Assembly (NCBI RefSeq): GCF_900178005.1
Contig: NZ_FXBS01000006.1
Span: 682,001-746,000, forward strand
Length of the DNA: 64,000 nucleotides
Direction of reading: 5' to 3'
Source: Tuberibacillus sp. Marseille-P3662
GTDB taxonomy: Bacteria; Bacillota; Bacilli; Bacillales; Sporolactobacillaceae
Shown here: piece after piece, positions 1 to 64,000 of the stretch
Layout: each line of letters starts with the position of its first letter
How positions within the stretch are numbered: position 1 is the first letter of the stretch
Position numbers and translations under genes: made by a program
The notes under the pieces: generated by a model
The model's database searches: none
Told to the model about the DNA's origin: nothing
What the model saw: only the letters and a program-made list of their open reading frames with translations

Positions 1-348
1 AAATCCAAATGAATCAACACCCAGCACATGCTGGGTCACTCGGCTGCGCATGAAATCTTGTAACGTTCTTGGTGAAAACAATGAAGAATAGGTTGTCAGC
101 ACAACCATGATGGATGAAAAACTGATTGTTGTCATTGTTAAAATTGCCGTTATTAGTGATGAATATAACGTCTTCGCTATCTTTTGATCGGTTAACCATA
201 AATCAGGGATGTGTTTAGCTATATTTGCCATCACCCAATGATCGACAGTTGCTACAAGGGTAACAGCAATTAAAGATAAGATACTATATATTGTCGGTAC
301 AAACCAAAAACTGTCGCGAATACTTATCCATAATTGGGTCCGGTTCAT
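1..348 (-). CDS. DUF2254 family membrane protein, N-terminal part (runs off the window)
   Basis: The reverse strand from an ATG at 348 reads openly to the window edge (116 codons seen). The first ~100 residues fit the N-terminus of DUF2254 predicted membrane proteins: a short amphipathic start (NRTQLWISIRDSFWFVP), one membrane segment, a short outside loop, a second hydrophobic segment, then the family-like stretch SLFSPRTLQDFMRSRVTQHVLG. The function of this family is unknown. The gene is transcribed away from the GNAT gene at 489, so the two are divergent. The C-terminal half is not visible. Confidence 0.75.
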   Translation of the reverse strand, partial: MNRTQLWISIRDSFWFVPTIYSILSLIAVTLVATVDHWVMANIAKHIPDLWLTDQKIAKTLYSSLITAILTMTTISFSSIMVVLTTYSSLFSPRTLQDFMRSRVTQHVLGVDSFGF

Positions 349-430
349 GTTGAATCACACCTTTCTAGATAATACCGTTATTCCCTGTGGGTGCGACCGA
401 AAAACTTGTTTTATTTATAAGAAATTTTCC

Positions 431-458
431 TTGAAATGCTTTCTGTTCGTGATATGAT
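431..458 (+). promoter_or_regulatory. Sigma-A type promoter of the GNAT gene
   Basis: TTGAAA at 431-436 and TATGAT at 453-458 are separated by 16 bases, about 30 bases ahead of the start codon at 489. Both boxes are close to the housekeeping consensus. Confidence 0.55.
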
Positions 459-488
459 AGTAGAAATTTATTTGAAGGGGGCAGGGGA

Positions 489-1277
489 ATGATTCGGCAA
501 TTAAGTGAAGAGGATCGCCAAGCTTGTTCTAAGCTGGTGCAAGATAGGCCGGCGGAGAATTTGTTTATTATTGGTGATTTGGAAGCTTATGGGTTTGATG
601 AAAGTTTTCAGGATGTATGGGGTGACTTTGATAAAAGCGGGCAAATGCGGGGCATTCTGCTTCGCTACCGGGATAATTTTATTCCATATGCTCCGGCAGC
701 ATTTGATGCTAAGGGATTTGCCGCCATTATTGATCAAGATACCCGTGATCACAAAATCTTGTCCGGTATTGCTGGGATTGTAGAGCAAGTGATGCCTTAT
801 CTAGAATCTTTGCCTACGAAGACAAGGGATTTGTACTATGCTAAATGTGAACAATTGGAGCCGCTAAAAAGGGTCAGTGCCGATGTTCGTCAAGGAAGTA
901 TCGATGATGTTCCTGCTATTCTTAAACTGCATGAGCAGATACCTGAATTTGAAGCACAAGAGGGACGCGGAGAAAGCTTAAGCAAGAACATCGAGACAGG
1001 TGTGGCCCGGATCTATTATGTCAATGAGGGCGATACTATGGTTTCCAGTGCGATGACAACGGCGGAGAATAGCCAATCGGCCATGATTGTTGGTGTTTGT
1101 ACACTTGATGAGTATAAAAAGCAAGGATATGCTACTTCTTGTATGGTGCAACTATGCCGTGATTTGTTAGCTGAAGGAAAAGAATTGTGTTTGTTTTATG
1201 ATAACCCCGACGCTGGCAATATATATAAGCGGTTAGGCTTCAAAGATATCGATCGTTGGGTGATGAATGATCTATAG
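489..1277 (+). CDS. GNAT family N-acetyltransferase
   Basis: This is a 262-residue protein starting at an ATG behind a purine-rich Shine-Dalgarno site (gaagggggcagggga). The C-terminal ~100 residues hold a GNAT acetyl-CoA binding core: a beta strand ending in MIVGVCTLDEYKKQGYATS corresponds to the motif-A V-x-T-x-x-x-x-R/Q-G-x-G/A loop, and NIYKRLGF is the typical motif-B end. The N-terminal half (IRQLSEEDRQACSKLV...) looks like a diverged second GNAT-like domain, as in two-domain FR47-like acetyltransferases. The substrate cannot be told. The gene stands alone between its own promoter and terminator. Confidence 0.8.
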   Translation: MIRQLSEEDRQACSKLVQDRPAENLFIIGDLEAYGFDESFQDVWGDFDKSGQMRGILLRYRDNFIPYAPAAFDAKGFAAIIDQDTRDHKILSGIAGIVEQVMPYLESLPTKTRDLYYAKCEQLEPLKRVSADVRQGSIDDVPAILKLHEQIPEFEAQEGRGESLSKNIETGVARIYYVNEGDTMVSSAMTTAENSQSAMIVGVCTLDEYKKQGYATSCMVQLCRDLLAEGKELCLFYDNPDAGNIYKRLGFKDIDRWVMNDL

Positions 1278-1297
1278 GAATTATAGAACCCCCAAAG

Positions 1298-1335
1298 AGA
1301 CCCAAACGCTTATTCAAGCGAATGGGTCTTTTTTA
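1298..1335 (+). terminator. Intrinsic terminator after the GNAT gene
   Basis: An inverted repeat (AGACCCAAACGCTT with AAGCGAATGGGTCT around ATTC) is followed by a T run, 20 bases after the stop codon of the acetyltransferase. Confidence 0.85.
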
Positions 1336-1352
1336 GTGTCACCCGGAACGGA

Positions 1353-1451
1353 CTAACCGCTCAGGAGTTTTCCGATGACGCCGGCAAGCACAACTCCGGC
1401 TCCAACAAGTCCTAAGATAATTAAAATGTCTTTAAATGTTAACTGGTTCAT
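1353..1451 (-). CDS. Small hydrophobic membrane peptide (32 aa)
   Basis: On the reverse strand an ATG at 1451 follows a good Shine-Dalgarno site (GGGAGGG, spacing about 8) and encodes 32 residues: a polar start (MNQLTFKD), one hydrophobic helix rich in I, L, G, V and A, then GKLLSG and a TAG stop. It looks like a single-pass membrane peptide. I do not recognise the family. It sits behind a structured leader with its own promoter and hairpins (1473-1678), so expression probably depends on read-through or on control by that leader. It could be a small sporulation or stress membrane peptide, or a type I toxin-like peptide. The reading frame and ribosome site are seen; the role is unknown. Confidence 0.55.
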   Translation of the reverse strand: MNQLTFKDILIILGLVGAGVVLAGVIGKLLSG

Positions 1452-1472
1452 ATGATTCCCTCCCTCTACAAA

Positions 1473-1509
1473 ATCTAAGAGGAGTCTGCTGTACAGACTC
1501 CTCTTAGAT
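1473..1509 (-). terminator. 16-bp perfect hairpin just upstream of the small peptide
   Basis: Bases 1473-1488 and 1494-1509 are perfect complements around a 5-base loop. On the reverse strand the hairpin is followed by UUUUGU and then by the ribosome site of the 32-residue peptide. It may be a second terminator or a block to translation. Its CAGACTC arm can also cross-pair with the neighbouring hairpin at 1519-1545. Confidence 0.5.
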
Positions 1510-1545
1510 AAAAAATAAAGAGTCTGTTCCTAAAAAACAGACTCT
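1507..1545 (-). terminator. Intrinsic terminator / attenuator in the reverse-strand leader
   Basis: AGAGTCTGTT at 1519-1528 and AACAGACTCT at 1536-1545 form a 10-bp stem with a 7-base loop. On the reverse strand the stem is followed directly by TTTATTTTTTAT, a classic intrinsic terminator. It lies between the leader promoter (1650-1678) and the 32-residue peptide. Confidence 0.7.
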
Positions 1546-1563
1546 ACCCGCAAAACGGCATAA

Positions 1564-1619
1564 AGGAGCCTGCTTAACCAAGGGTATGGGTGTGAATCAA
1601 CCCTAGGTGACAGGCTCCT
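1564..1619 (-). ncRNA. Structured leader or small RNA domain
   Basis: Bases 1564-1572 and 1611-1619 form a 9-bp outer stem (AGGAGCCTG/CAGGCTCCT). Inside it, 1578-1585 and 1600-1607 form a second stem with a single A-A mismatch and a 14-base loop. Read on the reverse strand, it begins about 25 bases after a predicted start site and is followed by a terminator at 1507-1545. This would give an RNA of roughly 130-145 nt, or a leader for the peptide at 1353-1451. I could not match it to a riboswitch class I know. Confidence 0.5.
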
Positions 1620-1649
1620 CCGGATCACGCCTTTTATTAAGTTACGCTC

Positions 1650-1678
1650 ATTATAACATGAACCTGATGCGTTTTCAT
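1650..1678 (-). promoter_or_regulatory. Sigma-A type promoter on the reverse strand
   Basis: Read on the reverse strand, ATGAAA (1673-1678) and a perfect TATAAT (1650-1655) are separated by 17 bases. Transcription would start near 1643 and run into the structured leader and its terminator. Confidence 0.55.
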
Positions 1679-1790
1679 TAAAATTGATGGATTTTGTTCA
1701 AAAATTAATCAAAAGAGGAAACGATGTGGAAATACGGCGCATGAATCATGAATAAATGAAAAAAATATGGAGTGGGAGGTGAATGTGACC

Positions 1791-1910
1791 ATGAGTGAAC
1801 ACGTCAATCGACCGCAAAAGCCAAACCATGCGCAAGACAAAGCACAGCAAGAGAAACGAGATGGTTACGGCAACAAAAAAGTTGAAGGCCCGAACCGGCC
1901 ATCGACGTAA
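1791..1910 (+). CDS. Small acid-soluble spore protein-like peptide (SspM-like)
   Basis: An ATG at 1791 lies 10 bases after GGAGGT, and a GTG in the same frame at 1785 is only 4 bases after it. The 39-residue product is very hydrophilic, with many K, Q, N and R residues and no hydrophobic stretch, and it ends in EGPNRPST. From memory, the minor Bacillus spore protein SspM ends in a very similar GPNRPST, so a minor spore core protein is my best guess. It is a single-gene unit with a terminator directly behind it. I did not find a clear sigma-G promoter in front, so the assignment rests on composition and C-terminus. Confidence 0.55.
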   Translation: MSEHVNRPQKPNHAQDKAQQEKRDGYGNKKVEGPNRPST

Positions 1911-1917
1911 ATTCAGT

Positions 1918-1954
1918 AAAAAACGCTCGGTCTTCAACAGACCGGGCGTTTTTA
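1918..1954. terminator. Bidirectional terminator between convergent genes
   Basis: ACGCTCGGTCT and AGACCGGGCGT pair around a short loop, with an A run before and a T run after. It can therefore end transcription of both the spore peptide (+) and the thioredoxin gene (-). Confidence 0.85.
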
Positions 1955-2275
1955 TTACTTCTCTAACTTGTTAAGAAACTCGTTAACGTCTTCAGGGCTT
2001 TTGGCATCGGCACTGTGTAAGTGCGCGATCTTTTCGCCGTTCTGAAATACGAGTAAGCTGGGAATACCCATCACTTCATAGGTCTGTGCGGCTTCTGGAA
2101 ACGCATCGCGGTCAATTTGGTACCAATCGTATTGTTGATGTTCTTCGATAATATCACCGATAAACATATTCATGCGCTTGCAATCAGGGCACCAGTCCGC
2201 TTCAAACTTGATAATGGTTGGTTTGTCGCTATTAATGGCTTGGTTCAATGTTTCTTGTGTATCAATATTTGTCAA
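1955..2275 (-). CDS. Thioredoxin family protein
   Basis: This is a 106-residue, single-domain cytosolic thioredoxin fold. The active site is WCPDCKR near residues 28-34 (CxxC as CPDC rather than the usual CGPC), and the cis-proline loop is MGIPSLLVF. The start is a TTG at 2275 behind AGGGGTG. The CPDC centre resembles the YtpP/YusE-type small thioredoxin-like proteins of Bacillus rather than TrxA. It probably reduces disulfides of a particular partner or works as a general thiol reductase. The partner is not visible here. It has no signal peptide, so it is not the missing ResA of the res operon at the far end of the window. Confidence 0.8.
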   Translation of the reverse strand: MTNIDTQETLNQAINSDKPTIIKFEADWCPDCKRMNMFIGDIIEEHQQYDWYQIDRDAFPEAAQTYEVMGIPSLLVFQNGEKIAHLHSADAKSPEDVNEFLNKLEK

Positions 2276-2460
2276 TTTTTATCACCCCTATATAGAAAGT
2301 CTATAACGATACTCTCATCATAGCAAATTATGCCTATCAGGCGAAAACATCATGCTTAAGAAACGTTAAGAGACATATAGAGTGAGGCATGGATACAGCG
2401 AATGGTGATTTTAATATGGTACAATGGTAGCGTGAAAAATTGGGATAAGGAGTTCAAAGA

Positions 2461-2784
2461 ATGGACATTCATATAACGGAAGCAGCAAGAGAGCGGCTGG
2501 GTCAATCGATCAATAACGATCAGTATCAGTATATCAAAATTGCTTATGATACAGTGGGATGCGGTTGTGTTAATGATGGCGTCTTTCATTTAATTTTAAC
2601 GAATGTTCCGGATCAAGGTGATCGAGAAATTGAAGGCGAATTACTACCGTTTTTGATTCAAGAACAATATGAAGTGTTCTATGATAAGACGATGGTGATT
2701 GATTATGCTACTAAATACAATATATTTCAACTTAAGAGTCCGAATCAAATGCTTGATCCACGGATGAAGCTTACGACAACTTAA
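2461..2784 (+). CDS. Iron-sulfur cluster biosynthesis family protein (HesB/IscA-like, YqkB type)
   Basis: A 107-residue protein starts with MDIHITEAARERL, the typical first helix of the HesB/YqkB domain, and carries YDTVGCGCVNDGVF around residues 29-42. The paired cysteines of GCGC sit where this family may bind metal. The spacing differs from true IscA, which has a C-terminal CGC motif, so it fits the YqkB/HesB-like group of Bacillus. The exact role in Fe-S metabolism is unproven. It has its own ribosome site (aaggagttcaaag) and stands alone before gluconokinase. Confidence 0.7.
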   Translation: MDIHITEAARERLGQSINNDQYQYIKIAYDTVGCGCVNDGVFHLILTNVPDQGDREIEGELLPFLIQEQYEVFYDKTMVIDYATKYNIFQLKSPNQMLDPRMKLTTT

Positions 2785-2881
2785 TAAGGGTAGTTATATC
2801 TAGTCTATTGAAAGTAGATAAGGTTTCGCTCATAATTGGGAGCGAGTGTGCATGAAGGTAGATGAGGAGGTTAGGCACAGC

Positions 2882-4375
2882 ATGATATACACAGGAATTG
2901 ATATTGGAACAACCAGCACGAAGACAACAGCTTATGATGCTTCTGGATCCGCTGTAGCCCAATCGGAAAAAGATTATCCGTTATTAACGCCGGAAACAGA
3001 TTATGCAGAACAGGATCCTGAAACGATATTTCAGGCGGTTATGCAAACGCTAACGGACGTCAGTCAGCAGGTTGTTCAGCAAGGCAATACGATTGCGGCG
3101 GTTAGTTTCAGCGCGGCAATGCACAGTTTGATTGGATTGGATGCTAATAATGAATGTCTCACGCGTTCGATTATATGGGCTGATCGCCGGGCTAAATGGC
3201 AAACTCAGAATTTGAAGGAGTCATCAGCAGGCAGTACGCTCTATCATCGAACGGGAACGCCGATCCACCCGATGTCCCCCCTTACCAAGCTCATGTGGTT
3301 TAAGGAAGAACAACCTGAGCTCTTTTATAAGACGAAAAAGTGGATATCAATTAAGGAATATATATTTTACCGGCTCTTTGGTGAATTCGTTGTTGATTAC
3401 TCAATTGCCTCGGCAACGGGAATGTTTAATTTAAAAAACTTAGAGTGGGATGAGGAAGCACTTCAGATTGCGGGTATTGACAGCGGCCAGTTATCCCAGC
3501 CTGTACCGACGACGTATGTTGTCAAAGGTCTACATAAGGATAATGCCACCCAACTTCAGATCGCTGCAGATACACCTTTTATCATCGGAGCGAATGACGG
3601 CGTGCTCGCTAATTTGGGTGTTGGTGCGATTCGTAAAGGTGTGGTGGCTTGCACAGTCGGCACAAGCGGTGCGGTTCGTGCGGTTGTTGATCACCCGATT
3701 ACGGATCCTAATGAACGCACCTTTTGTTATGCGTTGACGGACGAGCTGTGGGTGATTGGCGGACCGACCAATAATGGGGGAATTGTTCTTCAGTGGTTGC
3801 GGGATAACATTTTCTACGACATGAAAAAACCAGATGATGGTGATCCTTATGAAGCCATGACAGCATTAACGACATCCGTGCCACCGGGTGCTGAAGGGTT
3901 ATTGTTTGTACCATCTTTAGCCGGTGAAAGGTCACCGTCTTGGAACCCTGACACAAAGGGTGTGTTTTATGGTTTAACACTGAATCATACCCGTGCCCAC
4001 ATGATCAAAAGTGCGATGGAAGGCGTTATGTTACAACTGTACACTGTTGTTGATGCACTGCAAAAAATGGGGGTTGAGCCGAAAGAGTTCCGGGCAACTG
4101 GAGGATTCACCCATTCTCCTGAATGGTTGCAAATGGCGGCAGATATTTTTGACGCACCGATAAAAATTCCAGCCAATCCACAAAGTGCTTGTTATGGAGC
4201 GACCCTGTTAGCTAAACACGCGCTCGAAGACCAGGGAAGTATCCATGAATATGATGATATTGCTATGGGAGAGGCGATTGATCCTGATAACGAACGAACT
4301 CACGCCTATGCTCCGGTTAAAAAGCGATTTATGGAAGTTTCCCGGATTAGTTCCGATCAATTAAGTGTTTATTAG
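2882..4375 (+). CDS. gntK: Gluconokinase (FGGY carbohydrate kinase)
   Basis: This 497-residue FGGY kinase phosphorylates gluconate with ATP to 6-phosphogluconate, feeding the pentose phosphate pathway. The N-terminal phosphate loop is GIDIGTTSTKTTAYD. SFSAAMHSLIGLD and the WADRRA segment fit the gluconokinase branch, and the C-terminal nucleotide domain has RATGGFTHSPEWLQ. I chose the ATG at 2882, which follows GAGGAGG, over an upstream GTG at 2846 that lacks a well-spaced ribosome site. No gluconate permease, gntR or gntZ is next to it, so here the gene is separated from the usual gnt operon. Other sugar kinases of the family remain possible. Confidence 0.8.
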   Translation: MIYTGIDIGTTSTKTTAYDASGSAVAQSEKDYPLLTPETDYAEQDPETIFQAVMQTLTDVSQQVVQQGNTIAAVSFSAAMHSLIGLDANNECLTRSIIWADRRAKWQTQNLKESSAGSTLYHRTGTPIHPMSPLTKLMWFKEEQPELFYKTKKWISIKEYIFYRLFGEFVVDYSIASATGMFNLKNLEWDEEALQIAGIDSGQLSQPVPTTYVVKGLHKDNATQLQIAADTPFIIGANDGVLANLGVGAIRKGVVACTVGTSGAVRAVVDHPITDPNERTFCYALTDELWVIGGPTNNGGIVLQWLRDNIFYDMKKPDDGDPYEAMTALTTSVPPGAEGLLFVPSLAGERSPSWNPDTKGVFYGLTLNHTRAHMIKSAMEGVMLQLYTVVDALQKMGVEPKEFRATGGFTHSPEWLQMAADIFDAPIKIPANPQSACYGATLLAKHALEDQGSIHEYDDIAMGEAIDPDNERTHAYAPVKKRFMEVSRISSDQLSVY

Positions 4376-4393
4376 GATATAAGTATGGTTAGC

Positions 4394-4428
4394 AAAACCC
4401 GTTGGCGAGTGATTGCCAACGGGTTTTT
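4394..4428. terminator. Bidirectional terminator between gntK and HMG-CoA lyase
   Basis: AAAACCCGTTGGC pairs with GCCAACGGGTTTTT around an 8-base loop. A-rich and T-rich flanks serve both convergent genes. Confidence 0.9.
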
Positions 4429-4435
4429 ATTAGAA

Positions 4436-5353
4436 TTAATTCTGCGCTGAAGCCTGTTGCTTAAGATCATAGAGTTTACTGTCGAGTTGTCTTGTGATAT
4501 GTGGTTTTACAATATTGACAGCTTCAATGATTGAATCCATGTTGATACCTGTATCAATACCCATTTCGTGTAGCATAAATATGACGTCTTCTGTGGCAAC
4601 ATTGCCACTCGCACCAGGGGCGAATGGACAGCCGCCGAGGCCTCCGGCTGATGTATCAAACCGAGTTACACCGGCCTCAAGACAAGCGTAAATGTTAGCA
4701 AGAGCGGTTCCTCGGGTATTATGAAAATGGCCGGTGATGGACAGTTGATGACCTAGTTCTTTTTGCAAGTGTGAAAAGACGTCATAAACATCCTTGGGAT
4801 TAGCCATACCCACTGTGTCTGCGACGCTGAGTTCATCGACACCCATATCAGCAAACCGCCGGCAGAGTTGGAATGTGGCTTCTGGATCGATTCTACCTTC
4901 ATATGGACAATAAAAGGCTGTTGATATACAAGCCCGTATAAACTTATCATCCATTTTTAGGTTCTGAATTAAGGGCTGCCATTCTTGCAAACTTTCTTCA
5001 GTTGTTCGATTAATATTATTTTGATTAAAGGAATCACTCACGCCGACAAAAACAGCGATGTGATCAGCCCTTGATGCATAAAATCGTTCAACTCCCTTTT
5101 TGTTGGGGACTAATACATAATTCGTTTGGTCATCAAGGCAACCGTGAATAATTTCTTCGGCATCTTTCATCTGCGGAACCCATTTTGGTGAAACGAAAGA
5201 GGTTAGCTCCATTTCTATAACGCCTGCTTGCTTTAACGATTGGATAAAAGCAATTTTGCTCTCGGTTGGAACAAGATTTTTTTCATTTTGTAAGCCATCA
5301 CGAGGCCCAACTTCGACAAGCGTTACTTTTTCGGGTAGTATTGATCCGGACAT
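4436..5353 (-). CDS. Hydroxymethylglutaryl-CoA lyase
   Basis: A 305-residue TIM-barrel enzyme of the HMGL-like family that splits HMG-CoA into acetyl-CoA and acetoacetate, the last step of leucine breakdown. Near the N-terminus VTLVEVGPRDGLQNE holds the catalytic Arg-Asp and metal-site residues. VSVADT-like and GHFHNTRGTALAN segments follow, and GLGGCPFAPGASGNVATEDV carries the active-site cysteine loop. A ribosome site (TTAGGAGGCGG) precedes the ATG at 5353. The gene is alone. The other leucine-degradation genes (acyl-CoA dehydrogenase, MCC, enoyl hydratase) are not in the window. Confidence 0.88.
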   Translation of the reverse strand: MSGSILPEKVTLVEVGPRDGLQNEKNLVPTESKIAFIQSLKQAGVIEMELTSFVSPKWVPQMKDAEEIIHGCLDDQTNYVLVPNKKGVERFYASRADHIAVFVGVSDSFNQNNINRTTEESLQEWQPLIQNLKMDDKFIRACISTAFYCPYEGRIDPEATFQLCRRFADMGVDELSVADTVGMANPKDVYDVFSHLQKELGHQLSITGHFHNTRGTALANIYACLEAGVTRFDTSAGGLGGCPFAPGASGNVATEDVIFMLHEMGIDTGINMDSIIEAVNIVKPHITRQLDSKLYDLKQQASAQN

Positions 5354-5502
5354 AAAAAACCGCCTCCTAAAGCGTTTTCATTATTATTTTATCTGCATAA
5401 GCTGTTGTTTGGCAAATATATTGTAAAAGGGTTATGCTGGTGAAGAAATCGGTATCATTGATATAAAAAGTGGATAACAAAAAACTATTTGAAAAGATAT
5501 CG

Positions 5503-5534
5503 GCTGTCCCTTAGTAGCTTAACTAAGGGACAGC
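5503..5534. repeat. 13-bp inverted repeat in the divergent spacer
   Basis: GCTGTCCCTTAGT and ACTAAGGGACAGC pair perfectly around a 6-base loop in the 355-base spacer between the HMG-CoA lyase and exporter genes, which diverge. Neither gene ends here, so it is not an obvious terminator. A related half (CTGTCCCT) occurs in the terminator behind the exporter gene. The rest of the spacer is AT-rich with no reading frame I can support. Confidence 0.5.
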
Positions 5535-5708
5535 TTTGATATTTGACCCGATAATAACAGTATGATATTAATAGAAAGTCCAATATTAGTTAACCAAGCG
5601 AAAAGATAAAATCTTAAATGATGAAATTGACTCAAGAGACTCAAAAATGATTGATATTTTCATAGAGTGATCAATTATAGAAAAGAGACAAAGGGAGTGG
5701 GATCGAGG

Positions 5709-7142
5709 ATGGAACATACACATTCACAGAATCAGACGTTTAAAAAGGCCCCAATTGTTGCATTACTCCTTTCAGGGGCATTTATCGCTATTTTAAATCA
5801 AACCCTCATGATCACAGCGATCCCACCGATTATGGATGAAATGCATGTCACGGCAAACACGGCACAATGGTTAACAACCGTTTTCATGCTCGTCAATGGT
5901 GTCATGATTCCGGTAAGTGCTTTTTTAATTGAACGATTTTCAACGAGACAATTGTTTATTACGGCAATGGGCATTTTTGCGGTAGGCACTGTGATCGCTG
6001 GTATAGCCCCTAACTACGGCATATTATTGTTCGGCAGGGTTGTTCAATCGAGCGGAGCCGGTATTATGTTGCCGCTTATGCAAACGGTGTTTTTAATGAT
6101 TTTTCCTATAGAGAAACGTGGCGCAGCGATGGGTCTAATCGGTCTTGTCATTTCCTTTGCTCCGGCTATTGGTCCGGCGCTTTCCGGCTGGGTGACAGCC
6201 AATTATTCCTGGCGTGTTTTATTTGCTATCATTTTACCTATTGCGATTATAGACATTATAATTGCCATTTTCGCGATGAGAAATGTGACCCAACTAACCT
6301 ATCCAAAAGTCGATATCATATCAATTATTTTGTCATCCTTTGGTTTCGGTGGTTTGCTATATGGGTTCAGCAATGCAGGAAACAATGGCTGGGCAAGTAC
6401 TAATGTGATCATTGCATTAGCGATTGGTGCAGTCTCGCTCTGTCTATTTATCTGGCGGCAAATGAGGATGGAGCATCCTATGCTTGAATTTAGAGTGTTT
6501 AAGTACAAGATTTTCACCATAGGAACAATCATTGGTATGATCACGTTTATGGGTTTAATTGGGGCTGAGACCCTCATTCCTCTTTATATGCAAAACATGC
6601 GGGGTTTCACGGCAATGGAGTCCGGTCTTGTACTTTTGCCTGGGGCGCTCATCACGGGGATTATGTCACCCATTACGGGTCGCATCTTTGACAAAGTCGG
6701 TGCGCGGTGGTTAGCTATTTTGGGATTGTCAGTCATCACTTTGGGGACATTTCCTTATACCAACTTAACGCCTTCAACATCATTCGCATACTTAACAATC
6801 ATGTATGCAGTGCGCATGCTGGGCATAGCCATGGTTATGATGCCGGTGACGACTGCAGCGTTAAATCGACTGCCACGGCATCTAATTCCTCATGGCACGG
6901 CGATGAATAATACAATGCGACAAGTTTCAGGATCCGTCGGAACAGCATTGCTCGTTACGGTGATGACCAATAGTATCGTTTCGGCAAAACAACAAACCGT
7001 TCCTCATCCAGAAATACATGGTGTCAATATCGCCTTTTTCGTGGCTACTATTCTAGCCCTTATTGGTGTTGGTTTATCATTTTTTATAAAGAAGACCTCC
7101 CCCTCAGCAGAGAAACAAGAAAGTAACAAAATGGAGGCGTGA
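5709..7142 (+). CDS. DHA2 family MFS multidrug exporter (EmrB/QacA/LmrB-like)
   Basis: A 477-residue major facilitator protein with about 14 hydrophobic segments, the DHA2 drug:proton antiporter layout. It has ALLLSGAFIAILNQTLMITAIPPIMDEMHVTANTAQWLTTVFML near the start, the usual first-helix and loop signature of the EmrB/QacA group, and the motif-C-like GLVISFAPAIGPALSGWV in helix 5. It probably expels drugs or toxic compounds with proton uptake. I chose the ATG at 5709 (after GGGAGTGGG) over an upstream ATG at 5667. No TetR or MarR regulator lies next to it. The B. subtilis LmrB lincomycin exporter is of similar size, but the substrate here is not known. Confidence 0.82.
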   Translation: MEHTHSQNQTFKKAPIVALLLSGAFIAILNQTLMITAIPPIMDEMHVTANTAQWLTTVFMLVNGVMIPVSAFLIERFSTRQLFITAMGIFAVGTVIAGIAPNYGILLFGRVVQSSGAGIMLPLMQTVFLMIFPIEKRGAAMGLIGLVISFAPAIGPALSGWVTANYSWRVLFAIILPIAIIDIIIAIFAMRNVTQLTYPKVDIISIILSSFGFGGLLYGFSNAGNNGWASTNVIIALAIGAVSLCLFIWRQMRMEHPMLEFRVFKYKIFTIGTIIGMITFMGLIGAETLIPLYMQNMRGFTAMESGLVLLPGALITGIMSPITGRIFDKVGARWLAILGLSVITLGTFPYTNLTPSTSFAYLTIMYAVRMLGIAMVMMPVTTAALNRLPRHLIPHGTAMNNTMRQVSGSVGTALLVTVMTNSIVSAKQQTVPHPEIHGVNIAFFVATILALIGVGLSFFIKKTSPSAEKQESNKMEA

Positions 7143-7161
7143 GAAAAGAAAAGGATATTAT

Positions 7162-7199
7162 TAGGGGCAGTCACATCTTCAGTGCTGTCCCTTTATTTA
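7162..7199 (+). terminator. Probable terminator after the exporter gene
   Basis: AGGGGCAGTCAC pairs imperfectly with GTGCTGTCCCT and is followed by TTATTTAA, about 20 bases after the stop codon. Confidence 0.6.
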
Positions 7200-7211
7200 A
7201 TGGACTTACGA

Positions 7212-7240
7212 TTTCCGAGAAATTCCCTTATACTTATAAT
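7212..7240 (+). promoter_or_regulatory. Possible promoter of the NUDIX gene
   Basis: A perfect TATAAT (7235-7240) lies 17 bases after a weak TTTCCG (7212-7217), with the start codon at 7275. Confidence 0.4.
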
Positions 7241-7274
7241 GATGTTATTGATTTAACAGAAGGGAAGTTAAATT

Positions 7275-7910
7275 ATGGAGAATGAACAGGTGAAAATATT
7301 TGATGAACATCGAAATCAAATCGGAATGACCACGCGTCAAGAAGCACATAAAGTCGGTTACTGGCATGAGACATTCCAATGTTGGTTTGTCAGTCGAGAA
7401 GATCAAACATATTACATTTATTTTCAAATTCGTAGTGCTACCAAAAAGGATTTTCCAAATCTTTTAGATATTACAGCTGCTGGACACTTGTTAGCTGATG
7501 AAACGGTCGAGGATGGGGTCAGAGAAGTGAAAGAAGAACTGGGCATTCATGTCTCTTTTGAAAAACTAGAGCCGTTAGGAGTTATAGAAGATAGTATCAT
7601 TCAAGAAAATTTTGTTGATAGAGAGTTCGCGAACGTCTTTTTATATCCATGTCAATATCCTTTTGCTGAATATAAACTACAAAAAGAAGAAGTATCAGGG
7701 ATTGTTAAAGCAGATTTTAACAATGTTTATCAACTTTGGTTGGGAGACAAACGTGACATCAGCGTTGAGGGGTTTGAAATAAATGAGGATGGAAGACGTG
7801 ACCCTATTAAAAAAACGGTCAGTAAAAATAGTTTTGTTCCACACAAGCATTCCTACTATGAAAGCATTCTAAAATGGATTGATCAGCGTATTAACCACAC
7901 CCAAACGTGA
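7275..7910 (+). CDS. NUDIX hydrolase
   Basis: A 211-residue protein with a complete NUDIX box (GHLLADETVEDGVREVKEEL then GI), which fits G-x5-E-x7-REUxEExGU and supplies the metal-binding glutamates. The N-terminal EQVKIFDEHRNQIGMTTRQEAHKVGYWHETFQCWFV resembles the NUDIX group near isopentenyl-diphosphate isomerase and yeast Yfcd-like hydrolases. It probably hydrolyses a nucleoside diphosphate derivative; the substrate is unknown. The stop codon is at 7910 and the downstream acetyltransferase starts 74 bases later, so the two could be co-transcribed. Confidence 0.8.
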   Translation: MENEQVKIFDEHRNQIGMTTRQEAHKVGYWHETFQCWFVSREDQTYYIYFQIRSATKKDFPNLLDITAAGHLLADETVEDGVREVKEELGIHVSFEKLEPLGVIEDSIIQENFVDREFANVFLYPCQYPFAEYKLQKEEVSGIVKADFNNVYQLWLGDKRDISVEGFEINEDGRRDPIKKTVSKNSFVPHKHSYYESILKWIDQRINHTQT

Positions 7911-7983
7911 AGGTGAAATTATTGTCATTAAAAGAACAGAAATTTTGATTCATAGATTAGTAGAAAAGAAAAGGGGTATTTCA

Positions 7984-8526
7984 TTGGTTCATCATTTAAT
8001 AACAGACCGTTTGCTTTTACGTCCTTATAAACGAACAGATGCTTGTAGGGTTCAAGCATTGGCAGGAGAGAGAGAAGTCGCAGAAACAACCCTAGCGATT
8101 CCTCATCCCTATCCAGTCGAAGCTGCCGAGTCTTGGATTGAAAGTCATGCCAAGCTCATTGAGAATGGGGAGGCTTATCCGTTTGCGATGGTTTTACGTG
8201 ATGACAATTGGCTCATCGGCACAATGACTATAAGAGTTGATCACCAGCATAACAAGGGGGAACTGGCTTATTGGGTCGGCAAGGATTATTGGGGACAAGG
8301 GTATGCGACAGAAGCCGCTAAAAGAATTACCCAGTTTGGTTTTGATGAACTAACATTAAATCGTGTTTTTGCCCAAGCAATGAGCAGGAATAAAGGTTCA
8401 ACGAAGGTGATGGAAAAGGTTGGGATGAGCTATGAAGGGACCCTGAAACAAGAGCTTTTCCATTGGGGAAAGTATGAAGATGTTGATGTATATGGCCTTT
8501 TGAGATCGGCGTATGATCAGCAGTAG
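7984..8526 (+). CDS. GNAT family N-acetyltransferase (RimJ/RimL-like)
   Basis: A 180-residue acetyltransferase. It opens with LITDRLLLRPYKRTDA, the usual start of RimJ/RimL-type enzymes, has the acetyl-CoA loop GYWGQGYATEA-like segment (YWVGKDYWGQGYATEAAKRI), and ends with NKGSTKVMEKVGMSYEGTLKQ, also typical. I chose the TTG at 7984, 7 bases after AAGGGG, because the upstream in-frame extension (from 7879) overlaps the NUDIX gene and does not resemble the family. It acetylates an amino group of a protein N-terminus or a small molecule, which cannot be decided here. Confidence 0.78.
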   Translation: MVHHLITDRLLLRPYKRTDACRVQALAGEREVAETTLAIPHPYPVEAAESWIESHAKLIENGEAYPFAMVLRDDNWLIGTMTIRVDHQHNKGELAYWVGKDYWGQGYATEAAKRITQFGFDELTLNRVFAQAMSRNKGSTKVMEKVGMSYEGTLKQELFHWGKYEDVDVYGLLRSAYDQQ

Positions 8527-8717
8527 GTTAGGAGTTGTATAGATGATCCAACTCAAAAATATGGACATTTTTTATCAATTAATAAAGATGGCTACATAAT
8601 AAATGACACGAATATTAATAATGATAAGTTAATCTTATCAATACGTATAATAACATAAACATATCTTTATCCTTGTTTCTGAGTTATTATAAAATTAGAA
8701 CAAGGAAGGAGAGCGAC

Positions 8718-9497
8718 ATGCCTATTGATTTTCATAATAGTGAAAACCGCTCGACGTATGCGACAAGGGAAACAAATCTCAGTTGGATGAACAAGGTAGA
8801 TGAGATCGTCAATATTAAAGGAAAAACAGTCCTAGATATAGGATGTGGAGGCGGAATTTACACAAAGGCCCTTGCAGACATGGGGGCCGCTCATGTAACA
8901 GGCTTAGATTTTTCAGAACAGATGCTGACCTCTGCACGGGAAACCTGCAAAGGATATCATAATATTGATTTTAAAGTTGGTAACGCTTTAAATACAAAAT
9001 TGCCCGGTAAACAATTCGATATTGTTATGGAAAGAGCCGTCATCCATCATATTAAGGATTTGGACACTTGCCTTGAAGAGATGTTCAGACTCCTTAAAAA
9101 TGAGGGTTCATGCATCATTCAGGATAGAACACCCGAAGATAGCCTGCTGGAAGGTAGCCCATCTAATATAAGGGGATACTTTTTTGAAAAATATCCTGAA
9201 TTAAGTGATAGGGAAAGGTTACGACGGCATTCAAGTAGTGATGTCCAGCAAATTTTAAGGAATGTCGGTTTCCGTGAGATCAAAGCATATCAATTATGGG
9301 AAACGAGAAAAGTTTATAACACATTAACGGAGCTGAGAAACGATTTACTTAATCGCACGGGGCGTTCAATTCTTTATGAATTGACTGATAATCAGCTGGA
9401 GAATCTTGTTGATGAGATTCAACAGCAGGTAAAACAAGTCAATGAACGAATGATTGTTGAAAAAGATCGATGGACGATTTGGAAGGCCATTAAATAG
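8718..9497 (+). CDS. Class I SAM-dependent methyltransferase
   Basis: A 259-residue Rossmann-type methyltransferase. Motif I is VLDIGCGGGIYTKALADMG (SAM binding), followed by the acidic end of strand 2 (VTGLDFSEQML) and by FDIVMERAVIHHIKDLD, typical of small-molecule methyltransferases. I chose the ATG at 8718, behind AAGGAAGGAG, over an upstream ATG at 8673 without a ribosome site. The 190 bases in front are very AT-rich and hold no gene I can support. The substrate is unknown. The following terminator at 9602-9652 suggests a single-gene unit. Confidence 0.8.
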   Translation: MPIDFHNSENRSTYATRETNLSWMNKVDEIVNIKGKTVLDIGCGGGIYTKALADMGAAHVTGLDFSEQMLTSARETCKGYHNIDFKVGNALNTKLPGKQFDIVMERAVIHHIKDLDTCLEEMFRLLKNEGSCIIQDRTPEDSLLEGSPSNIRGYFFEKYPELSDRERLRRHSSSDVQQILRNVGFREIKAYQLWETRKVYNTLTELRNDLLNRTGRSILYELTDNQLENLVDEIQQQVKQVNERMIVEKDRWTIWKAIK

Positions 9498-9601
9498 TTA
9501 AAAGATGATGACTCCGATTTAAAGTAGGTTGATAACAATATCAACGGCGGTTGATGAGGGGCCACCACCTTCTACTAAGTATGTAGCTGCTTTTGAGTAT
9601 T

Positions 9602-9652
9602 TCTCCGCAACAGTGTGCTAATCTCTGAGTATATTGTTTCGGAGGATTTTTT
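9602..9652 (+). terminator. Probable terminator or attenuator before the MerR gene
   Basis: TCTCCGCAACA pairs with TGTTTCGGAG across a loop of about 25 bases and is followed by ATTTTTT. It lies about 100 bases after the methyltransferase gene. The rest of the 225-base spacer shows only the MerR-type promoter. Confidence 0.55.
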
Positions 9653-9666
9653 ATGTCAAGTTTGAT

Positions 9667-9697
9667 TTGACCCTCACGTTGCGTGGTACTTTATAGT
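9667..9697 (+). promoter_or_regulatory. MerR-type promoter with 19-base spacer and dyad operator
   Basis: TTGACC at 9667-9672 and TATAGT at 9692-9697 are 19 bases apart, the stretched spacing typical of promoters activated by MerR family regulators. The spacer holds CTCACGTTGCGTGGT, close to the CTCACGTTACGTGAG dyad known for TipA-like regulators. It lies directly in front of the MerR family gene at 9723, which suggests autoregulation. Confidence 0.75.
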
Positions 9698-9722
9698 AGC
9701 AGATGTAGGGAGGTCAGGATGG

Positions 9723-10475
9723 ATGACAATGAAGGTAAAGGAAGTCGCTAATTTAGTCGGTATTAGTGTGCGCACACTGCATCATTATGATGACATTGGC
9801 TTACTAGCCCCGGAGGAGACAACCGAATCTGGTTATCGCCTATATTCCAACGAGAACCTTGAGACCTTGCAACAAATTTTATTTTTTAAAGAACTTGGCT
9901 TCCCTCTTAAGAAGATTAAAGCAATCATCAACAGTCCGTCTTTTGATCGCCTCGAGGCATTAGAACTCCAACGGCAAATGTTACTTGAGGAGCGCAAACG
10001 TATTGATAGAATGGTTGCGACGATCGATAAGACAACACAACACATGAAAGGAGGGGTTGAAATGTCAAACAAGGAAAAGTTCGAAGGATTTGATTTTAGC
10101 CATAACCCTTACGAGCAAGAAGCTCGTGAGCGTTGGGGCGATAAAGCTGTTAATAGATCTAACGCTAAACTAGGAAACATGTCAAAAGATGAACAACAAG
10201 CGATGAGCGATAAGATGAATGCCATCTATCGCAGACTTGCGGCTCTTCGAAAGGAATCACCGCAATCGGATGAAGCCCAAGGAGCTATTAAAGAGTGGTA
10301 TGACTTTTTGAACAGCAACTTTGGTGGTTATTATTCTCTGGATGTATTCAAAGGGTTGGGGCAAATGTATGTTGATGATAAGCGCTTTACCCAAAACATC
10401 GATCAGTTTGGCGAAGGCTTAGCGGTATTCATGCGTGATGCCATGGCAATGTATGCTGATCGCAACAAAACATAA
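9723..10475 (+). CDS. MerR family regulator with TipAS antibiotic-recognition domain
   Basis: A 250-residue two-domain protein. Residues ~3-75 are a MerR winged helix (VKEVANLVGISVRTLHHYDDIGLLAPEETTESGYRLYS) and are followed by a dimerisation coiled coil. Residues ~125-245 are a TipAS domain, rich in E, R and K, with EQEARERWGDKAVNRS and YADRNK. TipAL-type proteins bind thiopeptide antibiotics and other hydrophobic compounds and then activate transcription. The B. subtilis relative Mta activates multidrug exporters. An internal ribosome site (AAAGGAGGGGTTGAAATG, ATG at 10062) could produce the ligand-binding part alone, as the TipAS form is made in Streptomyces. The start at 9723 follows GGGAGG by 9 bases. 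Confidence 0.85.
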   Translation: MTMKVKEVANLVGISVRTLHHYDDIGLLAPEETTESGYRLYSNENLETLQQILFFKELGFPLKKIKAIINSPSFDRLEALELQRQMLLEERKRIDRMVATIDKTTQHMKGGVEMSNKEKFEGFDFSHNPYEQEARERWGDKAVNRSNAKLGNMSKDEQQAMSDKMNAIYRRLAALRKESPQSDEAQGAIKEWYDFLNSNFGGYYSLDVFKGLGQMYVDDKRFTQNIDQFGEGLAVFMRDAMAMYADRNKT

Positions 10476-10513
10476 TTCTAAAAGCAACAATCTTTTATAG
10501 CCATCTACAAAAT

Positions 10514-10799
10514 GGAGGCTGGAACAAAAGTATATAGTTACAAAATCATCCGAACGATTAAAAAATCAGTTCGGATGATTTGTTGAAAATAGTCATTCCT
10601 GTCATCGCTTCGTCAAAATCCTTCGCTTGCCGCGGGCACGGCCTCAGCTAACTTGGTAAAGAAAACCCCTTTACCAAGTGGATCTTCGGCTCGTGCTGTT
10701 CCCGCAGGCGTCTACGTATTTTGACGACGCTTAGAATTTGCTTTCATATCTTATTGTTCGGTTTTTTGAGTATCCTGTTTTAGATTTGTCCCAGCCTCT
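10514..10799. repeat. Dispersed repeat element, copy 1 (GGCTGGGACAAA inverted ends)
   Basis: This ~286-base non-coding element starts with GAGGCTGGAACAAA and ends with the near-complement TTTGTCCCAGCCTC. Inside are a hairpin (ATCATCCGAAC with GTTCGGATGAT), the block CATTCCTGTCATCGCTTCGTCAAAAT, a palindromic middle (ACTTGGTAAAG with CTTTACCAAGT) and a distal block TAGAATTTGCTT..., TTGTTCGGTTTTTTGAGTATC. A second, shorter copy lies at 28839-29063. It encodes nothing. The inverted ends and dispersal suggest a MITE-like or structured extragenic element. It fills the spacer between the MerR gene and the aldo/keto reductase gene. Confidence 0.8.
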
Positions 10800-10805
10800 T
10801 GTTTC

Positions 10806-11717
10806 TTACCGATGATTGTCGTACTTGTTAGCTTTTGAAATCGATTGAATCGCAGCCAGCTCTTTCGCCGATAGTTCTGGGGAGACAGACGTTTGAATAT
10901 TGTTTTCCAGCTGTGATGGTTTGCTGGCCCCGGGAATAGCGGCAGCTACGGCTGGATGATGCAGGGCATATCTGATTGCGGTTTGTGATAATGGTCTGTT
11001 TCCTGACGTCTGTTGTTGGAGCTGCTTAACAATTTCCTGAAGTTCTTCGGCGGAATAGTCCAGATATCCATTCTCTGGAATTTTGTTCTCGCCATTGTCA
11101 GATAGAATACCTTTGCCAACGGGGCCGCGGGTGATCACGCTGATGTTGTTTTCAGCGAGCAGTGGCAACACGGTTTCTTCAGGGCGCCGGTCTAAAATAC
11201 TGTATTGCATCATGACACTGACGATGTTTGAACGATGGACATATTCCCGGATAACATTGGGACGGATAGAGCTGATGCCGTAGCAACGGATGTATCCTTC
11301 TTGTTTTAATTCTTCAAATGCCGCAATGGTTTCATCAATCGGATCATCGATCGTACCGCCATGAAGCTGGTAGAGGTCAATATAATCTGTGCCTAGACGT
11401 TTCAAGCTCTGTTTGCACGCTTCTTTTATGTAGGCTTTCGATGGATCCCAGTGCCAGTTTTCTTTACCGGCTTCCCAGTGGTTGCCGCCTTTTGTTGCTA
11501 GGATCACGTCCTCACGCCGCCCTTTAAGCGCTTCACCAACTGTTGTTTCCACGTTACCAAATCGGTATAGATCAGCGGTGTCGACAAAGTTAACACCTTC
11601 ATCAATCGCTTTCTGAATCATATAGACACCGTCTTGGTGATTCTCAGGTAAGGACATGCTGCCAAGGCCGATTTCACTGACGAATAATTCTGATTGTCCT
11701 AATTGATGGGTTTTCAA
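10806..11717 (-). CDS. Aldo/keto reductase
   Basis: A 303-residue NADPH-dependent oxidoreductase with a TIM barrel. Family marks in order are ISEIGLGSMSLP-like start (VSEIGLGSMSLPE), NFVDTADLYRFGNVETTVGEAL with catalytic Asp and Tyr, VILATKGG with the catalytic Lys, YIDLYQLHGGTIDDP with the His, and a C-terminal AIPGASKPSQLENNI cofactor loop. I chose the TTG at 11717, preceded by AAAGGAGG, over an ATG at 11768 that would add 17 residues unlike the family. The substrate is unknown; it resembles YqkF/YdbC-like stress-type reductases. The gene faces the MerR gene across the dispersed repeat. Confidence 0.85.
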   Translation of the reverse strand: MKTHQLGQSELFVSEIGLGSMSLPENHQDGVYMIQKAIDEGVNFVDTADLYRFGNVETTVGEALKGRREDVILATKGGNHWEAGKENWHWDPSKAYIKEACKQSLKRLGTDYIDLYQLHGGTIDDPIDETIAAFEELKQEGYIRCYGISSIRPNVIREYVHRSNIVSVMMQYSILDRRPEETVLPLLAENNISVITRGPVGKGILSDNGENKIPENGYLDYSAEELQEIVKQLQQQTSGNRPLSQTAIRYALHHPAVAAAIPGASKPSQLENNIQTSVSPELSAKELAAIQSISKANKYDNHR

Positions 11718-11855
11718 GTAAACGACCTCCTTTGTAATTCTATTTCTATTATAAGAACCTTGACCCACAAAAGTCGAGTCATGAAACCTCGTTGCTTTAT
11801 AGACGTAAATGAAGTAGGATAAAAATATGAGTCCAATTTGAAGGAGGGAAACAGT

Positions 11856-12146
11856 GTGTTCGAAATGTTATTTGACTTGCCGATGGATCTCCAAATCTAT
11901 TTGTTTTTAATGTCCGCACTGTTAATGATCTCCCTTCAGTCAGCTTGGAGTTATTTTCCCGGTACCTATTACTTTTACGCTTTTTACGGAACTAAGCCGA
12001 TTGATAGGGCTTATATTATAAAAAGTTTACGATATAGCGTTGGATTGACACTTCATCAGATTGTTGATTGGATAACGAGATGTGCTCAGCGGAAAGACCG
12101 GTCTAGTGATGATGACGACGATCATTGTCTTCTCCTTATTTTATAA
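11856..12146 (+). CDS. Hypothetical small membrane protein upstream of yidC
   Basis: A GTG at 11856 follows GGAGGG and opens a 96-residue frame: MFEMLFDLPMDLQ, one strong membrane segment (IYLFLMSALLMISLQSAW), then an aromatic and basic part (SYFPGTYYFYAFYGTKPIDRAYIIKSLRYSV). The tail RKDRSSDDDDDHCLLLIL looks odd. In the +1 frame (from 12082) the same DNA reads as a natural-looking membrane segment ending in KYEWIFKEE, so a frameshift near 12075 is possible. I do not recognise the family. It ends 30 bases before the TTG start of the YidC gene and probably shares its transcript. Confidence 0.5.
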   Translation: MFEMLFDLPMDLQIYLFLMSALLMISLQSAWSYFPGTYYFYAFYGTKPIDRAYIIKSLRYSVGLTLHQIVDWITRCAQRKDRSSDDDDDHCLLLIL

Positions 12147-12175
12147 ATATGAGTGGATATTTAAGGAGGAGACGA

Positions 12176-12979
12176 TTGAAACAGTTATTACAATTATCTT
12201 TAATCACGAGTATAATTCTATTATTGAGCGGATGTTCAGGGAACGGGAATGCTGCTGGAGGCTTTCTCCATGAAACATTCGTAGCGCCATTTACCCATCT
12301 AATTGAATGGACAGCAGGTTTATTTTCTGGGAGTTACGGTCTTGCGATTGTCCTCATTACATTGGTGATTCGCGGGGTATTGATGCCATTTATGCTGAAA
12401 CAATTTAAAAATCAGCGGCAAATGCGCGAAAAGATGGCGGTTATGAAGCCTGAAATGTCGGACATTCAGGAGAAAATTAAGCAAACCAAAGATAAAGCGG
12501 AGCAGCAAAGATTGCAACAAGAAATGATGATGCTTTACCGGAAGCACGGTGTCAATCCATTATCAATGGGATGTCTCCCGCTCATCATCCAAATGCCGAT
12601 TCTTATGGGATTTTATTATGCGATTCGGAGTTCTGAGGATATTGCCACGCACAATTTTCTCTGGTTCAATTTGGGGGCTCCAGATATTCCGCTAGCATTG
12701 TTGGCAGGCGTGATTTACTTTTTACAATTCAGGGTTCAACAAAGCTTTATGCCGGCGGCAGCGACAGATAATCAACAGGCGAACGAGATGATGAAGTGGA
12801 TGGGATTAATTTCACCAGCTTTTATTCTCATTATTTCTTTTAATGCTCCAGCTGCATTGCCGCTCTACTGGTCGATCGGTGGATTGTTTTTAATCGGGCA
12901 AGCTGTTTTTGCCAATAAAATTTATTTTCCCCGTTATGAGGCCTCACAGGTGGAGAATACGAATAAAACAACGGAATAA
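12176..12979 (+). CDS. yidC: Membrane protein insertase YidC/Oxa1, lipoprotein type
   Basis: A 267-residue insertase that places membrane proteins in the cytoplasmic membrane, alone or with SecYEG. The start is a TTG at 12176, 6 bases after AAGGAGGAG. A lipoprotein signal (KQLLQLSLITSIILLLSGC) with lipobox LSGC predicts lipid attachment at the cysteine. The Oxa1 core follows: a first helix with the conserved arginine (GLAIVLITLVIRGVLMPFMLKQ), a charged helical hairpin (QMREKMAVMKPEMSDIQEKIKQ), NPLSMGCLPLIIQMPILMGFY, and two more helices ending in ALPLYWSIGGLF. Bacilli usually have two paralogues (SpoIIIJ and YqjG). There is no rnpA or jag neighbour, so this is probably the second copy, but that is an inference. 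Confidence 0.88.
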   Translation: MKQLLQLSLITSIILLLSGCSGNGNAAGGFLHETFVAPFTHLIEWTAGLFSGSYGLAIVLITLVIRGVLMPFMLKQFKNQRQMREKMAVMKPEMSDIQEKIKQTKDKAEQQRLQQEMMMLYRKHGVNPLSMGCLPLIIQMPILMGFYYAIRSSEDIATHNFLWFNLGAPDIPLALLAGVIYFLQFRVQQSFMPAAATDNQQANEMMKWMGLISPAFILIISFNAPAALPLYWSIGGLFLIGQAVFANKIYFPRYEASQVENTNKTTE

Positions 12980-12985
12980 TTGACG

Positions 12986-13014
12986 AACACGCACACGAGT
13001 TGTGCGTGTTTTTT
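12986..13014 (+). terminator. Intrinsic terminator after yidC
   Basis: AACACGCACA and TGTGCGTGTT form a 10-bp stem around CGAGT, followed by TTTT, 7 bases after the stop codon. The next 110 bases up to eutB are AT-rich and hold no recognisable operator. Confidence 0.88.
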
Positions 13015-13143
13015 ACAGCCAATTCGTGATAATTTTTATGTCGAAAGGCTTCTCGAATTCATTCTCATTTCGTAACATATATAAAAGTTATCTTTTAACG
13101 AATCGTTTTAACGGGTACATAAAATATGAGGGAGATGACGCTA

Positions 13144-14133
13144 TTGAATAACGATGAAGTAACGATGGCCCATGTTTGGAAAGCCAAACGGCGGATTCGT
13201 TCGCTTGTAAGACCGACACCGTTAATCCATTCTGCGTCTTTGTCAGATGTGACAGGGGCCAATGTTTATCTCAAACTGGAGACGATGCACCCAACAGGGG
13301 CCTTTAAATTGAGGGGGGCAGCCAACAAAATTTTAAGTCTTTCACTAGAACAGCAGCGGCAAGGTGTCGCCACTTTTTCTACTGGTAATCACGGTATTGC
13401 GGTCGCCTATGTTGCCAAACAATTAGGCATTCCGGCTACCATTTATTTATCAAGACGAGTGCCGCAAACAAAGATCGATCAACTCGAGAGATTAGGTGCC
13501 CAAGTTGAAAAAGTTGGTGAGAACCAGGATGATGCTGCAGCGTGCTGTTATGAATACCAAGATAAAAAGGGCTATACCGTCATTAAACCGTTTGATGACA
13601 TTGACATTATTGCCGGTCAGGGCACCATCGGCCTGGAAATTCTTGAAGCATGTCCTGACATTGATAAAATGCTTGTTCCGTTATCAGGAGGCGGGCTGTT
13701 AGCGGGTATCGCTTTGGCTCTCAAACAAACGAATCCTCATATCGATGTGACCGGCCTGTCAATTGAAGGGGCTGCCGTCATGCATGAAAGTTTAAAAGCA
13801 GGTCATCCTGTCATTCTGCCGGAAGAGGATACATTGGCTGACAGTTTGCTTGGCGGTATTGGTGCTGATAACCTCTATACATTTAAAATGGTTCAACGAT
13901 ACATGGATCATAGTTTGCAAGTATCAGAGACGGCAATTGCGGACGGCATGATCCATCTTTTAACTCACCACAAAATGGCGGTTGAAGGTGCAGCCGCTGT
14001 GGGTCCCGGTTGGTTGCTTCAGCAGACGCTTGAGCCCGATCAGACTGTTGTTGCTGTCATAAGTGGAAATAATGTCAACGTTAATGAATTAGCTCGGCTT
14101 GTGACCGATCAAAATCATCAACATCAAATGTAA
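13144..14133 (+). CDS. eutB: EutB-type threonine dehydratase family PLP enzyme (hydroxyectoine utilisation)
   Basis: A 329-residue fold-type-II PLP enzyme related to threonine/serine dehydratase. The PLP lysine is K55 in TGAFKLRGAANKI. TFSTGNHGIAVAYVAKQLG is the substrate loop, and VPLSGGGLLAGIA is the glycine loop that holds the PLP phosphate. There is no C-terminal ACT regulatory domain, as in catabolic enzymes. EutB is named in the ectoine/hydroxyectoine utilisation operons of Sinorhizobium and Ruegeria, always with eutC, and the partner is present here (17297). It may dehydrate and deaminate hydroxylated diaminobutyrate. A plain threonine deaminase (2-oxobutyrate former) is the alternative and would suit the methylcitrate genes downstream. 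I chose the TTG at 13144 because GAGGGAG precedes it; an ATG at 13126 lacks a ribosome site. Confidence 0.75.
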   Translation: MNNDEVTMAHVWKAKRRIRSLVRPTPLIHSASLSDVTGANVYLKLETMHPTGAFKLRGAANKILSLSLEQQRQGVATFSTGNHGIAVAYVAKQLGIPATIYLSRRVPQTKIDQLERLGAQVEKVGENQDDAAACCYEYQDKKGYTVIKPFDDIDIIAGQGTIGLEILEACPDIDKMLVPLSGGGLLAGIALALKQTNPHIDVTGLSIEGAAVMHESLKAGHPVILPEEDTLADSLLGGIGADNLYTFKMVQRYMDHSLQVSETAIADGMIHLLTHHKMAVEGAAAVGPGWLLQQTLEPDQTVVAVISGNNVNVNELARLVTDQNHQHQM

Positions 14134-14152
14134 TAGGCTGGAGTGAAGACCC

Positions 14153-15841
14153 TTGGATTTGACAATGTCTGAAGTGATGCAGTTGTCGATTATGGAAACG
14201 GCAAAGGTTAAAACCGCCCAACGAAAACTAAAAGGATCCCCTGTCGAATGGGTATCGGTGATTGAAACGCCTGTTGAAAATTTTATCCGGAAAAATGAAT
14301 TTGTTTTAAGTACGGGCGTTGGATGTGGTCAGGACCCCGAGTTATTGAAAGAATTTGTGATAGATGTGATGGATTCGGGGGCCACGGCTCTAGCGTTTGC
14401 TACGGGGCGTTTTGTGTATGACATTCCCGACAATATTCTTGAGATGGCGGAAGAACAAGGTTTTATTATTATTGACATCCCTTGGGAAATCCGGTTTAGT
14501 GATATTTTGCAATTGGTGATGGAAAAGTTAAATAGTGTGAACCGGGAACAATTGAAACAAACGGAACATATTCAACAGCAACTCATTCATTTGGTCTTAC
14601 GGGGAAAAAGTTTTAATGAAATTCTTCAATATCTTTACCATCATTTACAAATGCCTTTAGCCATGCTTGACCGTAAAGGTGAACTATTGACCCAGACTCA
14701 TTTTAATAAAGGCTTGTTAGATAATCTTTTATCTGAATTGCATGATAAATTCCAGGGTAATCAATCCGCAGTGGGTACTGACCATCCTCTATATCAGAAT
14801 CTTGTGAAACTACCGCGTAAGCCCCAATCTATCTATGCGATGGCTATTGAATCCAATGGCTATTTGCAAGGGTATTTGTTGCTTGGTTCGGAGAGTCAGA
14901 CCTTCTTATACAATCCGATGGTGATGCATATTTTAGAACACGCCACAACAGCGGCGGCTCTATGTTTTCTCAAACAAAATACCATTGAAGAGACGGAACT
15001 ACGTATTAAGGATGATTTTCTATTAAATATGGTCAAAGGTAAATTATTTCTTGATGAGGATATCTATCACCGGGCTGCCTTCTTTGATTATGATCTTGAG
15101 CTTCCATACACATGCATTATTGGCGAACTTAAGAATTTACCTGAGATTTACCGCGACCATTCATCAACACGCTTATCCTTTGACGAGTGGCTCCGTGGTA
15201 TGAATTACTACATTCAAAAGGAAATTAATCAATCTGGAGAAACTTTGCAGCGACGATTAATGACAGCTTTCGATGATCAAACGATTATTATCTTCTTGGA
15301 AAGCTCTGGCGGGAATCAACAGGCCTTCGTCAACGATTTTTTAGATAGTGTGGAACGTCGGCTTCATTCTCTACTGCCAGGTTTGACCGTTTTATGGGGG
15401 ATTGGGACGCATAAAGACGGGATTGAGGTATTTGATCGCAGCTATGAAAAAGCAACGATGGCTTTGGATATCGGAAAACGTCAAAACAGAAGTGGAGAGC
15501 GGACTTTTTTTGCTGATACCCAGATGAACCGCTTGTTGTTGACAATTGCGGATCATCAAGAAATCAAGGATATGACCTCGGGTATCATCAATCCAATTAT
15601 AGATTATGACAAAAAACGTGACATGGATTTGATTGGGACGTTTATGGCTTATAACCGGAATAAAGGCAATGTTAGTCAAACCGCGCGCATTCTTAATCTG
15701 CACCGTCAATCCTTGCTATACCGGTTACGGAAAATAGAAGCTTTAACCGAATTATCTCTGGTTAATGCGGACGACTTGTTCTTGTTGGAATTAAGTATCA
15801 GACTTTGGACATTAGGAGATTTGAAGAAACGACAGATTTAA
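14153..15841 (+). CDS. PucR family transcriptional regulator
   Basis: A 562-residue regulator. The N-terminal ~125 residues are a PucR-type ligand domain (SEVMQLSIMETAKVKTAQRK..., VEWVSVIE, DIPWEIRFSDI). The middle carries a CdaR/GGDEF-like region. The last ~60 residues are a PucR helix-turn-helix (AYNRNKGNVSQTARILNLHRQSLLYRLRKIEAL). The family includes activators of purine and amino-acid catabolism that sense a small molecule. The start is a TTG at 14153, 19 bases after eutB. Its place inside the cluster suggests it senses ectoine, acetyl-diaminobutyrate or a later product and controls the flanking genes. This differs from the MocR-type EnuR or Lrp-type DoeX regulators of Proteobacteria. Confidence 0.85.
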   Translation: MDLTMSEVMQLSIMETAKVKTAQRKLKGSPVEWVSVIETPVENFIRKNEFVLSTGVGCGQDPELLKEFVIDVMDSGATALAFATGRFVYDIPDNILEMAEEQGFIIIDIPWEIRFSDILQLVMEKLNSVNREQLKQTEHIQQQLIHLVLRGKSFNEILQYLYHHLQMPLAMLDRKGELLTQTHFNKGLLDNLLSELHDKFQGNQSAVGTDHPLYQNLVKLPRKPQSIYAMAIESNGYLQGYLLLGSESQTFLYNPMVMHILEHATTAAALCFLKQNTIEETELRIKDDFLLNMVKGKLFLDEDIYHRAAFFDYDLELPYTCIIGELKNLPEIYRDHSSTRLSFDEWLRGMNYYIQKEINQSGETLQRRLMTAFDDQTIIIFLESSGGNQQAFVNDFLDSVERRLHSLLPGLTVLWGIGTHKDGIEVFDRSYEKATMALDIGKRQNRSGERTFFADTQMNRLLLTIADHQEIKDMTSGIINPIIDYDKKRDMDLIGTFMAYNRNKGNVSQTARILNLHRQSLLYRLRKIEALTELSLVNADDLFLLELSIRLWTLGDLKKRQI

Positions 15842-15857
15842 AAGGATCTTTTATTTT

Positions 15858-15907
15858 AAACCAAGTTTTAGAACCACGTTTTTATGGTTCTCGGCTTGGT
15901 TTTTTTG
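15858..15907 (+). terminator. Intrinsic terminator after the PucR gene
   Basis: AACCAAG...AGAACCA pairs with TGGTTCT..CTTGGTT in a two-part stem followed by seven T bases. It splits eutB-pucR from the doeA-led genes. Confidence 0.85.
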
Positions 15908-15923
15908 TGTAAGTCCCCATATA

Positions 15924-15955
15924 CAGTGCCTGGCACCTCTAAAGACACGGCACTG
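15924..15955. repeat. Short inverted repeat (CAGTGCC / GGCACTG)
   Basis: CAGTGCC and GGCACTG flank TGGCACCTCTAAAGACAC in the spacer before doeA. Similar 'cagtgcctggcac' hairpins are scattered in many Bacillus genomes. No function is shown here. The rest of the 230-base spacer is AT-rich. Confidence 0.45.
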
Positions 15956-16074
15956 CTAAATATGTATGAATCAATTAACGAAAATTTATACAATTTGGTC
16001 ATTGTCGATAATGTAGGCCGTTGAGTAAGATAATAGTACATTACTTAAAGGTTAGCTGGAAGGAGGCGTCGGAT

Positions 16075-17280
16075 ATGTTGCCATTTGCAATCAACGAATA
16101 TCAAGAGAGGATCAATCAAGTTAAAGACATCATGCAGAAGCGGGGAATTGAGGTATTGTTGATTACAAACCCGGCGAACATGAACTATTTATCGGGTTAT
16201 GATGCCTGGTCATTCTATGTGCATCAAATGTTAGTGATTATTTTGGATGAAGATCAACCGTTGTGGCTGGGTCGATATCAAGATGCTAATGGGGCCAAAG
16301 CAACAACGTGGCTTTATGATGACAACATTATTCCATATCCGGATTATTATGTTCAATCGAAGACCTATCATCCTATGGGATTCATCGCGAGCATTTTAAG
16401 TCAAATTGGCCAGGGTAATCGTCATATCGGCGTTGAAATGGAGAATTATTATTTTTCAGCGAAAGCCTATGAAATGTTAAAAACAAATCTACCTAACGCC
16501 ACGTTCAAAGATGCCAGTCAACTTGTCAATAATGTTCGTCTGATAAAATCGGATCAAGAAATTGAATATATAAAACGTGCGGCAGAGATTGGCGGGCATG
16601 CCATGCAAAAAGGGATTCAGGGGATCCATGCAGGTGTTCGTGAAAATGATGTCGCGGCAACAATCTATCATGCTTTAATATCTGGCACGGACACATACGG
16701 TGGTGATTATCCAGCTATCGTTCCATTACTGCCAGCAGGGAAAAAAACATCAGCGCCTCATTTGACATGGTCGGAGGATCCCTATCAAGCAGGTGAAGCA
16801 GTGATTGTTGAGTTAGCAGGTTGCTATAAACGGTATCATGCGCCTCTTGCCCGGACTGTTTCCATTGGCAAGCCGTCACAAGCATTCAGTGATTTATCCC
16901 TTGTTCTTACAGAAGGCTTAAATAAGGCGCTGGAAGCAGTAAAACCAGGGGTCACTTGTGAAGAAATTGAGCGGGTGTGGCGTGAATCCATTGCCAAACA
17001 CGGCATCAAGAAGGAGTCGCGTCTTGGCTACTCCATGGGACTTAGTTATCCACCTGATTGGGGAGAGCATACCGCTAGTCTGCGCCCGGGCGATCAAACA
17101 GTTTTACAGCCAAACATGACTTTTCATATGATTCCGGGTCTCTGGTTCGACAATCAAGGCATTGAAATTAGTGAGTCATTTCGTGTTACAGAACAAGGTT
17201 GTGAGGTTTTTTCTAATTACCCTCGTGAACTATTGATACAGGAACCGTTACCAATTGATCAAAGCGGTAAAATCAGTTAA
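16075..17280 (+). CDS. doeA: Ectoine hydrolase, DoeA/EutD type (M24 peptidase fold)
   Basis: A 401-residue two-domain creatinase/aminopeptidase-P fold protein, the usual length for DoeA. The metal-binding residues of true M24 peptidases are absent. At the first-Asp site the sequence is VELAGCYKRYHAPLARTV (E246; the second Asp position is a proline), the histidine loop reads GYSMGLSY, and FHMIPGLW lacks the glutamate. Such a metal-free site is known from creatinase and fits ectoine hydrolases, which open the ectoine ring to N-acetyl-diaminobutyrate. The ATG at 16075 sits 8 bases after AAGGAGG; an upstream TTG at 16021 has no such site. It leads a tight run with eutC, the PLP lyase and the M20 gene (gaps of 12-16 bases). 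Confidence 0.8.
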   Translation: MLPFAINEYQERINQVKDIMQKRGIEVLLITNPANMNYLSGYDAWSFYVHQMLVIILDEDQPLWLGRYQDANGAKATTWLYDDNIIPYPDYYVQSKTYHPMGFIASILSQIGQGNRHIGVEMENYYFSAKAYEMLKTNLPNATFKDASQLVNNVRLIKSDQEIEYIKRAAEIGGHAMQKGIQGIHAGVRENDVAATIYHALISGTDTYGGDYPAIVPLLPAGKKTSAPHLTWSEDPYQAGEAVIVELAGCYKRYHAPLARTVSIGKPSQAFSDLSLVLTEGLNKALEAVKPGVTCEEIERVWRESIAKHGIKKESRLGYSMGLSYPPDWGEHTASLRPGDQTVLQPNMTFHMIPGLWFDNQGIEISESFRVTEQGCEVFSNYPRELLIQEPLPIDQSGKIS

Positions 17281-17296
17281 GAAGAGGTGAATCAAA

Positions 17297-18259
17297 TTGG
17301 ATATTTTTCAAGAAAAGGAGATTCGATCGACCGTTTCTCTTAATCATGAAGTCATCACTGTTATTGAATCCGCCTTTAATCAATTGATGACCCAATCGGT
17401 GCACATGCCTCCGATCATGCGGGTTGACGTTCCGGAAAACAACGGGGAGGTTGATGTGAAATCGGCCTATATCCCTGGGTATGATACCTTTGCCATTAAA
17501 GTATCCTCTGGTTTTTTCGATAACTGGAAACAAGGATTACCGAGTGCGAGCGGTTTAATGATGCTGATTAGCAGTCAGACCGGTGTTCCAGAAACCATTT
17601 TGCAAGATAATGGGTATTTGACAGATGTACGGACCGCTGCAGCTGGTGCGGTCGCGTCAAACTATTTAGCACGTGAAGCCACCCAAATTGCTGGTATTAT
17701 TGGTTCAGGCGCACAAGCCCGCTACCAAACGAAGGCATTGGCTCTTGTCCGCAATCTTCAAGAGGTGATTGTCTACGGACGGACACCGGAAAAAGTCCAG
17801 CAATTTAAGAAGGATATGGAGCATGAATTAAAGATTCCCGTCAAAATGGCCGAATCGGCGGAAACCGTTGTTCGTAATAGCGATACCGTGGTGACGACAA
17901 CACCAGCAGAGTCACCGGTTATCCGATCTGATTGGCTGCATCCAGGGCTTCATATCACTGCAATGGGTTCGGATGCTGAGCAGAAACAAGAGCTGGATTC
18001 AGATGTTTTAGAACAAGCGGATAAAGTTGTCTGTGATGTTAAAAGTCAATCTCTTAGGCTTGGAGAATTGCGTAGCTGTCCATCGGATCAAGTGATCAAT
18101 AATGTCTATGAGCTTGGGCAACTGACAACGGGTAAGGTTAAGGTGCGTGAACGTGAGGATGCCGTTACCGTCTGCGATCTTACCGGAACCGGTGTCCAGG
18201 ATACAGCTATCGCCCGCTACGCTTATGACAAGTTGAAACAACCAACTTATTCAAAATAA
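17297..18259 (+). CDS. eutC: EutC, ornithine cyclodeaminase/mu-crystallin family
   Basis: A 320-residue NAD(P)-binding protein of the ornithine cyclodeaminase family. The Rossmann segment is IAGIIGSGAQARYQTKAL (GxGxQA), with LTDVRTAAAGAVASNYLA before it and ITAMGSDAEQKQELDSDVL after it, all family marks. It starts with a TTG behind GAAGAGGTG. EutC always pairs with EutB in ectoine operons and is thought to help turn hydroxyectoine-derived compounds into ectoine or aspartate semialdehyde. Its precise reaction is still unclear in the literature I know. It is co-transcribed with doeA (16-base gap). Confidence 0.78.
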   Translation: MDIFQEKEIRSTVSLNHEVITVIESAFNQLMTQSVHMPPIMRVDVPENNGEVDVKSAYIPGYDTFAIKVSSGFFDNWKQGLPSASGLMMLISSQTGVPETILQDNGYLTDVRTAAAGAVASNYLAREATQIAGIIGSGAQARYQTKALALVRNLQEVIVYGRTPEKVQQFKKDMEHELKIPVKMAESAETVVRNSDTVVTTTPAESPVIRSDWLHPGLHITAMGSDAEQKQELDSDVLEQADKVVCDVKSQSLRLGELRSCPSDQVINNVYELGQLTTGKVKVREREDAVTVCDLTGTGVQDTAIARYAYDKLKQPTYSK

Positions 18260-18275
18260 TGAGGGAGGAGATCAT

Positions 18276-19478
18276 ATGACAAAGGACATTAACCAAGGAA
18301 CAAAAGCTGTATGGGCTGGGGAGAAGGATCAACTTGCATTTGGTGCGACACAGGTTCCTGTTGTGCATAGTGTATCATTCGGGTATGAGGACATGGATGA
18401 ATGGTACGATGTTGCTATCGGCAAGAAACCGGGTCATATCTACGGGCGTAACACGAATCCAACGGTGCAAGCATTCGAAGATAAAGTTAAGGCATTAGAA
18501 GGAGCCGAAGCGGCAACGAGTTTTTCAACGGGGATGGCGGCTATCAGTAACACACTTTCGACTTTCCTTGCTCCAGGGGACCGAGTTGTTTCTATAAAAG
18601 ACACATATGGCGGCACGAACAAAATTTTCACGGAGTTTTTACCTAGACAAAATATTGATGTTGAGCTCTGTGAAACCGGTAATCACGAAGCATTGGAAGC
18701 CGAGATCGCTAAAGGCTGTAAAATTCTTTACCTTGAAACACCGACAAATCCCACTGTGAAAATAACAGATATTGAAAGAATGGTTACAGCTGGTAAACAA
18801 GTAGGAGCCATGGTGATTGTCGATAATACGTTTGCGACACCTATCAATCAAAATCCATTGACCTATGGTGTTGACCTAGTGATTCATAGTGCCACGAAGT
18901 TTTTAGGCGGGCATGCAGATGCACTGGGGGGTGTCGTTTGTGGTGATAAAAATCTTGTCGAACCTATTTATCATTACCGAGAAATTAATGGGGCAACGCT
19001 TGATCCTATGGCCGCTTATTTACTATTAAGGGGCATGAAGACCCTTAAATTAAGACTTCGCCAACAAGGAGACAATGCGATGGAGCTCGCTAACTATCTC
19101 AAAAGCGTTGAGTGGGTGGATGATGTCTTCTATCCGGGACTTCCGGAACACTCCGGTCATGATATTGCAACGAAGCAAATGCGTCATTATGGAGCGATGT
19201 TGAGTTTCTCTGTTAAAGGCGGGGTTGAGACGCTTAGGCATTTGCTTCCTTCCTTGAAATATGCCAACCGCGCCGCCAATCTCGGCTCGGTGGAAACAGT
19301 CGTTGGTCCGTCACGAACAACCAGTCACGTTGAATGTACGCCTGAAGAGCGCGCAGCTATGGGCATTCCAGAAGGTCTGATTCGCGTCTCCGTTGGTATT
19401 GAGGATATTGATGATATTATCCAAGACTTTCAAACCGCTTTTGAAGGCTTACCTAAAGAACGGTTGGTTAACGGATAG
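18276..19478 (+). CDS. Trans-sulfuration family PLP enzyme (cystathionine/methionine gamma-lyase-like)
   Basis: A 400-residue fold-type-I PLP enzyme of the Cys/Met metabolism family. HIYGRNTNPT supplies the partner-subunit phosphate Tyr-Arg, Y111 in DTYGGTNKIF stacks on PLP, D183 lies in VDNTFATP, and K208 in SATKFLGGHAD holds the cofactor. GSVETVVGPSRTTSH and GLIRVSVGIEDIDDI close the domain. Enzymes of this family do gamma-elimination or replacement on homoserine derivatives, cystathionine or methionine. No sulfur genes are near. It lies inside the ectoine cluster, so I infer gamma-elimination of homoserine (or of a diaminobutyrate derivative) to 2-oxobutyrate and ammonia. The substrate needs an assay; cystathionine gamma-synthase or lyase is the conservative label. 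Confidence 0.8.
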   Translation: MTKDINQGTKAVWAGEKDQLAFGATQVPVVHSVSFGYEDMDEWYDVAIGKKPGHIYGRNTNPTVQAFEDKVKALEGAEAATSFSTGMAAISNTLSTFLAPGDRVVSIKDTYGGTNKIFTEFLPRQNIDVELCETGNHEALEAEIAKGCKILYLETPTNPTVKITDIERMVTAGKQVGAMVIVDNTFATPINQNPLTYGVDLVIHSATKFLGGHADALGGVVCGDKNLVEPIYHYREINGATLDPMAAYLLLRGMKTLKLRLRQQGDNAMELANYLKSVEWVDDVFYPGLPEHSGHDIATKQMRHYGAMLSFSVKGGVETLRHLLPSLKYANRAANLGSVETVVGPSRTTSHVECTPEERAAMGIPEGLIRVSVGIEDIDDIIQDFQTAFEGLPKERLVNG

Positions 19479-19490
19479 GAGGTTGCCCAA

Positions 19491-20693
19491 TTGCCTATAA
19501 AATCAACGGATGTCAAAGCGAGAGCTGATGCCATCCAAACTCAGTTGACCCATTGGCGCCGCCATCTTCACAAGTATCCGGAATTAGGTTTTGAAGAAAC
19601 AGCCACATCACAGTTTGTGGAGCAAGAATTAAGGAAAATGGGCGTTTATGAGCTAGTTAAAGACATTGGTGGCACAGGAATTGTTGCGATCCTTCACGTT
19701 GGCGCGGGTCCAGTGGTCGGGCTCCGCGCTGACATGGATGCCCTTCCGGTTCAAGAAACAACGGGTGAAGACTATCAATCTCAAAATGTGGGTGTGATGC
19801 ATGCTTGTGGCCATGATGCTCATACAGCCATGTTACTTGGAGTCGCCCATCTTTTAGCTGACGAATATAAGCAAGGTCACCTCCATGGCACGATTAAATT
19901 ACTGTTCCAGCCTGCCGAAGAAACAGCAGACGGCCACGGCTTGACTGGTGCTCCATATGTGCTCCAGTCAGGGGCGCTAGATGATATTGATATGATCGCG
20001 GCATTGCATATGTGCCCATGGCGTAACCCCCATGAAATACAAATCAATGACGGTCTGAGCATGGCTAATATTGATAATTTTAAAATGATAGTTAAAGGAT
20101 CAGGAGGACACGGAGGCTATCCTCATCAAGGAAGCGATCCTATTTGGATGACTGCTAACTTATTACAAAATGTGTATGGGCTCATTAGCCGGCGGATTGA
20201 CCCCTTGGAGGTTGGAACAATCAGTGTCGGTGAGATCAAAGGCGGTCAGGCACCCAATGTTATTCCAGAGGATGTCTATTTATCGGGAACAATGCGCTCG
20301 TATACACCGGAAACACGGGCGCAGTTGATTCATGAACTTAAGTCAATTACCGAGGTGCTACAAGGATTTGGCGGGACTGTAGATTTGGAAATAGAGCGGG
20401 GTGAGCCAGCGTTAAACAATGATCCACATGTCAATGAACTTATCCGTGCTGCTGCTACATCTGTGGATCCTGAAATAACAATTTATAATGGACCGTTTGG
20501 CATGGGTGGTGAAGATTTTGGCCACATAATTGAGACCATCCCCGGTGCGATGTTTTTTCTCGGATGTGCCCTTTCTGATGGGAAGCAACGTGATTTACAC
20601 ACATCAGGTTTTCAAATCGATGAACGGGTTCTGCCGATCGGAACGGCGATATTAGTTGAGACCCTTCATCAAATGATTAAGGACTGCCGGTAA
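19491..20693 (+). CDS. M20 family deacetylase, probable N-acetyl-diaminobutyrate deacetylase (DoeB2-like)
   Basis: A 400-residue M20D amidohydrolase related to hippurate hydrolase and N-acetyl amino acid deacetylases. Metal and catalytic marks are RRHLHKYPELGFEE, VGLRADMDALPVQE, MHACGHDAHTAMLLG (the Cys and His ligands of M20D) and FQPAEETADG. GGEDFGHI lies near the C-terminus. The start is a TTG at 19491 behind AGGAGG. In the DoeA pathway the acetyl group must be removed from N-alpha-acetyl-diaminobutyrate. DoeB of Halomonas is of another fold, but an M20 form (DoeB2) is used in other bacteria. Position and family make this the likely second step. It is the last gene of the tight doeA run. 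Confidence 0.75.
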   Translation: MPIKSTDVKARADAIQTQLTHWRRHLHKYPELGFEETATSQFVEQELRKMGVYELVKDIGGTGIVAILHVGAGPVVGLRADMDALPVQETTGEDYQSQNVGVMHACGHDAHTAMLLGVAHLLADEYKQGHLHGTIKLLFQPAEETADGHGLTGAPYVLQSGALDDIDMIAALHMCPWRNPHEIQINDGLSMANIDNFKMIVKGSGGHGGYPHQGSDPIWMTANLLQNVYGLISRRIDPLEVGTISVGEIKGGQAPNVIPEDVYLSGTMRSYTPETRAQLIHELKSITEVLQGFGGTVDLEIERGEPALNNDPHVNELIRAAATSVDPEITIYNGPFGMGGEDFGHIIETIPGAMFFLGCALSDGKQRDLHTSGFQIDERVLPIGTAILVETLHQMIKDCR

Positions 20694-20752
20694 CAAGATT
20701 GGAGCACTTCCCCGCTTTTCTAAGGACTACCCTTATCATTTTAACGGAGAAG

Positions 20753-20850
20753 GAAGGGATCGACTAAAAACCGCAACGTTCTGTTGCTGCCGCTAATGCT
20801 AGTACATCCTGTGCGTTACGACGTAGTAAAAATGATTATAGAGGGAGGAA
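20753..20850 (+). promoter_or_regulatory. Two-hairpin leader, copy A (before homoserine dehydrogenase)
   Basis: In the 163-base spacer, about 100 bases resemble the leader at 25176-25275. There are two small hairpins: GCAAC/GTTGC (20773-20787) with loop GTTCT, and GTAC/GTGC (20802-20814) with loop ATCCT. The shared segment AGTAAAAATGATT then leads into AGAGGGAGGA, the ribosome site of the gene at 20857. Similarity runs through the Shine-Dalgarno site and stops at the coding start, which suggests a cis-acting RNA. I do not recognise the class. A member of a dispersed hairpin repeat family is the alternative. Confidence 0.55.
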
Positions 20851-20856
20851 TATGTT

Positions 20857-21909
20857 TTGGCTCATAAATTAGCTTTTGTCGGGTTTGGTGGTGTTGGGCA
20901 GGCTTTAGCAGACATTATCTTGGACAAAAAGGAAACCTTGAAAGAACAAATGGGAACGGAACCTATCATTGTTGCCATTTCTGATGTTATGAAAGGAGCC
21001 GTTTATCATCCAGATGGCTTAGATATTGAGACTTTATTGAAAACAGTGAGAGAAACGGGTTCGGTTGAGCAATATCCTAATGTTCCGGGCTTAAAGACAG
21101 GAATGAATAGCATCGAAACGATTCAACAGACGAATGCAGATACCATTGTTGAAGTGACTTATACAGATGTACAAACGGGTCAACCGGCGATTGATCATTG
21201 CCGGATGGCGTTCCAAAACAGTAAAAACGTGGTAACGACGAATAAAGGGCCGATTGCACTTGCTTACCATGAATTATCACAACTTGCAGCCGATCATCAT
21301 GTCTTTTGGGGATTTGAGGGCACGGTCATGAGTGGGACACCAGCACTACGAATGCCGAAAACAACGCTTGCTGGCAACGAGATTACAGAAATCAAAGGTA
21401 TTCTAAATGGCACAACCAATTATATATTGTGTGAAATGGAAGCTGGTTTAACTTATGATGAGGCTCTAAGTAAAGCCCAAGAACTCGGGTATGCCGAAGC
21501 GGATCCCACAAGTGATGTTGAAGGCTACGATGCCCGCTACAAAACCGTTATTTTAGCCAACTATGTGATGGGGGCGCCATTGGACGTTTCAGATATTAAG
21601 TGCCAGGGAATCACGGGTCTGAATCAAGGGGATATCGAAACTGCCCAAGAGCAAGGTGAAAAGTGGAAGCTGATTGCCAGGATTCGAAAAGAAGAGGGGG
21701 GCATCAAGGCAAGTGTTCAACCTGAGCGAATCTCCGCTGATGATCAGCTTGCGGCTGTTCATGGCCCTGTGAATGCCATTATTTATGAATGTGATCTGGC
21801 TGGAACAATCATGTTGACGGGTGCGGGTGCAGGTTTGCAGGAAACAGGTTTCTCATTGCTTATTGATCTAATCAATGGGGTGCGAGATCGATCTTTGGCC
21901 AAAACATGA
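20857..21909 (+). CDS. Homoserine dehydrogenase without ACT domain
   Basis: A 350-residue NAD(P)-dependent oxidoreductase. VGFGGVGQALADI is the nucleotide fold, TTNKGPIALAYHEL the hinge, EGTVMSGTPALR and EIKGILNGTTNYIL the substrate loops. GYAEADPTSDVEGYDARYK keeps the catalytic set E214, D225 and K229. The C-terminal ACT domain that gives threonine feedback in many biosynthetic forms is absent (usual length with ACT ~430). It converts aspartate semialdehyde and homoserine into each other. Set between an ectoine deacetylase and an aldehyde dehydrogenase, it probably acts in catabolism: aspartate semialdehyde to homoserine. The start is a TTG at 20857, 8 bases after GGAGG, and a related leader lies in front. 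No thrB or thrC is near. Confidence 0.8.
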   Translation: MAHKLAFVGFGGVGQALADIILDKKETLKEQMGTEPIIVAISDVMKGAVYHPDGLDIETLLKTVRETGSVEQYPNVPGLKTGMNSIETIQQTNADTIVEVTYTDVQTGQPAIDHCRMAFQNSKNVVTTNKGPIALAYHELSQLAADHHVFWGFEGTVMSGTPALRMPKTTLAGNEITEIKGILNGTTNYILCEMEAGLTYDEALSKAQELGYAEADPTSDVEGYDARYKTVILANYVMGAPLDVSDIKCQGITGLNQGDIETAQEQGEKWKLIARIRKEEGGIKASVQPERISADDQLAAVHGPVNAIIYECDLAGTIMLTGAGAGLQETGFSLLIDLINGVRDRSLAKT

Positions 21910-21926
21910 CGAAAGGCGGGTTATTA

Positions 21927-23381
21927 ATGACGACACAAGTTAAACTGCAGAAAATGTTTTTAGCAGGTGAATGGGTGAGCCGATCACATACCATTGACGT
22001 TTTTAACCCACAAAATAGTGAGATGATAGCATCAGTACCGGCGGCTTCCCGTGAGGACATGTTATTGACCATAGAAAAAGCCAAAAAGGGCACGCAGATG
22101 GCTTCGAATATGCCAGCTCATCAGCGGATGACCATCATTCATCATGCGGCCGATTATATCGAGGCTCGCCGTGACCGATATGCTCAAACCATTGCCACGG
22201 AAAGTAGTAAAACGATTCGCGAAGCGACGGGTGAAGTGAAAAGGTGTATCGAGACCCTACGCCTTAGTGCCGAGGAGGCCCGGAGAATTACGGGTGAGAC
22301 GATTAACTTTGATCAAGCGGAAGGTAGTGAACATCGGGTCGGTTATTATTATCGGTTTCCGATTGGGGTTATAGGTGCGATTACTCCATTTAATGATCCG
22401 CTCAATCTCGTCGCTCACAAAGTGGGGCCGGCGATTGCGGCAGGTAATGCGATTGTCGTCAAACCAGCGTCAGTGACGCCATTAAGCGCTCTACTGTTAG
22501 CGGAGGCATTTGAGAAGGCGGGGCTAGCCAAGGGCATTCTCTCAGTTGTGACGGGTTCGGGCGGTGAGATTGGCGACACGTTAATCACACATCCCGATGT
22601 TAAAATGATTTCATTTACCGGTGGCTTGGAAACGGGACGAACAATTGCTCATAAGGCGGGGCTAAAAAAAGTAAGTATGGAGCTTGGTTCCAATTCACCG
22701 GTGATTATTTTAGAAGACGCGGACTTGGATAAAGCGATTGAGGCGTGTATATCCGGAGGATTTTCCGCCGCTGGGCAAAATTGTATCGGTGTGCAACGAA
22801 TTCTTGTTGAGACTCCCGTGTACGAACGATTTGTTGAGCAGTATGCGCAAGAAGTAAGTCGATTAACCGTCGGGGATAAATTTTCGGAGTGGACGGACGT
22901 TGGCCCCATGATTAATGAACAGGAAGCGAAACGGGTTGAAAATTGGGTCAATCGTGCTGTCTATAGAGGCGCAACGCTGCTGACAGGTGGTCGACGTGAG
23001 CGCGCTTTTTATTATCCGACAGTCTTGACAGATGTTCCGAAAGATGCAACGTTAACCCGTGAAGAAATCTTTGGACCGGTTGTTTTGATCTATCCTGTCC
23101 CGGATCTTTCTCATGCCGTCGATTTGGCCAATGATGTCGATTATGGCCTGCAAGCAGGCATTTTTACCCAGAACTTGGATAAGGTCTTTCGTACGATTCG
23201 AACAATCGACGCGGGTGGTATTATGATTAATGATAGTAGTGATTACCGCATTGATGGTATGCCATTTGGCGGTGTGAAGGGATCCGGATTAGGGCGTGAA
23301 GGCGTCAAGTATGCGATCGAAGCTATGACGGAACCCAAAGTTGTTTGCTTTAATCTTAACGATCGATTAGCTAGTGAATAA
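21927..23381 (+). CDS. Aldehyde dehydrogenase family protein (possible DoeC-like semialdehyde dehydrogenase)
   Basis: A 484-residue NAD(P)-dependent dehydrogenase. Cofactor and active-site marks are GAITPFNDPLNL, ISFTGGLETGR, MELGSNSPVII with the general base E252, and GQNCIGVQR with the nucleophile C286. In ectoine degradation DoeC oxidises aspartate semialdehyde to aspartate, and an enzyme of this class is expected here. The GQNCIGVQR variant also occurs in lactaldehyde and phosphonoacetaldehyde dehydrogenases, so the substrate is not fixed. I chose the ATG at 21927, behind AAAGGCGGG. An ATG at 21906 overlapping the upstream stop lacks a ribosome site. It ends the homoserine dehydrogenase transcript at a terminator. 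Confidence 0.8.
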   Translation: MTTQVKLQKMFLAGEWVSRSHTIDVFNPQNSEMIASVPAASREDMLLTIEKAKKGTQMASNMPAHQRMTIIHHAADYIEARRDRYAQTIATESSKTIREATGEVKRCIETLRLSAEEARRITGETINFDQAEGSEHRVGYYYRFPIGVIGAITPFNDPLNLVAHKVGPAIAAGNAIVVKPASVTPLSALLLAEAFEKAGLAKGILSVVTGSGGEIGDTLITHPDVKMISFTGGLETGRTIAHKAGLKKVSMELGSNSPVIILEDADLDKAIEACISGGFSAAGQNCIGVQRILVETPVYERFVEQYAQEVSRLTVGDKFSEWTDVGPMINEQEAKRVENWVNRAVYRGATLLTGGRRERAFYYPTVLTDVPKDATLTREEIFGPVVLIYPVPDLSHAVDLANDVDYGLQAGIFTQNLDKVFRTIRTIDAGGIMINDSSDYRIDGMPFGGVKGSGLGREGVKYAIEAMTEPKVVCFNLNDRLASE

Positions 23382-23412
23382 AGGGAGCCTGAGTCTCGGG
23401 CTTCCTTTTTTA
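23382..23412 (+). terminator. Intrinsic terminator between the aldehyde dehydrogenase and transporter genes
   Basis: AAGGGAGCC and GGCTTCCTT form a stem around TGAGTCTC and are followed by six T bases, directly after the stop codon. Confidence 0.8.
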
Positions 23413-23461
23413 GACAAAATATATTCTGATAATTGAAAAAGCATTTGTTAGGAGGGTTTCG

Positions 23462-25006
23462 GTGGTTAACTATTTTAAAAACAGTGTTTTTTGGGTGTCA
23501 TCTGTTATTGTTCTAGGTTTTGTGATATGGGGGGCTGTTTCACCTGATTCGCTGTCAAAACATGCATCATCAGTGTATGGATTTACGGCGAACGCATTCG
23601 GGTGGTTTTATCTTGTGACTGTGCTCATCATTATCTTATTTTGCCTGACGCTTGCATTTAGTAAGTGGGGAAAGCTTAAATTAGGTCGCGATGACGATGT
23701 GCCCGAATATTCATTATTTACTTGGATCGCGATGCTTTTTAGTTGTGGATTCGGTATCAGCATTGTTTTCTGGGGTGTTGCCGAACCGATGACCCATTTT
23801 ATAAAAACACCTCCGGTGGATGTCAACGCAGGAACGCCTGAAGCAGCTCGGGTAGCTATGCAATACACCTTTTTTGATGAGGGGATTCATCAATGGGCAG
23901 CATTCACAATTGTCGGCTTGGCCATTGCTTATTTCCATTTCCGAAAAAAAAGACGAAGTATGGTTAGTGAAACATTGAATCCTGTTTTACGAGGAAGAAG
24001 TCAAACATCAGTTAAAAAGGTGATCGATATCCTTGCGATCATTGCAACCGTTGTTGGTGTTGCGACTTCTCTAGGCATGGGCATTTTGCAAATCAACGGT
24101 GGTTTAAATGAAGTGTTGGATGTCCCGAAAACAATCTGGACCGAATTGGCCATTGTGGGTATCATGCTTATTTTATATATGCTATCTGCACTGACAGGAT
24201 TGAATAGAGGGATAAGGTACTTAAGTAATATTAATCTGTCACTTGCGCTTATATTAATGATCGTCGTCCTATTCTTAGGTCCAACGGTCTTTGACTTGAA
24301 AATCTTTGTCACTGCATTAGGTGATTACATCCAAAACTTCTTCCAAATGAGTCTGCATCTTCAACCCTATGAAGGAGGATCCTGGGTGAAAAAATGGCCG
24401 GTCTTCTATTGGGCTTGGACGATTGCGTGGTCGCCATTTGTTGGCATGTTTGTCGCTAGGATATCGAAAGGTCGAACCATTCGGGAATTTATTTTGGGTG
24501 TGCTTCTTGCGCCGCCTTTCATCGGTTTAATATGGATTTCAATATTTGGTGGTGCAGCGTTACATATGGATCTTTTTCAAGGTACATCAATCGCTGATGC
24601 CGTTCAAGGTGATATCACGAGCGCATTATTTGTTACGTTGCAAAACTTTCCTTTAAGTACTTTACTATCGATTTTGGTGATTCTATTAATTTTCACCTTT
24701 TTAATTACATCAGCTGATTCAGCCACGTTTGTCCTAGGGATTATGACATCAGAAGGAAATATGAATCCTCCTGTTATTCTTAAAGTCATTTGGGGCGTTC
24801 TCATTTCAGCCATCGCCGCTGTATTGATTGTCAGCAGTGGGCTGGAAGGTCTGCAAACAGCCTCACTGATTTCTGCGCTGCCGTTTGCTGTGATTATTTT
24901 CGGCATCATTGCTTCTTTGATTAAATCTCTCCGAAAAGAATCGGTTGGGCAAGTAACAGATAGGCGAGCCCATATATATAAAGAGAACCAAACAGAAGCT
25001 AAATAA
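23462..25006 (+). CDS. BCCT family osmolyte transporter
   Basis: A 514-residue membrane protein with 12 predicted helices. It has the BCCT pattern: GWFYLVTVLIII in an early helix, LFSCGFGISIVFWGVAEPMTHF, and the tryptophan-rich signature helix PVFYWAWTIAWSPFVGMFVARISKGRTIREF. BCCT carriers bring in glycine betaine, choline, ectoine and similar zwitterions with sodium or protons. The BCCT carriers OpuD and EctT of Bacillaceae are close in type. Its place after the ectoine catabolic genes suggests ectoine or hydroxyectoine as substrate for use as nutrient. It starts with a GTG behind AGGAGGG and has its own flanking terminators, so it may be a separate transcription unit. Confidence 0.85.
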   Translation: MVNYFKNSVFWVSSVIVLGFVIWGAVSPDSLSKHASSVYGFTANAFGWFYLVTVLIIILFCLTLAFSKWGKLKLGRDDDVPEYSLFTWIAMLFSCGFGISIVFWGVAEPMTHFIKTPPVDVNAGTPEAARVAMQYTFFDEGIHQWAAFTIVGLAIAYFHFRKKRRSMVSETLNPVLRGRSQTSVKKVIDILAIIATVVGVATSLGMGILQINGGLNEVLDVPKTIWTELAIVGIMLILYMLSALTGLNRGIRYLSNINLSLALILMIVVLFLGPTVFDLKIFVTALGDYIQNFFQMSLHLQPYEGGSWVKKWPVFYWAWTIAWSPFVGMFVARISKGRTIREFILGVLLAPPFIGLIWISIFGGAALHMDLFQGTSIADAVQGDITSALFVTLQNFPLSTLLSILVILLIFTFLITSADSATFVLGIMTSEGNMNPPVILKVIWGVLISAIAAVLIVSSGLEGLQTASLISALPFAVIIFGIIASLIKSLRKESVGQVTDRRAHIYKENQTEAK

Positions 25007-25012
25007 AAAATG

Positions 25013-25057
25013 GGTCTCGTCCTTAACATGTCTTTTTGTTGGGGGCGAGATTTTTCC
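25013..25057 (+). terminator. Probable terminator after the BCCT gene
   Basis: GGTCTCGTCC pairs with GGGGGCGAGA across a U-rich loop and is followed by TTTTT. Confidence 0.65.
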
Positions 25058-25083
25058 ATTAGTGAAACCGTTTTAAAAAATCG

Positions 25084-25112
25084 CTGATTTTCACGGTGGA
25101 TCATGTTATGAT
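25084..25112 (+). promoter_or_regulatory. Possible promoter of the methylcitrate operon
   Basis: CTGATT (25084-25089) and TATGAT (25107-25112) are 17 bases apart. The -35 box is weak, as expected for a regulated promoter. Transcription would start near 25119, inside the palindrome noted next. Confidence 0.4.
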
Positions 25113-25117
25113 GATAG

Positions 25118-25137
25118 TAGTCAGACTAATGTATACA
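25118..25137 (+). promoter_or_regulatory. Two short palindromes, possible GntR-type operator
   Basis: TAGTCAGACTA (25118-25128) is a perfect odd palindrome that fits the T-x-GT-xxx-AC-x-A pattern of FadR-type GntR regulators. TGTATACA (25130-25137) follows. Both lie at the predicted start site, where a repressor would block transcription. No GntR gene is in the window. Confidence 0.35.
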
Positions 25138-25175
25138 CTTAGAAAATTTTTGTCAGGTCATTTTTAGCAGGGAAG

Positions 25176-25275
25176 TTAAGGAACATCGGCTAAATTTCGC
25201 AGCATCCTGTTGCAACGCCGGTCTAAGCACGTCCTGTGCGCGGCAACATAGTAAAAATGATTTCAGAGGGAGGAG
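25176..25275 (+). promoter_or_regulatory. Two-hairpin leader, copy B (before methylcitrate synthase)
   Basis: This stretch matches the leader at 20753-20850. It has hairpins GCAGC/GTTGC (25199-25213, loop ATCCT) and GCAC/GTGC (25227-25239, loop GTCCT), then AGTAAAAATGATT and the ribosome site AGAGGGAGGA. Here a further outer stem GCCG/CGGC (25217-25220 with 25241-25244) can enclose the second hairpin. GTTGC at 25209 could also pair with GCAAC at 25243, giving two alternative folds. Confidence 0.55.
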
Positions 25276-25281
25276 AACTTA

Positions 25282-26397
25282 TTGGTAGCAGAGCAAACCT
25301 ATCAACCGGGGCTTGATGGTGTCGTCGCTTCGCAGACAAGTGTTTCTTACTTGGATGTCGCAGCTGAAGAAATTGTGATTAGAGGTTACGATTTAATTGA
25401 ATTAGCTGAAAATAAGTATTACCTTGACATTGTAGGATTACTATTGGAAGGTCAATTGCCTGATCCATCGAGAAAAAAGGTGATTGAGTCGGAGTTGAAG
25501 CAAGACTATCATTTACCTGATGAAGTTCTAACATTGTTCAGGCAGCTTCCGAAGCAGACCCATCCGATGGATGCGCTTCGAACCGGTATTTCATTTTTAG
25601 CGGGTTATGATGCTGATATTGAAGACCGCACGGAAGCAGGAAACCGGAAAAAAGCGCTTCGTCTATTAGCTAAAATACCGAATATTATTGCTAATAGTTA
25701 TCATATAATTAATGGTCGCGAACCTGTTAGACCAGACAATACCTTGTCTTATAGCGCTAATTTTTTGCGCATGATGACCGGGCGTGACCACAACCAATTG
25801 GAAACCGAAATTTTTGATCAGTCGCTGGTCGTCTATAGTGAACATGAGATGCCCAATTCAACGTTTACTGCGCGGGTCATTGCTTCAACACATGCTGACA
25901 TTTATGGTGCGTTAACAGGAGCGGTCGCTTCATTGAAAGGCCATTTGCATGGAGGGGCGAATGAAGCTGTGATGCGTATGCTTTTGCAAGCGGATACAAG
26001 CGATGGGTTTAGAAAAATCCTTTATGATAAATTAAAGAATAAAGATCGGATTATGGGCTTCGGTCACCGTGTCTATATGAAAAAGATGGATCCAAGAGCC
26101 AACTTGATGAAACGGGCACTTAAACGTTTAGCGGATGAAAAAGGTCGCCTGGATCTTTATGATATGTGTGTAACGGGTGAAGAGGTGATGAAAGAAGAGA
26201 AAGGGTTATATCCTAATCTCGATTATTATGCGGCACCGGTCTATTATTTACTAGGTATTCCTATTGACTTATATACGCCAATTTTCTTTGCCTCCCGAAC
26301 TGTCGGGCTCGGTGCCCACGTCATTGAACAACATAACCATAATCGACTGTTTCGGCCGCGTGTCGAATACAACGGCCCACGCAATCTGCATCCGTAG
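25282..26397 (+). CDS. prpC: Citrate synthase family, probable 2-methylcitrate synthase
   Basis: A 371-residue citrate synthase-fold enzyme. SLKGHLHGGANEAVMRML carries the first active-site His, and GFGHRVYMKKMDPRA the second His with the Arg loop. The length and the early YLDVAAEEIVIRGYDLIELAE match the short Bacillus MmgD/PrpC type. It joins propionyl-CoA (or acetyl-CoA) with oxaloacetate. The next genes are prpD and prpB, so 2-methylcitrate synthase is the natural reading. It starts with a TTG at 25282, behind GGGAGGAG and the two-hairpin leader. PrpC-like enzymes often keep some citrate synthase activity. Confidence 0.85.
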   Translation: MVAEQTYQPGLDGVVASQTSVSYLDVAAEEIVIRGYDLIELAENKYYLDIVGLLLEGQLPDPSRKKVIESELKQDYHLPDEVLTLFRQLPKQTHPMDALRTGISFLAGYDADIEDRTEAGNRKKALRLLAKIPNIIANSYHIINGREPVRPDNTLSYSANFLRMMTGRDHNQLETEIFDQSLVVYSEHEMPNSTFTARVIASTHADIYGALTGAVASLKGHLHGGANEAVMRMLLQADTSDGFRKILYDKLKNKDRIMGFGHRVYMKKMDPRANLMKRALKRLADEKGRLDLYDMCVTGEEVMKEEKGLYPNLDYYAAPVYYLLGIPIDLYTPIFFASRTVGLGAHVIEQHNHNRLFRPRVEYNGPRNLHP

Positions 26398-26452
26398 GTA
26401 AGTTTAAGAATAAGATATTCATAGATAATTATAGACAGAAAGGAAACGATCG

Positions 26453-27898
26453 ATGACAGAGATGAATGTACAAAACAAATCGAGAACCGATGCGTTGTTA
26501 GAGGAGATTGCGGACTATGCTGTGAACGAGCAGATTACTAGTCAAGAAGCGTTGGAGACAGCCCGCTATGTATTGATGGATACGTTAGGCGGCGGTTTTT
26601 TGGCACAACGTTATCCAGAGTGCAGGAAACACTTGGGGCCAATAGTCCCGGGAACCATCGTCCCAAACGGGGTTCGTGTGCCAGGTACGTCGTTTGAACT
26701 TGATCCCGTTCACGCTGCTTTTAATATCGGCTGTATGATACGATGGCTGGATTATAACGATACATGGTTGGCAGCGGAATGGGGACATCCATCAGATAAT
26801 TTGGGAGCTATTTTGGCGACAGCTGACTATATCAGCCGCAAGCGGGTTGCTGAAGGCAAACAGTCCATTAAAATGGAACAAGTACTTCAGTCCATTGTTA
26901 AAGCCCATGAAATTCAAGGGGTGCTTGCACTTAATAATAGTTTAAATAGACATGGACTGGATCATGTGTTGTTCGTTAAAGTCGCATCAACAGCTGTCGT
27001 GACGGCCATGCTTGGTGGGACAAAAGATGACGTGGTCAACGCCTTATCACAAGCATGGATTGATAATTCTAGTTTGCGGACCTATCGCCATGCCCCGAAT
27101 ACCGGTTCAAGAAAATCCTGGGCAGCGGGTGATGCATGCAGTCGTGCTGTTCGCTTTGCATTAATGACATTGAATGGTGAAATGGGTTATAAAACGGCAT
27201 TATCGGCTCCAGGATGGGGATTTCAGGATGTTTTGTTCGGAGGTCAAAAGCTAACGCTCGCACGCAAATTAGGTTCTTATGTGATTGAGAATGTTTTATT
27301 TAAAATTTCCTATCCAGCAGAGTTTCATGCACAAACAGCGCTTGAAGCGGCCATTGAACTTCATGATGACGTCGCCGGTCGTATTGATGACATCGATCAG
27401 GTAACGATTACTACTCACGAATCGGCGATCCGTATCATTGATAAGACGGGCCCGCTGGAAAACCCGGCTGATCGTGATCACTGTATTCAATATATTACAG
27501 CCGTTGGCTTGATTTACGGTGAACTGACGGCTGATCATTATGAGGACACCGTAGCCCAAGATCCGCGCATTGATCGTCTTAGAGATAAAATGACAGTTGT
27601 TGAGGAACCGCGGTACAGTCAAGAGTATCTTGACTCAGAGAAACGTTCGATTGCGAATGCCGTTCAAGTAGAGTTTAATGATGGTTCCAGCACTGAACAA
27701 ATTGCGGTTGAATATCCGATAGGCCATCGTCGTCGCAGAGACGAAGGCATTCCGCTTCTGTTACAAAAATTTGAGAACAACTTACGAACACGATTTCCTC
27801 ACAGACAGGTCAAACAGATCTATACGCTTTGTCAAGATGAAGCAACACTCAAAAATACGAATGTCAATGATTTTATGAAACTTCTCGTGACACCGTGA
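26453..27898 (+). CDS. prpD: MmgE/PrpD family 2-methylcitrate dehydratase
   Basis: A 481-residue protein of the MmgE/PrpD family, the usual length. Family segments are [45 protein letters not shown] (conserved Asp-His region), and [18 protein letters not shown]. It dehydrates 2-methylcitrate to 2-methyl-cis-aconitate in the methylcitrate cycle. The hydration to methylisocitrate is done by aconitase or by this enzyme. A 55-base gap separates it from prpC and 13 bases from prpB, so the three form one operon. Confidence 0.88.
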
Positions 27899-27911
27899 AA
27901 GGAGTCTATTC

Positions 27912-28826
27912 ATGACTTGGATTGTGAATGAAGCATCATCCCAGGAACAATTAGCTGAAACGTTTAAACAATACATGCACGATAGCGAAATTTTAAAAAT
28001 ACCTGGTGCGCATGATGGCATGTCTGCTCTGATTGCTAAGCAAACGGGTTTTGAGGCCATCTATCTATCGGGAGCTGCTTATACAGCGAGCCGAGGTTTG
28101 CCTGATCTAGGCATGATTAACTCAGAAGAAATTACAGCAAAAGCGCGTGAGTTGGTGAGAGCTTCAAATTTGCCTGTCCTCGTTGATATTGATACTGGGT
28201 ACGGCGGAGTACTAAACGTTGCGCGAACCGCTCAAGAGATGTTAGAAGCGCGTGTGGCTGCTGTGCAAATCGAAGACCAGGAGCTTCCGAAAAAGTGTGG
28301 TCATCTTAATGGAAAGCAATTAATACCTAAAGAAGAGATGATGGAAAAAATTCATGCGATTAAGGAAATTGCTCCTCATCTCGTTGTGGTCGCTCGAACA
28401 GATGCGAAAGCCGTTGAAGGTGTTGAAAGTGCCATCGAACGGGCGAATGCTTATGTGGAAGCGGGCGCCGATGCCATTTTTCCTGAAGCTTTCACAACGG
28501 AAGATGAATTCCGTCAAGTAAGCAGCTCGATATCCGCACCGCTACTCGCCAATATGACTGAATTTGGAAAAACACCTTATTATACAGCTGATGAGTTTGC
28601 CGCTTTTGGTTACAGTATGGTCATTTATCCAGTAACTTCCCTTCGCGTGGCTGCCAAAGCCTATGAAAAAGTGTTCCAGGACATTTATCAGAAAGGCACG
28701 CAAAAAGATCGCTTGGATGATATGCAAACCCGGGAAGAATTGTATGATACGATCCAACACTATGATTATGAAAACTTAGATAATAAAATCGCAAAAACGA
28801 TTTTGCCAGAGATGGAAAATAAATAG
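27912..28826 (+). CDS. prpB: Methylisocitrate lyase
   Basis: A 304-residue PEP mutase/isocitrate lyase-fold enzyme that splits 2-methylisocitrate into pyruvate and succinate, the last step of the cycle. AAVQIEDQELPKKCGHLNGK holds the signature KKCGH with the catalytic C129. YLSGAAYTASRGLPDLG and VLVDIDTGYGGVLNVART form the substrate and magnesium site. The order prpC-prpD-prpB corresponds to mmgD-mmgE-yqiQ of B. subtilis, but the acyl-CoA genes mmgABC are absent here and ectoine genes stand in their place. Confidence 0.9.
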   Translation: MTWIVNEASSQEQLAETFKQYMHDSEILKIPGAHDGMSALIAKQTGFEAIYLSGAAYTASRGLPDLGMINSEEITAKARELVRASNLPVLVDIDTGYGGVLNVARTAQEMLEARVAAVQIEDQELPKKCGHLNGKQLIPKEEMMEKIHAIKEIAPHLVVVARTDAKAVEGVESAIERANAYVEAGADAIFPEAFTTEDEFRQVSSSISAPLLANMTEFGKTPYYTADEFAAFGYSMVIYPVTSLRVAAKAYEKVFQDIYQKGTQKDRLDDMQTREELYDTIQHYDYENLDNKIAKTILPEMENK

Positions 28827-28838
28827 ATATTTTTAAAT

Positions 28839-29063
28839 GAGAATGAGACAAAAGTATATTCGTCAAAGAATCATCCGAACTTGTTGATTAATCCGTTCGG
28901 ATGATTTGTTTTAAATCGTCATTCCTGTCATCGCTTCGTCAAAATACGTCGCCTTCCGAGGGCACGGCCTCTCCATATTTTGACTACGCTAGAATTTGCT
29001 TGAGATATCTTACTTGTTCGGTTTCCTGAGTATCTTGTTTTGGATTTGTCCAGCCTTGCTCAT
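28839..29063. repeat. Dispersed repeat element, copy 2
   Basis: This is a ~225-base relative of the element at 10514-10799. It shares GAGACAAAAGTATAT at the left end, the ATCATCCGAAC...GTTCGGATGAT hairpin, GTCATTCCTGTCATCGCTTC, GGGCACGGCCTC, TAGAATTTGCTT, TTGTTCGGTTTCCTGAGTATC and the right end TTTGTCCAGCCTT. The palindromic middle of copy 1 (about 60 bases) is missing. It occupies the spacer between prpB and nudF. Confidence 0.8.
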
Positions 29064-29143
29064 ACTAAGCCAAAGTTGCCTAAATTATGTTATCCTTAAA
29101 ATAAAAATAGGTAGGTATGTTAATAATAGAAAGTGGTGACGGC

Positions 29144-29683
29144 ATGAGTGATTTAACAGAAAAGACGATTCAGTCTAAGGACATTTATCAAGGAAAAGTG
29201 ATCAATCTACAGGTTGATGATGTTGAATTACCGGATGGAGGGACCAGCAAACGCGAACTCGTCAAACACCCTGGTGCGGTTGCGGTCATCGCGGTAACCA
29301 AAGATGGACGTCTCGTTTTAGTCCGGCAGTATCGTAAAGCTTTAGAAAAAACGATTTATGAAATTCCAGCGGGGAAATTGGAACCGGGTGAGGCGCCTGA
29401 AGTAACAGCTAGACGTGAATTGGCGGAAGAGACTGGTTTTCAATGTGATCAACTTGAACCTCTCGTATCTTTTTACACATCACCAGGTTTTGCGGATGAG
29501 CTTGTCCATGTGTTCTATACTGATACGCTGACAGACGGCGAACAGCAACTAGATGATGACGAATTTCTCGATCAACACGAAGTCACGGTAGACGAAGCCT
29601 TACAAATGATTGCTGCCCAAACCATTCATGATGCTAAAACCGTCTATGCAGTGCAGTATTTACAACTAAAGAAACATATTTAA
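29144..29683 (+). CDS. nudF: ADP-ribose pyrophosphatase (NUDIX)
   Basis: A 179-residue NUDIX enzyme that splits ADP-ribose to AMP and ribose 5-phosphate. The NUDIX box is GKLEPGEAPEVTARRELAEE followed by TGF. VVLVRQYRKALEKTIYEIPAG-like text (LVLVRQYRKALEKTIYEIPA) before it is typical of NudF, as is the proline about 15 residues after the box (YTSPGFADE). The ATG at 29144 agrees with the family start (MSDLTEKTIQSKDIYQGKVI). An upstream ATG at 29117 is possible. In B. subtilis nudF also precedes yqxK, spoIIM and fur, and that order is kept here. Confidence 0.9.
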   Translation: MSDLTEKTIQSKDIYQGKVINLQVDDVELPDGGTSKRELVKHPGAVAVIAVTKDGRLVLVRQYRKALEKTIYEIPAGKLEPGEAPEVTARRELAEETGFQCDQLEPLVSFYTSPGFADELVHVFYTDTLTDGEQQLDDDEFLDQHEVTVDEALQMIAAQTIHDAKTVYAVQYLQLKKHI

Positions 29684-29697
29684 AAAGGGCGATTCTA

Positions 29698-30864
29698 TTG
29701 AAACATTATTATTCTGACTTACACATCCATCTCGGGAGAACCCCTTCAGGACGACCCGTTAAAATCACTGGTTCTGACTCACTAACGATTGATAACATTC
29801 TGACTGAGGCTTTTTATAGAAAAGGTATGGATATTGTTGGCGTCATTGACTGCCATGTCCCAGAAATCCTTGAACATCTTAAATCAATGGCGTCTGATGG
29901 GGCCGTTGACGAACTCGCCGATGGTGGCGTACAGTACCAAGGTTTAACCTTGATGCTCGGCACAGAAATAGAAGTTTATGATCACCATTGTCATGGACCG
30001 GCTCACGTACTCGCCTTTTTTCCTTATATTCATAAAATAGAGCAATTTAGCCAGTGGCTTGCGCAACACGTTACTAACATTACCCTTAGTACCCAAAGAT
30101 ACTTTGGGACCATCCAAGCGTTACAAACAAAAATCCATGATCTCGATGGACTATTTATCCCAGCACATATATTCACACCATTTAAGAGTGCCTATGGTGT
30201 GGCTGTTAAACGCAGTTTAGGAGAAATCTTTGATCTTGATCAGATTGACGCTGTCGAGTTAGGGTTGAGCGCTGACACCGGTATGGCTGATCAAATCCCG
30301 GAGTTGCATCAATTCACGTTTCTAACCAATTCTGATGCTCACTCCACCCCAAAAATTGCTAGAGAATATCAGACATTCGCGATGGAGGCACCGACATTTT
30401 CGGAATTCAGACGCGTTCTGAAAAAACAAGGCAACCGAAACGTGGTCGCTAATTACGGTCTGAATCCACGCCTTGGAAAATATCATAAAACATGTTGTGC
30501 AATTTGTTTCCATCAAATTAGGGATGACGTCCGTGTCTGTCCTTATTGTGGGAGTCAACGCATAATAACAGGTGTATCCAATCGTTTACAGGAACTGAAG
30601 TCGGAGCATGGGAAAAGTCCGGAGCGTCCTCCATACATTCATCAAGTTCCTCTTGAGTTTATACCCAAAGTAGGCCCCAAGACCCTTACCAAATTAATCA
30701 CGGCCTTTGGCAGCGAAATGAATGTGATGCATGAGGTGAGCACTGCTGAATTACAGGATGTAGTTGGACGGCAAGTCGCAAATTTAATCGTTAAAGGGCG
30801 GGATGGCAGCCTAGCTTTCGAAACAGGCGGTGCTGGCCGCTATGGAAGAGTTAAAGATGAATAA
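29698..30864 (+). CDS. Endonuclease Q-like PHP domain protein (YqxK family)
   Basis: A 388-residue protein with an N-terminal PHP phosphoesterase domain (YYSDLHIHLGRTPSGR with the metal-binding HIH, later GTEIEVYDHHCHG and FLTNSDAHS). A zinc-ribbon of two CxxC pairs follows (CCAICFHQIRDDVRVCPYCG), and then a helix-hairpin-helix-like end (FIPKVGPKTLTKLI). Archaeal EndoQ of this family nicks DNA at uracil, hypoxanthine or abasic sites, and YqxK is the Bacillus relative. It probably works in base repair. It starts with a TTG 14 bases after nudF. Confidence 0.8.
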   Translation: MKHYYSDLHIHLGRTPSGRPVKITGSDSLTIDNILTEAFYRKGMDIVGVIDCHVPEILEHLKSMASDGAVDELADGGVQYQGLTLMLGTEIEVYDHHCHGPAHVLAFFPYIHKIEQFSQWLAQHVTNITLSTQRYFGTIQALQTKIHDLDGLFIPAHIFTPFKSAYGVAVKRSLGEIFDLDQIDAVELGLSADTGMADQIPELHQFTFLTNSDAHSTPKIAREYQTFAMEAPTFSEFRRVLKKQGNRNVVANYGLNPRLGKYHKTCCAICFHQIRDDVRVCPYCGSQRIITGVSNRLQELKSEHGKSPERPPYIHQVPLEFIPKVGPKTLTKLITAFGSEMNVMHEVSTAELQDVVGRQVANLIVKGRDGSLAFETGGAGRYGRVKDE

Positions 30865-30918
30865 CTCGTGAGGTACTAGTTACGGGTCATTTTCTGATGC
30901 AAACTATTAAAATCCTAG

Positions 30919-30947
30919 TCATAGATTGTCCCTTCTATCATATAAAT
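30919..30947 (+). promoter_or_regulatory. Possible sigma-E promoter of spoIIM
   Basis: TCATAGA (30919-30925) and CATATAAAT (30939-30947) are 13 bases apart. They resemble the mother-cell sigma-E boxes (KMATATT and CATACAnT). spoIIM is sigma-E dependent in B. subtilis, which supports the call. Confidence 0.45.
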
Positions 30948-30979
30948 AAACTAAGCAATGTGATTAGGAGGGAATACCA

Positions 30980-31606
30980 TTGATGCAATATAAACAAGCT
31001 TTGGTTCGCCACTTGCAGGATAATATCTCTATCTATGTTTTTACGATTGTTTTATTTGTTATGGGAATTATATTTGGTGCAGTGATTGTCAATAGTTTGC
31101 CTTATGATGCCAAAAACGATTTATACCATTATTTGAATCAGTTTTTTACTGAAATGAATAAAGGAGCGATTGCTGCCCCAAATACGATGTTAGGCGAGAG
31201 TTTCTCCCATTCCTTACAATACCTTGGATTCATCTGGATATTAGGATTGTCAATTATTGGGCTTCCCATTGTTTTCATTCTATTATTCATTAAAGGGATT
31301 GTCGTTGGTTTTACTGTTGGGTTCCTCGTCAATCAAATGGGATTACATGGTTTCTGGTTAGCACTTGTTAGTGTGTTTCCGCAAAATCTGATGATCATTC
31401 CTACATTTATCATTGTCAGTACGGCGTCCGTAGCTTTCTCTCTACGTATTATCCGGCAGTTGTTAATGAAAAGTCGAAAAGAACCGCTGTTTCCGCAATT
31501 TACCCGCTACGCTGGGGTTATGTTTGGTATTTTGGCCATTGCATTCGTGGTTGCCTTGTATGAGGCCTATTTATCTCCCGTATTAATTAAAGGTGTTGTC
31601 GGTTGA
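30980..31606 (+). CDS. spoIIM: Stage II sporulation protein M
   Basis: A 208-residue membrane protein with about five helices and an early conserved segment FTIVLFVMGIIFGAVIVNSLPY. It matches the SpoIIM family in length (~214 aa). In the mother cell SpoIIM holds the SpoIID-SpoIIP peptidoglycan hydrolases at the septum to drive engulfment. The start is a TTG at 30980, 8 bases after GGAGG; an ATG at 30983 is equally possible. The order yqxK-spoIIM-fur is the same as in B. subtilis. Confidence 0.88.
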   Translation: MMQYKQALVRHLQDNISIYVFTIVLFVMGIIFGAVIVNSLPYDAKNDLYHYLNQFFTEMNKGAIAAPNTMLGESFSHSLQYLGFIWILGLSIIGLPIVFILLFIKGIVVGFTVGFLVNQMGLHGFWLALVSVFPQNLMIIPTFIIVSTASVAFSLRIIRQLLMKSRKEPLFPQFTRYAGVMFGILAIAFVVALYEAYLSPVLIKGVVG

Positions 31607-31614
31607 TTATCAAA

Positions 31615-31652
31615 TTATAATTATTATAAAAAGCAGATTAAAATTATTATAA
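31615..31652 (+). promoter_or_regulatory. Two tandem PerR-type boxes upstream of fur
   Basis: Bases 31615-31629 read TTATAATTATTATAA, a perfect match to the PerR box TTATAATnATTATAA. Bases 31638-31652 read TTAAAATTATTATAA, one mismatch from it. Both lie directly upstream of the -35 box of the fur promoter. Confidence 0.75.
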
Positions 31653-31653
31653 T

Positions 31654-31682
31654 TTGACACTCGTTTTCGCAATGCTTATAAT
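31654..31682 (+). promoter_or_regulatory. Consensus sigma-A promoter of fur
   Basis: TTGACA (31654-31659) and TATAAT (31677-31682), both perfect, are 17 bases apart and about 30 bases before the fur start. Confidence 0.85.
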
Positions 31683-31713
31683 TATGATGTAAGATTGCGA
31701 GGGAGGCAATGTC

Positions 31714-32172
31714 ATGACTATGGAGAGCCGGCTTGATCGAATAAAAAAGCAACTTCATTCACAGAAATATAAATTAACACCGCAACGCGAGGCCACTGTA
31801 CGCGTTTTACTAGAAAACGAAGAAGACCATTTAAGTGCCGAAGATGTCTACCTCCTCGTTAAAGAAAAAGCGCCGGAAATTGGTTTAGCGACCGTGTATC
31901 GGACGCTTGAACTGTTATCAGAATTGAAAGTCGTTGATAAAATTAACTTTGGTGACGGGGTTTCAAGATATGATTTACGACAAGAAGGAGCTGACCATTT
32001 CCATCACCATTTAGTGTGTATTGAATGTGGAACGGTTGATGAGATTCAAGATGATTTGCTTGGTGATGTTGAAAAAATCGTTGAAAGAGATTGGCAGTTT
32101 AAAATTAAAGATCACCGCCTAACATTCCACGGAATTTGTCATCGATGTCAAGAAAAGAGTCAAGCAGAATGA
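31714..32172 (+). CDS. fur: Ferric uptake regulator
   Basis: A 152-residue Fur-family repressor. The N-terminal winged helix contains QKYKLTPQREATVRVLLENE and GLATVYRTLELLSELKVV (recognition helix). The dimer and metal domain has FHHHLVCIECGTVDEIQDD with a CxxC pair and ends with CHRCQ, the second pair. With Fe(II) it represses siderophore and iron-uptake genes. Place and sequence agree with Fur of Bacillus rather than PerR or Zur. PerR-type boxes in front suggest control by the peroxide sensor. Confidence 0.9.
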   Translation: MTMESRLDRIKKQLHSQKYKLTPQREATVRVLLENEEDHLSAEDVYLLVKEKAPEIGLATVYRTLELLSELKVVDKINFGDGVSRYDLRQEGADHFHHHLVCIECGTVDEIQDDLLGDVEKIVERDWQFKIKDHRLTFHGICHRCQEKSQAE

Positions 32173-32184
32173 TAGTGTGGTAGC

Positions 32185-32223
32185 CAAAACCTTTTCCATA
32201 TCTAAACCGGGAAGGGTTTTTTA
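32185..32223 (+). terminator. Intrinsic terminator after fur
   Basis: AAAACCTTTTCC and GGGAAGGGTTTT pair across a short loop and are followed by a T run. Confidence 0.75.
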
Positions 32224-32320
32224 ATCAACTAAGAATACATATTAGATTCGGGTGGACATGTATATTTCACTAGTGTTTTGGCATACCTTGTAATAAAGAT
32301 AGCTATGCCGGGGTGAGATT

Positions 32321-32557
32321 ATGAGGTCTGCAATGAAAACAATTTTTGATACAATGAAAGTGTTTCTTCTATTTGTCAGTTGCACGGTTTTATTCTATTT
32401 CGGGTTGAAGTGGTTAGATCAAAATTATGATAGCTTTCATAAATACGATGAACCTGATGGAAAAGCGGTTAAAGTTTTTTCACAAAACGATTCGAAAACT
32501 AGTGAGGATCTGGGTTGGCCTAATCGTTTGCTACAATTTATAAGAGACGGGGAGTAA
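32321..32557 (+). CDS. DUF4227 (YqzK) family protein
   Basis: A 78-residue protein with one N-terminal membrane segment ([19 protein letters not shown]) and a soluble tail ending in [16 protein letters not shown]. The size and the place between fur and xerD identify it as YqzK/DUF4227, which has no known function. It starts with an ATG behind GGGGTGAG. Its stop is one base before the xerD start, so the two are translated together. Confidence 0.82.
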
Positions 32558-32558
32558 C

Positions 32559-33446
32559 ATGAAGGATCAAATCAATGATTTTATTCACTACTTAGTTGTC
32601 GAACGAGGATTATCAGATAACACTGTTAAATCGTATCGACGTGATTTGTTACAATATGTCAATTATCTCCAAAATTCCTATGTTAAGGCATGGACAGATG
32701 TCAACCGTGATCAGATTTCCTATTATTTATTGCATTTAAAGGACGCTGGGCGGGCTTCTTCGACGGTTGCGCGACAAATCGCTAGTATTCGTGCTTTTCA
32801 TCAATTTTTATTGCGGGAAGGCATCGCGGGGCATGATCCCTCACATCATGTCGGTGTTCCGAAGACCGAGCGAAAACTGCCTAAAGTCCTATCAATGAAA
32901 GAAGTGGAATCGCTACTAGATACGCCTAACTTAATGCGTCCCATTGGTGAACGGGATAAGGCCATGTTGGAAGTTTTATATGCGACGGGTTTACGTGTCA
33001 CTGAATTGATAGAGTTGAACCTTGACGATCTGCACCTGACCATGGGTTTTTTGCGCTGTATTGGTAAAGGCAATAAAGAAAGGATTATTCCCCTTGGAAG
33101 ACAAGCGATTCAAGCAGTACGTACATATATTGAAAATGGCAGACCTCGAATGTTAAAAACATCCCATACTGATGCGTTGTTCTTGAATCATCATGGACGT
33201 CGTATGTCTCGTCAAGGATTTTGGAAAGTTCTTAGGGGATTGACACGTGATGCAGGGATTACTAAAGCTTTGACGCCACATACCTTACGCCACTCATTTG
33301 CCACTCATCTTTTGGAAAATGGAGCTGATTTACGAGCTGTGCAAGAAATGCTTGGACATGCTGATATTTCAACAACGCAAATTTATACTCATGTATCGAA
33401 GCATCGACTGAAGGATATTTATGCAAACTATCATCCAAGAGCGTAA
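32559..33446 (+). CDS. xerD: Site-specific tyrosine recombinase XerD
   Basis: A 295-residue tyrosine recombinase that, with XerC/CodV, resolves chromosome dimers at dif. The N-terminal core-binding domain starts [25 protein letters not shown]. The catalytic domain has the first Arg in [13 protein letters not shown], the H-x-x-R box [15 protein letters not shown], the following His in [11 protein letters not shown], and the nucleophile Tyr in IYTHVS. The neighbours yqzK, deoB and pnp match the ripX locus of B. subtilis. It is chromosomal housekeeping, not an integrase of a mobile element. Confidence 0.93.
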
Positions 33447-33458
33447 GGAGGAGATTTT

Positions 33459-34643
33459 GTGACTGGACACACATTTAATCGGGTCTTTTTAATTGTATTG
33501 GATTCTGTAGGTATTGGTGAAGCCCCTGATGCACCACAATTCGATGATGCGGGGGCCGATACATTTGGCCATATTGCGGACAAGATGGATGGCTTGCATT
33601 TGCCGAATTTAAGTCAATTTGGGCTTGGTAATATTCGTGCATCTATTCAAGGTGTTGAACCTGTCGATCGCCCCGAGGCGGATTATGGACTGATGCAAGA
33701 AGCATCTAATGGAAAAGACACGATGACGGGTCACTGGGAGATTATGGGTCTCTATATTGATAAACCGTTCGTGACCTTTCCAAATGGTTTTCCTGATGAA
33801 CTCATTCAACAATTAGAGGCTAAGAGCGGGCGAAACGTGATTGGTAACAAGGCTGCCTCTGGAACCGAAATTATTAAAGAATTAGGCGAGCAACATATGG
33901 CAACCGGTGACTTGATCGTTTACACTTCTGCTGATTCCGTATTACAAATCGCTGCACACGAAGACGTCATCCCCGTTGCTGAACTTTATAGGATCTGTGA
34001 GATGGCCCGTGAATTAACTATCGATGAGCCTTACATGCTCGGACGTGTGATTGCTCGTCCATTCATTGGTGAGCCGGGACAGTTTGAAAGAACAGCTAAT
34101 AGACATGATTATGCGTTGAAGCCGTTTGGTCATACGGTCATGAATGAATTGGAAGAGCAAAACTTCGATGTTATTGCTCTAGGGAAAATCAATGATATTT
34201 ATGATGGGGAAGGTGTCACCCGAGCAATTAAAACAAAGGATAATATGGACGGCGTCAATAAACTAATCGAAACGCAAAATGAGACGTTTAATGGCCTGGC
34301 GTTTCTTAATCTTGTTGATTTTGATTCTAAGTATGGTCACCGCCGCGACCCTGAAGGCTATGGTGAGGCACTGCAAGCGTTTGACCGCCGTTTACCGGAG
34401 ATAGTAAAGCAGCTAAAAGATGATGATGTTCTAATCATCACGGCCGATCATGGTAATGACCCAACTTATAAAGGGACTGATCATACGAGAGAACTTGTAC
34501 CTTTATTCGTTTACCATAATCAATTAAATGGAGGGCATCAGTTGTCAAAGCGGGAGACATTTGCGGATATCGGTGCAACTGTTAGTGATAACTTTAGCAT
34601 TCCAATGCCCAAACATGGAACAAGCTTTTTAAGAGACATTTAA
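33459..34643 (+). CDS. deoB: Phosphopentomutase
   Basis: A 394-residue enzyme of the alkaline phosphatase superfamily that moves the phosphate of (deoxy)ribose 1-phosphate to C5. Metal-site segments are [16 protein letters not shown] at the start, [13 protein letters not shown] with the catalytic Thr, and [19 protein letters not shown] near the end. The start is a GTG at 33459, behind AAGGAGG. It begins the nucleoside salvage operon deoB-pnp-pnp-pdp (called drm-pupG-pdp in B. subtilis), whose products feed sugar phosphates to glycolysis. Confidence 0.93.
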
Positions 34644-34664
34644 ATGGGGCCTGAGGTGAGAGAT

Positions 34665-35492
34665 ATGGCAATCAAAACATACGTACAAGAAGCACTTGAA
34701 GTTTTACAGGAAAAAGTAACGATAACCCCAGACATCGGTTTGATTCTTGGGTCAGGTCTAGGTGTGATGGCCGAACAGTTGGAAGATGCGGAAACAATTC
34801 CTTATACTGAATTGTCGCATTTTCCGGAGCCAACGGTTGCTGGACATGCTGGTCAGTTTGTGTTCGGTCATTTGAATGGGGTCCCTGTGGTTGCGATGCA
34901 GGGTAGGTACCATTACTACGAAGGGTATACTTTAACACAAGTAACCTTTCCTATTAGAGTGCTGCATGAATTGGGGATCAATCAATTAGTGATTACCAAT
35001 GCGGCTGGAGGCGTTAATACGGGTTTTGATCCCGGAGACCTGATGTTGATGACCGATCACATTAACTGGATGAATGACAATCCATTGATTGGACCTAATG
35101 ATGAAAAATTAGGAGTGCGATTTCCAGAGTTGGCAGAGGCCTATGATAAAGATTTGCAGCAGCTAGCAAAAGCGGCTTCGGCGTCAGCTGGCATTGATTT
35201 ACGTGAAGGCGTTTACATTGCCGTCACGGGTCCGAGTTATGAAACACCCGCAGAAGTCAAGATGATACGCAAGCTTGGGGGCGATGCTGTCGGCATGTCA
35301 ACCGTTCCAGAAGTCATTGTCGCTAAACATGCCGGTATGAAAGTTCTCGGCTTGTCTTGCATATCAAATATGGCCGCCGGTATTCTTGACCAACCGCTCA
35401 GCCATTCAGAGGTGATTGAAACAACGGAACGAGTCAAGACCGATTTTCAAGCACTAATCAAAGCCATTGTTCAACGGATGGGGGACAAATAA
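34665..35492 (+). CDS. Purine nucleoside phosphorylase, first copy
   Basis: A 275-residue PNP that cleaves purine (deoxy)nucleosides with phosphate. Motifs are IGLILGSGLGVMAE (phosphate loop), HFPEPTVAGHAGQFVFG, GRYHYYEGY, ITNAAGGVN, and GPSYETPAEVKMIRKLGGDAVGMSTVPEVIVAKHAG. The ATG at 34665 follows GAGGTGAG and fits the family start; an earlier frame start at 34644 has none. It is directly followed by a second, clearly related PNP gene (one base gap), so this is a tandem duplication. Confidence 0.9.
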   Translation: MAIKTYVQEALEVLQEKVTITPDIGLILGSGLGVMAEQLEDAETIPYTELSHFPEPTVAGHAGQFVFGHLNGVPVVAMQGRYHYYEGYTLTQVTFPIRVLHELGINQLVITNAAGGVNTGFDPGDLMLMTDHINWMNDNPLIGPNDEKLGVRFPELAEAYDKDLQQLAKAASASAGIDLREGVYIAVTGPSYETPAEVKMIRKLGGDAVGMSTVPEVIVAKHAGMKVLGLSCISNMAAGILDQPLSHSEVIETTERVKTDFQALIKAIVQRMGDK

Positions 35493-35493
35493 T

Positions 35494-36312
35494 ATGTCAT
35501 TACAGGATAAAGTTAGTGAAGCCATTAAAATCGTTCAAGAGCATGCTCATGTCGAACCTCAAGTAGGTCTGATTCTTGGCTCCGGTCTAGGCGATTTAGC
35601 TGAAGACATTAAGGATGCCTTGGTCATTCCATATAAAGATATACCGTATTTTCCAGAGTCGACAGTTGCCGGGCATAAAGGCCAACTCGTCATCGGTGAA
35701 TTAAATGGCAAACAAGTGGTGGCTATGCAAGGCCGGTTTCACTTCTATGAAGGTTACAACATTCAAGACGTGACGTTCCCGGTCCGGGTTATGCAGGGGC
35801 TTGGTATTCACCGTTTAATTGTGACGAATGCCTGTGGAGGCATGAATCAATCATTCGAACCAGGTGACTTGATGATTATTAATGACCATCTTAATATGAC
35901 CGGTGAAAATCCACTCATTGGTAAGAATGATGATACTTTTGGTCCGAGGTTCCCTGATATGAGCGAAGCCTACAGTAAAGATCTTAGAAAGCTTGCGAAA
36001 TCAATAGCTACTAAAGAAGATATTAAAGTACAAGAGGGTGTTTACGCTGGGATTACTGGACCTTCATTTAATACACCAGCTGAACTGATTATGCTACGTC
36101 ATCTCGGAGCAGATGCTGTTGGTATGTCAACGGTGCCTGAGGTGATTGTCGCGAATCATATGGGCATGGAGGTCCTTGGTATTTCTTGTGTCACGGATAT
36201 GGCGATTGGAGAAGCATTGGAACCATTGACGCATGATCAAGTCGTTGCGGTTGCTGATCAGACAAAGCCGACATTCATCCGCTTGGTTCGTTCGACATTA
36301 GAAGCAATGTAA
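35494..36312 (+). CDS. Purine nucleoside phosphorylase, second copy
   Basis: A 272-residue paralogue of the gene before it, with the same motif series (VGLILGSGLGDLAED, YFPESTVAGHKGQLVIG, GRFHFYEGYN, VTNACGGMN, GPSFNTPAELIMLRHLGADAVGMSTVPE). Notable differences are NACGGMN for NAAGGVN and SFNTPAE for SYETPAE, the latter near the base-binding pocket. The two copies may differ in base preference. I cannot tell which corresponds to PupG. The ATG at 35494 follows GGGGGAC. Confidence 0.9.
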   Translation: MSLQDKVSEAIKIVQEHAHVEPQVGLILGSGLGDLAEDIKDALVIPYKDIPYFPESTVAGHKGQLVIGELNGKQVVAMQGRFHFYEGYNIQDVTFPVRVMQGLGIHRLIVTNACGGMNQSFEPGDLMIINDHLNMTGENPLIGKNDDTFGPRFPDMSEAYSKDLRKLAKSIATKEDIKVQEGVYAGITGPSFNTPAELIMLRHLGADAVGMSTVPEVIVANHMGMEVLGISCVTDMAIGEALEPLTHDQVVAVADQTKPTFIRLVRSTLEAM

Positions 36313-36341
36313 ACATCTTTATCATGATGAGGTGAAGAGAC

Positions 36342-37643
36342 ATGCGAATGGTTGACTTAATTCAAAAGAAGCGCGATGGTAACGCGTTATCTGCAGAAGA
36401 CATTCAATTTATCGTTCATAATTATACAAACGGGAATATTCCTGATTATCAGATGTCCGCTTTCGCAATGGCCGTTTACTTTCAAGGAATGGAAGACGAC
36501 GAAATTGCTGATTTAACCTTGGCGATGGCAGGATCCGGTGATTCTATTGACTTGACACCGATTGAAGGGATTAAAGTTGATAAACATTCAACCGGGGGTG
36601 TAGGTGATAAAACCAGTTTTATTGTAACACCGCTTGTTGCCGCGGCTGGTGTTCCCGTTGCCAAAATGTCAGGAAGAGGGTTAGGTCATACAGGTGGCAC
36701 GATTGACAAATTGGAAGCGATTGAAGGTTTTCAAACAGAGCTAACAAGGGATCAATTTATTGACAATGTCAATAAGCATAAACTATCCCTTGTCGGTCAA
36801 AGTGGTAACTTAGCTCCAGCTGATAAAAAATTATATGCACTTAGAGATGTCACGGCGACAGTGGATTCGATCCCGCTCATTGCTAGTTCAATTATGAGTA
36901 AAAAAATTGCCTCAGGTGCTGATGCGATTGTTCTTGACGTAAAAACAGGTTCTGGCGCTTTTATGAAAACGCTTGAGGCATCCAAAGCGCTTGCAAACGA
37001 AATGGTGTCTATTGGCAACAATGTTGGTAGAAACACCATTGCTGTCGTCAGTGACATGAACCAGCCGCTCGGTTATGAAATCGGCAATGCCAACGAGATT
37101 AAGGAGGCTGTAGAAGTCTTAAACGGGAGAAATATTGAAGACTTACGCAAACTATCATTGGAATTAGCGGCTCACATGACCGTTTTAGCCGAGGCTTATC
37201 CTGATTATAAGACGGCTTATCAGACGCTTCAGAAAAAACTTGATAACGGTGAAGCGTACGAAGCATTTAAAACATTTATAGCCAGTCAAGGCGGCGATGT
37301 AGCATCCATTGATGATTTAGATCAGTTGCCACAAACGGAGTATCATGTTGAAGTAAAGGCGGAGCAAAGTGGCTATGTTACCGGAATTGATGCTGAGTCT
37401 GTAGGTGTTGCTGCGATGCACCTTGGAGCAGGCCGAGCAACCAAAGATGATGTCATCGATCATGCCGTTGGGATTACGTTGAAACATAAAATCGGTGATT
37501 ATATCAATAATGGCGATGTTATAGCGGTATTACATAGCAACAGCAACAATCCGACATCTGTCATCGAACAACTGAAACATGCGATTGCTATTTCTAAAGA
37601 AGAACAACAGAAACCAGTACTGCTTTATAAAGTCATCGACTAA
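36342..37643 (+). CDS. pdp: Pyrimidine-nucleoside phosphorylase
   Basis: A 433-residue enzyme that splits uridine and thymidine with phosphate. The start MRMVDLIQKKRDGNALSAEDIQF is typical. KVDKHSTGGVGDKTSFIVTPL is the phosphate and pyrimidine site, MSGRGLGHTGGTIDKLEAI the family signature, and SGNLAPADKKLYALRDVT follows. It completes the nucleoside salvage operon with deoB and the two PNPs. Confidence 0.93.
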   Translation: MRMVDLIQKKRDGNALSAEDIQFIVHNYTNGNIPDYQMSAFAMAVYFQGMEDDEIADLTLAMAGSGDSIDLTPIEGIKVDKHSTGGVGDKTSFIVTPLVAAAGVPVAKMSGRGLGHTGGTIDKLEAIEGFQTELTRDQFIDNVNKHKLSLVGQSGNLAPADKKLYALRDVTATVDSIPLIASSIMSKKIASGADAIVLDVKTGSGAFMKTLEASKALANEMVSIGNNVGRNTIAVVSDMNQPLGYEIGNANEIKEAVEVLNGRNIEDLRKLSLELAAHMTVLAEAYPDYKTAYQTLQKKLDNGEAYEAFKTFIASQGGDVASIDDLDQLPQTEYHVEVKAEQSGYVTGIDAESVGVAAMHLGAGRATKDDVIDHAVGITLKHKIGDYINNGDVIAVLHSNSNNPTSVIEQLKHAIAISKEEQQKPVLLYKVID

Positions 37644-37693
37644 TGCTTTTGTAAAAAAATTACTAATAAGGAATAAAATAAAACATTGCTAAG

Positions 37694-37728
37694 TAAAACG
37701 TTTGACTCTTTGTCAAGCGTTTTTTTAT
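37694..37728 (+). terminator. Intrinsic terminator after pdp
   Basis: AAAACGTTTGAC pairs with GTCAAGCGTTTT around TCTTT and is followed by a T run. Confidence 0.85.
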
Positions 37729-37876
37729 TCGTGCTCAACTAAAAACAGTTATTTTACTTTCCCACTTACTATAAAGTAAATTTTTTCTTTAAAGTTTTAT
37801 GCAGTTGGGTTTTAGATATGCAAAGATTGGAAAGGATAAAGAAGACATAATGTGTATCTATTGGAGGGATCAAGCG

Positions 37877-39064
37877 ATGAAAAAAATAAAACAACTGACG
37901 ACAGCTGGATTAGCAACATTAATGATTTTTATTCTAACAATACCTGCATCTTTTGTTCAGGCAAAAGAGAAATCAACGTCTGAGCCTATCGTCGAGAATG
38001 TGAAGTCAGCGATTTTATTGGAGCAAGATACTGGTGAAGTTCTGTATCAATCCAATGCACAAAAAGAATTACCGCCGGCCAGTATGACGAAAGTTATGAC
38101 AATGTTACTGATTTTCCAAGCGCTTGATCGCGGTGATTTATCATTAAAGGATAAAATTAAGGTGAGTGAACACGCAGCATCGATGGGTGGGTCACAAGTC
38201 TATCTTGAAACCGGCGAGGTCATGACGGCTAAAGACATGATCAAAGCGATTGCCATTGGATCAGCAAACGATGCTTCGGTGGCGATGGCTGAACACATCG
38301 CGGGTTCCGAGAAAATGTTTGTGAAACAGATGAATCAAAAAGCTAAGAAAATGGGGCTAAAGCACACGCATTTTGAAAATCCGACGGGACTTCCTGAAGA
38401 AAACCATTACTCAACTGCTAAGGACATGGCCACTATGGCTAAGGCATTATTGCATTATAAAGATGTTTTAGAATATACATCGACATATGAAGATTACCTG
38501 CGTGAAGATACGGATGATAAATTTTGGCTAGTTAATACAAATAAGCTTGTGAAAACCGAAGACACGGTAGATGGCTTGAAAACAGGTTTTACGAATGAAG
38601 CTAAGTATTGTCTGACCGCGACCGCCAAGAAAAATGATATGCGCGTGATTTCGGTTGTTATGGGGGCGCCGTCGACAAAAGAGCGCAATAAACAAGTTAT
38701 GAATATGGTGAATTATGCATTCGCGAATTATAAAACGAAACAACTTGTGAAAGCGGGTAAGCATGTCAAGCAAGTGCCAGTGAATAAGAGTGCGCGCGGA
38801 AATGTTTCTGTTGTTACCAAGGATCGTGTTGTCTTATTAACGAAAAAAGGGGACAAATTAAACCAAATCAAAAAAGACATTAAAATGAATCAAAATTTGC
38901 AAGCACCTATTGATAAAGGCACGGTTGTCGGTCGCTATGTAGTCAAGAGGGATGGAAAGACTGTGTCGGAAACGCCTTTAATTGTTAATGAAAAGGTCGA
39001 GGAAGCTTCATGGTGGCAATTATTTAAACGTATGGTCGGAAAAGCAACGAATGGGTCGTGGTAA
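37877..39064 (+). CDS. dacF: D-alanyl-D-alanine carboxypeptidase DacF
   Basis: A 395-residue penicillin-binding protein 5-type carboxypeptidase with a signal peptide (KKIKQLTTAGLATLMIFILTIPASFVQA, cleavage near AKA/QAKE). It has the serine site SMTK, the SxN motif in GSANDASVAMAE, KTG in GLKTGFTNEAKYC, and a C-terminal amphipathic anchor (WWQLFKRMVGKA). It trims stem peptides of forespore peptidoglycan. The ATG at 37877 follows GGAGGG. The location before spoIIAA is the B. subtilis dacF place. Confidence 0.9.
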   Translation: MKKIKQLTTAGLATLMIFILTIPASFVQAKEKSTSEPIVENVKSAILLEQDTGEVLYQSNAQKELPPASMTKVMTMLLIFQALDRGDLSLKDKIKVSEHAASMGGSQVYLETGEVMTAKDMIKAIAIGSANDASVAMAEHIAGSEKMFVKQMNQKAKKMGLKHTHFENPTGLPEENHYSTAKDMATMAKALLHYKDVLEYTSTYEDYLREDTDDKFWLVNTNKLVKTEDTVDGLKTGFTNEAKYCLTATAKKNDMRVISVVMGAPSTKERNKQVMNMVNYAFANYKTKQLVKAGKHVKQVPVNKSARGNVSVVTKDRVVLLTKKGDKLNQIKKDIKMNQNLQAPIDKGTVVGRYVVKRDGKTVSETPLIVNEKVEEASWWQLFKRMVGKATNGSW

Positions 39065-39092
39065 GTCGAATCACCACTAGTTTTGTCATGAT

Positions 39093-39122
39093 GAAGGATT
39101 GACAGATGCAAATAGCGAAAAG
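39093..39122 (+). promoter_or_regulatory. Possible sigma-H promoter of the spoIIA operon
   Basis: GAAGGATTG (39093-39101) and AGCGAAAAG (39114-39122), 12 bases apart, resemble the sigma-H boxes RnAGGAwWW and RnnGAATww. The spoIIA operon is started by sigma-H in B. subtilis. The -10 box has one mismatch. Confidence 0.45.
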
Positions 39123-39152
39123 ACTCATTAGCCCAAAAAGGAGGAGAGGCCA

Positions 39153-39503
39153 GTGAGTCTACAGATCAATCTGGAAACAAAAAATCAAGTGTTGTGTATC
39201 AGACTTTCAGGTGAATTGGATCATCATACGGCTGAACAACTACGTAATCAAGTGAATTTGGCTTTACAAAACCAAAATATAAAACATATGCTTTTGAACT
39301 TAGGTGAACTCAGATTTATGGATAGTTCGGGTTTAGGTGTGATTTTAGGTCGATATAAGCAAATTGCCGCGGGTGGCGGTGAAATGGTTGTCTGTTCGAT
39401 TTCACCTGATGTTCGCCGTTTATTTGAAATGTCAGGGTTGTTTAAGATTGTTAGGTTAGAAGAAGATGAGTCCTTTGCTCTTCAAACTTTGGGGGTGGCT
39501 TAG
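39153..39503 (+). CDS. spoIIAA: Anti-sigma F factor antagonist SpoIIAA
   Basis: A 116-residue STAS-domain protein. S58 in [15 protein letters not shown] is the serine phosphorylated by SpoIIAB. In its unphosphorylated form the protein frees sigma-F from SpoIIAB in the forespore. The start is a GTG at 39153, behind GGAGAGG. It is followed without a gap by spoIIAB. Confidence 0.94.
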
Positions 39504-39947
39504 ATGAATAAGAATGAAATGACGCTGGAATTTTCCGCACTTAGTGAAAATGAATCATTTGCTCGTGTGACAGTGGCTTCGTTTGTCGCTCAGTTGGATC
39601 CAACAATGGATGAATTAACAGAGATCAAAACGGTTGTCTCCGAAGCGGTTACGAATGCGATTATTCACGGTTATCAAAACAACGGTAAAGATAAGGTTTA
39701 TATTAAAGCAGTATTGGTTGACGGAACGGTTAATATTATGATTCGTGACGAAGGCATTGGAATTGAGAATATTGATGAGGCAAGACAGCCGCTATTTACA
39801 ACGAAACCAGAACTCGAACGATCGGGAATGGGTTTTACCATCATGGAAAATTTCATGGATCACGTCGACATCATGACAAACGAAAATCAAGGCACAACCG
39901 TTCATTTAACGAAACATTTGTCAAAGAATAAAGCGTTGTGCAATTAG
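39504..39947 (+). CDS. spoIIAB: Anti-sigma F factor / serine kinase SpoIIAB
   Basis: A 147-residue GHKL-fold protein that binds ATP and holds sigma-F inactive, and that phosphorylates SpoIIAA. The N-box is [15 protein letters not shown], the G1 loop [12 protein letters not shown], and the G2 loop [15 protein letters not shown]. The ATG follows GGGGGTGG at the end of spoIIAA. Its stop lies 11 bases before the sigF start. Confidence 0.94.
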
Positions 39948-39958
39948 GAGACCTGCCT

Positions 39959-40717
39959 ATGAATGTCAATGTCGAAAAGACGTCCAAAGATAAACTGTTG
40001 GATAATGATGAAATCAAAAACCTAATTCATAGAAGTCAACAAGGGGAGCAAGAAGCCAGAGACTTAATTGTTGAAAAAAACATGCGGCTCGTATGGTCTG
40101 TCGTCCAAAGGTTTCTTAATCGCGGATATGAATCCGATGATTTATTTCAAATCGGCTGTATTGGTTTGCTAAAATCCGTTGATAAATTTGATTTGAGTTA
40201 TGAAGTGAAATTTTCGACATATGCTGTTCCGATGATTATTGGTGAGATTCAACGTTTCATAAGGGATGATGGAACGGTAAAGGTCAGCCGTTCTTTAAAA
40301 GAAACCGGCAATAAAGTTAGGAAAAAAAAGGACGAGCTATCTAAACAGTTAGGACGGAATCCGACTGTTCAAGAATTGGCGGAGGCCCTTGATATATCGG
40401 TCGAAGAAGTCGTGATGTCACAAGAAGCCATCCGCTCACCATCTTCCATTCATGAAACAGTATATGAAAATGATGGCGACCCCATCACTCTAATGGACCA
40501 AATTTCTGATGATGATGAACATAAGTGGTTTGATAAAATTGCTTTGCGTGATGCCGTGCAGCATTTACAGGAACGCGAACGACTCATTGTTTATTTACGT
40601 TATTTTAAAGATCAAACGCAATCGGAAGTTGCCGGACGTTTAGGCATTTCGCAAGTTCAAGTATCACGATTAGAAAAGAAAATATTAGAGGATATTAAAG
40701 GCCAGATGGTTGATTAA
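39959..40717 (+). CDS. sigF: RNA polymerase sigma factor SigF
   Basis: A 252-residue sporulation sigma factor, the first forespore-specific one. Region 2 is NMRLVWSVVQRFLNRGYESDDLFQIGCIGLLKSVDKFD with the core-binding LFQIG. Region 3 is EIQRFIRDDGTVKVSRSLKE, and region 4 ends with QSEVAGRLGISQVQVSRLEKKIL. The ATG at 39959 follows AGGAG by 8 bases; a GTG at 39938 inside the upstream gene is less likely. It closes the spoIIA operon. Confidence 0.94.
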   Translation: MNVNVEKTSKDKLLDNDEIKNLIHRSQQGEQEARDLIVEKNMRLVWSVVQRFLNRGYESDDLFQIGCIGLLKSVDKFDLSYEVKFSTYAVPMIIGEIQRFIRDDGTVKVSRSLKETGNKVRKKKDELSKQLGRNPTVQELAEALDISVEEVVMSQEAIRSPSSIHETVYENDGDPITLMDQISDDDEHKWFDKIALRDAVQHLQERERLIVYLRYFKDQTQSEVAGRLGISQVQVSRLEKKILEDIKGQMVD

Positions 40718-40736
40718 CCATCTGGTTCTTTTTTGT
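40701..40736 (+). terminator. Terminator overlapping the end of sigF
   Basis: CCAGATGGTT and AACCATCTGG form a 10-bp stem around GATT that includes the last sigF codons and the stop, followed by TTCTTTTTT. Confidence 0.88.
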
Positions 40737-40790
40737 CTTAAAGAAAGTTTTCTTTATGTAATGGGAATTACTGGACCCTTTAATTGTTTC

Positions 40791-40820
40791 GCATGAATGG
40801 AGCCATTTAGAAACATACTA
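40791..40820 (+). promoter_or_regulatory. Sigma-G type promoter of the spoVA operon
   Basis: GCATG (40791-40795) and CATACTA (40814-40820) are 18 bases apart and fit the forespore sigma-G pattern GHATR-N18-CATWHTA. They lie 21 bases before spoVAA. The spoVA operon is sigma-G dependent in B. subtilis. Confidence 0.7.
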
Positions 40821-40841
40821 AAGTTCAAAGGGGGTCGTGTG

Positions 40842-41465
40842 ATGTCAGAGGTATCCATTTACGTTCGTATGCGGCAAAAAATAATGGTGAACGTCAACGA
40901 AGTGGTAACCATTGGTACATTGGCAAACATTGTTGCCCCTGAGCATATCAAAAAGCGGTTGGTTAGTATGAATATTTATCACATCACGCCAGCCGATAAT
41001 AAGTTTACGGTTGTTGACGTTATGGATATTATCACAAATATTTATAAACAGTTTCCAGAGGCCGACATTCAAACCGTTGGTCCCACACAGACCATTCTAG
41101 AAGTTAAACCAAAAAAGCGAAAAAGTCGACCGCTTCTCTTTTTACTCATTTGGTTAATCTTGTTCATTGGTTCAGGTCTTACGATTATGAACTTCCATGA
41201 GGATGTGGCTATGGGAGAGGTTCATCAAAAATTATATTCACTTATTACAGGGGAGCATAAGGGTAAACCACTGATATTGCAAATCCCATATTCATTGGGA
41301 TTAGGTATCGGGATGATCCTTTTTTTTAACCACATTTTCAAAAAGAAATTTAACGAAGAACCCAGTCCGCTAGAAGTTGAGATGTTTAATTATCAGCAAG
41401 ATCTTGATCAGTATGTGATTGTTCACGAGTATCAGAAACGGCAAACAGGACAATCAAATGATTGA
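40842..41465 (+). CDS. spoVAA: Stage V sporulation protein AA
   Basis: A 207-residue protein: a soluble N-terminal half (SEVSIYVRMRQKIMVNVNEVV...) and two membrane helices in the second half (LLFLLIWLILFIGSGLTIM and a later one before FNHIFKKKF). It is part of the inner spore membrane channel that loads and releases Ca-dipicolinate. The ATG at 40842 follows AAGGGGGT. An upstream frame start at 40797 overlaps the sigma-G promoter and is unlikely. It overlaps spoVAB by 8 bases. Confidence 0.9.
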   Translation: MSEVSIYVRMRQKIMVNVNEVVTIGTLANIVAPEHIKKRLVSMNIYHITPADNKFTVVDVMDIITNIYKQFPEADIQTVGPTQTILEVKPKKRKSRPLLFLLIWLILFIGSGLTIMNFHEDVAMGEVHQKLYSLITGEHKGKPLILQIPYSLGLGIGMILFFNHIFKKKFNEEPSPLEVEMFNYQQDLDQYVIVHEYQKRQTGQSND

Positions 41466-41877
41466 AGAGGTTGTTCTTATCATCATCGGTTTCTCTGGCG
41501 GATTGGCGGTTGGCTGTGGATTTGTAGCTTTTTTAACCGTGCTTGGCATCATTCCGCGTTTAACTCAGTTATCAAAAACGAACCACCTCATTAGGTGGCT
41601 TGAATGGGGTGTTGTATTAGGTGCCATCATTGGAACAAGTATCAGTTTATGGAATATTAAGTTAGCGCTACCGTCATTTTTACTGATCCCGATTGGTCTG
41701 TTCTCTGGTTTGTTTATCGGTATGCTGGCAGCGGCCCTTACGGAAGTTTTGAATGTGCTGCCTATATTAGCTAAAAGAATTGGTATTAATCAACAAATTT
41801 TAATATTACTAATGGCTATTGTTCTAGGGAAAATTTGTGGCTCTTTATTCCATTGGACTTATTTTGTCAACCATTAA
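41458..41877 (+). CDS. spoVAB: Stage V sporulation protein AB
   Basis: A 139-residue membrane protein with about four helices (VVLIIIGFSGGLAVGCGFVAFLTVLGIIPR first). The ATG at 41458 overlaps the end of spoVAA, with AGGA just upstream. The length matches SpoVAB (~141). It is part of the dipicolinate transport complex of the spore; its separate function is unknown. Confidence 0.9.
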   Translation: MIEEVVLIIIGFSGGLAVGCGFVAFLTVLGIIPRLTQLSKTNHLIRWLEWGVVLGAIIGTSISLWNIKLALPSFLLIPIGLFSGLFIGMLAAALTEVLNVLPILAKRIGINQQILILLMAIVLGKICGSLFHWTYFVNH

Positions 41878-41896
41878 CAGCCTAAGGAGGAAGCAA

Positions 41897-42355
41897 ATGA
41901 GTAAGAAGTTAAATGATCAGAAAAACTATAAACAAAATATAAAACCTTATCAGCCAAAACCTAAATATGTAAAAAATTGTATCAAAGCCTTTATTATAGG
42001 AGGATTAATTTGTCTCATAGGTCAACTCATTGAGAATGCTTATTCTGCAATGTTTGATTTCTCGGAGAAGACCGCTGGTGATTATACAGTGGGTACGTTA
42101 ATTTTGATTTCATCTTTGTTAACGGGATTTGGGGTATACGATCGCATTGGTCAATTTGGAGGAGCTGGTGCATTAATCCCTATAACAGGATTTGCTAATT
42201 CGGTGACGAGCTCAGCACTGGAAAGCAAGAGTGAAGGCATTGTTTTAGGCATAGCAATGAATTTATTCAAACTAGCCGGGGCTGTGATTGTCTTTGGTAT
42301 CCTCTCGGCTGTTGTTTTTGGCTTGTTAAGAGTTTTCATAGGAAATTTAATGTAG
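41897..42355 (+). CDS. spoVAC: Stage V sporulation protein AC
   Basis: A 152-residue membrane protein. A basic N-terminus (KPKYVKNCIKAFIIGGLICLIGQ) is followed by helices with FGVYDRIGQFGGAGALIPITGFANSV, the SpoVAC/SpoVAE signature. SpoVAC of B. subtilis acts as a mechanosensitive channel for dipicolinate release. The ATG at 41897 follows AAGGAGG. It is related in sequence to spoVAE downstream. Confidence 0.93.
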   Translation: MSKKLNDQKNYKQNIKPYQPKPKYVKNCIKAFIIGGLICLIGQLIENAYSAMFDFSEKTAGDYTVGTLILISSLLTGFGVYDRIGQFGGAGALIPITGFANSVTSSALESKSEGIVLGIAMNLFKLAGAVIVFGILSAVVFGLLRVFIGNLM

Positions 42356-42370
42356 GTCAGGGGGCAAATT

Positions 42371-43384
42371 ATGGCTAAAGTTGGAAAACAAACATGGCAA
42401 TATCAAAATAATATTTACTTACATTCAACTGGGACAACAGTTGGTCCATTGGAAGCAAAAGGTCCATTATCAAGCCATTTTGACCTTTCACATAATGATC
42501 TTCATTGCGGAGAGACGAATTGGGAATTAGCCGAACGTCGACTTATGAGGGAGGCAATTGACATATGTTTGAAAAATGGAGAGAAACAGCCAGAAGATGT
42601 AGATATGTTCCTTGCTGGTGATTTGCTTAATCAAACCGTCACCTCAAACTTCATTGCAAGTGAGTACCAAATACCTTATTTGGGAATGTTTGGGGCCTGT
42701 TCAACATCTATGGAAACTTTAAGTGTGGGTGCATTATTGGTTGATACGGGATATGCTGAGCAATCTCTGTGTGCTGTTAGCAGCCATAATTCAACGGCCG
42801 AACGACAATTTCGTAACCCTACAGAGTATGGAGGACCTAAGCCTGACACGGCAACATTTACTGTAACAGGTGCAGGAGCTGCCCTTGTCAATCAAGAATC
42901 ATCACCTGTTCGTTTGACTTCATCGACTATTGGTCGTGTATTAGATTGGGGCATTGGTGATCCAAATGATATGGGTTCAGCTATGGCCCCGGCAGCAGCT
43001 GACACGATCTATAATCATTTACAGGATATGGGTCGTCAACCTGAAGACTATGACATGATCGTTACGGGAGATTTGTCTAGTGTTGGAAGTCCAATCGTCA
43101 AACAATTGCTGTGGGAGAAAGGTATGGATGTGAGCAATGTCCATCAAGACTGTGGTTTAATGATTTATCGGCCTGATCAACCTGTTTTTGCCGGCGGCAG
43201 TGGGACAGCCTGCTCCGCAGTTGTTTCTTACGGTTATATTGCCAATCAAATTCGACAAGGGACGATCAAGCGAGCTCTTATTGTTGCAACAGGGGCACTC
43301 CTTAACCCTATGATTATTCAACAAAAACAAACGATCCCTTGTATAGCACATGGTGTTGTACTTGAATCGGCGGGAGGCGAGTAA
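42371..43384 (+). CDS. spoVAD: Stage V sporulation protein AD
   Basis: A 337-residue soluble protein with the thiolase/ketosynthase fold ([53 protein letters not shown]). SpoVAD binds dipicolinic acid on the outer side of the forespore membrane and hands it to the channel. The start is an ATG behind AGGGGGC. Its stop lies one base before the spoVAE start. Confidence 0.93.
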
Positions 43385-43385
43385 C

Positions 43386-43736
43386 ATGGAATACCTGTTA
43401 GCGTTTGTCATCGGCGGGTTGATTTGTGTTGTCGGACAAATCTTTTTAGATGTATTTAGATTGACGCCTCCATATGTGATTGTCACATTTGTCGTATTAG
43501 GGGCAGCATTGGATACATTTGGATTGTATGATAAATTGATTGAATTTGCTGGTGCTGGAGCAACCGTTCCAATCACCAGCTTCGGCCATTCTTTACTCCA
43601 TGGAGCGATGCAAGGTGCGGAAAATCATGGATATATTGGTGTCGCTATGGGGGCCTTTCAACTAACGTCTACCGGAATAACGTCAGCAATATTATTTGGT
43701 TTTCTCATCGCCTTAATTTTCAAACCGAAGGGATGA
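43386..43736 (+). CDS. spoVAE: Stage V sporulation protein AE (SpoVAEb)
   Basis: A 116-residue membrane protein with the paired segments [20 protein letters not shown] and [29 protein letters not shown], which parallel SpoVAC. The ATG at 43386 has GGCGAG upstream. It forms part of the dipicolinate channel. The next gene starts inside its stop codon (ATGA overlap). Confidence 0.92.
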
Positions 43737-44302
43737 TCACCGTGGTCAAACATGTCATTTTAATAACCGACGGTGACAAATATGCCCGTCAGGCAGTTGA
43801 GTTGACTGCCGATAAACTCGGCTGTCGATGTATTTCCCGATCGTCTGGAAATCCGACGCCATTAACCGGGCCGCAGTTGGTGGAATTTATACAAGAAACA
43901 CCTTATGACCCAATACTAGTCATGTTTGATGATTGTGGTTTTAACGGGGAAGGTCCAGGAGAAAAGGCGCTAGAATTTGTTGCTACTCATGAGGACGTCC
44001 AACCACTTGGTGCTATTGCCGTTGCTTCTAATAGCAGCTTTCATGAGTGGTCAAGAGTCGATGTCAGTATAGACCAATTCGGCCATCTCAGTGAATATGG
44101 TGTAGACAAAGATGGTGTTCCTGATCTGGAACTGGGTCGTGTTGCCGGTGACACTGTCTACGTTCTCGATCGCCTAAATCTGCCTGTGATTGTTGGCGTT
44201 GGAGATATTGGCAAAGTCGGTGGATTTGACCGACCGGAAAAAGGAGCTCCAGTAACTATGGAAGCCGTCAAGTTAGTGATGGAAAGGAGTGGTTATCATT
44301 AA
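43733..44302 (+). CDS. Stage V sporulation protein AE, soluble subunit (SpoVAEa)
   Basis: A 189-residue soluble protein ([62 protein letters not shown]). It matches SpoVAEa, which stays at the outside face of the inner spore membrane. The start is the ATG overlapping the stop of the previous gene or the GTG at 43742. It overlaps spoVAF by 14 bases. Confidence 0.88.
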
Positions 44303-45800
44303 ACAAGGGGAAAAACATAAAGAACCGATTAAAAAGCGTATTGAAGAGAATAAGGCCTATATGAAGGAACGGCTCAATATTGGCAGTCGCAACTTCGATG
44401 TCGGTGTTCGTGAATTTGACATTCTAAGTAACAAAGTTGAATTATATTATTGTACACCATTGACAGACTCCACACTCGTGGTGCAAATGTTTAGAGAAAT
44501 GCTGCGAATGGTGGATCTGCATCAGTCAAACATAAGCTTGCGAAAAACAATTAAGCAGCATATGACACACCAACAAGTCAAAGAAATACAAACCTTGGAT
44601 GAAGTTGTTGACAACATGTTATCTGGGTTAATTGTTATACTAATTGACGGCGAAACAGTTGGGTTAGTCATGGATGTCCGTCACTATCCCGGGCGTACCC
44701 CTAAAGAACCCGATGTAGAAAAAGTGGTTCGAGGTTCTCGGGATGGTTTTACAGAGAATATTATTGAAAACACAGGGTTAATTCGTCGGAGAATCCGGGA
44801 TGAACGGTACCGGAGTGACATTATGCAAATTGGGGAGCGCTCAAAAACAGACGTTTGTTTGTGTTATCTTAATGACGTTGCGAATCCAGAATTGGTTAAG
44901 ACGATCAAAGAAGAACTGAAAAAGATTGAAGTTGATGGTATTCCAATGGCAGATAAAGCTGTTGAAGAATTTCTCATTAACCAAGGCTATAATCCCTATC
45001 CGATGGTTCGCTATACTGAGCGTCCTGATGTGGCTTCTGCCCATGTCTTTGAAGGACATGTCTTAATAATTGTTGATACATCACCTAGTGTGATTATTTT
45101 GCCAACAACCTTGTTTCATCACGTTCAGCATGCTGAAGAATATCGAGAGACCCCGGCAGTTGGAGTATTTATGCGTTGGGTTCGATTTATTGCGATGCTT
45201 ATGTCGGTGTTCTTAATGCCTATATGGTTGTTACTGGTTCAACATAATGAGTTATTGCCAGCTTCGATTGATTGGATAGGCCCCCAAAAAGAAGCTTATC
45301 ATATTCCCTTAGTGTTACAAATTCTGCTCGCCGAAATTGGAATTGAAATCATTCGGATGGCGGCCATACATACACCAACATCGTTGTCAACGGCCCTTGG
45401 CTTAATTGCTGCTGTCCTTATTGGACAAATAGCGATTAAGGTTGGTATCTTCGTTTCAGAAGTGATCCTTTATACCTCGGTTTCCGCGATTGGTGCCTTT
45501 GCAACGCCGAGTTATGAGTTAGGTGTGGCCAATAAAGTGGTGCGATTTATTCTTATAATAGTCGCCGCTGCGTTTGGTGTCCCCGGATTTGTCATTGTCT
45601 CGACTGCTTTAATTATTTATCTTGCCAGGACAAAGAATATCAACACTCCTTATCTCTGGCCACTTATTCCATTTAATCCAATGGCATTCCTTAATATTAT
45701 GATTAGAACAACCATGCCAATGTCAGAAATTCGACCAAGTATCGTTAGACCACAGAATAGTACAGAGCAACCGTCCAACCAAGGTAAGCGTCAAAATTAA
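44289..45800 (+). CDS. spoVAF: Stage V sporulation protein AF (GerA-like)
   Basis: A 503-residue protein of the GerA A-subunit family: a large soluble N-terminal part (KKRIEENKAYMKERLNIGSRNFDVGVREF...), then about five helices beginning near residue 297 (MRWVRFIAMLMSVFLMPIWLLLV) and the family segment LLAEIGIEIIRMAAIHTPTSLSTALGLIAAVLIG. SpoVAF is linked to germination-time ion or dipicolinate release. The start is a GTG at 44289, behind GAAAGGAG. It is the last gene of the operon and precedes lysA as in B. subtilis. Confidence 0.92.
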   Translation: MVIIKQGEKHKEPIKKRIEENKAYMKERLNIGSRNFDVGVREFDILSNKVELYYCTPLTDSTLVVQMFREMLRMVDLHQSNISLRKTIKQHMTHQQVKEIQTLDEVVDNMLSGLIVILIDGETVGLVMDVRHYPGRTPKEPDVEKVVRGSRDGFTENIIENTGLIRRRIRDERYRSDIMQIGERSKTDVCLCYLNDVANPELVKTIKEELKKIEVDGIPMADKAVEEFLINQGYNPYPMVRYTERPDVASAHVFEGHVLIIVDTSPSVIILPTTLFHHVQHAEEYRETPAVGVFMRWVRFIAMLMSVFLMPIWLLLVQHNELLPASIDWIGPQKEAYHIPLVLQILLAEIGIEIIRMAAIHTPTSLSTALGLIAAVLIGQIAIKVGIFVSEVILYTSVSAIGAFATPSYELGVANKVVRFILIIVAAAFGVPGFVIVSTALIIYLARTKNINTPYLWPLIPFNPMAFLNIMIRTTMPMSEIRPSIVRPQNSTEQPSNQGKRQN

Positions 45801-45809
45801 GTTCAATCT

Positions 45810-45846
45810 TGGGATGTCTATTAATTGATATCCCCATTTTTTATCG
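45810..45846 (+). terminator. Intrinsic terminator after spoVAF
   Basis: GGGATGTC and GATATCCC pair around TATTAATT and are followed by CATTTTTT. Confidence 0.75.
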
Positions 45847-45945
45847 TTTGATTATTTCGCTTGTTTACTTCATGGCTTGACTCTGCTATAATTATGTGAA
45901 ATTTTCAATTTAGCAGTAAAAAACCAGCATAAAGGAGTACGGATT

Positions 45946-47274
45946 ATGCGTGGGACACAGTCAATCAATCATTTAGGCCATTTAACAATCGGTGGTGTCG
46001 ATACCACATGGTTGGCTCAATCATTCGGCACCCCTCTTTATGTATATGATGTTGCGTTAATGAAACAGAATGTTAACTTAATGAAACAAGCTTTTGAGGA
46101 GTTCCCCGTCCAATGGCAAATAGCTTATGCGAGTAAAGCATTTTCATCAGTGGCGATGTACCAACTCGTTGATCAATTAGGTCTAGCGCTGGATGTTGTG
46201 TCGGGCGGTGAGCTATATACAGCTATCCAAGCAGGATTAGATCCGAAACACATCCATTTTCATGGCAATAATAAAAGCGAACAGGAGTTGTCATTTGCGC
46301 TTGATCAGGGTATCGGTACAATTATTGTTGACAACGATTTTGAGTTAGATATGTTATCAGAATTAACCGTGGCTAGGCAGCAATCCGTTGACGTGTTATT
46401 CCGCATAACACCAGGGGTTGAAGCACATACGCATGAATATATCACGACGGGGCAGGAAGATTCGAAATTCGGATTCAATGTCAATGATCAGACGATTGAG
46501 AACGCTGTCCGGCTGGCCCAGAGTCATTCATTAATGAATTTAAAAGGACTGCATTGGCATATTGGGTCGCAAATTTTTGAATCGATGGGCTTTGTTACAG
46601 CGATAAAAAATATGTTTGGACATATCAAAGCTTGGCGGGATCGTTTAGGTTTTACACCTGAAATTCTCAATGTCGGCGGAGGATTTGGTATACAATATAC
46701 AAAGGAAGACGATCCAATACCCCTAGATACTCATATTCGTGAAATTGTCCAACAAATACAACAAGCAAGTGAACAACTTAAAATGCCAGTTCCTGAAGTA
46801 TGGGTGGAACCGGGGCGGGCACTCGTTGGTGAAGCTGGAACAACGCTTTATACAGCAGGTGCCAAGAAGCATGTACCGGGGATCCGAACTTATTTGTCAG
46901 TTGACGGTGGTATGACGGATAATTTGCGTCCAGCTCTGTATCAATCAAAGTACGAAGCGATGAATGCATCGAAGGCAGATATTAAGGCAGACCAAACCGT
47001 GTCTTTGGCAGGCAAGTGTTGCGAATCCGGCGATATGCTGATTTGGGATGCTTGTTTACCTGAAACATTACCTGGTGATTTAATTGCTGTCTTTTGTACA
47101 GGGGCCTATGGCTATTCGATGGCGAACAATTATAACCGATTGCCGCGTCCTGCCGTTGTGTTCGTTGAAAATGGTGATGCCCAGTTGGTGGTTAGACGGG
47201 AAACTTATGCTGATCTTGTTCGACATGATCTGGATTATACTTTGTCGCTTTCAGGTGTGGGTAATAAAAGCTAA
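45946..47274 (+). CDS. lysA: Diaminopimelate decarboxylase
   Basis: A 442-residue fold-type-III PLP enzyme that makes lysine from meso-diaminopimelate. K64 in IAYASKAFSS binds PLP. HWHIGSQIFE, LNVGGGFGIQYT and EPGRALVGEAGTTLY build the cofactor site. AGKCCESGDMLIW is the active-site loop from the partner subunit. The start is an ATG behind AAAGGAGT. No lysine riboswitch is seen in the 145-base spacer, which holds only the terminator and AT-rich sequence. Confidence 0.94.
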   Translation: MRGTQSINHLGHLTIGGVDTTWLAQSFGTPLYVYDVALMKQNVNLMKQAFEEFPVQWQIAYASKAFSSVAMYQLVDQLGLALDVVSGGELYTAIQAGLDPKHIHFHGNNKSEQELSFALDQGIGTIIVDNDFELDMLSELTVARQQSVDVLFRITPGVEAHTHEYITTGQEDSKFGFNVNDQTIENAVRLAQSHSLMNLKGLHWHIGSQIFESMGFVTAIKNMFGHIKAWRDRLGFTPEILNVGGGFGIQYTKEDDPIPLDTHIREIVQQIQQASEQLKMPVPEVWVEPGRALVGEAGTTLYTAGAKKHVPGIRTYLSVDGGMTDNLRPALYQSKYEAMNASKADIKADQTVSLAGKCCESGDMLIWDACLPETLPGDLIAVFCTGAYGYSMANNYNRLPRPAVVFVENGDAQLVVRRETYADLVRHDLDYTLSLSGVGNKS

Positions 47275-47278
47275 TGAT

Positions 47279-47308
47279 TAGACAAGTTGATGATTGAGCT
47301 ATTATACT
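47279..47308 (+). promoter_or_regulatory. Promoter of the riboflavin operon
   Basis: TAGACA (47279-47284) and TATACT (47303-47308), 18 bases apart, lie just upstream of the FMN riboswitch. Confidence 0.5.
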
Positions 47309-47327
47309 AAATACAGTTGAATAAGGA

Positions 47328-47461
47328 GACCTTCGGGGCAGGGTGTAATTCCCGACCGGCGGTAGTGAAATGAACGATGTGTTTCTAAGTCCGCGACGCG
47401 CAAATGCGCTTGATCTGGTGAGATTCCAGAACCGACAGTGAAAGTCTGGATGGGAGAAGGT
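47328..47461 (+). promoter_or_regulatory. FMN riboswitch (RFN element)
   Basis: It shows the conserved RFN pattern: closing stem ACCTTC/GAAGGT, then CGGGGCAGGGTG, AATTCCCGACCGGCGGTAGT, later AGTCCGCGACG, CTGGTGAGATTCCAG, ACCGACAGT and AGTCTGGATGGGAGAAGG. With flavin mononucleotide bound, the downstream terminator (47521-47555) forms and stops transcription of ribD-ribE-ribBA-ribH. Confidence 0.95.
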
Positions 47462-47520
47462 TAACAACAACCTAATGGGACTGTCTTTATGTCCTAATTG
47501 GGTTGATTGGTATAGTAGAT

Positions 47521-47555
47521 AGTCCCGGAGAAGCTTTGCTTTTTCGGGGCTTTTT
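47521..47555 (+). terminator. Terminator of the FMN riboswitch
   Basis: AGTCCCGGAGAAGC pairs with GCTTTTTCGGGGCT around TTT and is followed by TTTTT, 25 bases before ribD. AGTCCC can also pair with GGGACT at 47478-47483, a plausible antiterminator. Confidence 0.85.
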
Positions 47556-47579
47556 AATATGGATTGAGGTGAGAAACAT

Positions 47580-48665
47580 TTGTCTGATGAACACTATATG
47601 TCACTGGCTTTAACATTAGCCGAACAGATGCAAGGACAAACGAATCCTAATCCGGTTGTTGGAGCAGTAGTTGTTCGCGCTGGGTCAATTGTCGGATTGG
47701 GTGCCCATTTACAAGCAGGCGGCCCACATGCGGAAGTTCATGCCCTAACAATGGCCGGCAAACAAGCTGAAGGTGCCACCATATATGTGACCCTTGAACC
47801 TTGTAATCATTATGGGCGAACACCGCCTTGTACGGATCTCATCATTAAATCAGGCATTAAAAGAGCGGTCATCGCCACCATTGACCCTCATTCTAAAGTG
47901 AGTGGAAGCGGGATTACGAAACTAAGAAACCATGGCATTGATGTTACTGTCGGGGTCATGGAAAAGGAAGCCCAAGACGCTAATAAAATATTTTTTCACT
48001 ATATCGGTCAACAACGCCCCTATGTTACCGCAAAGATGGCGCAGAGTATTGATGGCAAAGTCGCTACAAAGACAGGGGCAAGTCAATGGATAACATCGAA
48101 ACAAGCTCGTGATGATGGCCACTTACTTAGACGAGACCATGACGCAATCTTGGTGGGCATTGGTACGGTTCTTAAGGATGACCCAACCCTGACCAACCGA
48201 TCGTCTCTAGGGGGCAAACATCCAACGAGAATCATTCTTGACCGCGAGTTACGTATCCCCTTGAATGCAAAGGTTGTGGCAGACAGAAAAGCGGATACTT
48301 GGATTTTTACAACCGAATATGCTGATCAAGACAAATGGGCGTCCTTATCGAATGATGAACATATCAAAGTCATTGATACAAAGGCAGGTACGATCGATGA
48401 GGTTTTAGAGACGCTGGCATCTGCTGAGATCACATCACTCTTAGTTGAAGGAGGCCCGACAATTATGGGACAGTTCTTACAAGGAGGGCATGTTCAGGAG
48501 CTAATTGTGTATACCGCACCGAAAATCATTGGTGGACAAGCTGCTTATACATCGGTGGCAGGAGAAGGCATTGACTTATTGGACAACGTCCAAACATTCA
48601 ATCATATTCATACAGAATCCATAGGAACAGACACTAAAATGATTTATAGACAAGAAGGGATCTAA
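47580..48665 (+). CDS. ribD: Bifunctional riboflavin deaminase/reductase RibD
   Basis: A 361-residue enzyme. The N-terminal deaminase domain has GGPHAEVHALTMAG and VTLEPCNHYGRTPPCTDLI (zinc His and two Cys). The C-terminal reductase begins RPYVTAKMAQSIDGKVATKTG and has LLVEGGPTIMGQFL. It does steps 2 and 3 of riboflavin synthesis. The start is a TTG at 47580, behind GAGGTGAG. It is the first gene of the operon under the FMN riboswitch. Confidence 0.93.
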   Translation: MSDEHYMSLALTLAEQMQGQTNPNPVVGAVVVRAGSIVGLGAHLQAGGPHAEVHALTMAGKQAEGATIYVTLEPCNHYGRTPPCTDLIIKSGIKRAVIATIDPHSKVSGSGITKLRNHGIDVTVGVMEKEAQDANKIFFHYIGQQRPYVTAKMAQSIDGKVATKTGASQWITSKQARDDGHLLRRDHDAILVGIGTVLKDDPTLTNRSSLGGKHPTRIILDRELRIPLNAKVVADRKADTWIFTTEYADQDKWASLSNDEHIKVIDTKAGTIDEVLETLASAEITSLLVEGGPTIMGQFLQGGHVQELIVYTAPKIIGGQAAYTSVAGEGIDLLDNVQTFNHIHTESIGTDTKMIYRQEGI

Positions 48666-48666
48666 G

Positions 48667-49290
48667 ATGTTTACAGGTATTGTCGAAGAAATGGGCATTA
48701 TAAAAAAGGTGGAACAAAGCGGAAATGCGATTGATATGAGTATTAAGGCAGAAGCAGTCATGACTGATCTCCAGTTAGGTGATAGTGTTGCTGTTAATGG
48801 TGTATGTGTGACTGTTAAGGCGTTGCTGGATGATGGTTTTTCCGTCGATTTGATGCCGGAAACTGTGCAAACGACCTCTCTCAGAGACTCGAGCCCAGGA
48901 TCACGAGTGAATTTGGAACGGGCATTAGCCGCTCAGGATCGATTCGGAGGCCATTTTGTTACCGGTCATGTCGATGGAACAGGAATGATAAGCAAAATAA
49001 CCCCCGTTGACAATGCGGTGTATATGGATTTGCGCATTCCGTCCGAATTAAGTGATGAGCTCGTAAGTAAAGGATCCATTACGGTTGATGGTGTGAGTTT
49101 AACCGTGTTTGGGGTTACGAATGATGAAGTGACAATTTCACTGATCCCGCATACGCAAGAAAATACTATTTTTGCCGACAAAACCGTCGATGATACGGTC
49201 AATATTGAAACAGATATATTGGGGAAATATATCAAAAAGGCAACTCAGCCCTATACTTCGTTTTCTAGAGGAGATGAAGCAGATGTTTAA
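48667..49290 (+). CDS. ribE: Riboflavin synthase alpha chain
   Basis: A 207-residue protein with two lumazine-binding repeats ([17 protein letters not shown] and [17 protein letters not shown]). It converts two molecules of 6,7-dimethyl-8-ribityllumazine to riboflavin. It starts one base after ribD and overlaps ribBA by 8 bases. Confidence 0.93.
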
Positions 49291-50485
49291 TCACGTCGAA
49301 GCGGCGATCGATGATCTTAAAAAAGGGCAAGTCGTCATCGTATGTGACGATGAAGATCGAGAAAATGAAGGGGACTTTGTGGCCATTTCTGAATTAGCGA
49401 CACCAGAGACGATTAATTTTATGATTCGACATGGACGAGGTTTAGTTTGCGCACCATTATCGGAACAAAAAGCAGCGGACTTGGAACTTACTCCCATGGT
49501 GGGTCATAATTCAGATCCTCAAGGAACAGCATTTACTGTTAGTGTCGATGCGACCGACTCAACGACGGGCATTTCCGCAAGTGAACGGGCAACGACGGTG
49601 AATCAATTAGCGAAAAAAGATGCCAAACCTGCTGATTTTCATAAACCGGGCCATATCTTTCCGTTAATAGCTAAACCGGGCGGTGTGTTAAGACGCGCAG
49701 GACATACGGAAGCAGCCGTTGATTTAGCCAGACTTTCGGGCCACGAACCAGCTGGTGTCATCTGTGAAATTATTAACGAAGATGGTACCATGGCACGAGT
49801 CCCTGACTTAAAGGTGATAGCCGATCAATATGACATCAAAATGATGACGATTCAAGATTTAATTGCTTATCGACGCGAAAAAGAAAAATTGGTTAACCGG
49901 GAGGTGAGTGTACAGTTACCGACTGATTTCGGTCAGTTTAGTGCTGTTGGCTATACGAACCAACTGGATGAAAAGGAGCATGTGGCTTTAATTAAAGGAG
50001 ATATACAACCAGATGAACCTGTCTTGGTTCGAGTTCACTCCGAATGTCTTACAGGGGATGTTTTTGGTTCTCATCGTTGTGATTGCGGTCCGCAACTCCA
50101 TGCTGCTCTTAATCAAATTGAAGCAGAGGGTAAGGGGGTTCTTTTGTACATGAGACAAGAAGGCCGAGGAATTGGTCTCATGAACAAGTTGAAAGCATAT
50201 AAGTTGCAGGAACAAGGCTATGATACGGTTGAAGCCAATGAAGCTTTAGGATTTCAAGCTGATTTGCGGGATTATGGTATCGGTGCTCAGATATTGCGGG
50301 ATTTAGGGATCCAACAAATGCGGTTATTAACCAATAATCCCCGTAAAATAACCGGTATCAAAGGCTATGGTTTAAAAGTGGTCGATCGGGTTCCCTTGCA
50401 AATACCACCAAGAGCTGAGAATCAGCGATATATGCAAACGAAATCAGAGAAATTAGGACATTTGTTACATTCTGATAAATTATAG
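49283..50485 (+). CDS. ribBA: Bifunctional 3,4-DHBP synthase / GTP cyclohydrolase II
   Basis: A 400-residue fused enzyme. The N-terminal RibB half has [20 protein letters not shown] and [16 protein letters not shown]. The C-terminal RibA half has [21 protein letters not shown] with the zinc cysteines and [19 protein letters not shown]. It makes both starting compounds of riboflavin. The ATG at 49283 follows AGGAGATG; a longer frame start at 49172 lies inside ribE and is unlikely. Confidence 0.93.
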
Positions 50486-50497
50486 GAGGAGAAGGAT

Positions 50498-50962
50498 ATG
50501 ACCCAAGTGTTTGAAGGAGAACTCCAAGGAAAAGGGCTAAAGATTGGCATTGTAGTCGCTCGATTTAATGATTTCATTACAGAAAAGCTTCTGAATGGTT
50601 CGCAGGCAGGGTTACAACAGCTAGGTGTTGAGTCAGAGGCTATTGAAGTCATTTGGGTACCAGGCGCATTTGAAATCCCGTTTGCCGCTAAGAGGTTAGC
50701 GCAATCCAAACGCTATGATGCTGTTATCACTGTTGGCTGTGTCATCAGGGGGGCAACACCTCACTTCGATTACGTTTGTCGTGAAACAGCTTCGGGCATT
50801 TCACGAGCGGCTTCAGAAACAGGCATTCCGGTAATTTTTGGCGTTGTTACCACCGATACCATTGAACAAGCGATTGAAAGAGCTGGTACAAAAGCAGGAA
50901 ATAAAGGGTATGACGCTGCTTTTTCAGCTGTTGAAATGGCAAATTTGAATCAAAAACTTTGA
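50498..50962 (+). CDS. ribH: 6,7-dimethyl-8-ribityllumazine synthase
   Basis: A 154-residue lumazine synthase. [32 protein letters not shown] and [15 protein letters not shown] (catalytic His) are the signatures. It forms icosahedral shells in Bacillus that enclose riboflavin synthase. The ATG follows TAGGAGGAG, and it is the last biosynthetic gene of the rib operon. Confidence 0.94.
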
Positions 50963-51073
50963 GTTCACACATGCACTTTTTATTGATTTTTGGTTATAAT
51001 ATAGCAAAATGCATTTAAACACGTTATGATAGTATGTGTTACAAACTAACTCAGGTATATTGAGGGGTTTATT

Positions 51074-51445
51074 ATGCTAATTCGCTATAAACGGACTTAT
51101 GAAAAGATTGCAATGGGTTTGCTATCTTTTGTGCCGTCCGAAAAAGATCTGAAACAATTACAAAGCACGATGAAATTATATGAAGAAAATGAAGCATGGC
51201 AGCTGTTTCTTTGGAAAGAAGAAGATATCATCGGGATTCTCGGTGTTAAAGTTGATGATGAAACAGAAACAGCTGAACTTCATCATGTGAGTGTGAGTCC
51301 ATCACATCGCGGCCAAGGCATCGGTCGTAAAATGGTTTGTGCATTACAAGAGCTATTTGCCGAGCGCTATCATGTTGCTCCGACAAAACAAACCGAGGAT
51401 TTTTATGATAAATGTGAAACGGAAAATCAAGTAGAGGATTACTGA
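51074..51445 (+). CDS. ribT: GNAT family acetyltransferase RibT
   Basis: A 123-residue GNAT protein with the acetyl-CoA loop HHVSVSPSHRGQGIGRKMV and a short C-terminus. Size (B. subtilis RibT 124 aa) and place behind ribH identify it. Its substrate is unknown and it is not needed for riboflavin synthesis. The last 7 bases overlap the convergent DUF309 gene. The 111-base spacer before it is AT-rich and shows no clear terminator. Confidence 0.85.
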   Translation: MLIRYKRTYEKIAMGLLSFVPSEKDLKQLQSTMKLYEENEAWQLFLWKEEDIIGILGVKVDDETETAELHHVSVSPSHRGQGIGRKMVCALQELFAERYHVAPTKQTEDFYDKCETENQVEDY

Positions 51446-51840
51446 CGGTTTTTAGTGGCCTGTTGATAATATAATCGGATAAGGGCCAGATCGGCAACAG
51501 GTAATGTTATATCTTGATAAGGATCACCTTTGTCAATGCGCTCTTTAAGTTGATACAATAAATGAATCACTTGGTCGTCTTCTAGCCCTAATCGTCGCAG
51601 TGCCTGGCGGTTAGGGCTTAAATTATTAATCGCCTTACGAATCATTTTTTGGGCGCCAATTAAATTTCCTTGGCGGTAGTGGTATAAGGTCACAGCTACT
51701 TGAATCAGACCAACCCAGTGAATGTCCCGGTAGCCTTTGGGCTTCTGTTTCCATTCCGTTTCCAAAACTTCGTGGCATTCGAAATAATCCCTGCGACATT
51801 GAAATAAATATAAAAATTCGATGTAGCGGTGTGGATACAC
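51439..51840 (-). CDS. DUF309 domain protein (YpuF-like)
   Basis: A 133-residue protein, reverse strand. It has the DUF309 core YLFQCRRDYFECHEVLETEWKQ...GYRDIHWVGLIQVAVTLYHYRQGNLIGAQKMIRKAI, with conserved His-Glu and helical repeats. The function is unknown. The start is a GTG at 51840 behind GGAGGAAT. The place between ribT and scpA is that of ypuF in B. subtilis. Confidence 0.85.
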   Translation of the reverse strand: MYPHRYIEFLYLFQCRRDYFECHEVLETEWKQKPKGYRDIHWVGLIQVAVTLYHYRQGNLIGAQKMIRKAINNLSPNRQALRRLGLEDDQVIHLLYQLKERIDKGDPYQDITLPVADLALIRLYYQQATKNRQ

Positions 51841-51963
51841 TGACGATTCCTCCTACAGTCACAATTCCACTCTTGACTATGACATTCATCTAGACAATTT
51901 ATAAGGTTTAAGCATAGTTTAACATAGAATAAATGTCTATTCTTTACTGAGGTGGGATGTGTG

Positions 51964-52203
51964 ATGGGGAACGATTATTATTCAATTTGTTCAAAGGCGG
52001 TGGGCCAGGCAGTGCAATTTGAAACAACGGATGGAGCAAGTTATCAAGGACTGGTGACCCGGGTTGATCATAACTATATAGAATTGCAGACATTTGAAGC
52101 TATCGAACGCGAACTGAAGTTGCTAGTGAAACCCAAACAACATGTCATGACCGTACCATTAGCCGGCATTGTTTCTCTTAATTTTTTGACGCTTAAATGG
52201 TGA
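51964..52203 (+). CDS. Hypothetical small protein, Sm-like beta-barrel pattern
   Basis: A 79-residue protein. The ATG at 51964 follows GAGGTGGG. The sequence alternates like a small all-beta domain (AVGQAVQFETTDGASYQGLVTRVDHNYIELQT...MTVPLAGIVSLNFL), which recalls Sm/LSm-type or YxeF-like barrels. I do not recognise the family by name. It stands alone between the DUF309 gene and scpA. An in-frame GTG at 51952 would add four residues. Confidence 0.6.
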   Translation: MGNDYYSICSKAVGQAVQFETTDGASYQGLVTRVDHNYIELQTFEAIERELKLLVKPKQHVMTVPLAGIVSLNFLTLKW

Positions 52204-52304
52204 GGGCCTTCATTGTTCAGCATTCGTTTTGGACACCGAGATGAACTTTTAACAAAAAAATGAGCTTATGCTATAATACTGTCAGTTTTAGTAGGTGTGA
52301 TAAA

Positions 52305-53075
52305 TTGGAGTATAAAGTTAAAATTAATGCCTTTGAAGGGCCGCTGGACTTGCTCTTACATTTAATAAAAAAGTTGGAAATTGATATCTATGATATTCCA
52401 GTAGCGACCATTACTGAGCAATATTTAGAGTATATTCATCAAATGCAAGAACTCCATTTGGATGTGGCTAGTGAGTATCTTGTGATGGCTGCGACGCTGG
52501 TTGAATTGAAGAGCCGCATGTTGCTACCCCAACAAGAAGAGCTTGAAGAAGAGGCTTTAGAGGATGAATACGCTGTCGAAGAAGAAGATCCCCGTGCAGA
52601 ACTCATGCGCCGGTTATTGGATTATAAACGATATAAAAAAGTGGCTGAGGCACTGCAAGATAAGGAAGTTAGTCAAAGCCATGTATATGTGAAGCCACCG
52701 AGTGACTTAAGTGAGTTTCAGCATGACACCGATATGAAACCACAAGTGACCAATGTCTCCCTTTATGATATGATCTCATCGCTGCAGCATTTGTTTCGGA
52801 GACGAAAGCTTGAAGCACCGTTACAAACGAAAGTTGAAAAGCAAGATCTGCCGATTGGGACACGGATGAAAGAAGTTATCCGGACATTAAGCATACTTCA
52901 GGAGCCTCAGCCATTTGCCGTGCTGTTTCCTTATCCAAGCCGTTCGCATATGGTTGTGACATTTTTATCTCTTTTGGAATTGATGAAGGAGGGGCAAATT
53001 ACCTGCACACAAAAAAATAATTTTTCCGACATTATGGTACAGTTGACCGAAGGAGAAGACGTTGCCTATGAATAA
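52305..53075 (+). CDS. scpA: Segregation and condensation protein A
   Basis: A 256-residue kleisin that links SMC heads with ScpB in the condensin complex. The N-terminal domain starts YKVKINAFEGPLDLLLHLIKKLEIDIYDIP, and the C-terminal winged helix covers the last ~70 residues (VVTFLSLLELMKEGQITCTQKNNFSDIMV). The start is a TTG at 52305 behind TAGGTG, matching the family. An upstream extension to 52260 is not conserved in type. It overlaps scpB by 14 bases. Confidence 0.92.
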   Translation: MEYKVKINAFEGPLDLLLHLIKKLEIDIYDIPVATITEQYLEYIHQMQELHLDVASEYLVMAATLVELKSRMLLPQQEELEEEALEDEYAVEEEDPRAELMRRLLDYKRYKKVAEALQDKEVSQSHVYVKPPSDLSEFQHDTDMKPQVTNVSLYDMISSLQHLFRRRKLEAPLQTKVEKQDLPIGTRMKEVIRTLSILQEPQPFAVLFPYPSRSHMVVTFLSLLELMKEGQITCTQKNNFSDIMVQLTEGEDVAYE

Positions 53076-53643
53076 TGAGAAACTGGCAGCATTAGAAGCC
53101 ATGCTTTATTTGGCCGGCAATGATGGATTGACAGAGCAACAAATTCAGACAGCCTTAGCTGAAGATGATGTTGAGCACGTCATTCAAGCATTCAATGATT
53201 TATTAAACCGTGATGATCGTGGTTTGGAACTTCAAGAAATTGCCGGGACTTATCAATTAATCACGAAAACGCAACTTTCCCCTTACATAGAAAAGATGGT
53301 ACAGGCCCCGCGGCCGTCAACATTGTCACAGGCCGCATTAGAAACATTAGCTATTATCGCTTATAACCAACCGATTTCCCGGGCGGAAGTGGAAGAAATT
53401 CGAGGTGTCAAAAGTGAGAAAGCCATTCATACGTTAGTTTCCCGTGACTTGGTTAAGGAAGTCGGGCGTGCAGAAGGAACAGGACGTGCGATATTATACG
53501 GGGTAACGGATGAGTTCTTAACTTATTTTGGGCTAAGATCGCTTGACGACTTACCGCCGATGCCCTCAGATGAGACGTTGGATAATGAACATGATTCTGA
53601 TTTGTTTTTTGAAAAATTCCAGCAAACAATTGATGATTTATAA
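53062..53643 (+). CDS. scpB: Segregation and condensation protein B
   Basis: A 193-residue protein with two winged helices (LAALEAMLYLAGNDGLTEQQIQ; TLSQAALETLAIIAYNQPISRAEVEEIRGVKS). It pairs with ScpA and SMC for chromosome segregation. The TTG at 53062 is 6 bases after AGGAG and the ATG at 53068 is 12 bases after, so either could be the start. Confidence 0.92.
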   Translation: MPMNNEKLAALEAMLYLAGNDGLTEQQIQTALAEDDVEHVIQAFNDLLNRDDRGLELQEIAGTYQLITKTQLSPYIEKMVQAPRPSTLSQAALETLAIIAYNQPISRAEVEEIRGVKSEKAIHTLVSRDLVKEVGRAEGTGRAILYGVTDEFLTYFGLRSLDDLPPMPSDETLDNEHDSDLFFEKFQQTIDDL

Positions 53644-53666
53644 GCCATCACTTCTGAATAGTTGCT

Positions 53667-53693
53667 TCCCGGCCTTTTTTGGCCGGGTTTTTG
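53667..53693 (+). terminator. Intrinsic terminator after scpB
   Basis: CCCGGCC and GGCCGGG pair around six T bases and are followed by TTTTT. Confidence 0.9.
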
Positions 53694-53816
53694 TGTGTGT
53701 ATGCATTGATGTCATAGCTAGATATGACCATCATACTTATAAAAAAGGATAAGTTGCTTCAAGTGTATGGCGTGTTCACAGAGGGAAAGAGGATAATAAG
53801 AAGGGGGACAAGTATA

Positions 53817-54161
53817 ATGGTACAAATGATTAATAATTGGAATAATTATCTGTTCACGGATCTTGACAGGTTCATGGAAACGTATATGAGGCTTGTTAAA
53901 ACATTGATTATTTTCAGTCCGCTATTCACGGTGTTTCCTGTATTCTTTATTGGTTCGGCATTGGCTTACTGGTCAGCGTGGAGCCTTTTCACGATGATAC
54001 TTAGTCTGATTTTAACAATACCTTGGATGATAACACCATTCTTATTAGCTATGAGAATAGCGCGGGATAATCGACGTTTTGTCATTTACTGGGCGATAGC
54101 CAGTGGTATTGGGATAACAATCTGGTCAATTTTACTGGTTCAAGGGCAACTATTGATCTAA
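53817..54161 (+). CDS. Hypothetical membrane protein (114 aa)
   Basis: The ATG at 53817 follows AAGGGGG. The product has three or four hydrophobic helices (LVKTLIIFSPLFTVFPVFFIGSALAYW; FTMILSLILTIPWMI; FVIYWAIASGIGITIWSILLV) and short polar loops. I do not recognise the family. It sits between scpB and dacB. Upstream in-frame sequence to 53724 is unlikely to be coding, as it overlaps AT-rich spacer. Confidence 0.6.
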   Translation: MVQMINNWNNYLFTDLDRFMETYMRLVKTLIIFSPLFTVFPVFFIGSALAYWSAWSLFTMILSLILTIPWMITPFLLAMRIARDNRRFVIYWAIASGIGITIWSILLVQGQLLI

Positions 54162-54190
54162 AAGAATAATGAAAAAAACACCCAATCGAT

Positions 54191-54218
54191 TCATAAACAA
54201 GCCGTCTCTGCATAGACT
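54191..54218 (+). promoter_or_regulatory. Possible sigma-E promoter of the dacB operon
   Basis: TCATAAA (54191-54197) and CATAGACT (54211-54218), 13 bases apart, resemble mother-cell sigma-E boxes. They use the same spacing as the site before spoIIM. dacB-spmAB is sigma-E dependent in B. subtilis. Confidence 0.4.
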
Positions 54219-54288
54219 TGTACAAATACTGTATTAAGAATTAAGTAGGAGAGCCTAAATGAGGTTTGACCAAGGGACGGGATGAATC

Positions 54289-55437
54289 GTGAGCAAAAAA
54301 GTTTTATTGATTGTATTGATCATGCTATTGGTTATATCGAGCACCCCTATTGAAGTTTCTGCGAACAAAGGGAACAAGAATATAAGCGTGTCAGGACGAG
54401 CGGCGATCTTAATGGATCAAACCTCGGGCCGGGTTCTTTTTTCTAAAAATATACATAAACAAATGAGGATTGCAAGTATTACCAAAGTCATGACAGCAAT
54501 CTTGGCGATTGAATCAGGCAAAATGGATGAGATGGTTAAGGTTAGTGATAACGCGTACGGGACCGAGGGATCATCTCTCTATCTGAAAAAGGGTGAGAAA
54601 ATTAAGCTCAAGGATCTTGTTTACGGTTTGATGCTAAAATCAGGAAATGATGCGGCCGTGGCGATAGCTGAAAAAGTCGGTGGTAGTGTCCAAGGTTTTG
54701 TTCACTTAATGAATAAAAAGGCGCGGGAATTAGGAATGTTCGACTCACACTTCGCTAATCCCAATGGTTTAGACACTCAAGAAGATCACTACTCAACTGC
54801 CTATGATATGGCCATTTTAACAAAGTATGCAATGTCCAATAAAACGTTTCGAAGGATTTTTAAAACGAAACATTATAAGGCGCCTAACCCGAATGATAAA
54901 TGGGATCGGAGCTGGAAGAATAAGAACAAGCTATTGTTCAATTATGACTATTCTACAGGGGGGAAGACGGGGTATACCAAAAGAGCCGGAAGAACATTGA
55001 TATCGACAGCGACAAAAGATGATATGGACCTTGTGGTCGTTACACTCGATGACGGCAATGACTGGGAAGATCACAGAAATCTGTTTAACTGGGGCTTTAA
55101 GACCTATGATATGGTTACGATTGTAGAAAAGGGTAAGATTTCAGGCATTGAGAAACAAGCTTATAAAGACCGTCTCTATACGCATAGATCGTTGGTTTAT
55201 CCGTTAACCGATAAAGAAAACGAGAACCTTTCCACTCATCTAAAGTTATATAAATTTGATGAGGCGTCGAAATGGCCGGAACACGAACCAATTGGTTATC
55301 TTAATGTAGAGAGTGGTGATGAAGCACTTACGCGTATGCCGTTATTTATGGAACAAGTGGAACAGGATGAAAGCGGCGGATTTTGGTCTTTGTTTAAAAA
55401 GCTATTTACCAGCAGCTTAGGATGGATAGGGTCATGA
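54289..55437 (+). CDS. dacB: D-alanyl-D-alanine carboxypeptidase DacB (spore cortex)
   Basis: A 382-residue PBP5*-type carboxypeptidase. It has a signal peptide (KKVLLIVLIMLLVISSTPIEVSA), SITK at the serine site, SGN in MLKSGNDAAVAIAEK, and KTG in GGKTGYTKRAGRT. It lowers cross-linking of cortex peptidoglycan, as needed for spore dehydration. The start is a GTG at 54289 behind AGGGACGGGATG. The next gene, spmA, overlaps by 4 bases (ATGA). Confidence 0.9.
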   Translation: MSKKVLLIVLIMLLVISSTPIEVSANKGNKNISVSGRAAILMDQTSGRVLFSKNIHKQMRIASITKVMTAILAIESGKMDEMVKVSDNAYGTEGSSLYLKKGEKIKLKDLVYGLMLKSGNDAAVAIAEKVGGSVQGFVHLMNKKARELGMFDSHFANPNGLDTQEDHYSTAYDMAILTKYAMSNKTFRRIFKTKHYKAPNPNDKWDRSWKNKNKLLFNYDYSTGGKTGYTKRAGRTLISTATKDDMDLVVVTLDDGNDWEDHRNLFNWGFKTYDMVTIVEKGKISGIEKQAYKDRLYTHRSLVYPLTDKENENLSTHLKLYKFDEASKWPEHEPIGYLNVESGDEALTRMPLFMEQVEQDESGGFWSLFKKLFTSSLGWIGS

Positions 55438-56027
55438 TTAATCTAATATGGATCAGCCTGTTTTTAATAGGGATCAGCTATGCTGCCGTTCATGGTACTA
55501 TGGATGAAGTCAATCAAGCGATCTTCACTTCGGCTGACGAAGCCGTAACAATCTGTATCGGTTTAGTGAGTATTCTTGTGTTTTGGCTAGGTCTTATGAA
55601 GATCGCAGAACAGTCGGGCCTGTTAGAGAGACTAGCCAAATTATTCAAACCGATAATAAAACGATTGTTTCCGGATGTCCCCGAGGACCATCCCGCAATG
55701 GGCTATATTTTATCAAACACGGTCGCGAATATCTTTGGCCTCGGTAATGCTGCAACGCCTATGGGGATCAAGGCGATGGAACAACTCAAACAATTAAACG
55801 ATGGGCGTCCGGAAGCGAGCCGTTCAATGATTACCCTACTTGCATTGAACACATCTAGTTTAACGATTATACCTACAACGATTATTGCGATTAGGATGAA
55901 ATTTGAATCCGTTCATCCTACAGAAATTGTAGGAACAACGATAGCGGCAACGGCTTGCTCAACAGCCGCAGCGATTATGATTGATCGTATTTTCTATTAC
56001 CGGCGGAAGCGAAAAGGAAGGGAATAG
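55434..56027 (+). CDS. spmA: Spore maturation protein A
   Basis: A 197-residue membrane protein of the nucleoside recognition (Gate) family, with NTVANIFGLGNAATPMGIKAMEQLK as the family core. With SpmB it affects spore core dehydration. It may move a small molecule, but this is not settled. The ATG at 55434 overlaps the dacB stop. The operon dacB-spmA-spmB is as in B. subtilis. Confidence 0.9.
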   Translation: MINLIWISLFLIGISYAAVHGTMDEVNQAIFTSADEAVTICIGLVSILVFWLGLMKIAEQSGLLERLAKLFKPIIKRLFPDVPEDHPAMGYILSNTVANIFGLGNAATPMGIKAMEQLKQLNDGRPEASRSMITLLALNTSSLTIIPTTIIAIRMKFESVHPTEIVGTTIAATACSTAAAIMIDRIFYYRRKRKGRE

Positions 56028-56030
56028 CCC

Positions 56031-56561
56031 ATGAGTCTTATTACGACGATTTCAGTCTGGATTGTTCCTGTTCTTATCGGCGTTGTGTTGCTCTATGGTA
56101 CATTAAAAAAAGTACCTACTTATGAAACGTTTGTCGAAGGTGGAAAAGAAGGCTTTAATATAGCGGTTTCGATTATTCCTTATTTGTTAGGGATGCTCGT
56201 GGCCATTTCTGTTTTCCGTGCATCAGGTGCAATGGATTTTGTTATTCAATGCATCAAACCTGTCTTAAATATCGTCGGTGTTCCGGCGGAGATTGTCCCA
56301 TTGGCCGTGATTCGCCCCATATCAGGTAACGGCGCCCTTGCCATGGTGTCAGATATTTTGGAAACATATGGGCCGGATTCATTTATCGGACGTCTGGCGT
56401 CAACCTTACAAGGCAGTACCGACACGACCCTATACGTTATTACGGTTTACTTCGGTGCTGTCGGTGTTAAAAGAATTGGCGATTCATTAAAAGTCGGATT
56501 ATTGGCTGACCTTGCCGGTGCTATTGCGGCGATTGCAATTGTGACATGGGTGTTTAGTTAA
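56031..56561 (+). CDS. spmB: Spore maturation protein B
   Basis: A 176-residue membrane protein, the partner of SpmA. Its Gate-family core is AVIRPISGNGALAMVSDILETYGPDSFIGRLASTLQGSTDTTLYV. The start is an ATG 3 bases after spmA, with GGAAGGGA upstream. It is the last gene of its operon. Confidence 0.92.
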   Translation: MSLITTISVWIVPVLIGVVLLYGTLKKVPTYETFVEGGKEGFNIAVSIIPYLLGMLVAISVFRASGAMDFVIQCIKPVLNIVGVPAEIVPLAVIRPISGNGALAMVSDILETYGPDSFIGRLASTLQGSTDTTLYVITVYFGAVGVKRIGDSLKVGLLADLAGAIAAIAIVTWVFS

Positions 56562-56610
56562 GCATTATCGACTAAGGTTAAAACGCCCTTCAACGCCGGT
56601 GCTAGGCGTC

Positions 56611-56643
56611 ATAACCACCTGAATGATTCGGGTGGTTTTTTTA
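56611..56643 (+). terminator. Intrinsic terminator after spmB
   Basis: AACCACCTGAAT and ATTCGGGTGGTT pair around a tiny loop and are followed by TTTTT. A second small inverted repeat (ACGCC...GGCGT) lies just before it, at about 56592-56610. Confidence 0.85.
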
Positions 56644-56750
56644 GTGGGAGCAATCTAAGGAATGGGGGCGTAACTTTTCGTTAACAATGATTGATACTGA
56701 TACTTGAGAAAAGTGACCCCTAAGAGTATGATGGACGGTGAGGTGAGACC

Positions 56751-57470
56751 ATGGAACGCTTGCAAAAAATGATTGCGAAAGCAGGAATTGCATCAAGACG
56801 AAAAGCTGAACAACTAATTACAGATGGACAGGTCACTGTCAATGGTAGGACCGTGACTGAATTAGGTACAAAGGTCGCCGAAACAGATAAAATCGAAGTG
56901 AATGGCGTCCCAGTTGAAAAGGAAGAACCGGTGTATTTGCTTTTCTATAAACCAACAAGTGTGATTTCCAGTGTAAAAGATGATCGGGATCGAAAAGTTG
57001 TGACCGACTATCTTCCTGAGATTGACGAACGCGTCTTCCCGATTGGTCGATTAGATTACGATACATCAGGGGTATTATTGTTAACAAATGACGGTGATTT
57101 TGCTAATAAGATGATGCATCCAAGCTATAAGGTAGAAAAAGAGTATATTGCTAAAATTAAAGGCATTCCGTCAAAAGAAGACATTCGTAAATTACAGAAA
57201 GGTGTTAAATTGGAGGATGGGGTCACGGCGCCTGCTAAGGTTAAACTGCTGTCATCAGATAAGCAAAAACAGACTGCAATCATCCAGATCATCATTGCAG
57301 AAGGAAAAAACCGTCAAGTTCGGCGGATGTTTGCGGTGCTGGGCTATGACGTTATCAAATTAAAACGCGAACGCTATGGGTCATTGACTCTAGGATCACT
57401 TAATGCTGGTGATTACCGAATGTTAAAGCCTTATGAAATCAAGCAACTTTACCAACTAGCTGTCACATAA
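56751..57470 (+). CDS. rluB: 23S rRNA pseudouridine synthase RluB
   Basis: A 239-residue RsuA-family enzyme that makes pseudouridine in 23S rRNA (position 2605 in E. coli numbering). It has an N-terminal S4 domain (ERLQKMIAKAGIASRRKAEQLITDGQVTVNG). The catalytic motif is FPIGRLDYDTSGVLLLTNDG with the Asp of RLDYDTSG, and IIAEGKNRQVRRMF follows. The start is an ATG behind GGTGAGG. Its place before the res genes is the ypuL position of B. subtilis. Confidence 0.92.
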   Translation: MERLQKMIAKAGIASRRKAEQLITDGQVTVNGRTVTELGTKVAETDKIEVNGVPVEKEEPVYLLFYKPTSVISSVKDDRDRKVVTDYLPEIDERVFPIGRLDYDTSGVLLLTNDGDFANKMMHPSYKVEKEYIAKIKGIPSKEDIRKLQKGVKLEDGVTAPAKVKLLSSDKQKQTAIIQIIIAEGKNRQVRRMFAVLGYDVIKLKRERYGSLTLGSLNAGDYRMLKPYEIKQLYQLAVT

Positions 57471-57599
57471 GTGTCATAAATCGATGATTCCAATGGATGG
57501 TTTTTAACGTTATAGTAGAATTGGTTGCTTTGTATGTAAACGATGATACATAAATGTGGAATTGATAAAGTCCCGTAGTAGTATTAGAGGTGTTAACAA

Positions 57600-59252
57600 A
57601 TGAGTCAGACAATCCATTGTGAATGCGGGCATCGGAATCCTGAGGGGACGATTTTGTGTGAGGCTTGCGGGAAACCGCTAGATGACTCACAAACAAAACA
57701 ATTACTAACGATGCGATATGAAGGTAGCGCGCGACGATCGCAAACTTATAAGAAAACGATCATTGATAAAGTATGGAATACATTTTCGTCTGTAAAAGTT
57801 GGTATTACTTTAATCCTTCTTATTCTAGTTGCGATTGCGATTGGGACGATTTTGCCGCAATTACAATATACGCCAGCCACTGAAAATACCGCTTTACAAT
57901 ACTATCAAGAGCAATATGGATCTGTCGGAAAAGTCTACGTCAAACTTGGTTTTCATGAATTGTACAAATCTTGGTGGTTTGCCACATTATTAGGGTTGCT
58001 TGGTACCTCTTTAATTATTGCTAGTATTGATCGCTTCGTTCCGCTAAGGAGAGCACTTAAAAATCAGAGTGTAACCCGGCATGAGCGATTCATTAAACGC
58101 CAGCGTGTCATCAGTCAGACGATGGTTGATTCCGATGAACAGCGAGAGGCGATTTCGAATAAAGTTAAGGCGGCCTTAAAGAACAAAAGATATAAGATAA
58201 CGGAACATAATGGCGATTTGTTAGCAGAAAAAGGGAGATTTTCGAGATGGGGACCTTATGTTAATCATATTGGTCTGATATTGATTTTAATATCCGGCAT
58301 GCTTCTGCTATTTCCGGGCGTCTATGTCAATCAATCAATGTGGGTCCGCGAAGGGGAACAAGTCGCCGTTCCCGCGACGGATCACCAATATTATATTAGG
58401 AACCATAAATTTATCGTAGAAAACTATGATAAGAATAATGAGACATATCAGGAAGCGATTCAGAAAAATGGCGGTGTCGTTAAAAATTATCAAACGAACG
58501 TCAGTCTCTATAAGCAAGAAGGGAACTATGTGTTAGGATCAGAGCCTGAACTGTCAAAAGTTAAGGATGATGATATTAAGGTTAATCACCCGCTTGAGTT
58601 TGGCAATTATAAAGTTTATCAGCAATCCTATCAATTTCCTTTATATAAGATGTCCTTTAAAATGGTCAACCCTGATTCGGGTAAAGCCCATGGTCAGTTC
58701 ACTGTTAATTTGGACGAGCCTGAATCTGTTTATCAGCTGAAGGATGGTTACAAGGTCAAAGTTATTAAGTATTTCCCGGATTTTTACTGGAATCAGAACG
58801 ATGAACCTGCAACCCGATCACCGGTGCCTAATAATCCGGCATTTATTTTTAAACTTTTTGCTCCCGATAAGCCTAAGGGTGAAGTTAATTTTATCGGGAT
58901 AAAGAAAAACTATGACGTTTTCGGTGATAATAAATATTCCATTCAGTTTGTCAATGCCGATACCAAACCCATGTCCGGTTTAGTTGTCCATAAGAATTTG
59001 GCTCTTCCACTTGCCTTTGTGGGCGCGATTATATTTTTAATGGGCGTTGCTCAAGGCATGTATTGGAACCATCGCCGAATTTGGCTCCAACATAAAAATG
59101 GTCAAGTATGGTTAGCTGCCTTAACGAACAAAAATTGGATGAGCATCAAAAAAGATATAAACGATGTTACCTCAGAAGCTGACTTAAATCCACCGGTTGA
59201 TCGGTTAGATGATCAAGAATCAACTGAGGAAGAAAGGGGGAGCGGGACATGA
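57600..59252 (+). CDS. resB: Cytochrome c biogenesis protein ResB
   Basis: A 550-residue membrane protein of system II cytochrome c maturation. Residues 1-30 form a zinc ribbon (CECGHRNPEGTILCEACGKPL). Helices follow, starting VKVGITLILLILVAIAIGTILPQ, then a large outside domain, and a last helix (LALPLAFVGAIIFLMGVAQGMYW). With ResC it brings haem to apocytochrome. In B. subtilis the thiol reductase gene resA comes first; here the 129-base spacer after rluB has no resA. Its last 4 bases overlap resC. Confidence 0.92.
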   Translation: MSQTIHCECGHRNPEGTILCEACGKPLDDSQTKQLLTMRYEGSARRSQTYKKTIIDKVWNTFSSVKVGITLILLILVAIAIGTILPQLQYTPATENTALQYYQEQYGSVGKVYVKLGFHELYKSWWFATLLGLLGTSLIIASIDRFVPLRRALKNQSVTRHERFIKRQRVISQTMVDSDEQREAISNKVKAALKNKRYKITEHNGDLLAEKGRFSRWGPYVNHIGLILILISGMLLLFPGVYVNQSMWVREGEQVAVPATDHQYYIRNHKFIVENYDKNNETYQEAIQKNGGVVKNYQTNVSLYKQEGNYVLGSEPELSKVKDDDIKVNHPLEFGNYKVYQQSYQFPLYKMSFKMVNPDSGKAHGQFTVNLDEPESVYQLKDGYKVKVIKYFPDFYWNQNDEPATRSPVPNNPAFIFKLFAPDKPKGEVNFIGIKKNYDVFGDNKYSIQFVNADTKPMSGLVVHKNLALPLAFVGAIIFLMGVAQGMYWNHRRIWLQHKNGQVWLAALTNKNWMSIKKDINDVTSEADLNPPVDRLDDQESTEEERGSGT

Positions 59253-60451
59253 CTCTCGTAGAAAGCAGCAGCATCTTGTTACTCATATCATTTATTTTAT
59301 ATACGATTGGAACGATTGTTTTTACTGTTGCAGTGACTGGGAAAAATTTTAAGAAAAAAGGGCAAACAACGCCTGCTGATCGATTAGGGCGGCGCGGTTA
59401 TATTATAACAATCATTGGTTTTCTTACACAGGTTGGTTTTTTTGTCCTTCGGTGGATTGCTAGTCATCACATTCCTGTCAGTAATTTATTTGAATTTGTG
59501 ACGTTCTTCTCAATGACGCTTATTCTTGGTTTTATTATCATTTATGGTATGTACAAAAATAACAGTCTTGGTGTGATTGCTTTACCGATTGCTGTGATTA
59601 TTATTGCTTATGCCAGTGTCTTTCCATCCGAAGTTCAACCACTTATTCCGGCCTTGCAGAGCTATTGGTTATATATTCATGTGACCACAGTGGCGCTTGG
59701 TGAAGGCATCTTATCTGTGAGTTTTATTGCAGGATTAATTTATCTCATCCGGGTGATTGATCAAAGTCACCGGTCAAAGAAAACTTTCTGGCTGGAATTT
59801 ATTATGTATACGATTCTGTGTACTTTAGCTTTTGTTATTATTTCCTTTACCTTTAAGCAAATGAATTATGATGTGGCATTTAATTGGGTTAATGAAAAAG
59901 ATGTTCAAGCTGAACTTCACTATCATATGCCAGCTATCGCTGGACCCGATGGGGGAGAGATGATTGATGAAGGATTCGGGCCGCTATTTGAAGCGCCGTC
60001 ATGGATGAATGGTGCCAATGCGCCGAGGAAACTCAATACAATGCTTTGGTCCATTCTAGGGGGCTTGGTCTTGTATGGATTATTGCGCCTTGCTATTCGA
60101 CAGCGTTTAAGCCGGCCGCTGAATCGTTTGTTAAGTCAAGTTAATGCACCATTAATGGATGAAATCAGCTATCGAGCCATTGCGATAGGATTCCCCGTAT
60201 TTTCATTAGGTGGTCTATTGTTTGCAGCGATTTGGGCTCAAGAAGCTTGGGGACGCTTTTGGGGTTGGGATCCTAAAGAAGTATGGGCCTTAATCACGTT
60301 CTTGTTTTATGCTGCATATTTGCACTTCCGTCTATCACGAGGTTGGAGTGGTGAGAAAGCGGCATGGCTCAGCGTTATAGGTTTCGTCGTTATCATGTTC
60401 AATCTCGTGTTTGTGAATCTAGTTATTGCTGGACTTCACTCTTATGCTTAA
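59249..60451 (+). CDS. resC: Cytochrome c biogenesis protein ResC (CcsA/CcmF type)
   Basis: A 400-residue membrane protein with several helices. Its haem-handling loop WGRFWGWDPKEVWALITFLFY is the tryptophan-rich WWD signature. HIPVSNLFEFVTFFSMTL near the start and GEGILSVSFIAGLIYLI are also typical. It forms the haem channel with ResB. The ATG overlaps the resB stop and follows AAAGGGGGAG. Confidence 0.93.
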   Translation: MTLVESSSILLLISFILYTIGTIVFTVAVTGKNFKKKGQTTPADRLGRRGYIITIIGFLTQVGFFVLRWIASHHIPVSNLFEFVTFFSMTLILGFIIIYGMYKNNSLGVIALPIAVIIIAYASVFPSEVQPLIPALQSYWLYIHVTTVALGEGILSVSFIAGLIYLIRVIDQSHRSKKTFWLEFIMYTILCTLAFVIISFTFKQMNYDVAFNWVNEKDVQAELHYHMPAIAGPDGGEMIDEGFGPLFEAPSWMNGANAPRKLNTMLWSILGGLVLYGLLRLAIRQRLSRPLNRLLSQVNAPLMDEISYRAIAIGFPVFSLGGLLFAAIWAQEAWGRFWGWDPKEVWALITFLFYAAYLHFRLSRGWSGEKAAWLSVIGFVVIMFNLVFVNLVIAGLHSYA

Positions 60452-60508
60452 AAAACTGTGTTAGTGTTGTCATCACTGGTTATATTCATTTCGTCTGGAG
60501 GGATTGTT

Positions 60509-61228
60509 GTGAGCGAAGAACAACAAACGGTACTTGTTGTGGATGATGAAGAGCGGATTCGTCGCTTACTAAAAATGTACTTAGAACGTGAAGGTTACGG
60601 GGTTGAAGAAGTTGATAACGGTGAAGATGCGCTTGAGTTAGCGATTAACAATGACTATGATTTAGTTGTCCTTGACCTCATGCTACCAGGAATGGATGGG
60701 GAGGAAGTTTGCGCCAAGCTTCGCGAGCAAAAAGCGACGCCCGTATTAATGCTAACAGCGAAAGGTGAAGAGACGAATCGTGTCCAGGGATTTGAGGTTG
60801 GTGCTGACGATTATGTCGTCAAACCTTTCAGTCCGCGCGAGGTTATCCTTAGGGTTAAAGCATTACTCCGCCGTTCTTCAACGACGAAGTTTCTAGAAAC
60901 AGAAACTAAAACAAAAGAAGTTTTGGTCTTTCCGCATATAACCATTGATCACGATGCTCATCGCGTCACAGTTGACAATCAATACGTTAATTTAACCCCT
61001 AAAGAGTACGAATTACTTTATTATCTTGCCAATGCTCCAGACAAAGTTTTTTCGCGGGAAGATTTGCTACGCGATGTTTGGAATTATGAGTTTTTTGGAG
61101 ATCTGCGAACCGTTGATACGCATGTTAAACGATTACGTGAGAAACTCAATAACATATCGGAGGAAGCAGCGGATATCATTGTCACGGTTTGGGGCGTTGG
61201 TTATAAATTTGAGGTAGGTAACAGCTGA
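60509..61228 (+). CDS. resD: Response regulator ResD
   Basis: A 239-residue OmpR-type regulator. The receiver domain has VVDDEERIRR, the phosphorylated D56 in VVLDLMLPGMDG, and the conserved Lys in VVKPFSP. The winged helix has LTPKEYELLYYLANAPDKVFSREDLLRDVW and TVDTHVKRLREKL. It controls respiration genes when oxygen is low. I chose the GTG at 60509, 6 bases after GGAGGG, over an upstream TTG at 60458. It overlaps resE by one base. Confidence 0.93.
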   Translation: MSEEQQTVLVVDDEERIRRLLKMYLEREGYGVEEVDNGEDALELAINNDYDLVVLDLMLPGMDGEEVCAKLREQKATPVLMLTAKGEETNRVQGFEVGADDYVVKPFSPREVILRVKALLRRSSTTKFLETETKTKEVLVFPHITIDHDAHRVTVDNQYVNLTPKEYELLYYLANAPDKVFSREDLLRDVWNYEFFGDLRTVDTHVKRLREKLNNISEEAADIIVTVWGVGYKFEVGNS

Positions 61229-63009
61229 TGTTTTGGAAAAGCGTTGTTGTTAAACTATGGGGCACCATTTTGTTATTGGTGTCCGTTGTTTTATTTTTCT
61301 TAACGTTTCTCTTATTGCAGTTGTTTGAGAACTTTCACGTCAATGAAGTTGAGGATCAGATGGAAGGAATTGGTGTGAAGGTTAATGAAATTGTTTCAGA
61401 TCACCAAAAGACAGGTTCTGCTTTAGAGGCGGTGTCACAAATCACCGATGCTTATTCGGCCCGTGCCATCGTTCTTAATCGTGACGGTGCCTATTGGATT
61501 TCACCTGCTAAGAATAACCTTCCAAAATTACCGAAACCTGCGATTACCGACGATCCGAAATTATCTGATGTGCTAACAGAACAAGAAACAGTTTCGAAAA
61601 AAGGGGACTTTTCGTTTGAAATAGATGGTCAAGCCCAGCATAACCGCATTTTAATCGTTGGCGTTCCGATTGAAACATTTGACGGAGAGCCTGGTGCAGT
61701 GTATGTCTATCAATCCTTGGATGTAATAGAGGAGACAACTGATAATGCTAAGAAAATCATCTATATTGGTGCTGGCATTGCCATTATTTTGACAACGATT
61801 TTTGCCTTCTTTCTATCAACCCGGATTACATCTCCACTTAGGAACATGCGTCAAGCAGCTCTAGAGGTAGCTGAAGGTAAATTTGATACCCATGTACCGG
61901 TTCTGACTAAGGATGAAATTGGTGAATTAGCGACTGCTTTTAACAAAATGGGAACTCAGTTGACCGCAAATATTACGGCGCTGAATCAAGAAAAGGAACA
62001 ATTATCAGGGATTCTTAGCAGTATGGCCGACGGCGTGATGACGTTAAACGAGAAGGGTGAAATGCTAATCACGAATCCTCCGGCTGAACAATTTCTTGCT
62101 TCTTGGATGTATGAGAAAAATGTTTTTGATAGGGACGACAAGCCCTTACCTGAGCCGGTTAAAACGTTGTTCCAAGAAGTTACGCGTACGGAAAAGGAAC
62201 AAGTAACAGAGGTAACTTACCAGGGCCGTAGTTGGGTGCTCCTAATGACACCTCTCTATAATCAGACGGAAGTTCGTGGTGCTGTAGCCGTATTGCGTGA
62301 TATGACAGAAGAACGCCGGCTCGATCAATTAAGAAAGGGATTTATCGCGAATGTATCCCATGAACTACGTACACCCATATCAATGCTGCAAGGATATAGT
62401 GAAGCGATTGTTGATGATGTTGCCGGTTCTGAAGAGGAAGAGAAGGAAATTGCTCGCATCATTTATGAAGAGTCGTTGCGAATGGGGAGGCTTGTGAATG
62501 AGCTTCTTGATTTAGCGCGTCTTGAAACAGGTCATTTTCAGCTGAATACAACGGACATTCGTATGAATGAGTTCTCTGAACGAGTCGTTAGTAAATTTAA
62601 AACCATGGCCCGAGATGAAGGCATTCAATTGCTCTATGATGGCCTGAAACATGATGATATCATGTTAACAATAGACCCTGACCGTATCGAACAAGTCGTG
62701 ACGAATCTCATTGACAATGCCATTCGCCATAGCAAGGCGGGGGGCTATGTTAAAGTTCAGGCACGTGAGCAGCATGACCATATCCGCATAAGTATTACGG
62801 ATACGGGATCAGGTATTCCAAAAGAAGATTTACCGTTTGTGTTTGAACGATTTTATAAAGCCGATAAAGCACGAACGCGCGGTAAGTCAGGAACAGGTCT
62901 CGGACTGGCCATCGCAAAGAATATTGTTGAAGCTCACGGCGGTCAAATATCGGTGCATAGTAAAGTTGAGAAAGGAACGACGTTTGCTTTTACGTTGCCT
63001 CGTGGATAA
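61228..63009 (+). CDS. resE: Sensor histidine kinase ResE
   Basis: A 593-residue membrane kinase. TM1 is near residues 8-30, an outside domain follows, and TM2 is near 174-194 (IIYIGAGIAIILTTIFAFFLS). Next come HAMP (RITSPLRNMRQAALEVAEGKF), a PAS-like region, HisKA (FIANVSHELRTPISMLQGY with the phospho-His) and HATPase (NLIDNAIRHSKAGG, DTGSGIPKEDLPFVFERFYK, GKSGTGLGLAIAKNIV). It phosphorylates ResD. The ATG overlaps the resD stop. Confidence 0.93.
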   Translation: MFWKSVVVKLWGTILLLVSVVLFFLTFLLLQLFENFHVNEVEDQMEGIGVKVNEIVSDHQKTGSALEAVSQITDAYSARAIVLNRDGAYWISPAKNNLPKLPKPAITDDPKLSDVLTEQETVSKKGDFSFEIDGQAQHNRILIVGVPIETFDGEPGAVYVYQSLDVIEETTDNAKKIIYIGAGIAIILTTIFAFFLSTRITSPLRNMRQAALEVAEGKFDTHVPVLTKDEIGELATAFNKMGTQLTANITALNQEKEQLSGILSSMADGVMTLNEKGEMLITNPPAEQFLASWMYEKNVFDRDDKPLPEPVKTLFQEVTRTEKEQVTEVTYQGRSWVLLMTPLYNQTEVRGAVAVLRDMTEERRLDQLRKGFIANVSHELRTPISMLQGYSEAIVDDVAGSEEEEKEIARIIYEESLRMGRLVNELLDLARLETGHFQLNTTDIRMNEFSERVVSKFKTMARDEGIQLLYDGLKHDDIMLTIDPDRIEQVVTNLIDNAIRHSKAGGYVKVQAREQHDHIRISITDTGSGIPKEDLPFVFERFYKADKARTRGKSGTGLGLAIAKNIVEAHGGQISVHSKVEKGTTFAFTLPRG

Positions 63010-63063
63010 TCATTGCAAGAGGGTTGTGAATTTTGTAGACTTGTGTAGAAAATAGAATAGTGG

Positions 63064-63242
63064 ATGTGTAGGTGTCGTTAGACTTAATAGGGAATTTGGT
63101 GTGAGACCAAAACTGTCCCCGCAACTGTTATTGTTGACGAATGAACATCATCACTGGGTGCTGCGAGCCCGGGAAGAGTTCTAGTAGGATGAAGCATGAG
63201 TCAGGAGACCTGCCTACGCATCGAGAGTGTTTCTATACTTCG
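63064..63242 (+). promoter_or_regulatory. Cobalamin riboswitch
   Basis: It has the conserved B12 elements: GTGTAGGTG at the 5' end pairing with CCTAC near 63231, AATAGGGAATTTGGTGTGAGACCAAAACTG in the core (GGGAA and the P4 hairpin), CCCCGCAACTGT, GAGCCCGGGAAGA, and the B12 box GAGTCAGGAGACCTGCC. It controls the BtuF-like gene at 63354: with adenosylcobalamin bound, expression should stop. Confidence 0.95.
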
Positions 63243-63302
63243 GGGCTCTGAGTTTTGGAAACGACGGATTTTTGCGATGACTGAATCGTGCCGTCGTGAC
63301 GA

Positions 63303-63330
63303 AAGTTCATCCAATGGATGGGCTTTTTTT
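63303..63330 (+). terminator. Probable terminator of the cobalamin riboswitch
   Basis: CATCC and GGATG form a short stem extended by flanking bases, followed by GGCTTTTTTT, 24 bases before the BtuF-like gene. The stem is short, so a longer partner upstream may take part. Confidence 0.5.
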
Positions 63331-63353
63331 ACTTATAAAGGGGGAATCTTTTT

Positions 63354-64000
63354 ATGAAATCATGTTTTCGTTTAACAGTTTTAGTTCTACTCACCCTCAT
63401 GCTGGTTATCATGACGGCATGTGGCAATCAGTCAAAGCAAAATCAAACCGACCAAGATAATGGAGGCGACCAGCAAGAACAACATAAGGAAGCTGATCAG
63501 GCTTTCCCGGTAACGATGAAAGATCAGACCGGAAAACAAGTGACGCTCAAACAGGCCCCGGAACGGATCGTATCCTTGCTTCCAAGTAATACGGAAATCG
63601 CATTTGCTTTGGGTCTTGATGATCAAATGGTCGGTGTTACCAACAATGATACTTATCCAAAAGCTGTCAAAGATTTACCTAAAGTTGGCGGTTTAAAAAT
63701 TAATGTTGAAAAGGTTGTTTCGTTAAATCCTGATCTCGTGCTCGCGCAACAGATTAATAAACCTAAGGCCATAAAGAAACTGCGGCAATCGGGTATCAAA
63801 GTGTTTGTTGTCAAAAATCCAACAACGCTTAATGGTATCTACGATTCTATAACAACTATCGGCAAGTTAACAGGTATGAGTGATCAAAGTCAGCACGTTA
63901 TTGAGGATATGAAAACAACGATTTCTGATGTTAAACAAAAGGTAAAGAAAGCTGATGTTAAGAAAAAGAAAATTTGGACAGAAATATCGGCCTCACCCAA
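63354..64000 (+). CDS. Cobalamin ABC transporter substrate-binding lipoprotein, BtuF-like (runs off the window)
   Basis: The ATG at 63354 follows AAAGGGGGAA and opens a frame to the window end (215 codons seen). The signal peptide SCFRLTVLVLLTLMLVIMTAC has lipobox MTAC, so the mature protein is anchored by its cysteine. A polar Q/N/D/E linker follows, then the type III binding-protein fold: FPVTMKDQTGKQVTLKQAPERIVSLLPSNTEIAFALGLDDQMVGVTNND. This is the family of BtuF and iron-siderophore binders. The cobalamin riboswitch directly upstream decides for vitamin B12 or cobamide uptake. The permease and ATPase genes should follow beyond the window. Confidence 0.88.
   Translation, partial: MKSCFRLTVLVLLTLMLVIMTACGNQSKQNQTDQDNGGDQQEQHKEADQAFPVTMKDQTGKQVTLKQAPERIVSLLPSNTEIAFALGLDDQMVGVTNNDTYPKAVKDLPKVGGLKINVEKVVSLNPDLVLAQQINKPKAIKKLRQSGIKVFVVKNPTTLNGIYDSITTIGKLTGMSDQSQHVIEDMKTTISDVKQKVKKADVKKKKIWTEISASP

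Follow-up and report, generated by a model that had tools for sequence, protein, structure and literature searches.

Bacillaceae-1 (Rfam family RF01690) was described by Weinberg et al. in 2010 as a probable RNA that is not cis-regulatory (PMC2864571). Its strand has been considered uncertain, and its reverse complement has been matched to CsrA sites in an RMfam proposal (PMC4333381). Among short interspersed repeats, the pneumococcal BOX, RUP, and SPRITE elements are enriched between convergent genes (PMC3049150, Table 1).

Short bacterial repeats are usually thought to be tolerated by avoiding the regions where genes start. The strong copies of the repeat described here, which we call the Z-SD unit, lie in front of genes, mostly right at the start, and the open-access literature on repeats that bear a Shine-Dalgarno sequence (SD) yielded nothing useful. 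We analyzed a window of 64,000 nucleotides from Tuberibacillus sp. Marseille-P3662 (contig NZ_FXBS01000006.1, positions 682,001 to 746,000), in which the homoserine dehydrogenase gene (hom) and a prpC-like gene are preceded by related leader elements, copies A and B. The window also contains ordinary FMN and cobalamin riboswitches, at 47325-47465 and 63053-63231, respectively.

Results

Two leaders share a nested unit

When copies A (20736-20849) and B (25158-25274) are aligned, 88 of 122 columns are identical, with a local score of 66 as compared with a best score of 28 in 1000 shuffled pairs. The likeness stops at the TTG start codons, and the coding starts do not align. The original prediction had described two similar leaders, each with a pair of hairpins carrying R-T-Y-C-T loops and each diverging where the coding region begins, and in all three respects it is confirmed. 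More specifically, the hairpins of copy A are GCAAC-GTTCT-GTTGC (20773-20787) and GTAC-ATCCT-GTGC (20802-20814), and those of copy B are GCAGC-ATCCT-GTTGC (25199-25213) and GCAC-GTCCT-GTGC (25227-25239). On their 3' side both copies continue with AGTAAAAATGATT and then AGAGGGAGGA, and the final GGGAGG stands at the same distance from the TTG in both (Table 1).

Upstream of both hairpins lies the 5' arm of a stem, S2, with AGTAAAAATGATT as its 3' arm, so that S2 encloses the pair in either copy. This stem belongs to an outer repeat, in which a stem of variable sequence, ATCATTTT/AAAATGAT, closes a conserved loop, GCnnnGAAGnAnnTCGACGTAGT, containing TCGACGTAGT. The covariance model R1 recovered copy A as a complete unit (50.4 bits, E 1.2e-9); since this unit is complete from 20701, the feature begins about 50 bases 5' of the start originally predicted. 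For copy B, R1 matched the 3' part only (25224-25273, 27.7 bits).

Table 1. Features of the two leader copies and the genes that they precede, in window coordinates.
Feature	Coordinates	Strand	Basis or remark
GGAG, 5' border of copy A	20701..20704	+	SD-like; probably the original SD of hom
Copy A, full SD-linked repeat unit with nested Bacillaceae-1 core	20705..20848	+	R1 match 20701-20848
S2 5' arm, copy A, ATCATTTTAAC	20735..20745	+	inverted repeat with 20826-20836, 91% complementary
Putatively decayed Bacillaceae-1 (RF01690) core in copy A, loops GTTCT and ATCCT	20751..20815	+	cmscan 23.9 bits, cut-off 35
S2 3' arm, copy A, GTAAAAATGAT	20826..20836	+	inverted repeat with 20735-20745
GGGAGG, SD from the 3' end of copy A	20843..20848	+	conserved repeat end, 8 nt before TTG 20857
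Homoserine dehydrogenase gene (hom)	20857..21909	+	Pfam Homoserine_dh E 8.3e-58
Copy B, diverged unit before prpC, CACTTCCCC 5' arm largely lost	25158..25274	+	alignment with copy A
S2 5' arm, copy B, TCATTTTTA	25158..25166	+	inverted repeat with 25252-25260, 100% complementary
Bacillaceae-1 (RF01690) core in copy B, loops ATCCT and GTCCT	25174..25240	+	cmscan 59.8 bits, E 1.9e-8, cut-off 35
S2 3' arm, copy B, TAAAAATGA	25252..25260	+	inverted repeat with 25158-25166
GGGAGG, SD from the 3' end of copy B	25268..25273	+	8 nt before TTG 25282
prpC-like 2-methylcitrate/citrate synthase gene	25282..26397	+	Pfam Citrate_synt E 3.2e-119

The hairpin pair is Bacillaceae-1, a dispersed repeat

The two hairpins had been suggested to be perhaps a new regulatory RNA; they correspond to the known family Bacillaceae-1. 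Copy B scores above the Rfam gathering score and copy A falls under it (E 0.34). From its position and its homology with copy B, we read the core of copy A as a probably decayed Bacillaceae-1, which is not counted as a full member. The loops in both copies are of the RUCCU type, with a single departure in the GTTCT loop of copy A.

RF01690 has 51 matches in this genome at E <= 10, with 38 of them above the cut-off; among 38 further genomes, drawn from the same family or order, 26 have it at 1 to 97 copies (E <= 0.01). Even within a single family the genera vary widely, from 0 to 97 copies. The contexts in the genome under study are diverse: the family stops about 6 nt short of 16S rRNA, adjoins 5S without a gap in the 23S-5S spacer, lies within a repeat having GACTCCTGCGGG/GCCCGCGGAAAGCG and within another of the form ACTTAAAGAAAGTATAAA...AAGTTTTCTTTA, occurs by itself in operon spacers (such as those ahead of sdaAA-like and trmB-like genes, so named from a reading of the protein start), and occurs inside the leader unit, as in copies A and B. 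In the rRNA and mRNA contexts examined, it is the RUCCU strand that lies in sense. As a whole, RF01690 behaves as a dispersed repeat. Numerous copies scattered away from start codons had been named in advance as the mark of a simple extragenic repeat, and this is what we found for the two-hairpin part. The enclosing unit does not behave in this way, since each of its strong copies precedes a gene in the sense orientation.

Several further placements of the core were observed. It directly abuts the 5' end of 5S in 23S-5S spacers of the own genome (L008 1385-1567 and L017) and likewise in L155 (1501-1573), and its end about 6 nt upstream of 16S recurs in other genera. In the relative G029 (L147 1437-1595), a degenerate 5S-like sequence lies about 200 nt past an intact 5S and carries a Bacillaceae-1 core at the expected helix-tip position. 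The operon spacer at the sdaAA-like gene (L018, L020, L050) holds three tandem cores with a period of about 65 nt, joined at AAGGA. Furthermore, a frequent extragenic repeat, GACTCCTGCGGG...TGAGACCCCGCA...GCCCGCGGAAAGCG (L002-L007, L009, L010, and others; own genome), is host to many Bacillaceae-1 copies.

Hairpins placed 5' to functional stretches of RNA (16S, 5S, and SDs) might alternatively guide cleavage or shield 5' ends, acting as elements of RNA processing or stability. The direct contact with 5S, the short distance to 16S, and the position of the SD-linked copies just before the translated part would all suit such a role. However, RF01690 is patchy within a single family, and many of its copies sit in non-genic repeats, and we consider this explanation quite improbable.

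Z-SD units precede unrelated genes at their start codons

In the genome under study, R1 scored 36 units at more than 70 bits, distributed over 20 loci, and found about 25 weaker loci. All 20 strong loci are oriented in sense to the next gene. At 18 of them the GGGAG(G) of the unit is the SD, and the start codon lies no more than 12 nt from the unit end. The two exceptions are ilvA and one other gene, with starts 38 and 44 nt from the unit end; for ilvA, 38 nt is the distance to the first conventional start, and an in-frame ATT is present about 12 nt downstream. Units also form tandem arrays of two to six, joined at GGGAG and all in sense, with six units at hisS, five at a dut-like gene, three each at moeA and a pepQ-like gene, and two each at parE, dapA, and ilvA. 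Further genes with a unit are leuB, rplY, tpiA, aroC, truB, etfA, arsC, a malic enzyme gene, uvdE, and grpE-like and mcsA-like genes, some of the downstream genes being named from a reading of the protein start. These genes are unrelated and have no pathway in common. The outer unit matches no Rfam family at the gathering threshold, and a strict pattern of the element gave no match in GTDB genomes beyond its own genome.

At hisS (L056 1170-1404 and 1470-1937), a T-box leader is followed by the six tandem Z-SD units and then by the start codon.

The core lies nested in the unit

Flank searches of the unit revealed a core-less form of about 82 nt, CACTTCCCC...AGAGGGAG, with the sequence CACTTCCCCGCTTCGCTAAGCACTACCATATCATTTTAGCAGGGAAGnAAAnTCGACGTAGTAAAAATGATTnnAGAGGGAG. 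Core-less units read GGGAAGnAAAGG-TCGACGTAGT, i.e., ...AAAGG-TCGACGTAGT, and in core-bearing units RF01690 sits between AAGG and TCG/CGACGTAGT (TCGACG). From this comparison of filled and empty units, the core appears therefore to have entered the unit. Decayed leader cores score 23.9 (copy A), 26.0 (L042), 25.7 (L044), and 15.4 bits (L049) against RF01690, and in the malic enzyme leader (L129) only the ends of the core are left. Leaders with a decayed or partly deleted core have kept GGGAG. Such decay fits a passenger role of RF01690, and its core would be mostly a passenger in these leaders.

The S2 stem covaries

In an alignment of 23 sequences, double changes were found in 7 of the 9 S2 pairs, and the covariation score over both helices was 0.450 as compared with 0.186 +/- 0.020 after shuffling. 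Among 42 distinct arm pairs, 7.36 of 9 positions were paired versus 5.72 +/- 0.16 with shuffled partners (maximum 6.29 in 2000); because these sequences had been selected by the loop alone, the stem provides an independent test. Twelve chance matches in other phyla formed 3.7 of 9 pairs. These sequence comparisons show that S2 is a genuine stem, formed either in RNA or in single-stranded DNA.

Of the 299 genomes of the order that were searched with a second model, R2, comprising S2 and its loop, 36 carry the Z hairpin, the present genome among them; they represent 18 of 117 genera. The copies examined elsewhere follow intrinsic terminators within a larger element, ACGTTAAGAAAGTATAAA...GTATAAGTGC...GAGTTTTCTTTA, or lie beside tRNA genes. 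A pattern of the loop alone matched 113 stretches in GTDB genomes, and among the 80 of these that were examined no Bacillales copy had a convincing adjacent start codon; in viral contigs there were 4 matches only. The stem covaries across Bacillales, and covariation in so many genera may indicate that the Z hairpin itself has a function, which counts against reading it as a pure repeat.

Z hairpins that adjoin a tRNA gene (anticodon CAT by eye) are antisense to the tRNA (L176, L186, L187, L182, L260, and others). These units are bounded by GGTTGC, a repeat of the tRNA 3' end, such that the boundary copies the neighboring sequence as it does in the SD-linked form. The composite element behind intrinsic terminators (L103, L171, L173, L215-L294) was seen in Caldibacillus, Gracilibacillus, Cytobacillus, Gottfriedia, and others; it has many copies per genome, and the copies tested had no Rfam match.

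A conserved loop on a covarying stem raises the alternative of a cis-regulatory regulon. Here the Z hairpin, alone or together with Bacillaceae-1, would bind a protein or small molecule and co-adjust the translation of about 40 genes, and CUUCCC would create two alternative states by pairing either with the GGGAAG of the loop or with the SD. A leader end that is always the SD, and the complementarity of CUUCCC to both GGGAGG and GGGAAG, agree with this idea as well. Against it, the target genes have no common theme, several leaders have a decayed or partly deleted core, and the module elsewhere follows terminators or adjoins tRNA genes rather than start codons. The helix S1 covaries poorly (71% paired, double changes in 2 of 6 pairs). 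The SD is predicted to be as accessible as in controls (mean P(unpaired) 0.45 vs 0.37 for 52 control genes, p = 0.11), and MFE z-scores are unremarkable in 4 of 5 core-less units and in both window copies; there is therefore no sign of a switch. We regard the regulon as unlikely and find no evidence for ligand sensing in this analysis.

Two more specific readings were set aside. An SD-sequestering switch was rejected on the predicted accessibility, and an H-type pseudoknot of CUUCCC/GGGAAG with S2 is not claimed, the cells in which S1 pairs being mostly from the own genome.

SD-like borders and orthologous loci

In 24 of the 29 loci compared, an SD-like 7-mer immediately precedes the first unit; at control positions further upstream, 0-6 loci had one. 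This border pairs with the anti-SD at the 16S 3' end with a mean energy of -4.5 kcal/mol, and the control positions gave means from +0.4 to -1.7 kcal/mol. Since the border sequences vary (AAAGGAG, TAAGGAAG, AAGGATG) and the adjoining CACTTCC on their 3' side is strongly conserved, the 5' border is probably the original SD of the gene. The border GGAG could instead belong to the repeat, which counts against a reading by insertion.

Orthologous hom genes of five relatives and prpC genes of seven gave no convincing R1 match and no match to R2 or RF01690. The leaders at all 12 loci are short and lack the element; these empty leaders come from other genera. The spacer between hom and the preceding reading frame measures about 0-25 nt in three relatives versus 163 nt here, and a fourth relative has a similarly tight spacing by eye.

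These results bear on the proposal that the two leaders carry a common signal for ectoine breakdown and the methylcitrate pathway. Both window copies do stand before neighboring catabolic genes and have the core in common, yet about 20 strong and 25 weaker copies lie elsewhere, and orthologous hom and prpC lack the element. A signal specific to these two pathways is extremely improbable, and was rejected because the same element precedes many unrelated genes. The post-transcriptional part of the original prediction survives in another form: because the unit ends in an SD, it is tied to translation initiation as an element of the transcript leader, and does not link two pathways. The suggested covariance-model search of this and related genomes, with the following genes read, did return many further copies.

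Discussion

Copies A and B probably belong to a genome-wide, lineage-specific set of nested, dispersed, structured repeats, which settle at SDs and bring along a substitute SD of their own. In such a process, a Z-SD unit would insert just 3' of the original SD of a gene and part it from the start codon, whereupon the GGGAG at the 3' end of the unit would take over as SD at normal spacing. Tandem copies would join at the same GGGAG, and Bacillaceae-1, a separate dispersed repeat, would have inserted into the loop of some units. We infer that the units spread by inserting themselves at SDs and not through some other copying route, and that their main effect is to keep translation going, as a portable leader, and not to sense a signal.

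A more far-reaching version, which we put forward tentatively, is that of a mobile element that targets SDs, brings a replacement SD at its 3' end, enters the leaders of essential genes, and stacks in tandem while translation stays intact, its loop offering a safe home to Bacillaceae-1 as a second mobile RNA repeat. If true, a repeat can invade essential 5' leaders (hisS, dapA, tpiA, rplY) without killing expression, and the Z-SD unit may be a natural portable leader module.

Among known systems, MITE-type, ERIC, and REP/BIME repeats (PMC10969869, PMC2229807) are likewise non-coding, repeated, structured, and extragenic, and multiple dispersed copies, as in MITE-like elements, are found here too (36 strong units at 20 loci). 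The Z-SD unit differs in that no terminal inverted repeats were recognized in it and no Y1 transposase was found. This transposase (PF01797) is absent from the own genome, on which ground IS200/IS605-type mobilization was rejected. Term searches of PMC10969869 and PMC2229807, both reviews of small mobile sequences, gave no mention of ribosome-binding sites, SDs, or start codons. With riboswitches and protein-binding leaders the unit shares a conserved, covarying structure (S2), and it lacks their coherent downstream genes and, by prediction, their control of SD access.

The BOX, RUP, and SPRITE elements of Streptococcus pneumoniae are also short, structured, interspersed repeats, and BOX is modular. 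One BOX copy lies within a T-box leader region (PMC3049150), and the hisS array here lies behind a T-box. Their distribution is the opposite of that of the Z-SD unit, which lies in sense at start codons and carries an SD. Similar to CsrA sites (PMC4333381), the reverse strand of the core has AGGAY hairpin loops; this reading was rejected, as RUCCU is on the sense strand at 16S, 5S, and mRNA leaders.

Bacillaceae-1 itself (RF01690, PMC2864571) is a further close system. The core has its two hairpins, both with loops of the RUCCU type, and its 5' part AAGGA..GGCTAA, and the present case differs by its nesting in a second repeat in mRNA leaders, besides rRNA operons. Bacillaceae-1 should be seen as a dispersed and often nested repeat, with the RUCCU strand as sense, rather than as a small RNA of a single function. 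The outer repeat, the Z-SD unit, is absent from Rfam, and the hairpin core that it encloses is already known as Bacillaceae-1.
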